This document shows, piece by piece, positions 1-53,510 of a DNA stretch of 53,510 nucleotides. The notes under the pieces are model-generated. The model saw nothing but the letters and a program-made list of their open reading frames with translations, was not told the origin of the DNA and ran no database searches. The translations under genes were made by a program, and so were the position numbers. Position 1 is the first letter of the stretch; every line of letters starts with the position of its first letter. The stretch comes from Chromatiales bacterium (GTDB lineage: Bacteria > Pseudomonadota > Gammaproteobacteria > Thiohalomonadales > Thiohalomonadaceae), in NCBI GenBank assembly GCA_003251535.1, contig QKFD01000032.1, positions 1 through 53,510 on the forward strand, written 5' to 3'.

Positions 1-2
1 AC

Positions 3-425
3 CAGCTGGCGGCCCGAGTAGAAGGCGACCTGGTGGTTGCCATTGATGTTGCCAAGGTGGATTTTTTCGCTGCCTTGATGGCGCGTGACCGGAGGGTCTT
101 GGGGACGGTTAAATGGCGTCACCCGATGGACTCACGGGCACTGATTGAGGCCGTGATGAGCCGCTTTACTCAGGGGCGAGTTGAGGTGGTCATGGAGCCG
201 AGCGGCACCTACGGGGACGCAGTGAGGCAACTATGGCGGGAAGCCGGTGCAGCTGTTTTTCAGATCAGTCCGAAGCGAGTCCACGATGCGGCCGAACTCT
301 ACGATGGGGTGCCGAGTTTGCATGACGCCAAAGCGGCCTATCTGATAGGCCGATTGCATCTGGAAAATGTGAGCCAGCCTTGGGTGGAGCCGAGCGATGA
401 ACGGCGGGTGCGCACATGGAAGTAG
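3..425 (+). pseudogene. IS110-family transposase, truncated remnant
   Basis: The frame is open to the left window edge, so the true start lies outside; an internal GTG sits at 33. The protein carries the N-terminal RuvC-like DEDD domain of IS110 transposases: an AIDVAK segment with the first acidic residue, VVMEPSGTYG with the glutamate, and LHDAKAA with a later aspartate. The family normally runs to 300-400 residues with a C-terminal serine-containing transposase domain. Here the similarity stops after the DERR segment and the frame ends within 5 codons, so the catalytic C-terminal half is missing and the gene should be inactive. The break lies at about 405-415, exactly where the AT-richer immunity-like genes begin, which suggests a deletion or insertion junction. 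Confidence 0.75.
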
Positions 426-952
426 AAATGAATATGCTTGAAGTCTGGCGGAAATTGGAGGGGGTATTGGTTTCAACGCAGGAGGGGGCTTCGCTTGATG
501 AAATGCTATTGCCTCCAGCTTCTAGAGAAGAAGTAAGAAATTTAGAGATCGAACTGGGGGTTGCGTTGCCTTCAGAGTTTAAGCAAAGTTTAATCATTCA
601 TTCTGGAACCGTATTTTGGGTGCGATTATGGGACTCCGTTTCGCTCCGGGCTCCGGATAAAATACTGGATGATTGGCGTCGTTTGCTTTCATCTGCGGAT
701 AATGAAGATGGCGATATGTCGTCAAGTTTAGGTGTAAATGCAAGGCAGTTCGACTTGAAATGGATACCCATTGCCGATCAAAATGGCATTCCGATCTGTT
801 TGGACTTGAATCCCTCGCCAGTCGGTAGTCTTGGACAGGTGATTTTGGTGGACTGGGAGGATGGGAGGGTTAGTCTGCTTGCGAAAAGTTTTTTGCGCTG
901 GCTGACTGATGGTTTAAATGTTATGGGCTTGCGTAGCCCGCGAATGAATTAA
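416..952 (+). CDS. SMI1/KNR4 (SUKH) family protein, probable immunity protein
   Basis: A 178-residue protein of the SUKH fold. The segment PPASREEVRNLEIELGVALP followed by SEFKQSLIIHSG matches the family pattern of an N-terminal acidic helix and LP-x-dF/YK-x-hxxxhNG. The C-terminal half (KWIPIA, PICLDL, LVDWEDG, LAKSFLRWL) matches the conserved second half. Bacterial SUKH proteins are mostly immunity proteins that bind and neutralise nuclease toxins of contact-dependent or Rhs/T6SS systems. No toxin gene is visible, so the partner is unknown. The gene is AT-richer than the flanking chromosome and overlaps the end of the transposase remnant. ATGs at 416, 428 and 434 are all possible starts; none has a strong ribosome binding site. 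Confidence 0.8.
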   Translation: MEVEMNMLEVWRKLEGVLVSTQEGASLDEMLLPPASREEVRNLEIELGVALPSEFKQSLIIHSGTVFWVRLWDSVSLRAPDKILDDWRRLLSSADNEDGDMSSSLGVNARQFDLKWIPIADQNGIPICLDLNPSPVGSLGQVILVDWEDGRVSLLAKSFLRWLTDGLNVMGLRSPRMN

Positions 953-1064
953 GGGATAAGATCCATCAACTTCAGGTATCAAATAAAGCGACTTTGTTTG
1001 ATTTCTTCATTATTCGCTCCTGATATCAAAAAGCCCCTCCGCATCGAAGCTCCAGTTCACTTGA

Positions 1065-1376
1065 AACGTCGAGGAACTAGAAATATTTCATCCAAAATGG
1101 ATTTCGATCGCTCTTGATAATGAACTTCCTATCTGTTTGGATTTGGATCCGCCGTTTGGCGGTCGTTACGGACAGAGAATAATGGTGGGCTGGGAGAGTG
1201 GAATGCTTACGTTGCTTGCTAATGGGTTTGGTCGTTGGTTAGCTATGGGGCTAGATAAAATGCCTGTAGCGTTGTCTGGGTCTGGAGTGATGTGGCTTCC
1301 GACGATGGATAAAAATCACTTCTCTAATGGACGACAAGCGAGTAGTGTTGTTGGTGGCATGTGTGATGCTATCTAA
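1065..1376 (+). pseudogene. SUKH family remnant (C-terminal half)
   Basis: After an in-frame stop at 1062 the frame reads a protein tail that lines up with the second half of the upstream SUKH gene. PKWISIA, LPICLDLDPP, VGWESG and LLANGFGRWL correspond to LKWIPIA, IPICLDLNPS, VDWEDG and LLAKSFLRWL. No N-terminal half is found in any frame between 953 and 1064, and no plausible start codon with a ribosome binding site precedes the conserved part. I read it as a decayed second copy of a SUKH immunity gene. Expression from the TTG at 1137 is possible but unlikely. Confidence 0.6.
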
Positions 1377-1531
1377 CTCTATTAATTGGTAAAAATGAAC
1401 CCTCTTCAAACAGGGGGTGGGGTTTTGATGATGATGTTTCTGATTGTGGTGAAATAAAAAACGGGGGTTTGAAATGTTGTTCTGGGTGAGAGAGTTGGGA
1501 ATGTGTGGGTTTAAAATATTAGGTTGGTGCG

Positions 1532-1966
1532 ATGAGTCTGTCTGCGTCAATTGAGATTAGGTACAGTGGTGCTTTAGACTTTATTCAGCTCCTTGAATCG
1601 TTGTTTGTCAACGGTTGGTCATGCGTTGATCATGGTTACATATCGTACCTTCCTGTCGGGGATGCCGGTATGTTTAATTGGCAGCAGGGAAATGTAAAAA
1701 ATTGGTCGCGCGTTCGTGATTTGTTGATATTAAAGACGCGGCTGGGGGAAGAACTTGGGATATCTCTTTTTTGGGGGGATGTGGGAGGGGAATTGCTATT
1801 GTCTGGCGATAACGGAAGAATTATTTTTAGTTTAACGTCAGATATTCGGTATCTTCATGCTCATGGCTGGGTGGTCGATTTCTCATGGTATCTCGAAAAG
1901 ATATGTGGCTCGCTCCATCAGTCAGGGGCTCAGATTCTGAGTGTGGACTGCTTACAGTTAAGGTGA
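1532..1966 (+). CDS. Hypothetical protein in immunity-like island
   Basis: A 144-residue acidic, aromatic-rich protein (FNWQQG, SLFWGD, GWVVDFSWYL) with no signal peptide or membrane segment. I do not recognise the family. The AT-rich composition matches the SUKH gene upstream and contrasts with the GC-rich chromosome to the right. Size, composition and position beside SUKH genes are typical of immunity proteins in polymorphic-toxin loci, but that role is inferred from context only. The ATG at 1532 is preceded by only a weak AGG-type ribosome binding site. Confidence 0.5.
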   Translation: MSLSASIEIRYSGALDFIQLLESLFVNGWSCVDHGYISYLPVGDAGMFNWQQGNVKNWSRVRDLLILKTRLGEELGISLFWGDVGGELLLSGDNGRIIFSLTSDIRYLHAHGWVVDFSWYLEKICGSLHQSGAQILSVDCLQLR

Positions 1967-2143
1967 TTTTTGAAAGGGCACACGTGGATTGATCTCTGAT
2001 CGAACCGGCACTGAAGATCAGGAAAAAGTGATGCGACGAGTTGAGCCGGGTGGTGGAATCGAACCACCTGTCATAGGGATGGGGGCTTTGTAACTTATTT
2101 ATTTGGGTGAAGAAAAGGGAGGGGGAGTAGGAAGCACTATCGT

Positions 2144-2467
2144 GTGTGGGATTATGTTGTTGGTCATTCGCCGCTATTGATTAGGCATCCCAAGGAAAAT
2201 GGAGATAGGAACCATGATATCGTATTTGTAGGGGGGTATATGGATCTGCTATCTGTTTTGCATGGGGCACAAGTGGAACGGCCAAGTTTAGAACAGATAA
2301 AGGTTGTGTGTTCTCGATTGGGCAGGATTGTTTCGGAGGAAAATATTTTTGTGGTGCGCGGTGCGTCGGGATGTGGTGTGGTTGTCGCTGCGGCAATGAC
2401 AGGTTTCGAAAATGACTTAGATATGTTTGAGTCTGCGCTTGAGGCCTGGGGCAATGTCAGTACGTAA
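2144..2467 (+). CDS. Hypothetical protein, possible N-terminally damaged immunity protein
   Basis: About 107 residues from a GTG at 2144. The frame stays open upstream to a TGA at 2108, adding a basic stretch ending HYR before VWDYVVGHSPLLIRHPK. That opening, the DIVFVGGYMDL strand and the ENDLDMFESALEAW tail look like a compact alpha/beta domain of a kind often found in toxin-immunity islands, but I cannot name the family. No ATG with a ribosome binding site is visible, so the start may have been lost and the gene may be decaying. Composition matches the AT-rich island. Confidence 0.4.
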   Translation: MWDYVVGHSPLLIRHPKENGDRNHDIVFVGGYMDLLSVLHGAQVERPSLEQIKVVCSRLGRIVSEENIFVVRGASGCGVVVAAAMTGFENDLDMFESALEAWGNVST

Positions 2468-2556
2468 GCCAATCTGACTTGTTTTGATGTTGTTGACTTA
2501 TGTTTTTGATTTATATCAAAGGATGGTTTTTATCGCTATATAGTGCTCTATAAATG

Positions 2557-2766
2557 CTAATGTGCATTGGCTTGTTGGCACTCTGCTTGGGTTCCGAGGC
2601 GCAGCATTATTGTTGCCTCGAAAGCTCCGTCATCTATGGGGGTGAGAGAGGAGCCAGTGGCCAGATACGGACCAGCATTCAAGCAATGAGCGGTAGCCCG
2701 GTTGCCGCCGCCTGAGAGTGCTCCAGTCGAGGTGGTTGTACTTCCTATATATGAGGTATCGGTCAT
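2557..2766 (-). CDS. Small hypothetical ORF, doubtful
   Basis: A 69-residue frame with reasonable codon use and a polar, Thr/Ser/Gly-rich composition. It starts from an ATG whose bases overlap the ATG of the plus-strand gene at 2765, because the CATG palindrome supplies both starts. I recognise no domain. The 297-base stretch 2468-2764 otherwise shows no gene. The divergent overlapping start makes simultaneous use with the 2765 gene unlikely, so this is kept only as a low-confidence candidate. Confidence 0.2.
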   Translation of the reverse strand: MTDTSYIGSTTTSTGALSGGGNRATAHCLNAGPYLATGSSLTPIDDGAFEATIMLRLGTQAECQQANAH

Positions 2767-3157
2767 GTCAGTGGATACGTGCGCGGCCTCTTTTCAGCTG
2801 CTGGAAGAGTCATTATGGCGCGAGGAGACGCGCTTTGATCGGCCGTATATGGAACAGGTGATGGCGGACGATTTTGTTGAGTATGGGCGTTCGGGTCAGA
2901 TCTACGATCGATCCTCCGTGTTGGCGGTGTCGTGCTCGCCTATCGAGGTGGTCATGCCGTTACCTGATTTTCGTGTTCGTCTGTTGTCGGATCATGTTGC
3001 CCAGGTTACTTACGATAGCCATGTGGTGGCGGATGGGGTGGTTTTGTCGGCCCATCGTAGTTCGATCTGGAGCCTGGAACCGGATGGGTGGAAACTGCGT
3101 TTTCATCAGGCGACGCCCTATGTGTCCGCGGTGTCGGCGACAGACGCCACGGGATAA
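2765..3157 (+). CDS. DUF4440 / NTF2-like domain protein
   Basis: A 130-residue protein resembling the DUF4440 branch of the SnoaL/NTF2 cone-shaped fold. An N-terminal helix (LLEESLWREETR) is followed by MADDFVEYGRSG, and the end is a RSSIWSLEPDGWKLRFHQATP strand pair. These match the conserved LM-x-DDF-xE-xG-xSG and S-x-W-x-GW-x-hxFHQ-T features of the family. Members bind small molecules or are enzymes of unknown substrate, so no reaction is assigned. The ATG at 2765 is chosen because GAGG at 2753-2756 lies 8 bases upstream; the frame extends farther upstream without a better start. It converges on the rhodanese gene. Confidence 0.7.
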   Translation: MSVDTCAASFQLLEESLWREETRFDRPYMEQVMADDFVEYGRSGQIYDRSSVLAVSCSPIEVVMPLPDFRVRLLSDHVAQVTYDSHVVADGVVLSAHRSSIWSLEPDGWKLRFHQATPYVSAVSATDATG

Positions 3158-3208
3158 CCGGGGAGTTATTTAGATGGGATCCGCTGGCGAGCCCGCTCAT
3201 CTCTGCGG

Positions 3209-3226
3209 CTTCGCCCCTCTGCGAAG
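3209..3226. terminator. Hairpin between convergent genes
   Basis: CTTCGC (3209-3214) and GCGAAG (3221-3226) form a 6-bp stem with a 6-base loop. It lies between the 3' ends of the NTF2-like gene and the rhodanese operon, so it could serve either strand. No U-tract follows on either side. Confidence 0.35.
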
Positions 3227-3237
3227 AGTACCAGTCG

Positions 3238-3618
3238 CTAAAGGAAGTTGGGTGGTTGAGGCCGTACCACGGCTTTGCCGGTGGCCTCCCAGTTGTCGAA
3301 GCCTCCGCTGAGGGAGCGGACGTGGAGGTAGCCCATCTCTTGTAGGGTTAGGGCCGATAGGGCGGCGCGGCCGCTCGTTTTGCAGTAGACGACGATCCGC
3401 AGGTGGCGCGCCTCTAGTTCCGCCATGTGACTGAGTTGGAACTCTAGTAGGCCGCGGGGGATATTGATGGCGCCGGGTAGGTGGCCGGCTTGAAACTCCT
3501 CTTGTTCGCGCACGTCGAGTAGGAGATCTGCGTTGCGGATCTCGCTCTCGGCGTCACCGATGTCGATCTCTATGATCTGGGCTTGCGCCCGCCGCACCAA
3601 GTCATGGGCCGTTTTCAT
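3238..3618 (-). CDS. Single-domain rhodanese-like sulfurtransferase
   Basis: About 126 residues, one rhodanese domain. LLLDVREQEEF and AGHLPGAINIPRG are the CH2A-type strand and loop. The catalytic Cys sits in VVYCKTSGRAALSA, a six-residue active-site loop ending in Arg. GGFDNWEATG is the usual C-terminal motif. Such proteins carry persulfide sulfur between donors and acceptors. It is the last gene of the minus-strand operon, about 16 bases after the serine acetyltransferase stop. That position next to O-acetylserine and cysteine-synthase-like enzymes suggests work on cysteine-derived sulfur (inference). I prefer the ATG at 3618 over the GTG at 3624. Confidence 0.85.
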   Translation of the reverse strand: MKTAHDLVRRAQAQIIEIDIGDAESEIRNADLLLDVREQEEFQAGHLPGAINIPRGLLEFQLSHMAELEARHLRIVVYCKTSGRAALSALTLQEMGYLHVRSLSGGFDNWEATGKAVVRPQPPNFL

Positions 3619-3634
3619 AGTCACTCTCGCCCTG

Positions 3635-4651
3635 TTAGCTGAAGGCCATGCCCGTGGGGTGGAACAGGGGCGGCGCCATGCCGCCTGGGTGTTTGGCGCG
3701 GTGCTGAAATAGGCGGCGCAGGTCTTTGGTCAATACGTGGCGTCCGCGATCCTCGACGAGCAGGTGGAGCCGGCGGCGCTCCTCTAGGAGGTGGCTCAGG
3801 GAGGAGGGGGGCGATTCCAGAATGAAGACGTGCGGGTCTTCGGCGTGGGAGCTGACGGTGAGGGGGAGCAGGGCGATGCCATCTTCACTGACAATGGAGG
3901 CGCTTGGCTGCTCCACACCGGAGATCTGTAGCATCAATTTGTCACCCAGCCGGACCAAGCCCTGGATGGTGAGGCGATCGAGCGCTACGTCTGCCTCTTT
4001 GATGAACTGGAGCTGATTGACGATGAGCACCCGGACGTTGGCGGCGACATCCTCGGTGACGATGGTATAGGGACCAATGAAGCAGTCATCACCGATATTG
4101 ATGTTGCCCAGGACACGGGCATGTCCGCCGATCTGTACTCGATCACCGATGGTGGGGTGGCGTTTCCCGTCTGGGTTGTTGGAGATGCCGACGGCACCTA
4201 GGGTAACACCGCCTAATATATAGCAGTCGGCGCCGATGTGGGTGGTCTCGCCGATGATGGTGCCCCAACCGTGGTCGATGACGAAGCGGGAGCCGATGCG
4301 TGCTGCGGGGTGGATCTCAATGCCGGTACTCAAGCGGGTACTGGCGGAGAGCCGGTGGGCCAGGGTCTTGCCCGCTTGCCGATCGATTTGAGCAAAGTGA
4401 AATAGCGCATGGGCAACGCGGTAGAGCAGTACGGCACGGAAGGTGGGATATTGGCTGAGGATCAGTTGTGGGTCGCCCCTGGAGGCGGGATCACGCAGTT
4501 CGTAGGCGTAGAGATCATCGATAATTGTGGTGACTAGCGACTCATAGATGGAATCTCTTTGCCCGAACGCTAAGGGGCGCTCCCCCCTGGAGTGGCGGTG
4601 CAGCTCGGTGTGAATAATCTCCTCGATGTATCCCGACAACAGGCTATCCAT
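3635..4651 (-). CDS. Serine O-acetyltransferase with C-terminal extension
   Basis: A 338-residue CysE-type enzyme. It has a helical N-terminal domain (about 1-105) and a left-handed beta-helix of hexapeptide repeats (about 112-205). IDHGWGTIIGET contains the Asp-His pair (His127), and KRHPTIGD supplies the second conserved His (165). The family makes O-acetylserine from serine and acetyl-CoA. The hexapeptide domain is followed by about 118 residues unlike the short CysE tail: a hydrophobic beta-rich part, then basic helices (ERRRLHLLVEDRGRHVLTKD). An AGGAGGT ribosome binding site lies just upstream of the ATG, 14 bases after the exporter gene. The partner enzyme is probably the cysteine-synthase-like protein three genes upstream. 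Because the CysE C-terminus normally mediates binding to CysK and feedback inhibition, the extension may change both (inference). Confidence 0.88.
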   Translation of the reverse strand: MDSLLSGYIEEIIHTELHRHSRGERPLAFGQRDSIYESLVTTIIDDLYAYELRDPASRGDPQLILSQYPTFRAVLLYRVAHALFHFAQIDRQAGKTLAHRLSASTRLSTGIEIHPAARIGSRFVIDHGWGTIIGETTHIGADCYILGGVTLGAVGISNNPDGKRHPTIGDRVQIGGHARVLGNINIGDDCFIGPYTIVTEDVAANVRVLIVNQLQFIKEADVALDRLTIQGLVRLGDKLMLQISGVEQPSASIVSEDGIALLPLTVSSHAEDPHVFILESPPSSLSHLLEERRRLHLLVEDRGRHVLTKDLRRLFQHRAKHPGGMAPPLFHPTGMAFS

Positions 4652-4665
4652 AGTGACCTCCTGAA

Positions 4666-5577
4666 TTAGTCCTGACTGCGCTTGGCGATGTAGATGCCGG
4701 CCAGGCAGATGCCAATGCCGCCCATCTCCAGCGCACCTAACTGTTCACCAAACAGCACCCATGCGTAGAGTGCTGCGATCAGCGGTTGGGTGAGTACCAA
4801 TACGGAAGAGAAACCGGTGGGCAGGTATTTCAGGCACTGTGCCAATAGCCCTTGGCCACCGACATGGGAGAGTGCTGCCAACCCAAACAGGGGGAGTAGT
4901 GCGGCCCACTGGGTGGGGACGATCTGCCGCTCCAGCAGGAGCGCGAGGGGGACCAGTACCAACAGGGAGCCGAAGCTGCTGTGGTACATGATCTGGGCAG
5001 CAGAGCAGGTCCGTCGCAGACGGCTCACGGTGAGCAGGTAGAGCCCGTAGAACAGGGCGGTGGCGACGGCTAGGGCATCACCAATGAGCGCCTGTTCTGA
5101 TGCCGTGATCTTGTTGGCGAGTAGGAGCACAACCCCGCTCACCGCGACTAATAGGCCATAGAGAAAGGTCGATCGCACCTTCTCGCCATAGAGCAACCAG
5201 GCGGTGGGGACCACGATGAATGGCACCAGGTTGGCCAGCAGGTTGGCATTGGCTACGGTGGTGTAGGAGAACGAGATATTCCACAGCGCTAGATCGAGCC
5301 CTAGGAAGATCCCCGCCAGCCATAGAACACCGTTGGCGCGGGCGGGGAGCGGGGGCGCTGAACGGTGGGTTGAGTGGCGCTCGCTCACCATCCATAGGTA
5401 GGCCAGCGGGATGGCGAGGCCGACTCGCCAGGCCCCGGTTGCGATGGGATCGAGGGCGCTTAGTTTGACGAAGATACCGCCCGTGGCCAGAAAGGAGACC
5501 GCCAATAGCACCCCTGAGATGGCCAACCAGCCGACGCTAGGGAGTGCAGGGGATGAGATGGCGAGGCGTTCACTCAT
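4666..5577 (-). CDS. EamA/DMT-family transporter
   Basis: A 303-residue membrane protein with about ten predicted helices in two EamA repeats. The first half has GGIFVKLSALDPIATGAWRV and the second TGFSSVLVLTQPLIAALYAW, both typical drug/metabolite transporter signatures. E. coli EamA exports cysteine and O-acetylserine, and RhtA-type relatives export other amino acids. Its ATG overlaps the AlaX stop by 8 bases (translational coupling), and the serine acetyltransferase follows. Export of the operon's own amino acid product or intermediate is the natural reading, but the substrate is inferred. Confidence 0.88.
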   Translation of the reverse strand: MSERLAISSPALPSVGWLAISGVLLAVSFLATGGIFVKLSALDPIATGAWRVGLAIPLAYLWMVSERHSTHRSAPPLPARANGVLWLAGIFLGLDLALWNISFSYTTVANANLLANLVPFIVVPTAWLLYGEKVRSTFLYGLLVAVSGVVLLLANKITASEQALIGDALAVATALFYGLYLLTVSRLRRTCSAAQIMYHSSFGSLLVLVPLALLLERQIVPTQWAALLPLFGLAALSHVGGQGLLAQCLKYLPTGFSSVLVLTQPLIAALYAWVLFGEQLGALEMGGIGICLAGIYIAKRSQD

Positions 5578-6352
5578 GGTAGCGGGCCAGATCCAGTGAC
5601 GGGTTGGGAAAGGCGATGAGGATGCGTTCGATGCCTTTGCCCATATTGCGACGGCGCAGCTCCAGCGGGCCCACTGCGCCGGTCTCGGTCAGGTGGGTGC
5701 CGCCGCAGGGGATAACGACCCCATCGCACTCCCAGTAGAGCGCCTCTGGCTCCTCTGGGTGGGGATAGACCTGAATGGGGAGATCTCGCTCCACCAGCCG
5801 CGAGGCGATGGCGCCGATCTGTTCCAGCTCCTCTGCCTGAAAGCGGTCGGCCACACCGAAATCGAAACGCGCCGAATCCTCTTTGATATGGCAGCCACGG
5901 ATGTTGGGGATGGCGTCTGGTCGCACCTGTTCGATGGCCATGTAGACCAGGTGGGAGGCGGTGTGGCTGAGGGTGAGACGGGCACGCCGGGTGACGTCGA
6001 TCTCCACCACCACCGGATCCCCGGGCGCCAGGCTGGCGAGGAGTGGTTGATCACCTTCGTCAATGAGGTGGTAGACCACCGTATCGACATTGATGGTGGG
6101 GAAGTTGGATAGAAAGAGCGGTGTGCCGTAGTGCTTTTTGGTGTCGCAAAAGTGGAGCACCGCGCCGTCCTGGGTGGTGAGAGTGCCGATATCGCCCTCT
6201 TGGCCACCCCCTTCGGGGAAGGCGATGGTGCCATCTAGCTCAACGGCGCCCTGTTTGACCTGGACCACGGTGGCCGCGTGGCGCTTGAGCCAATAGTCTT
6301 CGTAATAGTGCTTGCGGGTGGTGCGGCCAAGGGGGTTAGTGCGGGTCGACAT
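5570..6352 (-). CDS. alaX: Stand-alone alanyl-tRNA editing protein (AlaX type)
   Basis: 260 residues homologous to the editing half of alanyl-tRNA synthetase, without the catalytic domain. An N-terminal beta-barrel carries FPEGGGQEGD (about 45-54). The zinc and editing site is HTASH (His130, His134) plus CGGTH (Cys216, His220), all four ligands intact. AlaX proteins hydrolyse Ser- or Gly-tRNA(Ala) in trans. The length fits AlaX with an N-terminal extension domain. It overlaps the PLP enzyme upstream by 17 bases and the exporter downstream by 8, so the three are tightly coupled. Placement between an amino-acid-making enzyme and an exporter suggests protection against mischarging by a serine- or alanine-like amino acid (inference). 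Confidence 0.9.
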   Translation of the reverse strand: MSTRTNPLGRTTRKHYYEDYWLKRHAATVVQVKQGAVELDGTIAFPEGGGQEGDIGTLTTQDGAVLHFCDTKKHYGTPLFLSNFPTINVDTVVYHLIDEGDQPLLASLAPGDPVVVEIDVTRRARLTLSHTASHLVYMAIEQVRPDAIPNIRGCHIKEDSARFDFGVADRFQAEELEQIGAIASRLVERDLPIQVYPHPEEPEALYWECDGVVIPCGGTHLTETGAVGPLELRRRNMGKGIERILIAFPNPSLDLARYHE

Positions 6353-7316
6353 AGGCCTCTCCGTTGTCGTAGATCAAGCTGACGATGACAGCATCGTGGT
6401 AGGCGGGATCGCTGGCCAACTGCTCCACTGCCCAGATGTTGGCGCCGGAGGAGTTGCCGGGAAAGATGCCGTGGCGGCGGGTCCAGGTGCGTTGGGCGCT
6501 GTAGGCATCGGCCTCGGTGCAGTGAAGAAAGCGATCCACTAGCGACTCGTCGAAGGAGGCGGGTTTGACCCCTACAGCAATGCCCTGGAGATTGTGATCG
6601 ATGAAGATCTCCTGGAGGATGTCGCAACCGGCCGGTTGGACGCCGATCACCTCCACCTGTTTGAAGGTCTCCTTCAATGCCCGACCAATGCCACTCAAGC
6701 TGGCGCCCGAGCCTACTCCACCCACCAGCACCACCGGGCGGCCACCCAGCTCTGAATTGGCAGTCAACTGGGCGATGATCTCTGGCCCGGTTTCACGGTA
6801 GTGGGCCTCGACATTGGCGGGGTTGTTGAACTGATCGATGAAGTAGTAGCGCTTGCCTAGCTGCTCGGCCTGCTCCAGGTGCCAGTGGATGACCTCAGCC
6901 GGCTGGGCCCCCTCCTGTAGCATCTCTATGCCGATGAGGTGCGCCCCATACAGCTGTAACACGCGACGCTTGAGTGGACTGAAGCTCATGCCGACGGCCA
7001 GCTCCAGATCGAAGCCAAGGCGGCGCGCCTCAATGGCCAGGCCCACGCCGAGGTTGCCGCCGGTCTTCTCGATAATGGTCTGTCCCGAGTGGGGGGTGAG
7101 GCTTCCGCTGGCGATGGCCTGCTCCACCATCCAGCGGGCGGCGCGGGCCTTGTGGCTGCCACCGCTATTGAAGTTTTCCAACTTGAAGAAACAGCGTGGG
7201 TCGGTGCGCAGTAGTGGTGTGCGACAGCAGCGCGGGCGCGTTGACTCCTCCGTGGAGGAGAGCGCCTGCGCCGAGAATAGGGGGCTAGGGGTTGTGGCGT
7301 GGGCGAGATAACTCAT
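6336..7316 (-). CDS. Cysteine-synthase-like PLP enzyme (fold type II)
   Basis: A 326-residue tryptophan-synthase-beta-type PLP enzyme. Lys56 in NSGGSHKARAA corresponds to the Schiff-base lysine. KTGGNLGVGLA (about 84-94) corresponds to the substrate loop that is TSGNTG in CysK. GGVGSGASLSG (about 199-209) is the phosphate loop, and PGNSSGAN corresponds to the C-terminal G-x-SSGA motif. Substrate-loop and lysine-loop residues depart clearly from classical CysK, so the nucleophile or product may not be sulfide and cysteine. Beta-replacement on O-acetylserine, or a desulfhydrase-type reaction, are both possible. It is the first gene of the operon, with an AGGAG ribosome binding site before the ATG. 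Confidence 0.85.
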   Translation of the reverse strand: MSYLAHATTPSPLFSAQALSSTEESTRPRCCRTPLLRTDPRCFFKLENFNSGGSHKARAARWMVEQAIASGSLTPHSGQTIIEKTGGNLGVGLAIEARRLGFDLELAVGMSFSPLKRRVLQLYGAHLIGIEMLQEGAQPAEVIHWHLEQAEQLGKRYYFIDQFNNPANVEAHYRETGPEIIAQLTANSELGGRPVVLVGGVGSGASLSGIGRALKETFKQVEVIGVQPAGCDILQEIFIDHNLQGIAVGVKPASFDESLVDRFLHCTEADAYSAQRTWTRRHGIFPGNSSGANIWAVEQLASDPAYHDAVIVSLIYDNGEAYVDPH

Positions 7317-7529
7317 AGCGACCGCTCCTTAGTCTGGTGTGGTGTGGCTAGCGTTGTGGCCCTGTGGTGTCTCGCCCACGGTCACTTGAGGGGGGTGGGG
7401 GAGTCCTGCGTCAGAGTTTAGATTGATATGGTTACAATATGAGGATTGTCTTTTATTGCACCCCTGTCTAGCCATATCGCTACCTGCTGACATGCTTCTG
7501 GGGCGCCTTTATAACGAGGTAAATCAGGC
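7317..7529. promoter_or_regulatory. Divergent control region of the MocR gene and AlaX/SAT operon
   Basis: A 213-base gap between divergent starts, AT-rich in the middle. GATATGG (7425-7431) and CCATATC (7472-7478) form a 7-bp inverted pair. Nested between them, ACAAT (7434-7438) and ATTGT (7445-7449) flank a 6-base spacer. These are candidate operator sites for the MocR regulator, which typically controls an adjacent divergent gene. No consensus sigma-70 pair is obvious in either direction. The G-run at 7391-7402 is a separate feature of unknown role. Confidence 0.5.
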
Positions 7530-8921
7530 GTGGTCAAGCGAGAAATTGACACCATATCAATATTGATGGCCGATGGTCTGGAGCCCCAGTTGCCGCGCTA
7601 TAAGGCCATTGCCAATACGATCATTAATGCCATTCGGGCAGGTCAATTGACGGTTGGTAGCAAATTGCCACCCCATCGGCGGCTGGCGGATCGCCTGGGG
7701 GTGACCGTGGGTACTATCAGCCGGGCCTATAGCGAGGTGGAGAAGCTTGGCCTATTGGTGGCCCGCATCGGGGATGGTAGTTACGTGCGCGATCCCGATA
7801 GGGGGGAGCAGGGTCTGTTCCGGGCGGTGATCGACGATGCGCCCAATGTTATCGATCTCAGCCTCAACACCAATATCCCGCTCCACCCTCCCGCGCTGCT
7901 GGCCACCACCCTGGCGCAGGTGGCGGGTGACCCCCGTTGCGCGGCTGAGGTGCTGCGCTATCAACCAGACAGCGGTCTGGGGGCGCATCGGGCGGCGGGT
8001 CTGCGTTGGATGCAGCGTAGTGGTGTGGAGGGGGCGGTGGAGAGTGTGATCGTCACCAATGGGGCACAGCATGGCCTGCTCTGCACCCTGATGGCGGTGA
8101 CTCGCCCCGGTGACTGTGTGGCCGCCGAGGGGTTGAGCTATCCAGGGCTGACAGCGGTGGCACGCCACCTGGGGTTGCGGCTGCGCGGGGTGGCGATGGA
8201 TGCCGAGGGGGTGATCCCAGAGGCGCTGGAGGAGCTTTGTCTCCATAGCACCATCCGGGCCCTGTTCTGCACGCCTACGCTCCACAATCCCACTACGGCG
8301 ATGATGTCAGTGGGTCGGCGCGAGGCGCTCGCCGCCGTCGCCCGGCGCCACAATCTGGTGGTGATCGAGGATGATGTCCACGGCTCCTTGGTGCGTGACC
8401 ACCCGTTGCCCTTACAGGGGCTGGCCCCGGAGCGGACGGTCTTCATCACCAGCCTGAGCAAGGCGATCGCCTCGGGTCTACGGGTGGGGTATCTGTTGGT
8501 CCCGGAGAAGCTGAGGATGAAGATCGCCTTGGCGGTCCGCGCCTCCTGCTGGATGGCGACACCGTTGGTGGTGGAGGTGGCTACGCGCTGGATCGAGGGG
8601 GGAGAGGTTGACCAGTTGATCTCGCTCCAGCGGGAGGAGATCGGACGGCGCAAGGCGCTGGTGGCGCCATGGTTGGCGCCGCTTGAGCATGTGACCCATG
8701 GCGAGGGGTTTCATTTCTGGATCACCCTGCCGGAGCCGTGGCGTGCCAACGAGTTGGCGGAGGAGCTGCGGCACGCTGGCGTGCTGGTAAAACCGGCGGA
8801 CGCCTTTGCCATCGATCAGTTTGAGGCGCCCCAGGCGATCCGGGCCAGTGTCAGTGGTGTGGCGGGGACTGAGCGGTTACAGGAGGGGTTCCGCAAGATC
8901 CATGACCTGCTCGCCTCCTGA
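7530..8921 (+). CDS. MocR-type GntR/aminotransferase-fold transcriptional regulator
   Basis: 463 residues: an N-terminal GntR winged helix (about 20-90; PPHRRLADRLGVTVGTISRAYSEVEKLGL) fused to an aminotransferase class I domain (about 110-460). YQPDSGLGAHR, the CTPTLHNPT segment, IEDDVHG and TSLSKAIASG with the PLP lysine (Lys311) are intact. MocR proteins use PLP or an amino-acid-PLP adduct to sense metabolites. The nearest target is the divergent operon of the PLP enzyme, AlaX, exporter and serine acetyltransferase, so the ligand may be the amino acid that operon handles (inference). The GTG at 7530 is favoured by GAGGT at 7516-7520; an ATG at 7566 is the alternative. Confidence 0.9.
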   Translation: MVKREIDTISILMADGLEPQLPRYKAIANTIINAIRAGQLTVGSKLPPHRRLADRLGVTVGTISRAYSEVEKLGLLVARIGDGSYVRDPDRGEQGLFRAVIDDAPNVIDLSLNTNIPLHPPALLATTLAQVAGDPRCAAEVLRYQPDSGLGAHRAAGLRWMQRSGVEGAVESVIVTNGAQHGLLCTLMAVTRPGDCVAAEGLSYPGLTAVARHLGLRLRGVAMDAEGVIPEALEELCLHSTIRALFCTPTLHNPTTAMMSVGRREALAAVARRHNLVVIEDDVHGSLVRDHPLPLQGLAPERTVFITSLSKAIASGLRVGYLLVPEKLRMKIALAVRASCWMATPLVVEVATRWIEGGEVDQLISLQREEIGRRKALVAPWLAPLEHVTHGEGFHFWITLPEPWRANELAEELRHAGVLVKPADAFAIDQFEAPQAIRASVSGVAGTERLQEGFRKIHDLLAS

Positions 8922-8939
8922 GAGGAGCGCAGGGGCGGC

Positions 8940-9737
8940 TCACTTGGTTTTGCCGGTCCAGATCACAATCTCCACCCGTCGGTTGGCGGCGCGCTGGTCG
9001 GGGGAGTTGTTGTCTTGTAGCGGTTGCACGTCGGCGAGCCCCATCAGCTCCATGCGGCTGGGATTGAGCTGGTCGCCCTCCAGCAGTTGATGCAGTACGG
9101 AACCGGCGCGGGCCGCAGAGAGGTCCCAGTTGGAGCGGAAGCGGGTGGTACTGATGGGGAGGTTATCGGTGTGGCCCACCACATCGATCTTGCCCGGCAT
9201 CGTCGCCAGGCTGTCGCGGATGCGATCCAGCACCGGCAGGAAGCGGGGGTTGAGCTGATCAGAGCCCGAGGGGAAGGAGCCCTGCTCACGGATACGGATG
9301 ACGATGCGGTCCTCGTGGCTCTCGACATCGATCATCCCCTCGGCGATCTCCTGCTCCAGTGCCGCCTTGAGCGCCTCGGTGTGCCGAATCACCTCCAGAT
9401 TGGGCTGCTCTTCGGTGGTGCTCTGACGCACCTCGTTGAGGGGGGTCGGTTCCGGCCGACCTGGGCTGAACTCTTGGGCGATGACGCTGGTCCCCTTGGG
9501 GGGCTCCGGCGCCTCTACCTTGCGCTGCACACCAAAGGCCATCTGCATCGAGCCGGCCATCTGTTTGAACTTGGTCGCCTCGATCTCGGAGAAGGAGAGC
9601 AGCAGGACGAAGAAGCACATCAGCAGTGACATCAGATCGGCAAAGGTCATGACCCAGGCCGGGGCGCCACTCTCCTGCTCTTCCTCCGGGGCGCCGGCCT
9701 CCTCTTCGCACGGTAAGGGCTCCTCTTTGGCTGGCAT
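8940..9737 (-). CDS. motB: Flagellar motor stator protein MotB/PomB
   Basis: 265 residues with an acidic N-terminus and one membrane helix (about 29-49) in WVMTFADLMSLLMCFF, where Asp34 is the ion-binding aspartate. A linker and an OmpA-like peptidoglycan-binding domain follow (about 130-260; VVGHTDNLP and RANRRVEI motifs). The protein anchors the stator to the cell wall and, with MotA, couples ion flow to flagellar rotation. The MTFADLMSLLMCFFVLL segment resembles sodium-type PomB more than E. coli MotB. It lies 9 bases downstream of motA. The Cys at residue 10 is not in a lipobox. Confidence 0.92.
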   Translation of the reverse strand: MPAKEEPLPCEEEAGAPEEEQESGAPAWVMTFADLMSLLMCFFVLLLSFSEIEATKFKQMAGSMQMAFGVQRKVEAPEPPKGTSVIAQEFSPGRPEPTPLNEVRQSTTEEQPNLEVIRHTEALKAALEQEIAEGMIDVESHEDRIVIRIREQGSFPSGSDQLNPRFLPVLDRIRDSLATMPGKIDVVGHTDNLPISTTRFRSNWDLSAARAGSVLHQLLEGDQLNPSRMELMGLADVQPLQDNNSPDQRAANRRVEIVIWTGKTK

Positions 9738-9746
9738 TGTGGCCCC

Positions 9747-10505
9747 CTACTCGTCGTCGATGGTGCGCTTATTGGGTGGGAGATAGCAGACCAGCAGCTC
9801 TTTGACGACCCGCGGGTTGTGGCCGGCCTGCATGGCATTGAGCCCGTCTACCACTAGATTTTTGATGTTGCGCTCCTCCTTACTGCGCATCGCCAGCTTA
9901 TCGGCGATGGGCAGGGCGACCATGTTGGCGATCATGGCGCCGTAGAGGGTGGTGAGCAGTGCCACCGCCATGGAGGGACCGATGGTGGAGGGGTCCTCCA
10001 TGGTGGAGAGCATCTGTACCAGGCCGATGAGGGTGCCGATCATCCCCATGGCGGGGGCGGCATCGCCGATGGCCTTGAAGATCTTCTGCCCCGCCTGGTG
10101 GCGCTCGGTCATCTGGTTGAGGTCTTTGGTGAGTACCTCGCGGATCACCGCCGGTGCGTGGCCGTCGGCCAGCATCTGGAGCCCCTTCTTCAGAAAGGGG
10201 TTGGCCACCTCCATCCCCTCTAAGGCGAGAAACCCCTCCTTGCGCGCCTTCTCCGCCATCTGCGCCATTGCCTCAATCAGCTCATCCGGCGACTCGGCTT
10301 TGTAGAGGAAGGCGCGTAGCGCCACCTTCATGGCGCCGAGGAACTGGCCCAGGCTGAATTTCATCAGGACAGCGGCAAAGGTGCCGCCCATGACGATGAC
10401 CAAGCTGGCCGTATCGACAAACTGGAGGGGGTTGCCGCCTAAGGCGATGGCCCCGCCCATGACGAGGATGCCGGCCACCAGGCCCAGTAGGGTTGCGAGA
10501 TCCAT
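9747..10505 (-). CDS. motA: Flagellar motor stator protein MotA/PomA
   Basis: 252 residues with four membrane helices: two near the N-terminus (DLATLLGLVAGILVMGGAIA and ASLVIVMGGTFAAVLM) and two after a large cytoplasmic loop (APAMGMIGTLIGLVQML and MAVALLTTLYGAMIANMVALP). The cytoplasmic loop between helices 2 and 3 should contact FliG, as in the family. Length and loop fit the PomA/sodium type. It is co-transcribed with motB; no other flagellar gene occurs in the window, so this is an isolated stator operon. Confidence 0.93.
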   Translation of the reverse strand: MDLATLLGLVAGILVMGGAIALGGNPLQFVDTASLVIVMGGTFAAVLMKFSLGQFLGAMKVALRAFLYKAESPDELIEAMAQMAEKARKEGFLALEGMEVANPFLKKGLQMLADGHAPAVIREVLTKDLNQMTERHQAGQKIFKAIGDAAPAMGMIGTLIGLVQMLSTMEDPSTIGPSMAVALLTTLYGAMIANMVALPIADKLAMRSKEERNIKNLVVDGLNAMQAGHNPRVVKELLVCYLPPNKRTIDDE

Positions 10506-10752
10506 AGCTATTTCCGGGGGTTGAGTAGGGAAATGGAGGAAAATGGGCTAGGGCACAGGGGATGGTAGCACGCCCTGTGGGGGAGACAGGAACGGATGGC
10601 CGGAGTGGGGTAAAGGAGGCGGGTGTGGGTGGAATGCCATGCCCTGCTTTTCGATCTGGCCCCCTGCCGGCGGGGGGCTGGCGAGCCCTGCTGGTGGGGT
10701 GGCCGCCGGGGGAGGTGCCCCTCTCACTAGGGTGAAAAGGGGGCCGTCCCGG
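10506..10752. other. Intergenic region upstream of motA
   Basis: 247 bases without a convincing gene. It holds the promoter region of motA and the 3' flank of the acetyltransferase gene, both on the minus strand. GCCCCC (10659-10664) and GGGGGC (10673-10678) can form a GC-rich hairpin that may end the acetyltransferase transcript. No recognisable sigma-70 or flagellar sigma-28 promoter was found. Confidence 0.35.
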
Positions 10753-11274
10753 TCAGGCGCTGCGGTCCAGCTCTTCGTAGTAGCGCACGGTGCCGGAGGC
10801 GCCGCGCAGCCCTCCGGGGTGGAGTTCGCGCACCATGAAGAAGGGGTCCATGTTGCGATCTTCATAGTGGAGTCGGTAGCGGCTGGCTGGCTCGAAGCCG
10901 AAGCGCTTGTAGTAGCGCGGTGGTCCCAGGACAAAGACCACCTCCTCCCCCAGCCGCTCGCAGGCGGCGAGGCCGGCCCGCACCAGGGCGGAGCCGGCGC
11001 CGCGCCCCTGGCAGCCTGGCAGTACCCCTAGCGGCCCCAGGGCCATCGCCCGCTCGGCGCCGTTGGCCCCCTCGATGGTGACCGGGGTAAAGAAGATATG
11101 GCCCACCACCTCGCCCGCCTCTTCGGCCACTAGGGAGATGCTGGGAAAGGTCACTTGCCACATCCGTGCCACCGTCTGCGCCTCATGGGGCGTCTCAAAC
11201 GCCTCATGCAGTAGGGCGAGGATGGCTGGATAGTCCTCGGGTTGGGCGGGGCGAATGGTAAGGTTGGGTGACAA
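10753..11274 (-). CDS. GNAT-family N-acetyltransferase
   Basis: About 173 residues of the GNAT fold, close to the YhbS group. LTIRPAQPEDYPAILALLHE opens the domain. LGPLGVLPGCQGRGAGSALV is the acetyl-CoA-binding motif A (Q-x-x-G-x-G/A). FVLGPPRYYKRFGFEPASRY is the typical C-terminal YY-x-RFGF stretch. The substrate is unknown. I place the start at the TTG at 11274 because a GGAG site lies 7 bases upstream. An upstream ATG at 11343 would add 23 residues that do not belong to the fold. Confidence 0.85.
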   Translation of the reverse strand: MSPNLTIRPAQPEDYPAILALLHEAFETPHEAQTVARMWQVTFPSISLVAEEAGEVVGHIFFTPVTIEGANGAERAMALGPLGVLPGCQGRGAGSALVRAGLAACERLGEEVVFVLGPPRYYKRFGFEPASRYRLHYEDRNMDPFFMVRELHPGGLRGASGTVRYYEELDRSA

Positions 11275-11393
11275 CGCCGGACTCCAAAAAATGCAAGTAT
11301 CTGGCGCGAAATAATAAGCGAGCCGGAGCCGGATGCAAGTCATTCGCAGGGCTCTATGCCCCTTGTCTGGCGCGATAGTGGCTACCCGGGTGG

Positions 11394-11420
11394 GGGTACC
11401 TCCCCCAAGGGGAGGTACCC
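11394..11420 (-). terminator. 12-bp perfect hairpin after ppc
   Basis: GGGTACCTCCCC (11394-11405) pairs perfectly with GGGGAGGTACCC (11409-11420) around a 3-base loop, 40 bases beyond the ppc stop. It contains two KpnI-type GGTACC cores. There is no U-tract, so it may act as a factor-assisted terminator or an mRNA 3'-end stabiliser. Confidence 0.55.
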
Positions 11421-11460
11421 TGTTGCCGGTGGCCTACCGACCTACCTGGCGTGAGGCCGG

Positions 11461-14244
11461 TTAGCCGGTGTTGCGCATCCCGCCGGCGATGGCGTTGATG
11501 GAGCGTAGGAGCGCCTCTAGCCACATCTGACCGCTCTCGTTGTCGCCACCCCCTTGGCGGTAGCGTTTGAGCAGCACCATCTGGATATGGTTGAGCGGGT
11601 CCAGATAGGGGTTGCGTCCCGCCAGGGAGCGGGCCAGATGGGGGTTATCTTCCAGCAGGCTTTTGTAGCGGCTCACCGAGAGCACACTGTTCAGGGTGTG
11701 ATCAAACTCGGTTTTGATCTTGTCGAAGATCCGCTGTGCCTGCTCGCGGTCGGCCACCAGCTCGGCGTACTCGCGGGCGATGCCCATATCGGCCTTGAAC
11801 ATCGACATCTGGGTGTTGGAGAGCAGGGCGCGGAAGAAGGGCCACTCGCGGAACATCTGCTGCAACACCGCCAGCCGCTCCGGGTCCTCTGCGGACCAGC
11901 GGGTGAGGGCCGAGCCGATGCCATACCAGGCGGGGATGGTGTGGCGCGACTGCGCCCAACCGAAGACCCAGGCGATGGCGCGCACGGAACTCTTGGAGCG
12001 GTCCCCCTTTTTGCGGTGGGAGGGGCGCGAGCCGATGTTGAGCATGGCGATCTCCGACACCGGCGTGCACTCGTAGAAGTAGTCGAGGAAGCCAGGGGTG
12101 GCATCGGTGAGATCACGGTAGGTCTCTTCACCGATGGCGGAGAGTTCATCCATCACCGAGAGGAAGCTCTCATCCTCCGGCGGTGGCGCCTCCACCAGGC
12201 AGCGGCTGGCCTTGAGCAGGCCGGTGACCCCCATGGTGAGTTCGTAGACCGCCGTCTCCGCATTGGAGTATTTGTACGACAGCACCTCACCCTGCTCGGT
12301 GAACTTGATCTCCCCGTGAACGGTGCCGCGGGGCTGGGCCAGGATCGCCTCATAGGTGGGGCCACCACCGCGGCCGACGGTACCGCCGCGGCCGTGGAAG
12401 ATGCGGAAATCGACCCCGAAGTGTTGGGCCAGGTGGGTGATGGAGCGCTGGGCGGCGTAGAGGTGCCAGGAGGAGGAGAGGATGCCGCCATCTTTACAGG
12501 AGTCGGAGTAGCCGAGCATCACCTCCTGCTTGTTGCCGGAGATGCGTAGCAGGGTGGCGTAGATCGGATCGCTCCAGAGCTGCTCCAGCACCGGCTCGAT
12601 GTGGGAGAGGTCCTCGATGGTCTCGAATAGTGGCGAGATCTGGATGTCGCAGAACCACCCCTCCGGCCGCATCCCTGCCAGCCCTGCCAGGCTGGCGAGG
12701 AACATCACCTCCATCACGTGGCTGGCGCTGTGGGTCATGGAGATGACGTAGTTGCCAAACGCCTTAGCGCTGATCTCCAGCCGCATCCGCGCCATGGCGT
12801 CGAAGGTCTCCAACACCTCGCGGTTGCCCTCGCTCAGGGTCTCCCGCGCCACCTCCGGTGGTGCGGCGATCACCTTGCCGAGCACCTCCATGCGCTCTGC
12901 ATCGGTCAGTTCGGTGTAGGCGATACCCTGCGCTTGCAGGATCTCCGCCACGGCCATGGTGTGGCGGGTAGACTCTTGCCGCAGATCGAGCCGCAGCAGG
13001 TAGAAGCCGAAGGTCTCGGTGAGGCGCAGCAGCTCCCATAGCCGGCCGTTGGCGATGGTCTCGTCGCCGTGGTGGATGAGCGAATCGCTGATGAGTTGCA
13101 GGTCCTCCAGCAGCTCCTCCTCCCGCTCATACCAATCGCTCCCCTCCACCTCGCGGCCATCTAGCAGCGCCTGCACGCGGGTGAGGTTCTGCATCAGCCG
13201 GTGGCGCATGATGTAGAGCTTGCGGCGGTAGGGCTCGAAGCTGAAGCGATCAGGTTGGTGGCCGAAGACACCCGGATAACGCGCCTCATCCCGCTTCAGC
13301 GCCTTTTCAAATTCGTGGGTTGGTTGGCAGAGGCGCGAGGAGTGGGTGAGGATGTGGGAAAGCTCCGTCACCCGACGGATATATTCGCGCAGCGCCTCGC
13401 GGTGCTGTAGGCGTAGCGCCATCTCGGTGGCGGCGGGGGTGATGTAGGGGTTGCCGTCGCGGTCACCACCGATCCAGGAGCCGAAGGAGAGGAAGCCGGG
13501 GACCTGGATCCCGGCATGTTTGCCATAGATGCGTCGGACCGCCTTCTCGATGTTGCGGTAGGTCTCCGGCACCGCCTGGAAGAGGCTCTCGCGGAAGTAG
13601 AACAGGCCGTTTTTGATCTCATCGCGCACCGCTGGTTTCTGCGGGCGCACCTCGTCGGTCTTCCACAGCACCTGGATCTCTGACTCCAGCTGTCGCTCCA
13701 CCTCGGCCCGTGCCTCCTTGCCGAGGCGCGGATCGGAGAGCTGCTCAGCGACGACAAAGACCCGCCGCATCGCCTCCATCACCGTGCGGCGCTTCGCCTC
13801 GGTGGGGTGGGCGGTGAAGACCGGCATGTAGACCAGGCTATCCAGCAGGCGCTGGAGCTGCTGGGCGGAGAGCCCTTGGGCGTGGAGATCGCGCAGGGCG
13901 ACATCAAATGAACCGAGCCAGAGCGGCCCACCCTTGCGCACCATGCCGCGGCGCTGGCGGTGCATGAACGCCTCTTCCGCGGTGTTGACCAGGCTGAAGT
14001 GGAGGCTGAAGGCACGCACCACATGGGTGATGGTGATGGGATCGAGGTTGGCGATGAATTGGGCGAGCTTTTGTCGCTCCCGCAGCCGGTCTTTCTTGCG
14101 GAGGTTGAGATAGCCGCGCCGTAGCCGTTCGACGGCGTTGAGGACATCGGCACCGGCTTGACTCTGAAGGACATCGTTGAGGATGTCACTGAATAGCTTG
14201 ATCCGGGCGGAAAGCTGCTGTTCGCTGCGCTTCGCTGCTGCCAT
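11461..14244 (-). CDS. ppc: Phosphoenolpyruvate carboxylase
   Basis: 927 residues, full length for the family. It makes oxaloacetate from PEP and bicarbonate, replenishing the TCA cycle. Key motifs are present: FTAHPTEAKRR with the catalytic His (146), GGDRDGNPY, FHGRGGTVGRGGGP, the IGSRPSHRKKG segment, and the C-terminal MRNTG that ends all active enzymes. The start is set at the ATG at 14244 (MAAAKRSEQQ), with AGGGG upstream. The frame stays open for 38 more codons, but that part is Pro/Arg-rich and unlike the family. A two-subunit pyruvate carboxylase elsewhere in the window offers a second anaplerotic route. Confidence 0.96.
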   Translation of the reverse strand: MAAAKRSEQQLSARIKLFSDILNDVLQSQAGADVLNAVERLRRGYLNLRKKDRLRERQKLAQFIANLDPITITHVVRAFSLHFSLVNTAEEAFMHRQRRGMVRKGGPLWLGSFDVALRDLHAQGLSAQQLQRLLDSLVYMPVFTAHPTEAKRRTVMEAMRRVFVVAEQLSDPRLGKEARAEVERQLESEIQVLWKTDEVRPQKPAVRDEIKNGLFYFRESLFQAVPETYRNIEKAVRRIYGKHAGIQVPGFLSFGSWIGGDRDGNPYITPAATEMALRLQHREALREYIRRVTELSHILTHSSRLCQPTHEFEKALKRDEARYPGVFGHQPDRFSFEPYRRKLYIMRHRLMQNLTRVQALLDGREVEGSDWYEREEELLEDLQLISDSLIHHGDETIANGRLWELLRLTETFGFYLLRLDLRQESTRHTMAVAEILQAQGIAYTELTDAERMEVLGKVIAAPPEVARETLSEGNREVLETFDAMARMRLEISAKAFGNYVISMTHSASHVMEVMFLASLAGLAGMRPEGWFCDIQISPLFETIEDLSHIEPVLEQLWSDPIYATLLRISGNKQEVMLGYSDSCKDGGILSSSWHLYAAQRSITHLAQHFGVDFRIFHGRGGTVGRGGGPTYEAILAQPRGTVHGEIKFTEQGEVLSYKYSNAETAVYELTMGVTGLLKASRCLVEAPPPEDESFLSVMDELSAIGEETYRDLTDATPGFLDYFYECTPVSEIAMLNIGSRPSHRKKGDRSKSSVRAIAWVFGWAQSRHTIPAWYGIGSALTRWSAEDPERLAVLQQMFREWPFFRALLSNTQMSMFKADMGIAREYAELVADREQAQRIFDKIKTEFDHTLNSVLSVSRYKSLLEDNPHLARSLAGRNPYLDPLNHIQMVLLKRYRQGGGDNESGQMWLEALLRSINAIAGGMRNTG

Positions 14245-14347
14245 ACGACCGAAAACCCCTGGCAATGACTGGCGGTGGAGAGGGGGGGCGGGACGATGAC
14301 CCGCCCGAAAAAAACGCACCAGTATAGCCGGAACTGTTACAACGATG

Positions 14348-14384
14348 ACAGGCGCCACCCCTTGCCGGGGGGGATGGCGCCTGT
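14348..14384 (-). terminator. Hairpin downstream of glgA
   Basis: ACAGGCGCCA (14348-14357) and TGGCGCCTGT (14375-14384) form a perfect 10-bp stem; the loop can pair further through CCCC and GGGG. It lies 28 bases past the glgA stop and about 100 bases before the ppc start. On the minus strand no U-tract follows. It probably separates the two minus-strand transcripts. Confidence 0.55.
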
Positions 14385-14411
14385 TTTACGGGGGTGATCG
14401 GTGGGGGCTGA

Positions 14412-15875
14412 TCAGCCCCCAGGACGGGCCGCTATGGCCTCTCGGTAGAGGGCTTGGTAGTCGCGGGCGCTCTGCTCCCAGCTGAAATCTTGGGCCATGC
14501 CGGTACGCATCAGCTGTTGCCAGCGCTCGCTGTCCGGCCAGAGATCGAGGGCGCGGTGGACCGCCTGGCCCATGGCGGCGGCGCTGGCGGTATCAAAGAC
14601 AAATCCGGTGGCGCTGCCGTTTTCGAGGTTGGCCGGGGTGGCGTCCACCACCGTATCGGCCAGACCACCGGTGCGCCGCACTACTGGTAGGGTGCCGTAG
14701 CGCAGGCTGTAGAGCTGGTTGAGGCCGCAGGGTTCAAAGCGTGACGGCATGAGGAAGAGATCGGCCCCCGCCTCCACCAGGTGGGCCAGGGCCTCATCGT
14801 AGCCGAGGAATAGCCCCAGCCGGCCCGGGTAGCGCTCGGCCAACTGACGCAGCTGGGCCTCTGCCTTGGCGTCACCCGTCCCCACTAGCGCCACCTGGGC
14901 CCGCTCCAGCAGCTCCGGCAACGCCTGGATCACCAAGTCGATCCCCTTCTGTTCCACCAGCCGTCCCACCAGGCCGATGAGCGGTACCTCGGCCTGGGTC
15001 GGCAGGGCGAAATGTTGCTGCAATGCCTGTTTGTTGGCCGCCTTGCCGCTGAGGTTGTCGCGGTCGAAGTTTTGGGGCAGGAGCGAGTCTTGGCGTGGGT
15101 CCCAGACGCGGTAGTCACAGCCGTTGAGGATGCCCCGCAGCCGCGTGGCACGGTGGCTGAGCAGCCCCTCCAGGCCGTAGCCGAACTGGGCGGTGCGGAT
15201 CTCGGCGGCGTAAGTGGGGGAGACCGTGGTGATCCAGTCGGCGCAGGCCAGACCCCCTTTGATGAAGGAGAGCTGACCGTAGAACTCCACCCCGTGCATG
15301 GTCCACAGCGCCTCGGGCAGCGCCAGTTCGTCGAACACCTCCGCCGGGAACTGCCCCTGGTAGGCGAGGTTGTGGATGGTGAATATTGTGGCCGGGCGCG
15401 TTGTTTCCAGGGCGAGGAGGGCCGGTACCAGCCCGCTCTGCCAGTCGTTGCAGTGGACCACATCGGGGCGCCACTGGAGCCCGGCGCGGTCACAGGCCAG
15501 CTCCGTCACCACCCGGCAGAAGGTGGCAAAGCGGTTGGGGTTGTCGTTCCAGTCGCGGCCGTTGGAGGCGGCGTAGGGGGCGCCTACCCGGTCAAAGTGG
15601 ATGGGCGAGTGGACCAGCCAGACCGGGATCTTGGTCTCCGGCAGGCGCGCCTCCAGGATGGCGACCGGCTCTTTCAGCCCCGGCAGCGTGAGGGAGGCGA
15701 CATTCTTCAGCTGGCGTCGCAGTCGATCGAGGACGCTACGGTAGGCTGGCAGCACCAGCCGCACCTCTTCGCCGAGGGCGGCGAGAGCGGGTGGGAGGCT
15801 GCCACTGACATCGGCCAGGCCGCCGGTCTTGACCAGTGGGTGGGCTTCGCTGCTTGCAAATAGGATGCGAGACAT
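14412..15875 (-). CDS. glgA: Glycogen synthase (ADP-glucose type)
   Basis: 487 residues, GT5 family. The N-terminal MSRILFASSEAHPLVKTGGL carries the KTGGLADV ADP-glucose-binding motif (about 16-23). HCNDWQSGL, TIHNLAYQG and the C-terminal SRFEPCGLNQLYSLRYG segment, with its conserved Glu, identify bacterial GlgA. It elongates alpha-1,4-glucan from ADP-glucose. The start is the ATG at 15875; the frame runs on upstream without homology. The gene is divergent from the gnd-zwf-pgi run, linking glycogen storage with hexose-phosphate metabolism. No glgB or glgC is nearby. Confidence 0.95.
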   Translation of the reverse strand: MSRILFASSEAHPLVKTGGLADVSGSLPPALAALGEEVRLVLPAYRSVLDRLRRQLKNVASLTLPGLKEPVAILEARLPETKIPVWLVHSPIHFDRVGAPYAASNGRDWNDNPNRFATFCRVVTELACDRAGLQWRPDVVHCNDWQSGLVPALLALETTRPATIFTIHNLAYQGQFPAEVFDELALPEALWTMHGVEFYGQLSFIKGGLACADWITTVSPTYAAEIRTAQFGYGLEGLLSHRATRLRGILNGCDYRVWDPRQDSLLPQNFDRDNLSGKAANKQALQQHFALPTQAEVPLIGLVGRLVEQKGIDLVIQALPELLERAQVALVGTGDAKAEAQLRQLAERYPGRLGLFLGYDEALAHLVEAGADLFLMPSRFEPCGLNQLYSLRYGTLPVVRRTGGLADTVVDATPANLENGSATGFVFDTASAAAMGQAVHRALDLWPDSERWQQLMRTGMAQDFSWEQSARDYQALYREAIAARPGG

Positions 15876-15997
15876 ATAGAGATCGCTTTCGACGTGTACA
15901 TTCGGCATCGGCCGCCGGGGGCTACATTTAACCAAATCGAGCCTTCGGCCCGAAAGTCACACAGCTCCGCCCGACCGTTACCCTAAGGGAGTCACCG

Positions 15998-16906
15998 ATG
16001 CGTATCGCCCTGTTCGGACTTGGCCGCATGGGCGCCAATATGGCGCGCCGGCTACGTCGCCACGGTATTGAAGTGGTCGGTTATAACCGATCCCAGGAGA
16101 TCGTCCAGCGCCTCGTGGAGGAGGAGGGGATACTCCCCGCCGCCAGCGTGGCCGAGGCGATCGACCAACTCCCCGCTCCGCGGGTGATCTGGCTCATGCT
16201 CCCCTCCGGCGCCCCCACCGAACAGATGGTGCTCGATCTCGCCGATCGGCTGGAGCCGGGGGATATCGTCATCGACGGCGGCAACTCCAACTACCATGAC
16301 AGCCAGCGCCGCGGCGCCCTGCTGGCCGCCCGCGGTATTCGCTTCGCCGATTGTGGCACCTCTGGCGGCATATGGGGACTGGAGAACGGCTATTGCCTGA
16401 TGATAGGGGGCGATAGTGACACCATTGAGGTGGTGACCCCAGCCCTCCAGGCGCTCGCCCCGGCCGCCGATCGCGGTTGGGCCCACGTCGGCCCGGTGGG
16501 GTCTGGCCACTTCACCAAGATGGTCCACAACGGCATCGAGTACGGCATGATGCAGGCGTTTGCCGAAGGCTTTGCCCTGATGCGCGGCAAAGAGGAGTTC
16601 AACATCGATCTGGCCCAGGTTGCTGAATTGTGGCGCCACAGCTCGGTGGTGCGCAGCTGGCTGCTGGATCTCACCGCCGATGCCCTGGCCCAGGACCAGC
16701 AGTTGGAGACGGTGGAGCCCTATGTCGCCGACTCTGGCGAGGGGCGCTGGACGGTGATCGAAGGGGTGGATCAAGGCATCGCCACACCGGTACTCGCCCT
16801 TGCCCTGCAGATGCGCTTCAACAGCCAGGACAAGGAGGGCTACCCCTACAAGCTGTTGGCGATGATGCGCAACGCCTTTGGCGGTCACGCCATCAAGCAA
16901 CGCTAA
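15998..16906 (+). CDS. gnd: 6-phosphogluconate dehydrogenase, decarboxylating (short form)
   Basis: 302 residues, the short GndA/YqeC-like class rather than the 470-residue E. coli Gnd. FGLGRMGANMARRL is the Rossmann GxGxxG site. VIDGGNSNYHDSQRR and GTSGGIWGLENGYCLMIGG are the substrate-binding motifs. GHFTKMVHNGIEYGMMQAFA contains the catalytic Lys. It oxidises 6-phosphogluconate to ribulose-5-phosphate; short forms often prefer NAD. An AGGGAGT site precedes the ATG, and zwf follows after 21 bases, forming an oxidative pentose phosphate operon. Confidence 0.94.
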   Translation: MRIALFGLGRMGANMARRLRRHGIEVVGYNRSQEIVQRLVEEEGILPAASVAEAIDQLPAPRVIWLMLPSGAPTEQMVLDLADRLEPGDIVIDGGNSNYHDSQRRGALLAARGIRFADCGTSGGIWGLENGYCLMIGGDSDTIEVVTPALQALAPAADRGWAHVGPVGSGHFTKMVHNGIEYGMMQAFAEGFALMRGKEEFNIDLAQVAELWRHSSVVRSWLLDLTADALAQDQQLETVEPYVADSGEGRWTVIEGVDQGIATPVLALALQMRFNSQDKEGYPYKLLAMMRNAFGGHAIKQR

Positions 16907-16927
16907 CCGGCCATACGGGAGTCTGCC

Positions 16928-18400
16928 ATGCTCGATCCCTGTACCTTTGTCATCTTCGGCGCGACGGGCAACCTCTCGCGCATCAAACTACTGCCGGCGC
17001 TCTACCACCTGGAGCAGGCGGGCAAGCTGCCGGAGCAGATGGGCCTCGTCTGTCAGGGGCGGCGCGAGTTGGATGACGACTCCTGGCGCGACGAGGTACG
17101 CAAGATCCTCGCCCCCACCGCCCGCAACGGTCTGGATGAGGAGGTGTTCAGCCACTTCTGTCAGCGGATCTGCTACTTCCGCGGTGACCTGGAGGATCAG
17201 GCGACCTACGAGCAGTTGCGCCAGCTGATCGACTCAAACCCCGCCATGTCTGACAACGTGGTCTTCTATATGGCCATCCCGCCGGCCGATTTTGGTGTGG
17301 TGAGCGACTGCCTAGTGGCCGCCGGTCTGCACCAGCAGGATCGGGGTTGGCGTCGGCTGGTGATCGAGAAGCCGTTTGGTTATGACCTGGAGAGTGCCCA
17401 GATCTTGGAGCAGCGGCTGCACCGTCACTACCAAGAGGAGCAGCTGTTCCGCATCGACCACTATCTCGGCAAACACACGGTGCAGAATGTGTTGGTGTTC
17501 CGCTTTGCCAACCTGATGATGGAGCCGTTGTGGAACCGCAACTTCATCGATCACGTGCAGATCACCCATGCCGAATCGAAGGGGATCGACACCCGCGCCC
17601 AGTACTATGAAGACGCTGGCGCCCTGCGCGATATGCTCCAGAGCCACCTGTTGCAGATGCTCACCATGGTGGCCATGGAGCCACCGGCCAGCATGGATGC
17701 CGAGTCGCTGCGGGATGAGAAGGTCAAGGTGTTGAAGTCTATCCGGCCGATCCCGCGTACCGCGGTCCACGCCCACGCCTTTCGTGCCCAATATGCCCGG
17801 GGGGCGGTGCGTGGGGTGAAGGTGCCGGGCTATCTGGAGGAGAGCGGCGTCGCCCCTAAATCGGTCACCGAGACCTACGCCGCCATCAAGCTCTATATCG
17901 ACAACTGGCGTTGGCGTGGGGTGCCGTTTTACATCCGCACCGGCAAGCGGCTGAAGGAGGACACCTCCATGATCTCCATCCGCTTCCGCCACCCACCCCA
18001 GCAGCTATTCCGCAAGACGCAGATCGAGCAGCTGAAACCCAACTGGATCGTGCTCGGTATCCAACCGCAGGAGTGCATCCGCGCCGAGTTGCAGATCAAA
18101 ACCGCGGGACTGGAGATGCAGACCCGCTCCACTACCTTGGATGCCACCTATGGCGGCTCCACCCTGCAACTGGATGCCTATGAGGCGCTGCTGCTGGATG
18201 TGATTGAGGGGGACCACTCGCTCTTCCTGCGCTATGACGAGGTGCGCTGGGCGTGGGAGGTGGTCGATCCGATCCTCAAGGTGTGGGCGACGGAGCGGGA
18301 GTATATCCACACCTATGCCGCCGGCAGTTGGGGGCCGGTGGAGGCGGAGCGGATCTTTGACCGTGACGACCAGGAGTGGCGCAACGCCCTGAACGAGTAA
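16928..18400 (+). CDS. zwf: Glucose-6-phosphate 1-dehydrogenase
   Basis: 490 residues. [16 protein letters not shown] (about 10-25) binds [17 protein letters not shown] (about 175-187) is the family signature with the catalytic His and substrate lysine. [19 protein letters not shown] and FYIRTGKRL are further conserved blocks. It oxidises glucose-6-phosphate to 6-phosphogluconolactone, the step before gnd, although no pgl gene is present in the cluster. A GGGAG site precedes the ATG. Confidence 0.97.
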
Positions 18401-18408
18401 CACCGCCC

Positions 18409-18430
18409 GCCGGGGGGATTGCCCCCCGGC
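18409..18430 (+). terminator. Hairpin after zwf
   Basis: GCCGGGGGG (18409-18417) pairs perfectly with CCCCCCGGC (18422-18430) around ATTG, starting 9 bases past the zwf stop. No U-tract follows. It may partly end the gnd-zwf transcript before pgi. Confidence 0.5.
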
Positions 18431-18470
18431 GGCACCTCAGCCAACAACTAATAAAGCAAGACGAGAGCCC

Positions 18471-20129
18471 ATGTCCCCGTTGACCCAATCCCACGCCTGG
18501 CAGGCGCTGCGCGATCACCAGCGCGAGATCGCCGCTGTCACCCTGCGCGAACTGTTCGCGCGCGAACCGGATCGCTTTGAGCGCTTCACCATCGAGGCGG
18601 AGGAGATCCTGCTGGACTTCTCCAAGAACCGCATCACCGCCACCACCCTTGAGCTGCTGCTCGATCTCGCTCGGGAGAGTGATGTGGCGGGGTGGCGTGA
18701 ACGGATGTTCAATGGCGAACGGATCAATGCCACCGAGGGGCGGGCGGTGCTGCACACCGCGCTGCGGGCACCGCGCGAGGCGGTGGTGATGGTGGATGGC
18801 GAGAATGTGGTGCCGGCGGTGCATGGGGTGCTCGATCGCATTGAGCGCTTTGTGGAGGAGGTACGCAGCCACCGTTGGGTCGGCTACTCCGGCCGCCCCA
18901 TCAGCGATGTGGTGAATATCGGCATCGGTGGCTCCGATCTGGGGCCGTTGATGGTGACTGAGGCGCTGCGGCCCTATGGGGGGGCGCTACGGGTCCACTT
19001 TGTCTCCAATGTGGATGGTACCCACATCGCCGAGACGCTAAAGCGGTGTGATCCCCAGACCACCCTATTTGTCGTCGCCTCCAAGACCTTCACCACCCAA
19101 GAGACGCTGGCCAACGCCCACACGGCGCGGCGCTGGCTCGTTGACCACGCCAAGGATGAGCAGGCGGTGGCAAAACACTTTGTCGCCGTCTCCACGGCGG
19201 CCGACAAGGTGGGCGCCTTCGGCATCGACACCGCCAATATGTTTGAGTTCTGGGAGTGGGTGGGGGGGCGGTACTCGCTCTGGTCGGCCATCGGCCTCTC
19301 CATCGCCCTCTATATCGGCATGGCGCAGTTCCGCGCCCTGCTGGCGGGGGCCCATGCCATGGACAACCACTTCCGCACGGCGCCACTGGAGGGCAACATG
19401 CCGGTGGTGTTGGGGGTGCTGGGGGTCTGGTACAACAACTTCTTCGATGCCCAGACCCACGCCATCCTCCCCTATGACCAGTATCTCCACCGCTTCGCCG
19501 CCTATTTCCAGCAGGGTGATATGGAGAGTAACGGCAAGGGGGTGGATCGCGCCGGTCAGCCGGTGGACTACCAGACCGGGCCGGTGATCTGGGGCGAGCC
19601 GGGCACCAATGGCCAGCACGCCTTCTACCAGCTCATCCACCAGGGGACCAAGTTGATCCCAGTGGACTTCCTCGCCCCGGTCCATAGCCACAACCCCATC
19701 GGTGAGCACCACGCCATTCTGCTGGCCAACTTCTTTGCCCAGAGCGAGGCGCTGATGATGGGTAAGAGCGAGGCGCAGGCGCGGGCCGAGCTGGAGCAGG
19801 AGGGGTTGAGCGGTGAGGCGTTGGCGCAGCTGCTGCCCCACAAGTGCTTCCCCGGCAATCGCCCCAGCAACTCCCTCCTCTTCCCCCGCCTCACCCCCCG
19901 GCTGCTGGGTTCGCTCATCGCCCTCTATGAGCACAAGATCTTTGTGCAGGGGGTGATCTGGAACATCAACTCCTACGACCAGTGGGGGGTGGAGTTGGGT
20001 AAGCAGCTGGCCAAGCGGATCCTGCCGGAGCTGGCGGGGGCAGAGCCGGTCACTAGCCATGACAGCTCCACCAATGGCCTCATCAACCACTTCAAGCGGG
20101 TGCGCCTGGCGGCGGAGGAGGGTACCTAG
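18471..20129 (+). CDS. pgi: Glucose-6-phosphate isomerase
   Basis: 552 residues, full length. [11 protein letters not shown], the SKTFTTQET phosphate-binding loop, [16 protein letters not shown], and [14 protein letters not shown] are conserved blocks. The C-terminal [14 protein letters not shown] carries the catalytic lysine signature. It interconverts glucose-6-phosphate and fructose-6-phosphate, joining glycolysis or gluconeogenesis to the pentose phosphate genes upstream and to GlgA. A GACGAGAG-type ribosome binding site precedes the ATG, and a hairpin separates it from zwf. Confidence 0.96.
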
Positions 20130-20292
20130 GCGCGGTGCCCTGCGCCGTCCCTGGTCTGTGCTGGCTGGGGGCGGTGCAGCCGGCCACACCATTGTCGGGG
20201 CCCGGTGAAAAGGTGGCGGGTAGTCGATATACTGCGCCTCCTTAATGGAGGGCATCGCAGCGGAAGCGCGCACCGTCTTGGAGGGGTTATAG

Positions 20293-21555
20293 ATGCATAT
20301 TCTGCTGGGGTTGTTGGTCGTTGCGTTGGTGCTCTTCCTCCTCTATCAGATACGCCCGGGGCGGGCGGCGCCTGCCGCTATCCCCTCCCAGCGGCGCAGT
20401 GAGCGCGGCTTTGCCTTTCTATCCAACGGTAACCTCTTCTACCGGGCGCCCGGTGGTGCGGTGAAGCAGCTCCATAGCCCCTACGCCCAGGAGGCGCTGG
20501 ACCGCCGCGAGCGCTCCCGGGCTCGCCACAGTTGGAAGGAGGGGACCTCCTTCAACGTCGCAGCGGGTGGCGGTCGTCGCAATTTTGATGCAGCCGAGAA
20601 GCCCCTTATGGCCACCACGGCCGCCTATGAGGCCGATGGACATCTGCTCTATTTCCTCAAGGACGACCAGGTGGGGGGGCTGTTCCGGCAGGAGATCGCC
20701 TCGGGCCAGGAGCTGCGGGTGGTACTCAAGCAGAAGCTCCATCTCACCGACGTGAATCCCTCCTACGATGGCAGCCAGCTCGCCGCCTCCTCGCAGCAGT
20801 CCGACGGGACGGCCCACGTCGTGCTGATGAATAGCGATGGTAGTCAGTTCTGTGAGGTGACGGGGGGCGACACCGTAGACTCCGCACCGGCCTGGATCCC
20901 CTGGGCGCCGAAGCAGCTGCTGTTTCAGTCCGCCGGCCTGGCCCGGAATGGGGAGGGCTATATCGTGGCGCAGGGGAACGCCAGCATCCAGCGGTTGGAT
21001 ATGGAGACCGGCACGTTGACCCCCATCCTGGAGAGTGCCGCCTTCGACTACCTGAAGCCGCGGGTCTCGCCGGCGGGTGATCTCCTCTTCATCCGGCGCC
21101 CCTATGAGGGGGTGCGCTACGGTACTGGCACCCTGCTGGCCGATCTGCTGCTGTTCCCCTTTCGGTTGCTCCGGGCGCTGTTCCATTTCCTCAATTTCTT
21201 CTCCCTGATGTATAGCCGCAAGCCCTTGACCAGCGCCAACGGCCCGGCCACGCAGGCCGACATCAAGGAGATCCTGCTCCAGGGGCGACGGATAGATGTG
21301 GAGACAGCCCTGCGCCGGGCGCGCCCAGTCAACGGCGTACCCTCCCTGGTGCCCGACTCGTGGCAGCTGATGAAACGTGAGCAGAACGGCGGCGAGCGGG
21401 TGCTGGCCACCAATGTCGCTACCTACGACATCGGCCCCGATGGGACGATTGTCTACTCAAACGGCCGTGGGGTCTTTGTGTTGGAGTCGGATGGCTCCTC
21501 CAGTCTGGCCACCACCGAGTCGCTGGTGGGTGAGGTCATGGCGGCCACGGTTTAG
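20293..21555 (+). CDS. Membrane-anchored TolB-like beta-propeller protein
   Basis: 420 residues. A membrane helix at about 2-19 (HILLGLLVVALVLFLLYQ) tethers a periplasmic part with WD40/TolB-like blades: GNLFYRAPGGAV, YDGSQLAASSQQSDGTAHVV and FDYLKPRVSPAGDLLFIRRP. A strongly hydrophobic, Phe/Leu-rich segment (about 279-309) interrupts the propeller and is followed by a basic MYSRK. The last quarter (YDIGPDGTIVYSNGRGVFVLE) returns to blade-like sequence. Family function is unknown. A GGAGGGG site precedes the ATG, and a strong hairpin follows the stop. It is probably an independent unit. Confidence 0.6.
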   Translation: MHILLGLLVVALVLFLLYQIRPGRAAPAAIPSQRRSERGFAFLSNGNLFYRAPGGAVKQLHSPYAQEALDRRERSRARHSWKEGTSFNVAAGGGRRNFDAAEKPLMATTAAYEADGHLLYFLKDDQVGGLFRQEIASGQELRVVLKQKLHLTDVNPSYDGSQLAASSQQSDGTAHVVLMNSDGSQFCEVTGGDTVDSAPAWIPWAPKQLLFQSAGLARNGEGYIVAQGNASIQRLDMETGTLTPILESAAFDYLKPRVSPAGDLLFIRRPYEGVRYGTGTLLADLLLFPFRLLRALFHFLNFFSLMYSRKPLTSANGPATQADIKEILLQGRRIDVETALRRARPVNGVPSLVPDSWQLMKREQNGGERVLATNVATYDIGPDGTIVYSNGRGVFVLESDGSSSLATTESLVGEVMAATV

Positions 21556-21564
21556 CTCCTCTCC

Positions 21565-21590
21565 CCCGGACCGCTTGCGGGCGGTCCGGG
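21565..21590 (+). terminator. Hairpin after the TolB-like gene
   Basis: CCCGGACCGC (21565-21574) and GCGGTCCGGG (21581-21590) form a perfect 10-bp stem with a 6-base loop, 10 bases beyond the stop codon. There is no U-tract, as with other hairpins in this window. Confidence 0.55.
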
Positions 21591-21657
21591 AGCAACCCCC
21601 TCGGGAATCCCATGGATGACGCCCCCGCATCGGCCATAGCCTGTAGCACTGCCCCCC

Positions 21658-22392
21658 ATGACATTTGACTTTACCCCCTTACAGCTCCTGTTTGCCTTTG
21701 TGGTGGTCAGCGTCGCCTACACGGTGCGCGGGATCACCGGTTTCGGCTCCGGGCTTATCTCCATCCCCTTATTGGCCCTGTTGGCCCCCCTGCCGGCGGT
21801 GGTGCCGGTGATCGCCTTGGTGGATTACATCGCCTCTCTTACCCATGGCACCACCAATCGGCGGTCGGTGCGTTGGCAGGAGATCTGGCCACTGCTCCCC
21901 TTTACCCTGCTGGGGGTCTCCGTCGCCCTCTATCTGTTTCATACCATGGATGCGCTGGTGCTGAAGCGCTCGCTGGGGGTGTTTGTCATCGGCTACGGGC
22001 TCTACATGCTGCTGGTGAGCGGGCCGCTGAAACACGGCTCTCGCTGGTGGGCGCTACCTGGCGGTGGCCTCGGCGGGTTGGTGGGGACGCTGTTTGGTAC
22101 CGGCGGACCGTTTTATGTCATCTATCTCGGGCTACGCGGCCTCGACAAGGAGGCCTTCCGCGCCACCATCGCCATGATCTTCATTATCGATGGCGGTCTG
22201 CGGATGGTGGGGTATACCGCCTCCGGCCTGTTTGATCGCCCCACGCTACTGGCGGTGGGGGCGGCCCTGCCCATTATGGCGGTGGGGATGTGGATTGGCG
22301 GCCATATCCATACCACCCTCAGCCAGCGCGCCTTCCAGCGGGCGGTCGGGGGGCTGTTACTGCTCTCCGGCGCCGCCCTCGTCCTCCACTAA
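21658..22392 (+). CDS. TauE/SafE-family sulfite/organosulfonate exporter-like protein
   Basis: 244 residues with about eight membrane helices in two repeats. The family signature [18 protein letters not shown] occupies helix 2, and the second repeat has [22 protein letters not shown]. Family members move sulfite, sulfonates or small organic acids. No sulfonate enzymes are adjacent, so the substrate cannot be assigned. The ATG at 21658 lacks a strong ribosome binding site. msrB follows after 139 bases, without overlap. Confidence 0.85.
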
Positions 22393-22531
22393 TTGGGGGG
22401 GCGCTGGGGCTGCTACCATTCTCCGCAGGGCCTCCTGTGGTCCGCCTGCTTCGCCATCTCACTGCCACCTGCGGCCCCCGGTTTGGGGGTTGGCGGGTGG
22501 CTGGTCACCCCACGAGCGTAGGAGTTCGACT

Positions 22532-22927
22532 ATGGACAAGATCGAAAAGAGCGAGGCCGAGTGGCGCTCACAGTTGAGCGAACTTCAGTATCAGGTCACC
22601 CGCGAGCACGGCACCGAGCCCCCCTTCTCCGGTGAGCTGACCTACTGCAAGGACTCTGGTCTCTACCACTGTGTCGCCTGTGGCGCGCCGCTCTTCTCCT
22701 CGGCGCAGAAGTATGACTCCGGGAGCGGTTGGCCCAGCTTCTGGCAGCCGGTGGCGAGTGAGGCGGTGGCCACGGAGGAGGACTACAGCCACGGGATGCG
22801 GCGTACCGAGGTCCACTGTCCGCGCTGTAACGCCCACCTCGGTCACCTCTTCCCCGATGGCCCTGCCCCCACGGGGCTGCGTTACTGCATCAACTCCGCC
22901 TCCTTGCAGTTCAAGCCCACTGAGTAG
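22532..22927 (+). CDS. msrB: Peptide-methionine (R)-S-oxide reductase
   Basis: 131 residues. The catalytic Cys119 is in RYCINSASL. Zinc is held by CVAC (Cys47, Cys50) and CPRC (Cys96, Cys99). [10 protein letters not shown] and [16 protein letters not shown] are signature blocks. It repairs R-methionine sulfoxide in oxidised proteins. The frame runs upstream through the 3' part of the exporter gene, but the ATG at 22532 has an AGGAG site 8 bases upstream and begins where homology begins. Confidence 0.96.
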
Positions 22928-22938
22928 TCTGCGGCCCT

Positions 22939-23424
22939 TCAGTGGCCGAATAGCACCCCAATGCCGATGTGGAACTGCGGCTCCACCGCCCGTGCTGGTG
23001 AGCTGGTCCAGAGGTGGATGCGCTCCACCTCCACCACAGGGAAGTGGTAGGTAGCCTCGCCCACCGGGCCGCTGCGGGTCCCAGCCAGCCGGCCACGCAC
23101 GGTGACCAGTCGGCCGCTACGGTAGTCAGCCGCCTCCAGGTAACCCGGGTAGTAGGCGATGAAGCGGCGTAGTGGGGCGGCCTCGGGATCCGGCAGTTGA
23201 TCTCCATCCAGCGGGTAGGCGAGCACCTCCAGACGGGTCTCCCGTCGCAGGTTGGCGGTATCGATGATCACCCCGCCCCATAAGACGCTACTGCCGCGCA
23301 GCTCCGTGGGGTGGGCCAGGGCATCGGCCGGGATAAGGGCGTCGTTGACACCGCTGGTATCGATAGGGGGTGTCCCCGCGCAGCCGGTGATTAGCAGCAG
23401 CAGGAGGAGGGACAGCAGGCGCAT
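22939..23424 (-). CDS. Slp-family outer membrane lipoprotein
   Basis: 161 residues with a lipoprotein signal peptide (MRLLSLLLLLLITGCAG; lipobox ITGC). The mature part matches Slp/YeaY proteins: HPTELRGSSVLWGGVIID, RLEVLAYPLD and RSGRLVTVRGRLAGTRSGPVG. E. coli Slp is a starvation- and acid-induced outer membrane lipoprotein of unclear role. The ATG at 23424 follows the upstream slp-like stop by two bases, so the pair is translationally linked. The upstream-extended frame is unlikely because it would place basic residues before the signal peptide. Confidence 0.88.
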   Translation of the reverse strand: MRLLSLLLLLLITGCAGTPPIDTSGVNDALIPADALAHPTELRGSSVLWGGVIIDTANLRRETRLEVLAYPLDGDQLPDPEAAPLRRFIAYYPGYLEAADYRSGRLVTVRGRLAGTRSGPVGEATYHFPVVEVERIHLWTSSPARAVEPQFHIGIGVLFGH

Positions 23425-23426
23425 GG

Positions 23427-23978
23427 TTACCACCAATAGGGGTAGAAGGGATCCCAAAACGGATCGCCATAGTAGGGGGAGCGCAGGGGCGGCCAGAAGG
23501 GGTCGTAGTACCAGGGACCCACTGGGCGATAGCGTGGCAGCTGGCGCTCTGGCCAGAGATAGAGCGTCTGCACCTGGACCACCGGAAAACGGTAGTCATA
23601 CTCACCCACCGGGTGCTGCTCGACCCCTACCACCCTGCCGGCCACGGTGACCAGGTGGCCGTTGTAGATGGCCGGATCGAGGAAGCCATCGACTCGGGCC
23701 AGGAAACGGCCTTCGCTCTCGGCACTGGCGTGCGGTTGGCCCTCACTCTGCAACGGACGGGCAACCAGCTCCAGTTCGGTGCTGCTCTGACGGTTGCGCA
23801 CCGCGACCACGTTGCCCCCCCAGCGCACGCCCCGGCCGCTGAGTTCCTCCGGGGTGGCGCGGACGGCGCTGAGGGTGGCGCTGGGGGCGGGGGCGGGTTC
23901 ACGGATCGCCAACGGGATGTCACTGGCACAGCCGGCGAGCAGGAGGGCGGCGAGCAGGAGGGGGGTAGTACGGGACAT
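23427..23978 (-). CDS. Slp-family lipoprotein with aromatic/proline-rich tail
   Basis: 183 residues with a lipoprotein signal (LLLAALLLAGCAS). The Slp core is seen in TPEELSGRGVRWGGNVVAV, STELELVARPLQ and YNGHLVTVAGRVVGV. Unlike its downstream paralog it ends in about 35 residues dominated by Pro, Tyr, Trp, Phe and Asp (from RYRPVGPWYYDPFWPP to the terminal YPYWW). The tail could pack on the membrane or bind glycan, which is speculation. A GGGAG site precedes the ATG, and the paralog follows two bases after the stop. Confidence 0.87.
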   Translation of the reverse strand: MSRTTPLLLAALLLAGCASDIPLAIREPAPAPSATLSAVRATPEELSGRGVRWGGNVVAVRNRQSSTELELVARPLQSEGQPHASAESEGRFLARVDGFLDPAIYNGHLVTVAGRVVGVEQHPVGEYDYRFPVVQVQTLYLWPERQLPRYRPVGPWYYDPFWPPLRSPYYGDPFWDPFYPYWW

Positions 23979-24233
23979 GGCGATCTCCCACTTGGAGACG
24001 GGCTATTCGTCCTCTTCTGTGGTGGGGCGAATGGCAGTGAGCAGGCCGGACTGGCGTCACGGCGAGTGGGCAGGTGGCGGAGGTCCGGGGAGTGGGTAGT
24101 CAAGAGTGTCGATCAAGGTCGGGTCGCCGTCCAGCCCTATATCGGCCCATTCTATGGCGCGGTAGGGGAGGTGATGCGGATACCCTTTTCGGGCACCGTG
24201 GTCGATGGTAAGGTGTCGCAACTAGGGGGCCCT

Positions 24234-24443
24234 ATGCTCACAATCGAGGAACTTGCAGCAATCCGTCGCCGCGTTGAGGAGCTACGGCTCGAACATGGCG
24301 ACCTGGAGGCGGCCATCAGCGCCTTAGGCGATCGGCCGTTTACCGATGAGATCCAGATGCGCCGCCTGAAGAAGCGCAAACTTCAGCTGAAAGATATGAT
24401 TGCCAAGCTGGAGAGCAACCTCATTCCAGATCTAGACGCTTGA
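24234..24443 (+). CDS. YdcH/DUF465-family small coiled-coil protein
   Basis: 69 residues forming two predicted helices: TIEELAAIRRRVEELRLEHGDLEAAI and the DEIQMRRLKKRKLQLKDMIAKLE helix. The helix-turn-helix hairpin with D/EL-x-RLKK-x-KL-x-LKD is the DUF465 signature. Function is unknown. The ATG at 24234 lies behind a G-rich sequence, and a long in-frame upstream extension has no family similarity. A terminator-like hairpin follows. Confidence 0.85.
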   Translation: MLTIEELAAIRRRVEELRLEHGDLEAAISALGDRPFTDEIQMRRLKKRKLQLKDMIAKLESNLIPDLDA

Positions 24444-24451
24444 GATATAAA

Positions 24452-24478
24452 GTGGGCTGCGCCAATGGCACGGCCCAC
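24452..24478 (+). terminator. Hairpin after the YdcH-like gene
   Basis: GTGGGC (24452-24457) pairs with GCCCAC (24473-24478), and an inner GCC-AAT-GGC stem extends it across a small internal loop. It starts 8 bases past the stop codon. No U-tract follows. Confidence 0.5.
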
Positions 24479-24746
24479 CGAGGTACCCCTGTAGTTTGCT
24501 GTGATGGGCCGGGGCGCCTGCTGTTGTCCGCCTCCCTACTACCTCCCGGTGTTTGTTGGCACCCTCGCCTGCAAAGGGCGCTTGCTCCTCACTCCTCTCC
24601 ACCTATCCTGTATGCGCTGGCGCTCTATGCCCCGCTAGGAGCGCTCTGTACGGCTCCCGTTGGCGGTCAGAAGAGGCCCATGACCTTCTGCTACCATTGA
24701 GCCTCTTTCCACCTGGCAGTGATCCGCGAATTTGAGCGCTAACACT
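24479..24746. other. Intergenic region, no gene seen
   Basis: Counting the hairpin, the gap from 24444 to 24746 is 303 bases. Short frames exist on both strands, but none shows a recognisable domain, a ribosome binding site or convincing codon use. It should contain the promoter of the phosphatase gene; no clear sigma-70 pair was found. Confidence 0.3.
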
Positions 24747-25235
24747 ATGGCTAGCAAAGAGAAGATTAAGGTTCTGTTTATCTGCATGGGCAACATTTGT
24801 CGTTCGCCGCTGGCGCACGGCCTCTTTCTGCACCGCTTACAAGAGGCGGGGTTGGGGGCGCGGGTAGAGGTCGATTCGGCCGGCACCCACGCCTACCACG
24901 TGGGGGAGCCCCCTGATCGCCGTTCACAGGAGACGGCACGGCGGCATGGGGTCGATCTGTCAGGGCAGCGGGCGCGACGGGTGGAGCAGGAGGATTTCCA
25001 CGAGTATGACTACCTGCTGGCCATGGATCGGGACAACTTGGCCAATCTCCACGCCATCTGCCCGGAGGCGCTGCGTCACAAAGTGCGGCTCTTCATGGAG
25101 TTTGCCCCCGAGTTGAATACCCAGGAGGTGCCAGATCCCTACTACGGTGGGCCCGCTGGCTTCGAGCGGGTGTTTGACCTCGTGGAGGCGGCCACTCAGG
25201 GGCTCTTGAGCGAGATCCAAACTCGCCATCTATAG
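24747..25235 (+). CDS. Low-molecular-weight protein tyrosine phosphatase
   Basis: 162 residues. The P-loop CMGNICRS places nucleophile Cys13 and Arg19 near the N-terminus, and VPDPYYGG holds the general-acid Asp130. DSAGTHAYHVGEPPDRRS and LLAMDRDNL are further family blocks. It removes phosphate from tyrosine, or from arginine in some bacterial relatives; the target is unknown, and there is no exopolysaccharide kinase nearby. The ATG at 24747 is preferred over a TTG 15 bases upstream. The gene converges on rne. Confidence 0.92.
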   Translation: MASKEKIKVLFICMGNICRSPLAHGLFLHRLQEAGLGARVEVDSAGTHAYHVGEPPDRRSQETARRHGVDLSGQRARRVEQEDFHEYDYLLAMDRDNLANLHAICPEALRHKVRLFMEFAPELNTQEVPDPYYGGPAGFERVFDLVEAATQGLLSEIQTRHL

Positions 25236-25316
25236 CGAGCAAGGGCGGGGAGGGTTGGGCTGTAACGGGCCAGTCTCGATGGCTGTAGTGAGGGGCCGCT
25301 GAGCTAGCTCGGGCGA

Positions 25317-25358
25317 GGGGAGGGGGAGGGGGAGGGGGAGGCCATGATGGCCTCCCCC
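25317..25358. terminator. G-run block plus 12-bp palindromic hairpin between convergent genes
   Basis: Four G-runs (GGGG at 25317-25320, then three GGGGG separated by single A) precede a near-perfect palindrome: GGGGGAGGCCAT (25334-25345) with ATGGCCTCCCCC (25347-25358). The palindrome ends 34 bases past the rne stop on the minus strand, and the other side faces the phosphatase gene. It can act as a bidirectional terminator. The G-runs could fold as a quadruplex on the plus strand. Confidence 0.55.
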
Positions 25359-25392
25359 TGTACGGAGCTACTTGCCCGTTAGGGCGAGCGGG

Positions 25393-28300
25393 TTACTCCC
25401 CATCGCTGGGTTTGGGGGCCGCTGGAGCGGTGTCAACCGCACCAGTCTCGGCCTCTGCCGCCGCTGGAGTGGCGGTGGTCTCACCTTTTTTCCCTCCGCT
25501 ACCGGTCTGGGAGTTACCGGCACCCGCGCCCCCCTTGGCACCCCTAGGCCCCCTGCGATCGGAACGGCCGCCCCTTGTGGGGCGTCCCTCCCGCTGTTTG
25601 GGTGGGGTGCCGCTACTGGCGCTTGCCACCACTGCGGGGCCCTCCTCCGGTGCTGGCGTGGGCTCTGCCGCTGCCTCACCCTCTGCCGGTGCGGCGGACA
25701 GCTCGGGCTCTGCGGCCGATGGCGTCACCTCGCTGGACGGGGGCTCCGTCGGCATCGGCTCGGCACTTGCCATCGTCGCCTCGTCTGCTGGGGGTTCTGC
25801 CGCGGCAGAGGGTTGCTCCGCCTGCGTCTCACTCCCCTCAGCCCCCTCCGTAGACTCCTCCACCTCTGCCGAGATGGCCGTCACGGGGGTGGGCTCTTCT
25901 ACCACCGCTGCCGGTGCAGTGGCCTCGGCCGGTGCTGTCACCTCTGGCTCAGCAGGCGCTTCAGTGGCTGGTTCGGCAGGTGTTGCCGCCTCCGGCTCCG
26001 CTGCCGCCTCAACGACTGGATCGGCTGAAGGCGTTGCCACCACCGGCTCTACGGGTTCAGCGGATGATGCGATCGCCGGCTCCTCCACCGGCATCTCGGC
26101 CACCGGCTCGGCAGGTGCTGCTGCCAGCGCTTCCTCTGGCGTCTCAGCCGTTGGCTCGGCGGGTGCCGTTACTACCGGCTCTGCCGACTCCTCCACTACC
26201 GGCTCGGCGCTTACCGCCACCGACTCCACTGCGGTCTCCTCTGCTGCCGGTTCGGCGGGCATCTCAGCTGCCGGCTCTGGCGGTGCCTCGGTAGGCGATT
26301 CGGCCACCATCTCCGTGGGCGCTGCGGCGGCCTCTGGTTCGAGTGCCTCTGCCACGGAGGCCTCTGCGGCCACCGGTTCGGTGGTGGTTGCCGCGGCTGG
26401 CTCTGCCATCGCCACCGATTCGCTGGGCGTCTCTGTCGGGAGACTCGCTACCGGCTCCTCCGGCACCACTTCGACCAGCGTCTCAGCCGCTACCTCCAGC
26501 GGCGACTGGATCGCGGCCTCTACGGCTGGTGCAACGGGTGCCTCGGCCGCTGGCTCAGTGACCGACTCCGTGGATCCCTCCTCGACAAGGCCCTCACCTG
26601 GCGCGCTACCTTCAGGCGCAGGGAGCGGTGCCGGCTGTAGATCCCGCCGAGTCTCGACCTGCTGCAACTTGGGCGGCATCGGGAGTGGGGCCTCAGCGAC
26701 CTCCGCCGCCGCCTCCGCCACCAGTGGCTCTTGGGTCGGTGCCTCGAATGGCAGGAGACCTTGGGTGGCGCTCTGCGGTGTAGCGTCTGCGTCGGCTGCC
26801 ACTGCGGAGGGATCGACCGAAGTGGCCACGGCCTCATCGGCTGCACCGGTTACTGGCAGATCCTGCGGGGCCTCATCACCCGCCTCCTGTCCCTCTATCC
26901 CCTCAGCGGTGCGCTCACTGGCAGGACGCCGACGCCGCCGGCCGCCGCGCCGACCCCGACGGGTGCCACTACGCTCCCCTTCAGGGCGCGCTTGACCCAT
27001 CTGCTGGCCTTCACCCTCCAGCTGCTGCATCTCCTCATCGACGCTAACCTCGCCCCCTTCACTGGTCTGTGCCGGTGGTGGGGTGGGGCGCTGCTCCCGC
27101 TGGGGTTGCGCCGGGCGCTCCTCACCGGCGCCACCCTTCGCCTGTTCTGGGCGTGGCTGGCGATTCCGATCAGGCCGTGGCTGCCGCTCCTCCCGGGCTG
27201 GCTGCTCCTCCCGAGGCTGCCGCTCCTCCCGAGGCTGCCGCTCTTCCCGAGGTTGCCGCTCCTCCCGAGGTTGCCGCTCTTCCCGAGGTTGCCGCTCCTC
27301 CCGAGGCTGACGTTCTTCCCGGGGTTGCCGCTCCTCCCGTGGTGGCTTCTCCTCTCTGGCCTGCCGCTCCTCGCGGGGGGGACGTGGTGCCCGCTCCTCC
27401 CGAGGTTGCCGCTCTTCACGATTGTTCTGCCGCTCCTCCCGCGAGGGGCGATCACGTCGGGCCGACCGTTCACCACGGGGCTGTTGGGCCTGCCGCTCGC
27501 CGCGCCGGGGCCGCTCCCGTTCCCGCTCGGGAGGCGGGGTGGGCTTCGGCTCCTCCGGTTCCGGCTTAGAGAAGAGGCTGGATAGCAGCCGGCGCAGGAA
27601 GCCCGGTTGCTGCTGCGGCCTAGTTGCAACGGGCAGCGAGGGCTTAGTCTCCTCCTCCTCTTCACGGCCAGGGACGGGCAGTGGGGCGTTGGGGACCACC
27701 GTCCGCACCGCGGGCTGCTCCAAGGGGGTCTTGGGCGCTTCGCTGCTGGTCTCGGTCCGTACCTCCAGCGCTGTTACTAGCTCATAGCTGCGCTTGGCGA
27801 CATCGCTCGCCTCTAGCTCATCGGTACGCACCCGGCGGACGTCGTAGTGAGGGGTCTCCATATTAGGATTGGGGACCAGCACAACCTGGACCCGCTGGCG
27901 CTGTTCGATCTCAGCCAGCGCCAGGCGCTTCTCGTTGAGCAGGAAGGTGCCCACGTCCACGGGCAGCTGGGCGATGATCTTGCCGGTCTTCTCCTTCATC
28001 GCCTCCTCTTCGATCACCCGCAATACGGCGAGGGAGAGGGAGGAGATGGAGCGGATAGATCCGTGGCCGTTGCAGCGCGGGCAGACGATCTGGTGCGCCT
28101 CACCGAGGGAGGGGCGCAGCCGTTGGCGTGACATCTCCAGTAGGCCAAAGCGGGAGATACGGCCCACCTGGACCCGCGCCCGATCCATCTTGAGGGCATC
28201 CCGCAGGCGGTTCTCCACCTCACGCTGATGCTTGGCGGGGGTCATATCGATGAAATCGATGACAATGAGCCCGCCGAGGTCACGCAGACGCAACTGACGG

Positions 28301-29289
28301 GCGATCTCGTCGGCCGCTTCGAGGTTGGTGTTGAGGGCGGTCTCCTCGATATCTCCCCCCTTGGTCGCCCGGGCGGAGTTGATGTCGATGGAGACCAGCG
28401 CCTCGGTGTGGTCCACCACGATGGCACCGCCCGAGGGGAGCTGCACCTGGCGCTGGAAGGCCGACTCGATCTGGGATTCGATCTGATAACGGGTGAAGAG
28501 CGGGGTAGAGTCCTGGTAGAGCTTGACCTTGTGCAGGGCCCCAGGCATCACCTGCTGCATGAACTCCCGCGCCTGCTGGTAGGTGGCGGGCTCATCGATG
28601 AGGATCTCGTTGATATCGTTGCGCAGGTAGTCCCGGACCGCGCGAATGACGATATTGCTCTCTTGATAGATGAGGAACGGTGCGTTCTTGGTGGCGGAGG
28701 CCTCTTGGATCGCCTTGTAGACCTGGAGCAGGTAGTCCAGGTCCCACTGCAACTCCTCCACCGAGCGGCCCACCCCCGCGGTGCGGACGATGAGCCCCAT
28801 ATCCGTGGGGATCTCCAGCTGGCTCATGGCATCCCGTAGCTCGGAGCGGTCCTCCCCCTCAATGCGGCGGGAGACGCCCCCGGCCCGCGGGTTGTTGGGC
28901 ATCAGCACCAGATAGCGGCCGGCCAGGCTGAGGAAGGAGGTGAGGGCGGCCCCCTTGTTGCCGCGCTCCTCCTTATCCACCTGTACGACGACCTCCTGCC
29001 CCTCGCGGATCAGCTCCTTGATATTGAGCCGACCGCCGTTGATATCGGGGTTGGAGAAGTACTCGCGGGCGATCTCTTTCAGCGGCAGGAAGCCGTGGCG
29101 CTGGGCCCCGTAGTCGACAAAGGCCGCCTCCAGGCTGGGCTCGACGCGGGTGATGCGACCCTTGTAGATGTTGGACTTCTTTTGGGCACGGGCGCTGGCT
29201 TCGATATCCAGGTCGTACAGACGTTGCCCATCAACTAACGCAAGGCGCAGCTCTTCCGGCTGCGTTGCGTTCAGCAGCATTCTCTTCAT
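25393..29289 (-). CDS. rne: Ribonuclease E
   Basis: 1298 residues. [20 protein letters not shown] starts the RNase H/S1 region almost exactly as in E. coli. The catalytic block [21 protein letters not shown] and the DFIDM segment carry the metal-binding aspartates. CPRCNGHG (about 400) is the Zn-link. The catalytic half ends near residue 520. The remainder is the disordered degradosome-scaffold half: an Arg/Glu-rich RNA-binding part with hexapeptide repeats, then about 400 residues rich in Pro, Ala, Glu and Val. The enzyme processes rRNA and tRNA and drives mRNA decay at the membrane. The ATG at 29289 matches the family start. A promoter about 315 bases upstream gives a long leader, suggesting autoregulation as in E. 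coli. Confidence 0.96.
27211..27340 (-). repeat. 18-bp in-frame minisatellite in rne
   Basis: About seven tandem 18-bp units encode a repeated REERQP hexapeptide at roughly residues 650-693 of RNase E. Units differ mainly at silent positions (for example GGCTGC versus GGTTGC on the plus strand), so the protein repeat is better conserved than the DNA. It lies in the arginine-rich region of the scaffold half. Confidence 0.85.
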
Positions 29290-29603
29290 AGATGTGTGTG
29301 CTCTGTTAGGCGCTCGACCGCGGCAGCGACTGCAGGCTGCGGGGTTCGCCAGAGCAGCAGTAGTGTCTGCGAGGGGGACTCAAGAAGAGCAGACGTCAAA
29401 GCCGGGCGCAAAGGCTGCCCGCTGTTACGCTCTTTATTGGCCTGCCTGCAGCTACCTTCGTCGGCTGCGGGAGCGCTGTTATTCATCTCGCCCGGCAATG
29501 CCGGACGGCGTAAACCGTTACGTCTCTGCGGGCCTTTGCTGTCAGATCGGTCCTTGAAGCAGTCGAGTCACATGCCTTGGACGGACAGAAAAAGCCGCTG
29601 GGT
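29290..29603 (-). promoter_or_regulatory. Long 5' leader of rne
   Basis: About 310 untranslated bases lie between the predicted rne promoter and the ATG. They contain several short GC stems on the minus strand, such as a GCAGCC/GGCTGC-type pairing near 29320-29345. No gene is seen on either strand. In E. coli a 361-base rne leader with hairpins mediates feedback control by RNase E itself; length and position here fit the same arrangement, but the structure is not verified. Confidence 0.5.
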
Positions 29604-29632
29604 ACTATATCAGTGCAAATTGTGTGCATCAA
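29604..29632 (-). promoter_or_regulatory. rne: Predicted sigma-70 promoter of rne
   Basis: On the minus strand TTGATG (-35, plus-strand positions 29627-29632) and TATAGT (-10, positions 29604-29609) are separated by exactly 17 bases. Transcription would start near 29597, giving a leader of about 310 bases before the rne ATG. Confidence 0.6.
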
Positions 29633-29661
29633 CGCCCACAGGCTCCTGATATCATAGGCCT

Positions 29662-30609
29662 ATGAGCGAACGGGCAGCGGCTGCGGTACAGATGATCGAA
29701 GTGGACGAGCACCACGCCGGTCAGAGAATCGATAACTTTCTCCTCACGCGGCTCAAAGGGGTCCCTAAGAGCCGTATCTATCGCCTCCTGCGCACCGGCG
29801 AGGTGCGGGTCAACCGGGGGCGGATCAAGGCCAACTACCGGCTCCAGGCGGGAGATGCCATCCGCCTGCCCCCCATCCGGCAGGGGGAGAGTCAGCCCCC
29901 TAGCGCGCCTGGCGATCGGGTCTTGAAGATGGTCGAGGCGGCCATCCTCTATGAAGATAAGGGGTTCATCATCTTTGATAAGCCCTCCGGGCTGGCCGTC
30001 CATGGCGGCAGCGGGCTTAGCTACGGCCTCATCGAGGCGATCCGCGCCCTGCGCCCGGAGGCCCCCTTCCTGGAGCTGGCCCACCGCCTCGACCGCGACA
30101 CCTCCGGCTGTATTGTCGTCTGTAAACGGCGCAGCGCCCTGCGTACCTTCCATGAGTTGTTGCAGGCAGACAAGGTGGAGAAGCGCTACCTGGCCCTGGT
30201 CAAAGGGCGCTGGGCGCGGGCACAACGGGTCGATGCACCGCTCAAAAAGAACATCCTCCAGTCGGGCGAGCGGATGGTGCGGGTCGATCCGACCGGCAAA
30301 CCGTCTCAGACCCTCTTCCGCCCGCTGACCCACTACCAGGGGGCGACCCTGCTGGAGGCCATACTGATCACCGGCCGTACCCACCAGGTGCGGGTCCACG
30401 CCGCCCACAGTGGCCACCCCATTGCCGGTGATGACAAGTATGGTGACGAGCCGTTTGACCAGATGTTGGCAGGGTTGGGGCTGAAACGGCTCTTCCTCCA
30501 CGCCGCCTCGCTGCGCTTCACCCCTCCCGAGGGGACCACCATCGCCGTGGAGGCGCCGCTTGAACCGGCGCTGCAAACGCTGCTGTCACGTTTAACACCG
30601 GAGGATTGA
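29662..30609 (+). CDS. rluC: 23S rRNA pseudouridine synthase RluC
   Basis: 315 residues. An N-terminal S4 RNA-binding domain (QRIDNFLLTRLKGVPKSRIY, VRVNRGRIKANY) precedes the RsuA/RluA catalytic domain. AHRLDRDTSG holds the catalytic Asp (about 144). GRTHQVRVHAAHSGHPIAGDDKYGD is the second signature. In E. coli RluC modifies 23S positions 955, 2504 and 2580. It is divergent from rne, as in many gammaproteobacteria. The next gene starts on its stop codon. Confidence 0.94.
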   Translation: MSERAAAAVQMIEVDEHHAGQRIDNFLLTRLKGVPKSRIYRLLRTGEVRVNRGRIKANYRLQAGDAIRLPPIRQGESQPPSAPGDRVLKMVEAAILYEDKGFIIFDKPSGLAVHGGSGLSYGLIEAIRALRPEAPFLELAHRLDRDTSGCIVVCKRRSALRTFHELLQADKVEKRYLALVKGRWARAQRVDAPLKKNILQSGERMVRVDPTGKPSQTLFRPLTHYQGATLLEAILITGRTHQVRVHAAHSGHPIAGDDKYGDEPFDQMLAGLGLKRLFLHAASLRFTPPEGTTIAVEAPLEPALQTLLSRLTPED

Positions 30610-31265
30610 TGGCCCGCTTCAGCCTGTTGGTATTTGATTGGGACGGCACTTTGATGGATTCCGAGTCCCGCATCGTCACCTGTATCCGGGCGGCAGTGAC
30701 CGATCTGGGTCTGCCGGAGCGGGAGGATGAGGCGATCCGCAACATCATCGGCCTCGGCCTGCGGGAGGCGGTGGATACCCTCTATCCAGGGTGCGATGAG
30801 GTGGTCCACCAAGGGATGTTGACCCGTTATCGTCACCACTATTTGGGGCCAGGGGGGATCCCTACCCAGCTCTTTCCCGGGGCCCTGGAGACCATCCAAC
30901 AGCTGGCCGATGCCGGCTATCTGCTGGCGGTGGCCACTGGCAAGAGCCGGGTGGGCTTGGATGAGGCGCTGCGCTACAGCGGTCTCGGTGGCTTCTTCCA
31001 CTACACCCGCTGCGCCGACGAGACCCTCTCCAAACCCCACCCGCGGATGTTGCTGGAGGTGATGGAGTTTTGTGGAGTGGAGCCGGACGACACCCTCATG
31101 ATCGGCGATACCGAATATGACCTGGCCATGGCGCGCAACGCCGGCACTGCGGCGCTGGGGGTGAGTTACGGCGTGCATGATGAGGCGCGGCTGCTGGAGC
31201 AGGAGCCGCTGGGTCTGATCCATAGCATCCGCGATCTACCCACCTGGCTGGTGGAACGTAGCTGA
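30609..31265 (+). CDS. HAD-family hydrolase (phosphoglycolate phosphatase-like)
   Basis: 218 residues of HAD subfamily IA. VFDWDGTLMDS supplies nucleophile Asp10 and acid Asp12. ATGKSR is motif II, the Lys of SKPHPRM is motif III, and MIGDTEYDLAMA is motif IV. It sits in the usual rluC-HAD-sppA order, where the protein is annotated as Gph-like; the substrate is uncertain. The ATG at 30609 overlaps the rluC TGA by one base, with a GGAGG site inside rluC, so translation is coupled. Confidence 0.92.
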   Translation: MARFSLLVFDWDGTLMDSESRIVTCIRAAVTDLGLPEREDEAIRNIIGLGLREAVDTLYPGCDEVVHQGMLTRYRHHYLGPGGIPTQLFPGALETIQQLADAGYLLAVATGKSRVGLDEALRYSGLGGFFHYTRCADETLSKPHPRMLLEVMEFCGVEPDDTLMIGDTEYDLAMARNAGTAALGVSYGVHDEARLLEQEPLGLIHSIRDLPTWLVERS

Positions 31266-31370
31266 CGGTTTTGCGTCGAACCCCTGGGCGGGTAGTTGGA
31301 CGTGGCCTCTCCCGCCCCCATTCAAGATGGCACCCCCTGATAGCAAATCTTTTGAGTTGAGGAGCGGCGT

Positions 31371-32327
31371 ATGGCCGAGGAGCAACAGAAATCCCAATCT
31401 ATCCCCAGTTGGGAGCGTGAACTCATCGAGCGGCTCGCCTTTGCGGGTTTGCACGAGCAGCGCAAGGCGCGGCGCTGGAGCATCTTCTTCAAGGCGCTGC
31501 TCTTCGTCTATCTATTTGTCGTGCTTGCCCTCGCCCTGCGCAATGGCATCAGTGATGTGGCCGGGCCCCACACCGCCATGGTGGATGTCAGCGGGGTGAT
31601 TGCGGCCAATGAGGATGCCAGTGCGGACAACATTGTTGCCGCCCTGCGTGATGCCTTTGAGGACTCCAACACCAAAGGGGTGATCCTGCGCATCAACAGC
31701 CCTGGCGGTAGCCCAGTGCAGGCCGGCTATGTCTACGACGAGATCAAACGGCTGCGCAAGGAGCATCCGGATATCCCGCTATTGGCGGTGGTGACCGATA
31801 TGTGTGCCTCCGGTGGCTACTACATCGCCGCCGCGGCGGACAAGATCTACGCCGACAAGGCGAGTGTGGTCGGCTCCATCGGGGTGTTGATGGATGGCTT
31901 CGGTTTTGTCGACACCATGGACAAGCTCGGGGTCGAGCGGCGCTTGCTCACTTCGGGTCGAAATAAGGGGCTGTTGGACCCCTTCTCGCCACTGAAAGAG
32001 GATGAGGTGGAGCATATCCGCACCCTATTGGGGCAGATCCACCAGCAGTTCATTCAAGCGGTCAAGAGTGGGCGCGGTGACCGTTTGGTGGATGATCCCA
32101 CCCTCTTCACCGGTCTGGTGTGGACCGGCGAGCAGGCCAAGCAGCTCGGTCTGGTGGATGACCTTGCCAGTCCTGGCTATGTCGCCCGCGAGGTGATCGG
32201 GGCAGAGAATATCGTCGATTTCACCCCCAAGGCCGACTACCTGGAGCGGTTTGCCGAACGTATCGGTGCCGCCATGGGGACCACCCTGTTCCATGCGGTG
32301 CAGGGGGGGATGGGTAGCCTGCGCTGA
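31371..32327 (+). CDS. sppA: Signal peptide peptidase SppA-type serine protease
   Basis: 318 residues, the short single-domain form. A cytoplasmic N-terminus is followed by one membrane helix (about 37-57) and the S49 protease domain. MCASGGYYIA holds the nucleophile Ser147, and TSGRNKG holds the general-base Lys199. RINSPGGSPVQAG shapes the substrate cleft. It degrades cleaved signal peptides in the membrane. It lies about 105 bases past the HAD gene, with a GAGGAGCGG site close to the ATG. Confidence 0.93.
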   Translation: MAEEQQKSQSIPSWERELIERLAFAGLHEQRKARRWSIFFKALLFVYLFVVLALALRNGISDVAGPHTAMVDVSGVIAANEDASADNIVAALRDAFEDSNTKGVILRINSPGGSPVQAGYVYDEIKRLRKEHPDIPLLAVVTDMCASGGYYIAAAADKIYADKASVVGSIGVLMDGFGFVDTMDKLGVERRLLTSGRNKGLLDPFSPLKEDEVEHIRTLLGQIHQQFIQAVKSGRGDRLVDDPTLFTGLVWTGEQAKQLGLVDDLASPGYVAREVIGAENIVDFTPKADYLERFAERIGAAMGTTLFHAVQGGMGSLR

Positions 32328-32333
32328 GCCGAT

Positions 32334-32356
32334 GGGGCCCCTGTAGGCGGGGCCCC
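32334..32356. terminator. GGGGCCCC inverted pair between sppA and maf
   Basis: GGGGCCCC occurs at 32334-32341 and again at 32349-32356 with 7 bases between. Each copy is itself palindromic, so they pair with each other in a stem of 8 bp. It lies between the convergent sppA and maf genes and could terminate either; there is no U-tract. Confidence 0.45.
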
Positions 32357-32389
32357 GTGGGCGATTCAAGGCTGGGGAGGCCGGGTGCC

Positions 32390-32974
32390 TTAGAGCGCCA
32401 GCGGCTCCACCCCCTCTGCCCGCAGCATGGCGGTGAGGCGGATGAGTGGCAGGCCGATGAGGGCGGTGGGGTCATCGCCCAAGAGGCGCCGGAAGAGGGT
32501 GGTGCCGAGCCCTTCGGATTTGAAGGCGCCGGCGCACTGATAGGGCTCCTCTTTACGCAGGTAGCCCTCGATCTGGCGATCGGTGAGTTCTAAGAACTCC
32601 ACCTCAAACGGCACCAGATCCACCTGGGCCCGCTGTTCGGCGGCATTAAACAGGCAGAGCCCGGTGAAAAAGCTGACCCGCCGCCCAGAGGCGGCGCGGA
32701 GCTGGTCGAAGGCGCGGCGGAAGTCACCCGGTTTACCCAGTACCTCGCCATCGATTAGCGCCACTTGATCGGAGCCGATCACCAGCGCCTCGGGGAAGTT
32801 GAGCGCCGCCGCCCGTGCCTTGGCCTCTGCTAGGCGGCGCACCAGGACCTCGGGACCCTCACCGGGGTAGCGTGCTTCGTCTACCTGAGGGGCGGCGACC
32901 TCAAACGGCAGCCCCAACCGGCCCAGCAGTTCGCGCCGGAAGGGGGAGGTGGAGCCGAGCACCAAGGGACGCAT
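32390..32974 (-). CDS. Maf-family nucleotide pyrophosphatase
   Basis: 194 residues. [21 protein letters not shown] is the N-terminal signature, followed by PQVDEARYPGEGP, LVIGSDQVALIDGEVLGKPG and SFFTGLCLFNA. The YceF subgroup hydrolyses modified nucleoside triphosphates such as m7GTP. Its ATG abuts the stop codon of the pyruvate carboxylase gene without a spacer, so the two are probably translated together. In E. coli yceF borders yceD-rpmF-plsX; here the pyruvate carboxylase genes lie between them. Confidence 0.92.
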   Translation of the reverse strand: MRPLVLGSTSPFRRELLGRLGLPFEVAAPQVDEARYPGEGPEVLVRRLAEAKARAAALNFPEALVIGSDQVALIDGEVLGKPGDFRRAFDQLRAASGRRVSFFTGLCLFNAAEQRAQVDLVPFEVEFLELTDRQIEGYLRKEEPYQCAGAFKSEGLGTTLFRRLLGDDPTALIGLPLIRLTAMLRAEGVEPLAL

Positions 32975-34810
32975 CTAGTGTGCCTCGATCTCCACCAGCG
33001 CCTCATCGGGATTGACCCGATCCCCTTTCTCTACGTGGACCGCGATCACCTTGCCGGCGATGGTGGCCTGCACCTCGGACTCCATCTTCATCGCCTCGGT
33101 GATCAACACCGGGGTGCCAGCCTGCACCTCGTCTCCCACCTGGACCAACACATCGACGATGGCGGCAGGCATGGAGGTGGTGACGTGGCCCGGGGAGGTG
33201 GCGCGGGGGCGCTTGCTGCTGCCGGAGGTCTTCTTGGCGCTGGCGGCGGCCTCACCGGCCTCGGCCATCACCTCGTCCAGCACCTCCACCATCAGCTCCT
33301 CCGGCACGCCATCCACGGTGACGTAGAAGGGACGTTTTTCGCGGCTCTTGTGCCCCATGCCGGTGACCTTGATGTTGTAGGTCTCGCCATGCATGGTGAC
33401 GTTGAACTCGGTGGGGGCCACCTTGAGCTTGCCGCTCTCCGCCGAGGGGATCGGCTCTAGCGGTTCGGGGATGAGGTGGCCCTTCTCGCGCTGGGTAAGG
33501 AACTCACGCCCTACCTCAGGGAACATGGCGTAGATGAGGACATCCTCCTCTGTCTGCGCCAGGGCACCGATCTCCTCCCGCAGGTTCTCCAGCTCCGGCT
33601 TGAGCAGGTCTGCCGGCCGGCACTCAATGGCCTCTTCGTTGCCGATCGCCTGCTGGCGCACCACGGAGTTGACCGCTGCCGGCGCCTTGCCGTAGCGGCC
33701 CTGGAGATAGAGCTTCACCTCATTGGTGATGTTCTTATAGCGTGCGCCGGTCAGGACATTGAGCACCGCCTGGGTGCCCACAATCTGGGAGGTGGGGGTC
33801 ACCAGCGGTGGGTAACCGAGGTCCTCCCGCACCCGCGGGATCTCTGCCAACACCTCCTGTATCCGCTTCAGGGCCCCCTGCTCACGCAGCTGGTTGGAGA
33901 GGTTGGAGATCATGCCGCCCGGCACCTGATTGACCTGCACCCGGGTATCGACGCCGGTGTAGTCGCTCTCAAACTGGTGGTACTTCCGGCGCGCCTCGCT
34001 GAAGTAGAAGCCGATCTCCTGTAGCAGTTCGAGATCGAGCCCGGTGTCATATTCGGTACCCCGCAGCGCCGCCACCATCGATTCGGTGGGGGAGTGGGAG
34101 GTCCCGCCACCAAAGGCGGAGATGGCGGTGTCGATCTGGCTGGCGCCGTGTTCGATCGCCTTCAGGTGACACATGGAGGCGAGGCCCGCGGTGTCGTGGG
34201 TATGCAGATGGAGCGGGATAGAGACCGCTGCCCGCAGCGCGGAGAACAGCTCGGCGGTGGCGTGGGGGGTCAGGAGCCCAGCCATATCCTTGACGGCGAT
34301 GGTGTCGCAGCCCATCTCCTCCATCGCCTTGGCCATCTCCACGAACTGCGGGATACCGTGGACCGGCGAGGTGGTGTAGCTGATGGCGCCTTGGGCGTGC
34401 TTGCCGGCCGCCTTGACCGCCTTGACCGATTGCCGGATGTTGCGCAGGTCGTTCAGGGCGTCAAAGATGCGGAAGACGTCGATGCCGTTGCTGGCTGCCC
34501 GGTTGACGAAGGCCTCCACCACATCATCGGAGTAGTGGCGATAGCCCAGCAGGTTCTGGCCGCGTAGCAGCATCTGCAAAGGGGTGTTGGGCAGGGCCTT
34601 GCGTAACAGCCGCAGCCGCTCCCACGGGTCCTCTTTGAGGAACCGCAAGCAGGCATCAAAGGTGGCGCCGCCCCACACCTCCAGGGACCAGAAGCCCACC
34701 TGGTCGAGTTTGGGGCAGATAGGGAGCATGTCCTCGGTGCGCATGCGCGTCGCGATGAGGGACTGGTGGCCGTCGCGGAGCACGGTTTCGGTGACTGATA
34801 CCTTGGACAT
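32975..34810 (-). CDS. pycB: Pyruvate carboxylase subunit B (carboxyltransferase and biotin carrier)
   Basis: 611 residues. The N-terminal TIM-barrel carboxyltransferase begins VTETVLRDGHQSLIATRMRT and includes DTIAVKDMAGLL, the metal-site lysine, and HTHDTAGLA. After the PYC_OADA domain and a Ser/Lys/Pro linker comes a biotinyl domain with TEAMKMESEV (biotin Lys575). Homologs are the alpha subunit of oxaloacetate decarboxylase or subunit B of two-subunit pyruvate carboxylase. No oadB or oadG membrane subunits occur here and a biotin carboxylase gene lies 47 bases upstream, so pyruvate carboxylase is favoured. AGGAAA precedes the ATG. Confidence 0.9.
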   Translation of the reverse strand: MSKVSVTETVLRDGHQSLIATRMRTEDMLPICPKLDQVGFWSLEVWGGATFDACLRFLKEDPWERLRLLRKALPNTPLQMLLRGQNLLGYRHYSDDVVEAFVNRAASNGIDVFRIFDALNDLRNIRQSVKAVKAAGKHAQGAISYTTSPVHGIPQFVEMAKAMEEMGCDTIAVKDMAGLLTPHATAELFSALRAAVSIPLHLHTHDTAGLASMCHLKAIEHGASQIDTAISAFGGGTSHSPTESMVAALRGTEYDTGLDLELLQEIGFYFSEARRKYHQFESDYTGVDTRVQVNQVPGGMISNLSNQLREQGALKRIQEVLAEIPRVREDLGYPPLVTPTSQIVGTQAVLNVLTGARYKNITNEVKLYLQGRYGKAPAAVNSVVRQQAIGNEEAIECRPADLLKPELENLREEIGALAQTEEDVLIYAMFPEVGREFLTQREKGHLIPEPLEPIPSAESGKLKVAPTEFNVTMHGETYNIKVTGMGHKSREKRPFYVTVDGVPEELMVEVLDEVMAEAGEAAASAKKTSGSSKRPRATSPGHVTTSMPAAIVDVLVQVGDEVQAGTPVLITEAMKMESEVQATIAGKVIAVHVEKGDRVNPDEALVEIEAH

Positions 34811-34857
34811 GGCAATTTCCTGCGGGTCGGAAAAGGGTTGTCGTTAAAGGCCGATCA

Positions 34858-36276
34858 CTAAAGACCCACTGAGGCGGCAATGGCTGCGGCGATAGCCGCC
34901 GCCAGCTCGCGGTGGGAGCGGCGAGGGTGGTAGTCCACCAGCTCCGGGTGGGCATCGACAAAGCCGGTGTCGAACTTCCCGCTGCGGAACTCCGGATCCT
35001 TCAGGATCTCCTGGTAATAAGGGATCGTGGTCTTCACCCCAAATACGCCGATGTCGCGCAGGGCGCGGGCGGAGCGTTGCAGCAGGTGCTCCCAATCCGG
35101 TGCCCAGACGATCAACTTGGCACACATCGAGTCGTAGTAGGGGGGGATCTCATAGCCGGTGTAGAGTGCGCCGTCGGTGCGCACGCCAGGACCGCCAGGG
35201 GCGAAGTAACGGGTCACCTTGCCAAAGCTAGGTAGGAAGCCGTTCTTTGGGTCCTCCGCATTGATGCGGAACTCCATGGCGAAGCCGCGTGGGGCGATCT
35301 TCTCCTGGCTGTAGGAGAGGGGCAGGCCGGCAGCTACCCGGATCTGCTCCTGGACGATATCGACGCCGGTGATCTCCTCGGTGACCGGGTGTTCAACCTG
35401 CACCCGGGTGTTCATTTCCATAAAGTAGAAGCTACTGTCCTTGTCCATCAAGAATTCGACGGTGCCGGCATTGCGGTAGCCAACCGTCTGCGCCGCCTGA
35501 ACGGCCAGGCGCCCGACATACTCCCGCTGCTCGGTGGTGAGCTGGGGCGACGGGGCGATCTCGATCATCTTCTGGTGGCGGCGCTGGATGGAGCAGTCCC
35601 GCTCATAGAGGTGGATCGCATTGCCGTGGTTGTCGGCCAGTATCTGCACCTCTATGTGGCGCGGATTGACGATGCACTTCTCTAGGTAGACCTCGGCGTT
35701 GCCGAACGCCTTGGTCGCCTCGGAGACCACGCGGTCAAAATTGCGGCGCAGATCATCGGGCTGCTCGCAGCGCCGGATCCCGCGGCCACCACCGCCGGAG
35801 GTGGCCTTCAGCATCACCGGATAACCAAGCTGATCGGCGATGACCAGCGCCTCGGCGAGGTTGGCGACGCTACCGTCAGAGCCGGGTACCACCGGCACCC
35901 CAGCGGCGATGGCGGTCTCGCGGGCGGCGGTTTTATCCCCCATACGGCGGATCACCTCGGCCGCGGGGCCGATGAAGGTGATGCCGCGGCGGGCGCAGAT
36001 CTCTGCCAGCTCGGCGTTCTCAGAGAGGAAGCCATAGCCAGGGTGGAGGGCATCACAGCCGGTGGCCACTGCCAGATTGACCAGGCGGTGGGCGTTGAGA
36101 TAACCGGCGACGGTATCAGGACCGAGGCTATAGGCCTCGTCCGCCTTCTTCACGTGAAGTGAGTGGCGATCCGCTTCGGCATAGACGGCCACCGAGCGAA
36201 TGCCCATTTCGGCGCAGGCGCGTACGATACGCACGGCGATTTCGCCTCGGTTCGCGATGAGAATTTTCTTGATCAC
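34858..36276 (-). CDS. pycA: Pyruvate carboxylase subunit A (biotin carboxylase)
   Basis: 472 residues, AccC/PycA type. IKKILIANRGEIAVRIVRAC is the N-terminal signature. The ATP-grasp domain has MLKATSGGGGRGIRR. YLEKCIVNPRHIEVQ and FYFMEMNTRVQVEHPVTEEI carry metal and bicarbonate residues. It carboxylates the biotin on subunit B with ATP. A GTG at 36276 is the likely start because the homology begins there; the frame runs 10 codons farther to a TTG without support. The C-terminus ends in an Ala-rich helix (ELAAAIAAAIAASVGL). Confidence 0.92.
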   Translation of the reverse strand: MIKKILIANRGEIAVRIVRACAEMGIRSVAVYAEADRHSLHVKKADEAYSLGPDTVAGYLNAHRLVNLAVATGCDALHPGYGFLSENAELAEICARRGITFIGPAAEVIRRMGDKTAARETAIAAGVPVVPGSDGSVANLAEALVIADQLGYPVMLKATSGGGGRGIRRCEQPDDLRRNFDRVVSEATKAFGNAEVYLEKCIVNPRHIEVQILADNHGNAIHLYERDCSIQRRHQKMIEIAPSPQLTTEQREYVGRLAVQAAQTVGYRNAGTVEFLMDKDSSFYFMEMNTRVQVEHPVTEEITGVDIVQEQIRVAAGLPLSYSQEKIAPRGFAMEFRINAEDPKNGFLPSFGKVTRYFAPGGPGVRTDGALYTGYEIPPYYDSMCAKLIVWAPDWEHLLQRSARALRDIGVFGVKTTIPYYQEILKDPEFRSGKFDTGFVDAHPELVDYHPRRSHRELAAAIAAAIAASVGL

Positions 36277-36409
36277 GACGAATGGCCCACGGGTTTGGCT
36301 GCCCAAAAACCGCCATAAGCTACCCTATTGCCCGGCGAGGATCTACCAGCGGAGGGGGCCGAAACCAATATTAATAGCTGGAAGTATTGAAATTTGCCGC
36401 TCCCGTTCT

Positions 36410-36439
36410 TTGACACGACTTCCCAGGATTTAGTACCAT
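36410..36439 (+). promoter_or_regulatory. Predicted promoter of yceD-rpmF-fab operon
   Basis: A consensus TTGACA (36410-36415) is followed after 18 bases by TACCAT (36434-36439). Transcription would begin near 36446, only a few bases before the yceD ATG at 36449, giving an almost leaderless mRNA. No ribosome binding site is visible before that ATG, which agrees with this reading. Confidence 0.45.
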
Positions 36440-36448
36440 GGCCGGCTT

Positions 36449-36979
36449 ATGTTGAAGGAGCGGCTTCCGGTCCACATCGATCCCCTCCGTCTGGCCAAGG
36501 CCGGACGGCATCTGGCGGGTACTCTTCCTCTGGCGCAGCTTCAGCGCCTGGGGGCGGCGCTCGCCAGTAATGAAGGTGCCATCGAGGTGGAGATAGAATT
36601 CGGTTTCGATCAGCAGCGCATCCCTTATATGCGCGGTACACTGCGCGGCGATCTGCCGCTGGTCTGCCAGCGCTGTATGGAGCAGATGGCGCTGCCGGTG
36701 GAGGCAACGTTCAATCTAGGGGTTGTGGGCAGCGAGGCGCAGGCCGAACGGCTGCCCGAGCACTACGACCCGCTCCTGTATCAAGACGAGCCTCTCCATC
36801 TAGCCGACATCATAGAGGATGAGCTGTTGTTGGCTCTCCCCATCGTCCCCAAGCACCCCGAGGCCTCGTGCCCGGTTCAGGCGGGGGAGGAGGTAGGCGG
36901 CGAGACGGAGGCACCGAGTGGTCCGTTTGCGGGACTGCGGGTGCTTAAAGGGGGCAAACAGGATATCGACAACCGCTAG
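36449..36979 (+). CDS. yceD: YceD/DUF177-family protein (23S rRNA accumulation)
   Basis: 176 residues. The N-terminus [14 protein letters not shown], the [18 protein letters not shown] core with its CxxC, and [17 protein letters not shown] match the DUF177 family. E. coli YceD is tied to 23S rRNA accumulation. Linkage to rpmF is the classic arrangement: rpmF starts 20 bases after the stop. The ATG at 36449 gives the family N-terminus, although no Shine-Dalgarno sequence precedes it. Confidence 0.92.
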
Positions 36980-36999
36980 CTTTTTTCGAGGAAGCAGAA

Positions 37000-37179
37000 A
37001 TGGCCGTTCAGCAAGATCGCAAGACCCCGTCCAAGCGCGGGATGCGTCGCTCCCACGACGCCCTCTCCCCCAGTGCGCTCTCCATCGAGCCCAACACCGG
37101 TGAGACTCACCGCCGCCACCATGTCAGCCCGGACGGTTACTACCGTGGGCGCAAGGTGCTCGAAACCAAGGGTGAGTAA
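37000..37179 (+). CDS. rpmF: 50S ribosomal protein L32
   Basis: 59 residues: [20 protein letters not shown] opens the protein exactly as L32p does, and [16 protein letters not shown] closes it. The zinc-type cysteines found in some L32 proteins are absent, as in E. coli. A GAGGAAG site precedes the ATG at 37000. The conserved position between yceD and plsX couples ribosome and lipid synthesis. Confidence 0.97.
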
Positions 37180-37196
37180 CCGACCCTGTAGCGAGT

Positions 37197-37235
37197 CGGG
37201 TTCGGTCCACCTCGCTGAGGTTGCGGCCGAACCCG
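37197..37235 (+). terminator. Nested hairpin between rpmF and plsX
   Basis: CGGGTTCGG (37197-37205) pairs perfectly with CCGAACCCG (37227-37235). Inside, ACCTC (37209-37213) pairs with GAGGT (37217-37221) around GCT. The structure begins 18 bases after the rpmF stop, with no U-tract. It could be a partial terminator that lowers fab expression relative to rpmF, or an mRNA stabiliser. Confidence 0.5.
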
Positions 37236-37272
37236 AGCCCCCTTCGCACCACATCCCGGTTGTAGGTGCAGC

Positions 37273-38304
37273 ATGAACCCCGCGTGGACCACCATCGCCC
37301 TCGACGCGATGGGCGGCGATCACGGCCCCACCGTGGTCGTCCCAGCAGCCTTGAAGGCGCTGGCTGAATCTCCTCAACTCCGTCTTATTCTCGTTGGTGA
37401 TCAGAGCACTCTGGAGGCAGAAGTTGCCCGCCAGCAGGCTGCCCTCTCTGATCGTCTACTCATCCAGCACGCCTCCCAGATAGTGGCGATGGATGAGGCG
37501 CCCTCCCAGGCGCTGCGGGGCAAGAAGGACTCCTCCATGCGGGTCGCCATCGATCTGGTGAAACGGGGGGAGGCCAACGCCTGCATCAGTGCCGGCAACA
37601 CCGGCGCCCTAATGGCAACCGCCCGCTTTGTGTTGAAGACCCTGCCGGGTATTGATCGGCCCGCTATCGCCACTGTCCTCCCCACCATCCGCGGCCACTC
37701 CTATGTCCTCGACCTGGGGGCGAATGTCGATTCTGGTGCGGAGAACCTCTACCAATTTGCCATGATGGGCTCGGTGCTTGCCCAGGCGGTGGATAACATC
37801 CCACAGCCCACTGTCGGCCTGCTCAACGTAGGGCAGGAGGAGATCAAGGGCAACGAGCAGGTGAAGCGGGCGGCGGCCCTGTTGGCGACGAGCGGCCTCA
37901 ACTACGTCGGCTTTGTCGAAGGGGATGACATCTACAAGGGGACGGTAGATGTGGTGGTGTGTGATGGCTTTGTCGGCAATGTGGCGCTGAAGACCTCCGA
38001 GGGGGTCTCCAAGATGATCTCCCACTACATGCGCGAGGAGTTCAAGCGCAACCTGCTGACCCGCATCGCCGGCCTCATCGCCCTACCGGTGCTGCGGGCG
38101 CTGCGAGCGCGCATCGATCCGCGCGTTTACAATGGCGCCAGCTTGGTGGGGTTGAAGGGCATTGTCATCAAAAGCCACGGGAGTGCCGATATCTTCTCCT
38201 TCACCCACGCCATCCGCGAGGCGGTGCGTGAGGTCAGGAAAAATGTGCCGGAACTCATCGCCGATGAGCTAGGGCGCGAACTGCAAGAGAGGCGGGCCGT
38301 TTGA
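37273..38304 (+). CDS. plsX: Phosphate acyltransferase PlsX
   Basis: 343 residues. [20 protein letters not shown] is the N-terminal signature. [10 protein letters not shown]-type residues, [26 protein letters not shown] and [17 protein letters not shown] follow in order. It makes acyl-phosphate from acyl-ACP for PlsY, starting phospholipid synthesis, and is a peripheral membrane protein. The stop overlaps the TTG start of fabH. Confidence 0.96.
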
Positions 38305-39266
38305 AATATGCCAAGATCGTCGGCACCGGTGGTTATCTGCCGGAGCGAGTACTGACTAACCACGATCTGGAGGGGATGGTCGATACCACCGATGCGTGGA
38401 TCACCGAGCGCACCGGGATCCGGCAGCGCCACCTCGCCGCCCCAGAACAGAGCACCTGCGACCTCGCCGAACAGGCGGCCCGTCAGGCGCTAGAGGCGGC
38501 CGCCATTGAGGCGACTGAACTCGATCTCATCATCGTCGCCACCACCACTCCAGACCGCATCTTCCCCAGTACCGCCTGCCTGCTCCAGGAGCGGCTGGGC
38601 AATCGCGGTGCGCCCGCCTTCGACATCCAGGCCGTCTGCACCGGCTTTGTCTACGCCCTTGGGGTCGCGGATCAGTTCATCCGCACGGGTACCGCCCGGC
38701 GGGCGCTGGTGGTGGGGGCCGAGACCATCTCCCGCATCGTCGATTGGAATGATCGCGGTACCTGCGTCCTCTTTGGCGACGGGGCCGGTGCCGTGGTGCT
38801 GGCCGCGGCCGATGAGCCCGGTATCCTCTCCACCCACCTCCACGCCGATGGGAGCTACAACGAGCTGCTCACCGTATCGGGGGGGATCTCCCACTATCAC
38901 GCCCTGCGAGAGAGCGCCGCCTTTATCACCATGCGTGGTAACGAGGTGTTCAAGATGGCGGTCAACACCCTGGGGCGCATCGTCGATGAGACCCTGGCCG
39001 CCAACGGGATGGAGAAGGGGGATGTGGATTGGTTGGTGCCGCATCAGGCCAACATTCGCATCATTGAGGCCACCGCCCGTAAGTTGAAAATGGGGATGGA
39101 GCGGGTGGTGGTGACGGTGGATCGCCACGGCAATACCTCGGCCGCCTCGGTCCCCCTGGCGCTCAACGCCGCGGTGCGGGATGGGCGTATCAAGTCCGGC
39201 GATACGCTGCTGTTAGAGGCGTTCGGCGGCGGTTTCACCTGGGGCTCGGCCCTGGTGCGCTACTAA
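38301..39266 (+). CDS. fabH: 3-oxoacyl-ACP synthase III
   Basis: 321 residues with the full Cys-His-Asn triad: Cys113 in [10 protein letters not shown], His248 in VPHQANIRI and Asn278 in HGNTSAASV. It condenses acetyl-CoA with malonyl-ACP to start fatty-acid synthesis. The start is a TTG at 38301 that overlaps the plsX stop (TTGA), giving [20 protein letters not shown], the usual FabH opening. There is no alternative ATG upstream of the conserved part. Confidence 0.96.
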
Positions 39267-39338
39267 ATCGAACAAAAAGTATTCAGCCTTCGGCACGGCA
39301 TAGCGCCCGGGGGCGGTTTTTCTCATCAAGGGGGAGTC

Positions 39339-40265
39339 ATGTCGCTTGCCTTCGTTTTCCCTGGCCAGGGATCCCAAGCGGTGGGGATGCTAAAAGAGCT
39401 GGGGGAACTCCACCCGCAGGTGGTCGCTACCTTCGCCGAGGCCTCCGAGGCGCTTGGTTACGATCTGTGGCAGCGGGTTCAGGCGGGGCCTGAGGAGGCG
39501 CTCAACGCCACCGAGGTGACCCAGCCCGCCATGTTGGCCGCCGGTGTGGCGGTGTGGCGGCTGTGGCTGGCGCAAGGAGGGGCGACACCGGTGGTGATGG
39601 CCGGCCATAGCTTGGGTGAGTACACCGCACTGGTCTGTGCCGGTGCCCTGGCGTTTACCGATGCAGTGGCGCTGGTGGCCGATCGTGGCCGCTTCATGCA
39701 GGCCGCTGTTCCCCCTGGCGTCGGCGCCATGGCGGCCCTCCTGGGGTTGGATGATGCCCAGGTGGTGGCGGTCTGCGCCCAGGCGGCCGAGGGGCAGGTG
39801 GTGGCGGCGGTCAACTACAACTCGCCGGGGCAGGTGGTCATTGCTGGCCACGCCGAGGCGGTGGCACGGGCCGTGGAGCTGGCGAAAGGGGCCGGCGCCA
39901 AGCGGGCGGTGCTCTTACCCGTCTCCGTCCCCTCGCACTGCGAGCTGATGCGACCGGCGGCGGAGCAGCTCGCTGCCCGCTTAGCGGGTCTCACCATCCA
40001 ATCACCCACCATCCCTGTGATCCACAACTACTCGGTGGCCGCCAGCGATAGCGCAGAGGCGATCCGCACCGCCCTGACCGCCCAGCTCTACAGCCCGGTG
40101 CGCTGGGTGGAGACCATTCGCCAGATGGCGACAGAAGGGGTCGATCGCCTGGTGGAGTGTGGGCCGGGCAAGGTGCTGGTGGGACTCAATAAACGAATTG
40201 TTAAAGAGATGGCCACCGTGGCCGTCTATGATGCGGCCACCCTGGATGCCGCGCTGTCCGGTTGA
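39339..40265 (+). CDS. fabD: Malonyl-CoA:ACP transacylase
   Basis: 308 residues. FVFPGQGSQAVGML opens the protein. AGHSLGEYTAL holds nucleophile Ser91. VSVPSHCELM holds the catalytic His. The C-terminal ECGPGKVLVGLNKRI is typical. It moves malonyl from CoA to ACP. An AGGGGGAG site precedes the ATG. It lies 72 bases past fabH. Confidence 0.96.
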   Translation: MSLAFVFPGQGSQAVGMLKELGELHPQVVATFAEASEALGYDLWQRVQAGPEEALNATEVTQPAMLAAGVAVWRLWLAQGGATPVVMAGHSLGEYTALVCAGALAFTDAVALVADRGRFMQAAVPPGVGAMAALLGLDDAQVVAVCAQAAEGQVVAAVNYNSPGQVVIAGHAEAVARAVELAKGAGAKRAVLLPVSVPSHCELMRPAAEQLAARLAGLTIQSPTIPVIHNYSVAASDSAEAIRTALTAQLYSPVRWVETIRQMATEGVDRLVECGPGKVLVGLNKRIVKEMATVAVYDAATLDAALSG

Positions 40266-40343
40266 CGCCTCGCGGCCGAGGTCACCCCGCCTCCGGCGAT
40301 GACACCGAATCCGTTCGCTGAATCAGACTCGGGAGAGTGTTGC

Positions 40344-41090
40344 GTGAAGAGCTTGGAGAATGAAGTTGCCCTCGTCACCGGTGCCAGCCGTGGCATCGGC
40401 CGGGCCGTTGCCATGGAGCTGGGTCGCCGTGGTGCCAAGGTGGTGGGCACCGCGACCTCCCAGAAGGGGGCCGAGGCCATTACCGCAGCCCTGGCGGAGG
40501 CCGGTTGGGTAGGGGAGGGGATGGTGCTTGATGTCACCGACTCCGATAGCATCGATGCCGCCATGGAACAGATCCAGGCAAAATTCGGCACCCCTACTAT
40601 CCTGGTCAACAATGCCGGGATCACCCGCGATAACCTGTTGATGCGGATGAAAGATGAGGAGTGGGACGCTATCCTCAACACCAACCTCAGCTCGGTCTAC
40701 CGCCTCTCCAAGGCGGTATTGCGGGGCATGATGAAGCTGCGCCGCGGCCGTATCGTCAATATCGCCTCCGTGGTGGGACTCGCCGGCAATGCCGGCCAGG
40801 CCAACTATGCCGCCGCCAAGGCCGGTGTCATCGGCTTCTCTAAGTCATTGGCGCGGGAGGTGGGATCGCGCGGGATTACCGTCAATACGGTGGCACCCGG
40901 TTTCATCGACACCGATATGACGCGCGCCCTTTCTGAGGAGCAGCGCAGCGCTTTGCTTGGCCAGATCCCCCTGGGTCGGCTCGGTCAGCCTGAGGAGATC
41001 GCCGCTGCCGTGGCCTTCCTGGCCTCACCGGAGGCCGGCTATATTACGGGCGAGACCTTGAGCGTGAATGGTGGCATGTATATGGCCTGA
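40344..41090 (+). CDS. fabG: 3-oxoacyl-ACP reductase
   Basis: 248 residues from a GTG at 40344, which has a GGGAGAG site just upstream; an ATG at 40299 would add 15 residues foreign to the family. VALVTGASRGIGRAVA is the NADPH-binding motif, NNAGITRDNLLMRMKD follows, and NYAAAKAGVIGFSKSLA carries the catalytic Tyr and Lys. The C-terminus GETLSVNGGMYMA is characteristic. It reduces 3-ketoacyl-ACP in fatty-acid elongation. Confidence 0.95.
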   Translation: MKSLENEVALVTGASRGIGRAVAMELGRRGAKVVGTATSQKGAEAITAALAEAGWVGEGMVLDVTDSDSIDAAMEQIQAKFGTPTILVNNAGITRDNLLMRMKDEEWDAILNTNLSSVYRLSKAVLRGMMKLRRGRIVNIASVVGLAGNAGQANYAAAKAGVIGFSKSLAREVGSRGITVNTVAPGFIDTDMTRALSEEQRSALLGQIPLGRLGQPEEIAAAVAFLASPEAGYITGETLSVNGGMYMA

Positions 41091-41117
41091 CGCTAAAAGG
41101 CCAGTAAAAACAAACTG

Positions 41118-41145
41118 TTGAAATCGTTTACTGAGTCGTTATATA
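41118..41145 (+). promoter_or_regulatory. acpP: Predicted acpP promoter
   Basis: TTGAAA (41118-41123) and TATATA (41140-41145) are separated by 16 bases in an AT-rich patch between fabG and acpP. A separate strong promoter for acpP is known in E. coli and would fit the need for abundant carrier protein. Leader length would be about 85 bases. Confidence 0.55.
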
Positions 41146-41236
41146 GGCATCCCTGATTCTGGTCACGCGGATGTTATTTCAATACAATACGGCCGCAGCT
41201 AGCCAACGGCTGTCCATTTGGGAGGATATTAACGTC

Positions 41237-41476
41237 ATGAGTACTGTCGAAGAGCGCGTCAAAAAGATCGTTGTCGAGCAGCTTGGAGTGAAGGAGGAGG
41301 AGGTGAAGAATGACTCTTCCTTCGTCGACGATCTTGGCGCCGATTCGCTCGACACCGTAGAGCTGGTGATGGCGTTGGAAGAGGAGTTCGAGACTGAGAT
41401 CCCGGACGAAGAGGCAGAAAAGATCACCACCGTGCAGCAGGCTATCGACTACATCAACAGCCATCAGGCCGGTTGA
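41237..41476 (+). CDS. acpP: Acyl carrier protein
   Basis: 79 acidic residues. [20 protein letters not shown] opens it, and the [18 protein letters not shown] segment carries the phosphopantetheine Ser37. It shuttles acyl chains between the fab enzymes around it. A GGGAGG site precedes the ATG at 41237. The upstream in-frame ATG at 41171 adds 22 residues with no ACP similarity and is rejected. Confidence 0.98.
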
Positions 41477-41604
41477 TCGTCTCGCCCGTCTCACACCACG
41501 GCCGCACACCGCGATGGTGATTGCGGCCGTTCGTTTTTCTACCGGCGGGGTCTTGTAGCGGCCGCTGTCGGTTCCACCGGTCTTAACAGCAAAGGGTTCA
41601 TCTT

Positions 41605-42846
41605 GTGGCAAAACGTCGCGTTGTGGTGACAGGCCTAGGGATGGTCTCACCGATGGGACTCAGTGTGAAGGAGTCCTGGGAGAACATCCTGGCTGGCCGG
41701 AGTGGTGTCGCGCTCATCACCCACTTCGATACCAGTAACTTCACGACCCGCTTTGGCGGCTCGGTCAAGGGTTTCGACGTCTCCCTCTACCTCTCGCCTA
41801 AAGAGGCGAAGAAGATGGATCCCTTCATCCACTACGGTATCGCCGCCGCGAAGGAGGCTATCGAGGATGCTGGACTGGAGATCACCGAGGAGAATGCCGA
41901 GCGCATCGGCATTGCCATCGGCTCCGGCATCGGTGGTTTGCCCGGAATAGAGAAGGGGCACGAGTCCTACATGAAGGGGGGGCCGCGCAAGATCTCCCCC
42001 TTCTTCGTGCCGAGCAACATCATCAACATGATCTCCGGCAACCTCTCCATCATGTACGGCATCAAGGGGCCCAACCTGGCGGTGGTCACCGCCTGTGCCA
42101 CCGGCACCCACAACATTGGCGATGCCGCCCGCCTGATCGAGTATGGCGATGCCGACGTGATGCTGGCCGGTGGTGCAGAGATGGCCACCTCGGAGTGCGG
42201 TCTGGGGGGCTTCGGTGCGGCCCGTGCGCTCTCCACCCGTAACGACGATCCGGAGAAGGCCTCACGGCCCTGGGACCGTGATCGGGATGGCTTTGTCCTC
42301 TCCGACGGTGCCGGCGTGGTGGTGTTGGAGGAGTATGAGCACGCCCGGCGGCGCGGTGCGCACATCTATGCCGAGGTGTCGGGTTACGGCATGAGTGGTG
42401 ACGCTTACCACATGACGCTGCCCGCCCCCAGTGGCGAGGGCGCTGCACGCTGTATGCGCGCTGCGCTGCGTAACGCCGGCATCGGTATGAATGAGGTCCA
42501 CTACATCAACGCCCATGGTACCTCTACCCCGGCCGGGGATCGGGCCGAGACCGAGGCGGTCAAGAGTGTATTTGGCGATGGTGCCTACCAGTTGGCGATG
42601 AGTTCCACCAAGTCGGCCACCGGCCACCTGTTGGGCGCCGCCGGGGGGGTCGAGGCGATCTTCTGCGTGCTCGCCCTCCGGGATCAGGTGGCACCGCCCA
42701 CCATCAACCTGGACAACCCGGATGAGGGGTGCGACCTCAACTACGTCGCCCACACGGCGCAGGAGCGGCGCATTGATGTCGCCCTCTCCAACTCGTTCGG
42801 TTTTGGCGGCACCAATGGCACCCTGGTCTTCACCCGCCTCTCCTGA
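41605..42846 (+). CDS. fabF: 3-oxoacyl-ACP synthase II
   Basis: 413 residues. [20 protein letters not shown] opens the KAS fold. [19 protein letters not shown] holds the nucleophile Cys. [15 protein letters not shown] and [18 protein letters not shown] hold the two catalytic His residues. The C-terminal [14 protein letters not shown] is typical. It extends medium-chain acyl-ACP. The start is a GTG at 41605, the first in-frame codon before the conserved part. Confidence 0.96.
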
Positions 42847-42918
42847 GGTGGGGTGAGGCGGGGTCCTGCTCCCTGCCTCTTGGACCGGAACAAGCCATGT
42901 CGGCCCCCGTCTCCGTAA

Positions 42919-42943
42919 CGGGAGGGGCAGAGTACCCCTCCCG
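42919..42943 (+). terminator. Hairpin between fabF and pabC
   Basis: CGGGAGGGG (42919-42927) and CCCCTCCCG (42935-42943) form a perfect 9-bp stem with a 7-base loop. Its 3' arm ends 11 bases before the pabC ATG. The only purine-rich ribosome-binding-like sequence before pabC (GGGAGGGG) lies in the 5' arm. The hairpin may therefore limit pabC translation or attenuate readthrough. Confidence 0.5.
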
Positions 42944-42954
42944 CCGCCCTTGCT

Positions 42955-43782
42955 ATGGTTGAGCTGTCGTCGCTGCTGGATGGCGTCGCCAACGGTTGCA
43001 TCGAGGGGAGCGATCGCGGCCTCCACTATGGCGATGGCCTATTTGAGACCCTCGCCGTGCGGGCGGGGCGCCCCCGCTTCTGGTCACAACACCTCGCCCG
43101 TCTCACCGCCGGTTGTATCCGGCTTGCCATCCCAGCCCCCGATCCCGCGCTACTGCGGGCAGAGGCGGATCGCCTCTGCGCCACCCAGACCCAGGCGGTG
43201 CTGAAGATTGTCGTTACCCGTGGTAGTGGTGGCCGTGGTTACCGCCCCCCTCTGGAGGCGGTGCCGCGTCGTCTGCTCAGCCTCTCCCCCTGGCCCGACT
43301 ATCCCGCCAGCTGGGCCAACAGCGGGGTGCAGCTACGCTACTGTCGCACCCCCGTGGCCACTAGCCCGGCCCTCGCCGGCTTGAAGCACCTGGGTCGGCT
43401 GGAGCAGGTGCTGGCCCGTGCCGAGTGGGACGATCCCGCCATCCCGGAGGGGTTGATGCTGGATGCTGATGGGGCCGTGATCGAGGGCACCATGAGCAAC
43501 CTGTTTGCCGTCCAGGACGGCGCCCTATGGACCCCAGATCTGAGCCGGGCCGGAGTGGCAGGCCTCGCCCGCCAACGGGTGTTGGCGCTGGCGCAGCGGC
43601 AGGGGATCCGCGTTAGCGAAGGGCGGCTGACACCGGCGGATCTGACGCAGGCCGACGGACTGTTCTTAACCAATAGCCTGATTGGTCTCTGGCCGGTGCG
43701 GCAACTAGAGGGACGGATCTACCCCATCGATCCCCTCATCCGGCAGATAGCAGAGGCATTAAGGGAGGAGGGAGATGGGTAA
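42955..43782 (+). CDS. pabC: Aminodeoxychorismate lyase
   Basis: 275 residues of PLP fold type IV. DRGLHYGDGLFETLAVRAGR is the family N-terminal block. GLKHLGRLEQVLARAEW holds the PLP lysine by alignment with D-amino-acid transaminase (Lys144). VIEGTMSNLFAVQDG and GVAGLARQRVL follow. It releases pyruvate from aminodeoxychorismate to give p-aminobenzoate for folate. It overlaps mltG by 8 bases, the usual pabC-mltG pairing. Confidence 0.93.
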   Translation: MVELSSLLDGVANGCIEGSDRGLHYGDGLFETLAVRAGRPRFWSQHLARLTAGCIRLAIPAPDPALLRAEADRLCATQTQAVLKIVVTRGSGGRGYRPPLEAVPRRLLSLSPWPDYPASWANSGVQLRYCRTPVATSPALAGLKHLGRLEQVLARAEWDDPAIPEGLMLDADGAVIEGTMSNLFAVQDGALWTPDLSRAGVAGLARQRVLALAQRQGIRVSEGRLTPADLTQADGLFLTNSLIGLWPVRQLEGRIYPIDPLIRQIAEALREEGDG

Positions 43783-44782
43783 TCTGCTGTTTAAGCTCAT
43801 TGGTGCACTCATCCTGGCGGCCAGCTTGGCCGCGGGGTGGTTGTGGATGGACTACCAAGCCAAGATCACTGCCCCCATGGCCCTGCCGGCAGAGGGGACG
43901 ATGCTGGAGGTGGCGCCGGGTAGCTCTCTGAGCCAAGTGGCGCTGGAGCTAGAGCAGCGGGGCATCATCCCCAATCGTTACTACCTTATCTGGCTCGCCC
44001 GTAGTCGTGGGCTCAGCAGCAGTATCAAGGCGGGAGAGTATCGGCTGAACTCCGGCATGAGTACCACCGATCTACTGGAGCGGCTAGTGCGGGGGGAGGT
44101 GATCAGCCACTCCCTCACCCTGCTGGAGGGGTGGAACTTCCGTCAAGTACGCCAGGCGATGGAGGCCGATGATGCCATTGCCCAGACCCTACAAGGGGTG
44201 CCAGATGATGAGGTGATGGCGCGGATCGGCCATCCGGGGGAGCATCCAGAGGGGCGCTTCTTCCCCGATACCTACTTCTTTCCACGGGGTACCTCCGATG
44301 TCGCCTTCCTCCGTCGCGCCTACCTCGCCATGGAGGAGCGGCTAGGCCGTGAATGGGAGGCGCGGGCGGAGGGACTACCGCTCACCAGCCCCTACGAGGC
44401 GCTGGTACTCGCCTCTATCATCGAGAAGGAGACGGGTATGGCCGACGAGCGGGCGGAGATCGCCGGTGTGTTCGTGCGCCGCCTCCGTAAGGGGATGCTG
44501 CTCCAGACCGATCCCACCGTCATCTACGGCATCGGGGCGGAGTTTGATGGCAACATTCGTCGCCAGCACCTCAAGCAGGACACCCCCTACAACACCTATA
44601 CCCGCAAGGGACTCCCCCCCACCCCCATCGCCATGCCAGGGGGCGAGGCGCTACACGCCGCCCTCCACCCCGCTGACGGCAATAGCCTCTACTTTGTGGC
44701 CAAGGGGGATGGGGGCCACTACTTCTCGGCCACCTTGGCAGAGCATAACCAGGCGGTACGGCGCTACCAGTTGCGGCGCTAA
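43775..44782 (+). CDS. mltG: Endolytic peptidoglycan transglycosylase MltG
   Basis: 335 residues: one N-terminal membrane helix (about 8-27), a LysM-like region, and the YceG catalytic domain. LASIIEKETGMADERAEIAGV carries the catalytic Glu (about 217). LQTDPTVIYGIG, DTPYNTYTRKGLPPTPI and LYFVAKGDGGHYFSATLAEHN are conserved blocks. It cleaves nascent glycan strands. In E. coli tmk and holB follow mltG; here a convergent gene ends the run. Confidence 0.94.
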   Translation: MGNLLFKLIGALILAASLAAGWLWMDYQAKITAPMALPAEGTMLEVAPGSSLSQVALELEQRGIIPNRYYLIWLARSRGLSSSIKAGEYRLNSGMSTTDLLERLVRGEVISHSLTLLEGWNFRQVRQAMEADDAIAQTLQGVPDDEVMARIGHPGEHPEGRFFPDTYFFPRGTSDVAFLRRAYLAMEERLGREWEARAEGLPLTSPYEALVLASIIEKETGMADERAEIAGVFVRRLRKGMLLQTDPTVIYGIGAEFDGNIRRQHLKQDTPYNTYTRKGLPPTPIAMPGGEALHAALHPADGNSLYFVAKGDGGHYFSATLAEHNQAVRRYQLRR

Positions 44783-44830
44783 CTGGCCTACTTTGGGCCG
44801 CCGTTGGCCCCCTCAACAAAATACCAAGAC

Positions 44831-44847
44831 AGCGGGGCACCCCCGCT
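44831..44847 (+). terminator. Hairpin after mltG
   Basis: AGCGGGG (44831-44837) and CCCCGCT (44841-44847) form a 7-bp stem with a 3-base loop, about 50 bases after the mltG stop. No U-tract follows on the plus strand. Confidence 0.45.
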
Positions 44848-44859
44848 TATGGGGCGGCC

Positions 44860-44893
44860 AAAAAAAAACGACCCCGGCCAGGGGCCGAGGTCG
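44860..44893 (-). terminator. Intrinsic terminator of the yccA-like gene
   Basis: Read on the minus strand, an 11-bp stem (44883-44893 with 44869-44879, one mismatch) and 3-base loop are followed by nine U residues (A-run at 44860-44868). It begins 28 bases after the stop at 44922. This is the only classic stem-plus-U-tract terminator I see in the window. Confidence 0.85.
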
Positions 44894-44921
44894 CTTTGAC
44901 TACGGTGTTGCCGCCCTACTA

Positions 44922-45590
44922 TCAGTCGTCGCTACTGAAGACGCCGAGGATATGGAGCAGGCTAGTAAACAGGTTGTAGATGCTGATGTAGAGGGTGACC
45001 GTGGCCAGGATGTAGTTGGTCTCCCCACCATGTACTAGCTCACTGGTCTGCCACAGGATGAGGCCGCTCATCAGCAGGATAAACATCGCCGATACCGCCA
45101 GCGACAACATCGGCATACCGAGGAACACCGCACCCAGACCCGCCAGGAAGGCCACCAGGACCCCCACCGCAAGGAAACCACCGAGGAAGCTGAAGTCCTT
45201 GCGGGTGGTGAGGGCATAGGCGGAGAGGCCGATAAAGATGGCGCCGGTTCCGCCCATGGCGGTCATGACAACCTGACCCCCATTAGGTAGGCCCAGATAG
45301 GCGTTGATCAGGGGGCCAAGGGTGAGCCCCATGAAGCCGGTGAGGGCAAATACAAAGAGGAGGCCAAGGGAGCTGTTACTGAACTTCTGGGTAAGGAATA
45401 GCAGCCCGAAGTAGCCGCCCAGGGTCACTAGAGGGCCGAAGAAGGGCATATTGAAGGCCACTGCCACTCCTGCGGTCAGCGCACTGAACAACAGGGTCAT
45501 GGAGAGCAACATGTAGGTGTTGCGGATGACCTTATTGGTGGCCAGGGGGGTATCGATAGTATGCGACACCGCCTGGTAGTTGGGATTCAT
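44922..45590 (-). CDS. Bax inhibitor-1 / YccA-family membrane protein
   Basis: 222 residues with seven predicted helices. RNTYMLLSMTLLFSALTAGV opens the membrane part. GFMGLTLGPLINAYL, and the C-terminal LYISIYNLFTSLLHILGVFS with its conserved N/LF-x-SLL block, match the YccA/YbhL group. E. coli YccA modulates the FtsH protease. Two ATGs stand in tandem: the second (45590) lies 6 bases after AGGAGG and is preferred; the first is at 45593. Confidence 0.92.
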   Translation of the reverse strand: MNPNYQAVSHTIDTPLATNKVIRNTYMLLSMTLLFSALTAGVAVAFNMPFFGPLVTLGGYFGLLFLTQKFSNSSLGLLFVFALTGFMGLTLGPLINAYLGLPNGGQVVMTAMGGTGAIFIGLSAYALTTRKDFSFLGGFLAVGVLVAFLAGLGAVFLGMPMLSLAVSAMFILLMSGLILWQTSELVHGGETNYILATVTLYISIYNLFTSLLHILGVFSSDD

Positions 45591-45754
45591 CATTAACCTC
45601 CTGACTCCATTTGCTAGGGGTAAGCTGGGCAATTAGACCACATTCATGTGAAGAATGCGTCAAGACGCCGGTTACGACCAAAGAATAGGGGCGGAGCAGA
45701 GAATTTCAAGCTGGTATCCTACACAAGACTTAGGTATCATTACCGGCTCGCTCA

Positions 45755-45848
<94 letters not shown>

Positions 45849-45962
45849 CGCGTTGTACATCCCGCGTCCTCTCCGTTAGCCTTTGGCGACGCCCCTTATA
45901 GGAACGCTGCGCCCCCGTGGGGGTTGCGACTCCTTGGCCGTCAGCTCCATAGAGCCACCGCG

Positions 45963-46715
45963 ATGACAATTCGTTCCCTGCTATTTGCCCTGCTGCTCTG
46001 GCCAGTCAGCCCAGCACTCGCCGAGCCTATCGCTGTACCTCCCGCCGATTTTGTCGATCTCGCACTCCTGGCCCCCACCATTGCGGTGGAGATGCGTTAT
46101 TTCGGTGAATTCAATTTTGTCGGTCGGCCGGTGCGCGGCTACGATGCCCCCCGCTGCCTGCTGACCCAGCCTGCTGCCACCGCCCTTGCCCAGGTCCAGG
46201 CGCGCCTGGAGCCATTCGGTCTGGGGCTTAAGGTGTTTGACTGTTACCGCCCACAGCGGGCAGTAGACCACTTTGTCGAGTGGGCCCAAGACCTGGACGA
46301 TACCCGCTATCAGGCGGTTTTCTACCCGACGGTACCGAAGGCCCTCCTGTTCCAGGAGGGGTATATCGCCGATCACTCTAGCCACAGCCGTGGCAGTACG
46401 GTTGACCTCACCCTCATCCCGCTGCCACCTCCCAGCCAATCTGCCCTAGCCGAGCAGCGTCCCCCGTGCACCGCCGCTGCCAGTAGCCGGCCATGGGAGA
46501 ACGGCCTCGATATGGGCACCGCCTTCGACTGTTTCGATCCCCGCTCTTGGACCGCGAGTTTGGCCGTCGCCCCCCAGGCCCGCGCCAATCGCCTGTTGCT
46601 CAAGCAAGTGATGGAGGCAGAGGGGTTCATCAACTACCCCAATGAGTGGTGGCACTTCACCCTGGCAGCTGAACCCTTCCCGGAGCAGCGGTTCGATTTT
46701 CCAGTGAGTCGTTGA
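45963..46715 (+). CDS. D-Ala-D-Ala dipeptidase, VanX/DdpX type (exported)
   Basis: 250 residues with a cleavable signal peptide (about 1-20, ending SPALA). The M15D zinc-peptidase motif SSHSRGSTVD supplies His141 and Asp148. NEWWHF supplies Glu228 and His231. VFDCYRPQRAV is the conserved Arg block. The family cleaves D-Ala-D-Ala, for vancomycin resistance in VanX or peptidoglycan recycling in DdpX. No vanH or vanA genes are near, so cell-wall turnover is more likely. The ATG at 45963 directly starts the signal peptide. Confidence 0.9.
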   Translation: MTIRSLLFALLLWPVSPALAEPIAVPPADFVDLALLAPTIAVEMRYFGEFNFVGRPVRGYDAPRCLLTQPAATALAQVQARLEPFGLGLKVFDCYRPQRAVDHFVEWAQDLDDTRYQAVFYPTVPKALLFQEGYIADHSSHSRGSTVDLTLIPLPPPSQSALAEQRPPCTAAASSRPWENGLDMGTAFDCFDPRSWTASLAVAPQARANRLLLKQVMEAEGFINYPNEWWHFTLAAEPFPEQRFDFPVSR

Positions 46716-46850
46716 CGCAGATCTTGAGGGAGATGCCGTGGGCGGGGGCCCCAATAGAGGCGCCCGAGCGGGGGCGAGCGGTGAGTGAGAGGACGTCGTA
46801 AACCCCGTAAGAGGGGATTCTATATATATCCGCATCAGGGAGAAGTGAAG

Positions 46851-47558
46851 ATGAGATATCTAGTCCTATTGGGGCTGCTCTTTTTGGTCGGTTGTGCCTC
46901 CGTTCAGCCCTATGTTCCTGCCTCTTCAACCGTAGAGCATAAGTTTGAAACGAATTACGAACTCAACCGTCAGCAGGTGGCCTTTGTCGGCGATCCGATG
47001 ATCCGGGTCCGCGACTACTATGTTCACCACCGTCCCTCCTCTATCGTGCGGGCGGACCGGGCCTTTGTTCTCGATACCCCCTTTGCAGATATCTCTGTGG
47101 CCGCGGGTGATCAGGGCAATATCATTGGGGTCACCAGCCGTGAAACCGGTAGTTTTCGTCTGCTGCGGTTGCCGCACCTCAATGTCTTGGCCTTTCTATT
47201 GAATGACGATGGCACCTTTGAGGGTTCAGCGATTAATGGCATGAGAGAGCGGATGGGGTGGACCTATAAAACCGACCCACCCGATGCGCGCATGATCCCC
47301 GATACGACAGAGCGGATCGATACGGCAAAGGGGTATGTGAATTTCGAGCTGGTCTATGGCGGCACCGCGGGTGACACCATTCAGGTGCTCTATCGGGAGT
47401 ACACGCAAGACAACCTGGCGCGGCCCGCCTTTAACCAGCAACTGGTTTATAGTAAATCCCAAAAGTTGATTCGGTTTAAAAACCTCCAGATTGAAGTGGC
47501 GGCAGCAACCAATAACCAAATTACATTTAAGGTGATTGGTGATGGCTCAACCCCGTAG
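46851..47558 (+). CDS. Hypothetical lipoprotein
   Basis: 235 residues with a clear lipoprotein signal peptide (RYLVLLGLLFLVGCAS; lipobox LVGC). The mature part is beta-rich and polar (DYYVHHRPSSIVRADRAF, VNFELVYGGTAGDTIQVLYREY, NLQIEVAAATNNQITFKVIG), consistent with a beta-sandwich on the periplasmic side. I do not recognise the family. An AGGGAGAAG site precedes the ATG. The A/T content of the 3' third is higher than in its neighbours. Confidence 0.75.
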   Translation: MRYLVLLGLLFLVGCASVQPYVPASSTVEHKFETNYELNRQQVAFVGDPMIRVRDYYVHHRPSSIVRADRAFVLDTPFADISVAAGDQGNIIGVTSRETGSFRLLRLPHLNVLAFLLNDDGTFEGSAINGMRERMGWTYKTDPPDARMIPDTTERIDTAKGYVNFELVYGGTAGDTIQVLYREYTQDNLARPAFNQQLVYSKSQKLIRFKNLQIEVAAATNNQITFKVIGDGSTP

Positions 47559-47921
47559 TGGCTGGCGCCGCCAGCAAGCGTCTAAGTCAGGGTGCGCCGC
47601 CCCCGCGCTCCACCGCGTTCATTTCCTTGTTCAACCGCCCGGGCGGACCCCGCTGCCCGTGTTGATGTAGGCGACGCTTACCCCCCTGAGAGGGGCGATA
47701 GCTGCGGGTGGGGCGCGGTACAGAGCGCTTCGCTGTCAACGAATGAAGGCGGGGGGCTGGATGGGATCAGCCATACAGCTCCCTTCACCAATCAGGCGGG
47801 GTCTATGCCAGGTTGAGGCGCATGGCCCCTTCCTGCGTAGGCACCCACCTTGGGAGGGGCCGGTTCCCATCTGTGCGGAAAGGGCTGCCTAAGGCATAAC
47901 CTAACGACATCGGGCACCTCC
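47559..47921. other. Intergenic region, no gene seen
   Basis: 363 bases between convergent genes. Just past the lipoprotein stop, GCTGGC (47561-47566) and GCCAGC (47570-47575) form a perfect stem around GCC, a likely terminator without a U-tract. The rest contains only short frames lacking ribosome binding sites or recognisable domains, and no complete tRNA. Confidence 0.4.
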
Positions 47922-48860
47922 CTACACACCTGGGTACTCCATGAAATCCTCTATAGCGCCTCCTGGCAGACCGGTGCTGGTGGCCTCGCGGATGATCTCA
48001 GCCAGCCGCCGAACGCCAGGGCCGCTCCCGTCCGGCGACGCCAGGATCAGGTAGAGCGGCACAACGAACATCCGCCCTTCACGCAGCGGCAGGCGCTTGA
48101 GGGCGCCGCTCTCCAGTTCGGTACTAATCTGCTGTTCCGGTAACCAGCCGAAGCCATGGCCGCGTAGTACGGCTTGGATCGCCGTTTCCATGTTCCTCAC
48201 TACCCAACAGCGCTCCGCCTTGATGGAGACCGTGAGCCGATCCTGTTTTACCCCTGAACCACGCAGCACAATTAAGCGATGGGCGCGCAGATCGCTGTAA
48301 CCCAGTTCGCGGTCGAGGCGATGGAGTGGGTGGTCCGGCGCGGCGACTGGGACGATGCGTACCCACATCAAGGGGTCGCCGAGAAATCCAGGTGGCACTT
48401 CGTGCGTGATCGCCAGTTCCACTTTCCGTTCGATGAGCGCTTCCGTGGCGCCGTTGAGCACAGACTCCATCACCTCGACGCGGGCATGGGGCGCCTCGTT
48501 GCCGAACTGTTTCAGACACCTGAGCAGTAGCCAGGTGGGGAACAGCACCTCCACTGCGCAGGTGATCTCCGCCTCCCAGCCCGCCGAGAGGGTGTGGGCC
48601 GCCCGTTCCAGATCCTGCGCCTCTCCCAGTAGCACGCTGGCGCGCCGGTACAACATCTGGCCGGTGGGGGTGAGGATCGCCTTACGTCCCTGGACGCGGA
48701 ACACCTTTACGTCGAGTACCGCTTCGAGCTTTTGCACCGCGTAGGTGACCGAGGATTGGCTCTTATGGAGATGTTCCGCGGCCTGGGCGTAGCCCCCGGT
48801 CTCCACCACTGCGACGAGGGCCTGCCACTGGCCCAACGTGATGACGGGTGCACGACTCAT
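47922..48860 (-). CDS. LysR-family transcriptional regulator
   Basis: 312 residues. The N-terminal winged helix is ALVAVVETGGYAQAAEHLHK followed by SQSSVTYAVQKLEAVLDVKVF (about 8-66). The effector domain follows, with the periplasmic-binding-like fold. The start is the ATG at 48860 that begins MSRAPVITLGQW; the frame continues far upstream without homology. It is divergent from the RND pump genes and is likely their regulator; the inducer is unknown. Confidence 0.9.
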   Translation of the reverse strand: MSRAPVITLGQWQALVAVVETGGYAQAAEHLHKSQSSVTYAVQKLEAVLDVKVFRVQGRKAILTPTGQMLYRRASVLLGEAQDLERAAHTLSAGWEAEITCAVEVLFPTWLLLRCLKQFGNEAPHARVEVMESVLNGATEALIERKVELAITHEVPPGFLGDPLMWVRIVPVAAPDHPLHRLDRELGYSDLRAHRLIVLRGSGVKQDRLTVSIKAERCWVVRNMETAIQAVLRGHGFGWLPEQQISTELESGALKRLPLREGRMFVVPLYLILASPDGSGPGVRRLAEIIREATSTGLPGGAIEDFMEYPGV

Positions 48861-49216
48861 ATATCTAAATTTTCGATAAAAGATAGCGAGATTTTCGCCT
48901 TTTTTATCAATACCATCCAGTGTGTAATCGACCACTGTCATGCCGATATCGCGCGATCCCACCCTGCGCCGGATGGACGCTTGTCGCCATCTAGGGGGCG
49001 AGCCATGCCGCGGCCGCTCCCCGCCCCAGCCCGCGCCGGCACAGCCCTTTCGTGCGGTCTCGGTAGATGACATGGCACACGGGGCTATCATGTTGGCGGT
49101 CATGGTCCCGCTGCCCTTGGCGGCGATCCAGCGTCCAACGCCCCGCCTAGCGATTCCTCAGGTGAATCCCTACGAAACCTATGGCTATGTCAATTGTCTC
49201 CCGGAGGGACCGCCTC
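48861..49216. promoter_or_regulatory. Divergent control region of the LysR gene and RND operon
   Basis: 356 bases with no credible gene. An AT-rich patch next to the LysR start holds TATCT (48862-48866) and AGATA (48881-48885) as an inverted pair and two copies of ATTTTCG (48869-48875 and 48891-48897). These are candidate LysR-type sites. The half nearer the pump genes is GC-rich and shows no consensus promoter. Confidence 0.45.
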
Positions 49217-50272
49217 ATGCCTCTTTTGCTACTTCCGCTGCTCTTTCTGGTGTCACTGCTGGTGGGGTGCGAAGGAGCCTCCACCCCGGCGGGGGACGCG
49301 GAGGCCTTGCCCCCCTTCGTCAAGCTGGTCTCTGTCAGCGCGGGGGGCGAGTCACTACTGGGGTTGTCCGGCACTGTGCGTGCGCGTGCCGAGTCACCCC
49401 TTGCCTTCCAGGTGGGTGGGCGGATAGCCCGGCGGGCGGTGGATGCCGGCCAGTCGGTGAGCGCGGGCCAACTCCTATTTGAACTCGATCAGCGCGATCT
49501 CAAGCAGTCGTTGCAGTCGGCGGAGGCGGATCTGGCGGGGGCCGATGCCGCGTTGGCCACCGCCGATGCGGAGGTGAAGCGTCACCATCGGATGCGCGAA
49601 AAGGGCTTTACTAGCGAGCAGGAGCTGGAGCGCGCCGAGTTGGCCCAGCGCGAGGCCAAGACCCAGCGCGACGCGGCCCGTGCCCGGCTGGTGTTGGCGC
49701 GCAATGCCCTGGGATATGGTCGCCTAGAGGCCCCCGCCGCCGGTGTCTTGACTGAGGTGAGCGGTGAGTCGGGTCAAGTGGTCGCGGCCGGTCAGATCGT
49801 GACCATCCTCGCGCACTCCGGGGGGCGCGAGATCGAGGTCTACTTTCCCGACGGTGTGACGCCACCCGCGGAGGGGGAGGCACTCTTGGCGGATGGCGTT
49901 GTGGTGCCCCTGAGCCTGCACGAAACCGCTGGCGCCGTCGATCCCCAGGGACGCACCCTACGCGCCCGCTATACGGTGCTGGAAAGGGCCGACACCCTGA
50001 TTCTGGGCGCTGTGGTACGCACCCGCTTTGTCCGCAGCCAGGCACCCCTGGGTACCTTCTCCGTCCCCATCGCCGCCATTGATGAGCGCGCCCAAGGGCC
50101 GCACGTCTGGCGGTTCCACGATGGCGTGGTGACCCCCGTACCGGTTTCGGTACTGGAGACTGACGGGGAGCATCTCCTCATCCGCGGTCCGCTGGCGGAG
50201 GGGGAGTCCGTGGTGGCGCTGGGGACCCACCTGCTGCATGAGGGGATGCGGGTGCGGGAGCTTGACCGATGA
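49217..50272 (+). CDS. RND efflux periplasmic adaptor (membrane fusion protein)
   Basis: 351 residues with a lipoprotein signal (LLFLVSLLVGCEG). The lipoyl/hairpin order is typical. LAFQVGGRIARRAVDAGQSV is the first barrel strand. A coiled-coil hairpin runs through LQSAEADLAGADAALATADA and continues past ELERAELAQREAKTQRDAAR. LEAPAAGVLTEVSGESGQVV closes the lipoyl domain. It bridges the RND pump to an outer membrane channel. A GGAGGG site precedes the ATG at 49217; an earlier in-frame start would place Arg-rich residues before the signal. It overlaps the pump gene by 4 bases. Confidence 0.92.
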   Translation: MPLLLLPLLFLVSLLVGCEGASTPAGDAEALPPFVKLVSVSAGGESLLGLSGTVRARAESPLAFQVGGRIARRAVDAGQSVSAGQLLFELDQRDLKQSLQSAEADLAGADAALATADAEVKRHHRMREKGFTSEQELERAELAQREAKTQRDAARARLVLARNALGYGRLEAPAAGVLTEVSGESGQVVAAGQIVTILAHSGGREIEVYFPDGVTPPAEGEALLADGVVVPLSLHETAGAVDPQGRTLRARYTVLERADTLILGAVVRTRFVRSQAPLGTFSVPIAAIDERAQGPHVWRFHDGVVTPVPVSVLETDGEHLLIRGPLAEGESVVALGTHLLHEGMRVRELDR

Positions 50273-53200
50273 GCTTTCCAAACCTTTCCGCACTCGCCGT
50301 GCGCGAGAGCGCGGTGACCCTGTTCTTTCTCATCATGTCCGTGGTGTTTGGCCTCTACGCCTTTCTGGCCCTAGGTCGGGCCGAAGACCCGGCCTTTACC
50401 GTCAGGATCATGGTCGTCAGCGTGAACTGGCCTGGAGCAACCCCGGCGGAGTTGCGCGATCAGGTGGTTGACCGGCTGGAGAAGCGCATTCAGGAGGTCG
50501 AGCACCTCTATCGGATCGAAACCACCATCCGCCCCGGCCAGGCCAATCTACAGGTGGAGTTTCTCGATTCCATCCCCGAGCAGCAACTGCCGCAGCTCTT
50601 CTACGAGGTGCGCAAGCGGATGCAGGATGAGGCGCCGAATCTGCCGCCGGGGGTGATCGGCCCTATGGTCAACGACGACTTCTCAGACGTCTATTTCAGC
50701 CTCATCGCACTGACGGCTCCAGGCCTGCCGATGCGGGAGCTGACCCGTGACGCAGAGGCAATCCGTGATCGCCTGCAACGCATCCACGGTGTGCACAAAG
50801 CGATCTTGTTGGGTGAGCGCAGTGAGCGGATTTTTGTCGAACTGGATACGGTACTGCTGGCCAATCTGGGGCTCTCCACCCAGGCGGTATACGATGCCAT
50901 CGATGCCAACAATCGGTTGATCCCCGCCGGTCGCGTGGAGAGCGATGGCCCCCGCCTCTACCTGCGACTGGATACCGACCTATCGGATCCGGCGCAGCTC
51001 GCTGGCGTCCCGCTGCGCGTCGGCGGGCGGGTCATCAAGCTCTCCGACATCGCTACCATCCGGCGTGGCTATGAAGATCCGCCGACCTATCTGGTGCGCT
51101 CCCGCGGCCAAGACGCCCTCCTGCTGGGGGTGGTCATGGCCAAGGGGGAGAACGGCCTCGAACTCGGGCAACGGTTAGCGGAGTTTTTGGCAACGGAGCG
51201 GCAGGCCCTGCCCCTGGGCGAGTCGCTCACCCAGTTGACCAACCAGGCGGAGGCGATCGCCGGGGCGGTGGAGCTGTTTCAGGTCAAATTTCTGGTGGCG
51301 GTGCTGGTGGTGGTGGCGGTGAGTATGCTGGCCATCGGCTGGCGTGCGGGCCTCATCGTGGGGGTGGCGGTGCCGCTGACCCTCGGGTTGACCTTCGTGG
51401 TGATGAAGGCGCTCGGCATCAATCTTGATCGAATCACGCTGGGCGCCCTGATCATCGCGCTCGGTCTGTTGGTGGATGACGCCATCATCGCGGTGGAGAT
51501 GATGTTGGTGAAGATCGAAGAGGGGTGGCAGCTCGCGGTCGCCGCCGCCCATGCCTGGAGCGTGACGGCCGCCCCCATGCTGTTTGGTACCTTGGTGACC
51601 GTCTCCGGCTTCCTGCCCATCGGCTTCGCCCGCTCCGGCGTCGGCGAATACGCCGGCAATATCTTCTCCGTGCTCGCCATCGCGCTGCTCCTCTCCTGGG
51701 TGGTGGCGGTGGTGTTTGTGCCCTACCTCGGCATCTCCATGTTGCCACGGGTTGACAAGTCGCAGGCCCATGGCGACAGCGCCTATCAAACCCCACTCTA
51801 TCGCCGTCTGCGCGGCCTGATCCGCTGGTGTGTTGGTCACCGCAAGACGGTCATCGGCGCCACCATCCTGCTGTTGGTACTGGCGATCGTCGCCATGGGC
51901 TCCCTGGTGCAGAAACAGTTCTTCCCCAGTTCCGATCGCCCCGAGGTGCTGGTGAGCGTTCACCTGCCACAGGGGAGCAGCATCGGGGCGACCGATCAGA
52001 CGGTGAAAAAGATCGAGGCGGTGCTGGCGACCCTACCCGAGGTGGAGACCCTCTCGGCCTACGTAGGGGCAGGGATGCCGCGCTTCTTCATCTCCGCCAA
52101 TCCTGAACCCCCCAATCCCGCCTTCGGCCAGATCGTCGCCGTGACGGCCGATGCCAAGGCGCGCGATCGGGTGATCGAGACCCTGCGTGAACATGCGGCG
52201 CGAGGCGAGTTTGCGGAGGCCCGGGTGCGGGCCTATCGCCTGCTGTATGGGCCACCGGTGCTATGGCCGGTCGGTTTCCGCGTCATCGGCCCCGATCCCC
52301 TGGTGTTGCGGGATGTCGCCCAGGCGGTCCGTTCCATCATGGCGGCCGACCCCCGGGTGGTTGACCCGCACCTGGAGTGGGACGAGCGGGCCCCAACGCT
52401 GCATCTCAGCATGGACGTAGAGCGCTTGCAGCTGCTCGGTATGACCCCCACCGACGTGGCCCGTCAGCTGCGTTTCCAGTTCGACGGCGTGGTGGCGACT
52501 CAAGTACGTGCCGATATCCGCACCGTTGACGTAGTGGTGCGCGGGGACCGTGCCCAGGATCACTTCGATGTCCGTATGTTGGGCTCGCTGGAGGTACTCA
52601 CCCCAGAGGGTCAAAAACTGCCGCTGACCCAGTTGGGCGAGATAGAGATCGGCTTCGAGGATCCGGTACTCAAGCGCTACAACCGCGAGCCCTTCATCGC
52701 GGTGCGGGGCGATGTGCGCGGCGCCCAGCCCAACGATGTCGAACACGATCTGTGGACGGCCCTGCAAGCGGTGCGTGACCGGCTGCCGCCGCACCATCGC
52801 ATCGAGATCACCGGCGCGGTGGAGGAGTCGGCCCGGGCCGACTCCTCGATTCAACAGCTACAGCCCTTGATGATCGCCTTCATGCTCGGCTTCATCATGC
52901 TACAGATGCGCTCCTTCACCGGCACCTTCGTGGTCGTCGCCACGGCCCCCCTGGGATTGATCGGCGCCGTGGCGGCACTGCTCCTCTTCAACCAACCCTT
53001 CGGCTTTGTAGCGCTCCTCGGCCTGACCGGACTGGCCGGCATACTGATGCGCAACACCTTGATTCTGACCCAGCAGGTCAGTGACAACTTCGAGGCCGGC
53101 ATGTCCGCATTCGACGGGGTGGTGGAGGCAGCGGTACAACGGGCCCGCCCGGTGGTCTTGACCGCAGTGGCCGCCGTACTCGCCTTCATCCCCCTCACCC

Positions 53201-53331
53201 ACGACAGCTTCTGGGGACCCCTCGCCTACGTGCTGATTGGCGGCGTAGCGCTGGGAACCGTCATCACACTGCTATTTGTCCCAGCACTCTACGCGCTCTG
53301 GTTCAAAGCCAGACCAAGCGAGGCGAAATAA
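50269..53331 (+). CDS. RND-family efflux transporter permease
   Basis: 1020 residues, AcrB/MexB superfamily, with 12 predicted membrane helices and two large periplasmic loops. The helix after the N-terminus is VTLFFLIMSVVFGLYAFLAL. Helix 4 has LGLLVDDAIIAVEMM with the paired proton-relay aspartates. Helix 10-11 has FGFVALLGLTGLAGILMRNT. The NKND-like and porter-domain blocks (AEDPAFTVRIMVVSVNWPGA) fit the group that exports drugs or solvents. It starts on the adaptor stop (ATGA). No outer membrane factor follows, so a TolC encoded elsewhere is needed. Confidence 0.94.
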   Translation: MSFPNLSALAVRESAVTLFFLIMSVVFGLYAFLALGRAEDPAFTVRIMVVSVNWPGATPAELRDQVVDRLEKRIQEVEHLYRIETTIRPGQANLQVEFLDSIPEQQLPQLFYEVRKRMQDEAPNLPPGVIGPMVNDDFSDVYFSLIALTAPGLPMRELTRDAEAIRDRLQRIHGVHKAILLGERSERIFVELDTVLLANLGLSTQAVYDAIDANNRLIPAGRVESDGPRLYLRLDTDLSDPAQLAGVPLRVGGRVIKLSDIATIRRGYEDPPTYLVRSRGQDALLLGVVMAKGENGLELGQRLAEFLATERQALPLGESLTQLTNQAEAIAGAVELFQVKFLVAVLVVVAVSMLAIGWRAGLIVGVAVPLTLGLTFVVMKALGINLDRITLGALIIALGLLVDDAIIAVEMMLVKIEEGWQLAVAAAHAWSVTAAPMLFGTLVTVSGFLPIGFARSGVGEYAGNIFSVLAIALLLSWVVAVVFVPYLGISMLPRVDKSQAHGDSAYQTPLYRRLRGLIRWCVGHRKTVIGATILLLVLAIVAMGSLVQKQFFPSSDRPEVLVSVHLPQGSSIGATDQTVKKIEAVLATLPEVETLSAYVGAGMPRFFISANPEPPNPAFGQIVAVTADAKARDRVIETLREHAARGEFAEARVRAYRLLYGPPVLWPVGFRVIGPDPLVLRDVAQAVRSIMAADPRVVDPHLEWDERAPTLHLSMDVERLQLLGMTPTDVARQLRFQFDGVVATQVRADIRTVDVVVRGDRAQDHFDVRMLGSLEVLTPEGQKLPLTQLGEIEIGFEDPVLKRYNREPFIAVRGDVRGAQPNDVEHDLWTALQAVRDRLPPHHRIEITGAVEESARADSSIQQLQPLMIAFMLGFIMLQMRSFTGTFVVVATAPLGLIGAVAALLLFNQPFGFVALLGLTGLAGILMRNTLILTQQVSDNFEAGMSAFDGVVEAAVQRARPVVLTAVAAVLAFIPLTHDSFWGPLAYVLIGGVALGTVITLLFVPALYALWFKARPSEAK

Positions 53332-53382
53332 CCGTGGGTATTGAGTGCAAACCGCGCAGCCAACCCAAGTGCTCTTTCCGAT

Positions 53383-53412
53383 GTAGGTCGGCGTTAGCGC
53401 AGCGTAACCCGA
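53383..53412. repeat. Extragenic palindromic repeat
   Basis: A 30-base near-palindrome contains GTCGG, CGTTAGCGC, GCGTAACC and CCGAC in a symmetric order. The same kind of element (a GTCGGGTTACGC-type inverted repeat) is, from general knowledge, scattered between genes in many gammaproteobacteria. It lies about 50 bases after the RND gene. I see no second copy in this window. Confidence 0.55.
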
Positions 53413-53510
53413 CACCCCTCCGTAGGAGCACGATAGTATTCCACTGACATGGTTAATACTGAGCAGCGTGGGCGTTCCACTGCTGCGTGATTGGCGGTGA
53501 GTGCCGGAGG

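What the first reader, a model, noticed from the sequence alone, without database searches (positions are those of the whole stretch)
3238..8921. Candidate new system: PLP synthase, AlaX, EamA exporter, extended serine acetyltransferase and rhodanese under a divergent MocR regulator
Five minus-strand genes overlap or abut, so they are one translational unit: a CysK-like PLP enzyme, a free-standing Ser/Gly-tRNA(Ala) deacylase, an amino-acid exporter family member, an O-acetylserine-making enzyme and a sulfurtransferase. A PLP-sensing MocR regulator faces them. Seen directly: gene order, overlaps and intact catalytic motifs. Inference: serine is activated to O-acetylserine, turned by the PLP enzyme into a beta-substituted alanine or cysteine derivative, exported by EamA, and kept out of tRNA(Ala) by AlaX. 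I know of no described system with this exact set.
Basis: partly seen in the sequence, partly recalled or inferred. Interest (0 to 1): 0.72.

Follow-up and report, generated by a model that had tools for sequence, protein, structure and literature searches.

The report
Self-protected amino-acid antimetabolite cassette (predicted)
A small bacterial gene set appears to turn serine into an unusual alanine-like amino acid, pump it out, and carry its own safety enzyme that keeps the compound off the cell's alanine tRNA; related sets turn up, scattered, in other bacteria and on plasmids.

Summary
Observation confirmed: five close-packed minus-strand genes (CysK-like PALP, AlaX, EamA, CysE with C-terminal extension, rhodanese) face a MocR regulator. 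The set is not unique. PALP + CysE + AlaX + an exporter-family gene occur together in all 9 loci found with this PALP subfamily: window, genome G159, four species of one genus, genome G966, a Salmonella plasmid, a Xenorhabdus plasmid. Six of these were found through AlaX; the two found through the PALP (Salmonella, G966) also carry AlaX. The nine PALPs form one side of a 99/98-supported branch and share motifs not seen in ordinary CysK. Exporter and regulator types differ between loci. In a sister species, exporter, PALP and CysE are deleted, leaving a scar, while MocR and AlaX stay intact. In G966 the set lies with adenylation, carrier, halogenase and thioesterase genes. Best reading: serine becomes O-acetylserine, the PALP makes a small beta-substituted alanine, the exporter secretes it, and AlaX strips it from tRNA(Ala), as FthB and FthC do for 4-fluorothreonine. 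Product unknown, no activity shown. The exact six-gene set, the rhodanese and the CysE extension are not general. S. meliloti cysK-alaX-sseA favours a plainer rival.

The parts
6336..7316 (-). CysK-like fold-type-II PLP enzyme (PALP), 326 aa; SHKAR lysine site, TGGNLG in place of TSGNTG, PxGCD motif
   Evidence: predicted OASS-like fold
5570..6352 (-). AlaX-type free-standing alanyl-tRNA editing protein, 260 aa, with GGGQ, HTASH and CGGTH motifs
4666..5577 (-). EamA/DMT-family transporter, predicted exporter, 303 aa
3635..4651 (-). Serine O-acetyltransferase-like protein with a C-terminal extension of about 120 aa that is conserved in G159, 338 aa
3238..3624 (-). Single-domain rhodanese, 128 aa; among the nine loci found beside this PALP subfamily only in the window
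7530..8921 (+). Divergent MocR-type regulator (GntR DNA-binding domain plus aminotransferase-like domain), 463 aa
7317..7529 (.). Intergenic region between MocR and the operon; holds an imperfect inverted pair GATATGGTTA / TAGCCATATC (7425-7434, 7469-7478), possible operator, weak

Best explanation
An accessory cassette for making, exporting and surviving a small non-protein amino acid. The CysE-like enzyme acetylates serine to O-acetylserine (inferred from family). The specialised PALP replaces the acetoxy group by a nucleophile other than, or besides, sulfide, giving a beta-substituted alanine (inferred; nucleophile unknown). The EamA protein exports it (inferred). Because the compound resembles alanine, AlaRS charges it to tRNA(Ala), and AlaX hydrolyses the mischarged tRNA (inferred from AlaX specificity in the literature). 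MocR, a PLP-binding regulator type, senses an amino compound and switches the operon (inferred). Shown here: the gene anatomy, the recurrence of PALP + CysE + AlaX + exporter-family gene, the PALP subfamily, and the loss of the production and export genes with retention of MocR and AlaX in one species.
For: All 9 loci found with this PALP subfamily also have a CysE, an AlaX (within about 8 kb) and an exporter-family gene: window; G159 (EamA-AlaX-PALP-CysE-thioredoxin); G630, G727, G738, G763 of one genus (MocR facing AlaX-MFS-PALP-CysE); G966; Salmonella plasmid (AlaX, PALP-CysE-methyltransferase-AzlC); Xenorhabdus plasmid (AlaX, EamA-CysE-PALP). Two were reached by the PALP and not by AlaX (Salmonella, top hit; G966): 2 of 2 carry AlaX. 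The nine PALPs are one side of a branch (99/98) against 36 others. [ST]GGN is in 9 of 9 against 1 of 53 others (2 of the 53 unreadable), P-x-[GE]-C-D in 9 of 9 against 0 of 53. The genome has two ordinary TSGNTG CysK/CysM-type enzymes besides. In G289, a sister species, MFS, PALP and CysE are gone, a remnant of the MFS start remains (by eye), and MocR and AlaX are intact; AlaX dN/dS of G289 against three sister species is 0.11-0.17, among those three 0.12-0.13. G966 carries an adenylation protein, carrier, chlorinating enzyme (424.8 bits, cut-off 226.3) and thioesterase in the same locus. AlaX plus a LysE exporter also follow annotated coronamic-acid genes on a P. tremae plasmid. Patchy distribution: the window is the only hit among 20 genomes of its order, G966 the only one among 17 of its family.
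Against: No product or activity is known; the PALP could still make cysteine. S. meliloti pSymB has cysK-alaX-sseA with an ordinary-type CysK (TAGNTG) and no CysE in the stretch shown; an SMR efflux gene lies 2.4 kb upstream. So AlaX can sit beside plain sulfur genes. Six of the nine loci were found through AlaX, so their AlaX link is not independent; G159 rang with a profile that held its own sequence. A CysE beside a CysK is ordinary: 8 of 50 generic CysK loci have one, without AlaX. The AlaX tree is weakly resolved (3 of 26 inner branches starred). The G966 AlaX is very diverged (no Pfam match; AlaXM model 43.5 bits) and may serve the halogenated product. The rhodanese has no counterpart beside the other eight PALPs, only a thioredoxin in G159. 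In G289 the deletion may be too recent for AlaX to decay. My confidence was lowered from 0.58 to 0.56 because the PALP-first check is 2 of 2, not 3 of 3.
Confidence: 0.56

Rival explanations
1. Serine overflow and protection module. When serine is high, CysE and the PALP turn it into O-acetylserine and cysteine-like compounds that EamA exports, while AlaX clears Ser-tRNA(Ala). No new antimetabolite is made.
For: AlaX proteins are known to clear Ser- and Gly-tRNA(Ala) (passage in PMC11295145). Xenorhabdus has an L-serine ammonia-lyase in the same region. S. meliloti cysK-alaX-sseA is a plain sulfur-gene neighbourhood.
Against: It does not explain the diverged PALP motifs, the adenylation and halogenase genes in G966, the ValRS gene beside AlaX in Xenorhabdus, the scattered occurrence, or why G289 kept only MocR and AlaX.
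Confidence: 0.21
2. A third, alternative cysteine synthesis operon (CysE + CysM-like enzyme + rhodanese as sulfur supplier), with AlaX and EamA as bystanders.
For: Family and fold are O-acetylserine sulfhydrylase-like; CysE beside CysK is ordinary (8 of 50 generic loci); a rhodanese (window) or thioredoxin (G159) is in the same run of genes.
Against: PALP misses the CysK, CysM and cysKM cut-offs; the TSGNTG loop and the KDR of the lysine site are changed in all nine; none of the 7 operon CysE sequences whose end was read ends in isoleucine (the terminal-Ile rule is recalled); AlaX recurs in all nine loci.
Confidence: 0.12
3. A detoxification operon: the PALP uses O-acetylserine to trap a toxic nucleophile such as cyanide, the rhodanese removes more of it, the product is exported, and AlaX guards against the adduct.
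For: Rhodanese in the window; beta-cyanoalanine synthases belong to the same fold group.
Against: No rhodanese annotated or matched beside the other eight PALPs; no gene I would tie to cyanide was seen in those loci, though no search for such genes was made.
Confidence: 0.07

Closest known systems
4-Fluorothreonine clusters of Streptomyces cattleya and MA37 (FthB fluorothreonyl-tRNA deacylase, FthC exporter); passages seen in PMC7408626, the original paper only as cited there
   Same: Biosynthesis genes travel with a free-standing aminoacyl-tRNA deacylase and an exporter of the toxic amino acid.
   Different: There the deacylase acts on tRNA(Thr) and the amino acid is fluorinated; here the deacylase is AlaX-type and the enzymes are CysE and a CysK-like PALP; product unknown.
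CtdA, canavanyl-tRNA(Arg) deacylase (PMC10018355, start of abstract and passages)
   Same: Stand-alone editing protein protecting from an antimetabolite.
   Different: tRNA(Arg), a different protein family, and an organism that consumes canavanine instead of making it.
Cysteine synthase CysK/CysM and serine acetyltransferase CysE
   Same: Same enzyme families and predicted PALP fold.
   Different: Changed substrate-loop and lysine-site motifs, scores below curated cut-offs, CysE without terminal Ile, tied to AlaX and an exporter-family gene.
D-cycloserine pathway (O-ureidoserine synthase) and SbnA 2,3-diaminopropionate synthase
   Same: CysK-like PALP diverted to a non-protein amino acid; the cycloserine route also starts from O-acetylserine (recalled).
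   Different: SbnA model 177 bits against cut-off 350; none of the partner enzymes of those pathways (recalled) is among the operon's genes.
cysK-alaX-sseA of S. meliloti pSymB
   Same: CysK-like enzyme, AlaX and a sulfurtransferase side by side.
   Different: Ordinary-type CysK that groups with the generic set; no CysE in the stretch shown.

Membership tests
Cysteine synthase (CysK/CysM) | Score above curated family cut-off | tested here: not met
   cysKM 210.5 of 344.15; cysK 192.6 of 350.95; cysM 182.6 of 394.2
Cysteine synthase (CysK/CysM) | TSGNTG substrate loop and S-x-K-D-R lysine site | tested here: not met
   TGGNLG and SHKAR in the window; [ST]GGN and no KDR in 9 of 9 linked PALPs
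Cysteine synthase (CysK/CysM) | Fold-type-II PALP with PLP lysine | tested here: met
   PALP 5e-55; model mean pLDDT 81.6, best match an O-acetylserine sulfhydrylase; lysine conserved
Cysteine synthase (CysK/CysM) | Makes cysteine from O-acetylserine and sulfide | not testable with these tools
   -
SbnA 2,3-diaminopropionate synthase | Score above cut-off and an SbnB partner | tested here: not met
   177.4 of 349.95; no such partner among the operon's genes
AlaX editing proteins | Editing domain with HxxxH and CxxxH metal motifs | tested here: met
   HTASH, CGGTH; phmmer 1e-18 to 2e1b, named an AlaX-M structure in PMC11295145
AlaX editing proteins | NCBIfam AlaXM equivalog cut-off | tested here: not met
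   105.1 of 300; five other linked AlaX tested lie at 43-125 bits
AlaX editing proteins | Hydrolyses misacylated tRNA(Ala) | not testable with these tools
   -
Serine O-acetyltransferase CysE | Score above cysE cut-off | tested here: not met
   150.1 of 210.65
Serine O-acetyltransferase CysE | Hexapeptide repeat domain with the DHGxG and GKRHP stretches (motifs recalled) | tested here: met
   Hexapep 2e-12; conserved columns
EhuR ectoine-utilisation regulator | Score above cut-off | tested here: met
   487.7 of 480
EhuR ectoine-utilisation regulator | Beside ectoine or hydroxyectoine catabolic genes | tested here: not met
   No such gene among the six genes; EutB model only 27.6 of 413 bits for the PALP; the rest of the window was not searched for them
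Self-protected amino-acid antimetabolite cluster (FthB/FthC type, works like) | Biosynthetic enzymes, aa-tRNA deacylase and exporter-family gene in one locus | tested here: met
   9 of 9 loci found
Self-protected amino-acid antimetabolite cluster (FthB/FthC type, works like) | Deacylase acts on tRNA charged with the cluster's own product | not testable with these tools
   -

The most novel reading that the evidence does not exclude
A horizontally exchanged family of minimal cassettes (two enzymes, one exporter, one tRNA-editing immunity protein) makes a so far undescribed O-acetylserine-derived alanine antimetabolite; the PALP subfamily is a new beta-substitution enzyme, MocR reads the compound itself, and strains such as G289 are immune non-producers that kept sensor and antidote after losing the production genes.
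Probability: 0.38. Interest if true: 0.8.

Novelty: new variant of a known kind. Interest (0 to 1): 0.62.

Why it matters
It would give bacterial AlaX proteins a concrete role as self-immunity against an alanine mimic, and it offers a sequence signature ([ST]GGN with P-x-[GE]-C-D, next to AlaX and CysE) for mining new non-protein amino acids. The producer-type and immune non-producer-type species in one genus make the idea directly testable.

Tried and rejected
Tried without gain: the single genome-contig scan used patterns from the window PALP alone and returned 50 loci of generic cysteine synthases; 0 of 50 had an AlaX, EamA or MocR match at 1e-4, while 8 of 50 had a CysE. PALP at strict E-values rang only in the window's genome among 56 and among 274 genomes. 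A profile search of another class gave 0 of 190, which shows little without a positive control. The fold of the extended CysE was poor (mean pLDDT 48.5), so the extension stays unassigned. Promoter scan empty. Three further plasmid PALP hits (H136, H142, H5) were opened: 0 of 3 have AlaX nearby and none has the signature.

Rejected: ectoine catabolism (regulator model just over its cut-off, no ectoine gene in the operon); ordinary cysteine synthase (motifs and cut-offs); the core gene set being unique to this window. Nitroreductase and the 119-aa gene of the one genus were dropped from the cassette because they stay in the species that lost MFS-PALP-CysE. Not in those 17: the nine linked loci, G289 (deleted) and S. 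meliloti (which does have a CysK beside AlaX). Of the 56 plasmid records that matched the window AlaX (many are AlaS), 8 were opened by those hits, plus the Salmonella record by the PALP hit.

Rows dropped before counts: the PALP tree used 45 of 62 rows; L033, L049, L051 and 14 near-duplicate betaproteobacterial rows were left out. In one search L049 is a fragment without a motif and L033 gave a wrong motif match. The dN/dS check used 4 of the 5 species of the genus.

Literature: 10 searches of the held open-licence library. AlaX with O-acetylserine: 0 papers; AlaX with cysteine synthase and tRNA: 1 (listing only, not opened); 'alanyl-tRNA editing protein' with 'gene cluster': 0; at least three of AlaX, MocR, serine acetyltransferase, alanyl-tRNA editing, cysteine synthase family protein, EamA: 0. 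Papers opened: passages of PMC10018355, PMC11295145, PMC6405952, PMC7408626; abstract and outline of PMC5741666.
Full report
WHAT IS THERE. The window holds the operon as described. On the minus strand: PALP 6336-7316, AlaX 5570-6352, EamA 4666-5577, CysE-like 3635-4651, rhodanese 3238-3624; facing them, MocR 7530-8921. Overlaps of 17 and 8 bp and gaps of 14 and 10 bp make one transcript likely, though none is shown. The editing-domain family PF07973 has two other matches in the genome, in frames of 872 and 679 aa (AlaS and ThrRS by size, inferred), so this AlaX is extra. Seven other PALP-family genes lie elsewhere; two of them are ordinary CysK/CysM-type with TSGNTG loops, so the operon PALP is extra too.

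THE PALP IS NOT AN ORDINARY CYSTEINE SYNTHASE BY SEQUENCE. It scores 210, 193 and 183 bits on the cysKM, cysK and cysM models, whose cut-offs are 344, 351 and 394. Its substrate loop reads TGGNLG in place of TSGNTG and its lysine site SHKAR in place of S[IV]KDR. The predicted structure is confident (mean pLDDT 81.6) and its best match is an O-acetylserine sulfhydrylase, so the fold and probably the O-acetylserine chemistry are kept while the active site differs (inferred).

RELATIVES. Searching with the PALP and with AlaX led to eight further loci. G159: EamA-AlaX-PALP-CysE-thioredoxin, AlaX 46% identical, CysE 44% over 321 aa with the same C-terminal extension; the contig ends just upstream of EamA, so a regulator there could be missed. 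G630, G727, G738, G763, one genus: MocR facing AlaX-MFS-PALP-CysE. Salmonella serovar India plasmid: AlaX, then PALP-CysE-methyltransferase-AzlC. Xenorhabdus TH1 plasmid: AlaX, a ValRS, L-serine ammonia-lyase and an EamA-CysE-PALP run; its PALP is 67% identical to the Salmonella one. G966: LysE, CysE, adenylation protein, PALP, EamA, semialdehyde dehydrogenase, then carrier, chlorinating enzyme, AlaX, thioesterase. Salmonella and G966 were reached through the PALP, and 2 of 2 carry AlaX; the other six came through AlaX searches. G159 also rang, but with a profile that contained its own PALP, so that is no independent check.

ONE SUBFAMILY. The nine PALPs are one side of a branch with 99/98 support against 36 others (45 of 62 rows used). 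[ST]GGN is in 9 of 9 against 1 of 53 others, two of the 53 being unreadable; P-x-[GE]-C-D is in 9 of 9 against 0 of 53. AlaX may not follow: the Salmonella/Xenorhabdus and G966 AlaX do not group with the window's, but that tree is weak. Exporters are of different families (EamA, MFS, AzlC), and the MocR of the window and of the one genus are only distantly alike (30% over about 150 aa). A constant enzyme pair with exchangeable exporter and regulator points to a shared task rather than to one inherited block. A CysE beside a CysK is ordinary in itself: 8 of the 50 generic loci have one, without AlaX.

A NATURAL DELETION. In G289, of the same genus, MFS, PALP and CysE are missing; a short remnant of the MFS start follows AlaX (by eye). 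MocR and AlaX remain, AlaX full length with dN/dS 0.11-0.17 to three sister species, against 0.12-0.13 among those three. Production and export genes went together while sensor and AlaX stayed, as expected of an immunity gene. The age of the deletion is not known.

CONTEXT FROM AMINO-ACID TOXIN CLUSTERS. G966's chlorinating-enzyme model scores 424.8 (cut-off 226.3). Its adenylation protein's specificity residues, read by eye, are DFWNIGMVHK, which I recall as a threonine code; no tool computed this. Its AlaX is very diverged (no Pfam match; AlaXM model 43.5 bits). A plasmid of P. tremae has AlaX and a LysE exporter directly after annotated coronamic-acid genes. The best described parallel is 4-fluorothreonine, where FthB deacylates the misacylated tRNA and FthC exports the amino acid (passages of PMC7408626). 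AlaX of the M and L types act on tRNA(Ala) through G3:U70 and clear Ser and Gly (passages of PMC11295145). AlaRS can take up an unusual amino acid: azetidine-2-carboxylate is activated by human AlaRS and ProRS (abstract, PMC5741666).

MECHANISM. Most likely: serine to O-acetylserine (CysE), O-acetylserine to a beta-substituted alanine (PALP), export (EamA), AlaX strips the compound from tRNA(Ala), MocR controls. Only the anatomy and its recurrence are shown; each chemical step is inferred from families. The nucleophile is open. A methyltransferase (Salmonella), a rhodanese (window) or a thioredoxin (G159) joins single members, so products may differ between loci.

AGAINST. S. meliloti has cysK-alaX-sseA with an ordinary-type CysK; no CysE lies in the stretch shown, and an SMR efflux gene lies 2.4 kb upstream. 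The rhodanese is unique to the window among the nine. Six of nine loci were found through AlaX. AlaX in G966 may belong to the halogenated product. Comamonas has an AlaX 49% identical but holding a stop codon, an EamA gene about 2.4 kb away, and no PALP or CysE match nearby. Of 17 other AlaX loci tested, 0 have a PALP or CysE match nearby, so most AlaX seen here have nothing to do with this.

DISTRIBUTION. Rare and scattered in the samples searched: 3 of 312 genomes of the class sample at E <= 1e-85, namely the window, G159 (both in the profile) and G966; only the window among 20 genomes of its order; only G966 among 17 of its family; 0 of 190 in another class (no positive control). Five of 151 genomes in one family have the close AlaX, all in one genus. 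In the order of G159, 4 of 147 genomes rang with the AlaX profile at 1e-35: G159 at 6e-123 and three at 1e-39 to 1e-43, whose loci have no PALP or CysE match. Two of nine linked loci are on plasmids.

NOVELTY. I found no description of this gene set in the held open-licence library (and the other six searches; the one paper listed was not opened). As a kind it resembles the fluorothreonine clusters; the enzyme pair, the AlaX immunity and the PALP subfamily look new. I rate it a new variant of a known kind. The confidence of the best explanation was lowered slightly (0.58 to 0.56) when the PALP-first check was recounted as 2 of 2.

Noticed in passing
L113:753-10706 (G966): Compact cluster with adenylation protein (eye-read threonine-like code), carrier, chlorinating enzyme, AlaX, thioesterase, LysE and EamA transporters and a semialdehyde dehydrogenase: looks like a free chlorinated amino acid pathway.
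   Followed up: partly
L059:1-6263 (Pseudomonas tremae plasmid p1): Annotated coronamic-acid genes are followed directly by an AlaX and a LysE exporter, suggesting tRNA editing as self-protection there too.
   Followed up: no
L109:34-9059 (Xenorhabdus TH1 plasmid): A valyl-tRNA synthetase gene sits between AlaX and the serine ammonia-lyase; a possible resistant target copy.
   Followed up: no
L077:5558-8557 (G289): Deletion of MFS-PALP-CysE with a short MFS remnant; MocR and AlaX kept intact.
   Followed up: yes
L060:3977-6921 (S. meliloti pSymB): cysK-alaX-sseA in a row, with an ordinary-type CysK: AlaX beside plain sulfur genes.
   Followed up: partly
L057:4443-8527 (Cetobacterium plasmid): MocR facing an AlaX, followed by a hydroxylamine reductase gene, without a PALP or CysE match in the stretch.
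   Followed up: partly
L061:4061-6894 (Legionella hackeliae plasmid): AlaX next to a YbaK/EbsC-family gene and phosphotransferase genes among several acetyltransferases.
   Followed up: no
L056:7001-7747 (Comamonas plasmid): AlaX 49% identical to the window's holds an internal stop codon; an EamA gene lies about 2.4 kb away but no PALP match.
   Followed up: partly
1001-3000: G+C drops to 44-49% just left of the operon against mostly 60-69% in the rest of the window; a possible edge of inserted DNA.
   Followed up: no
8940-10505: Two minus-strand ORFs beside MocR look like the MotB/MotA flagellar motor pair (by eye, no family search).
   Followed up: no
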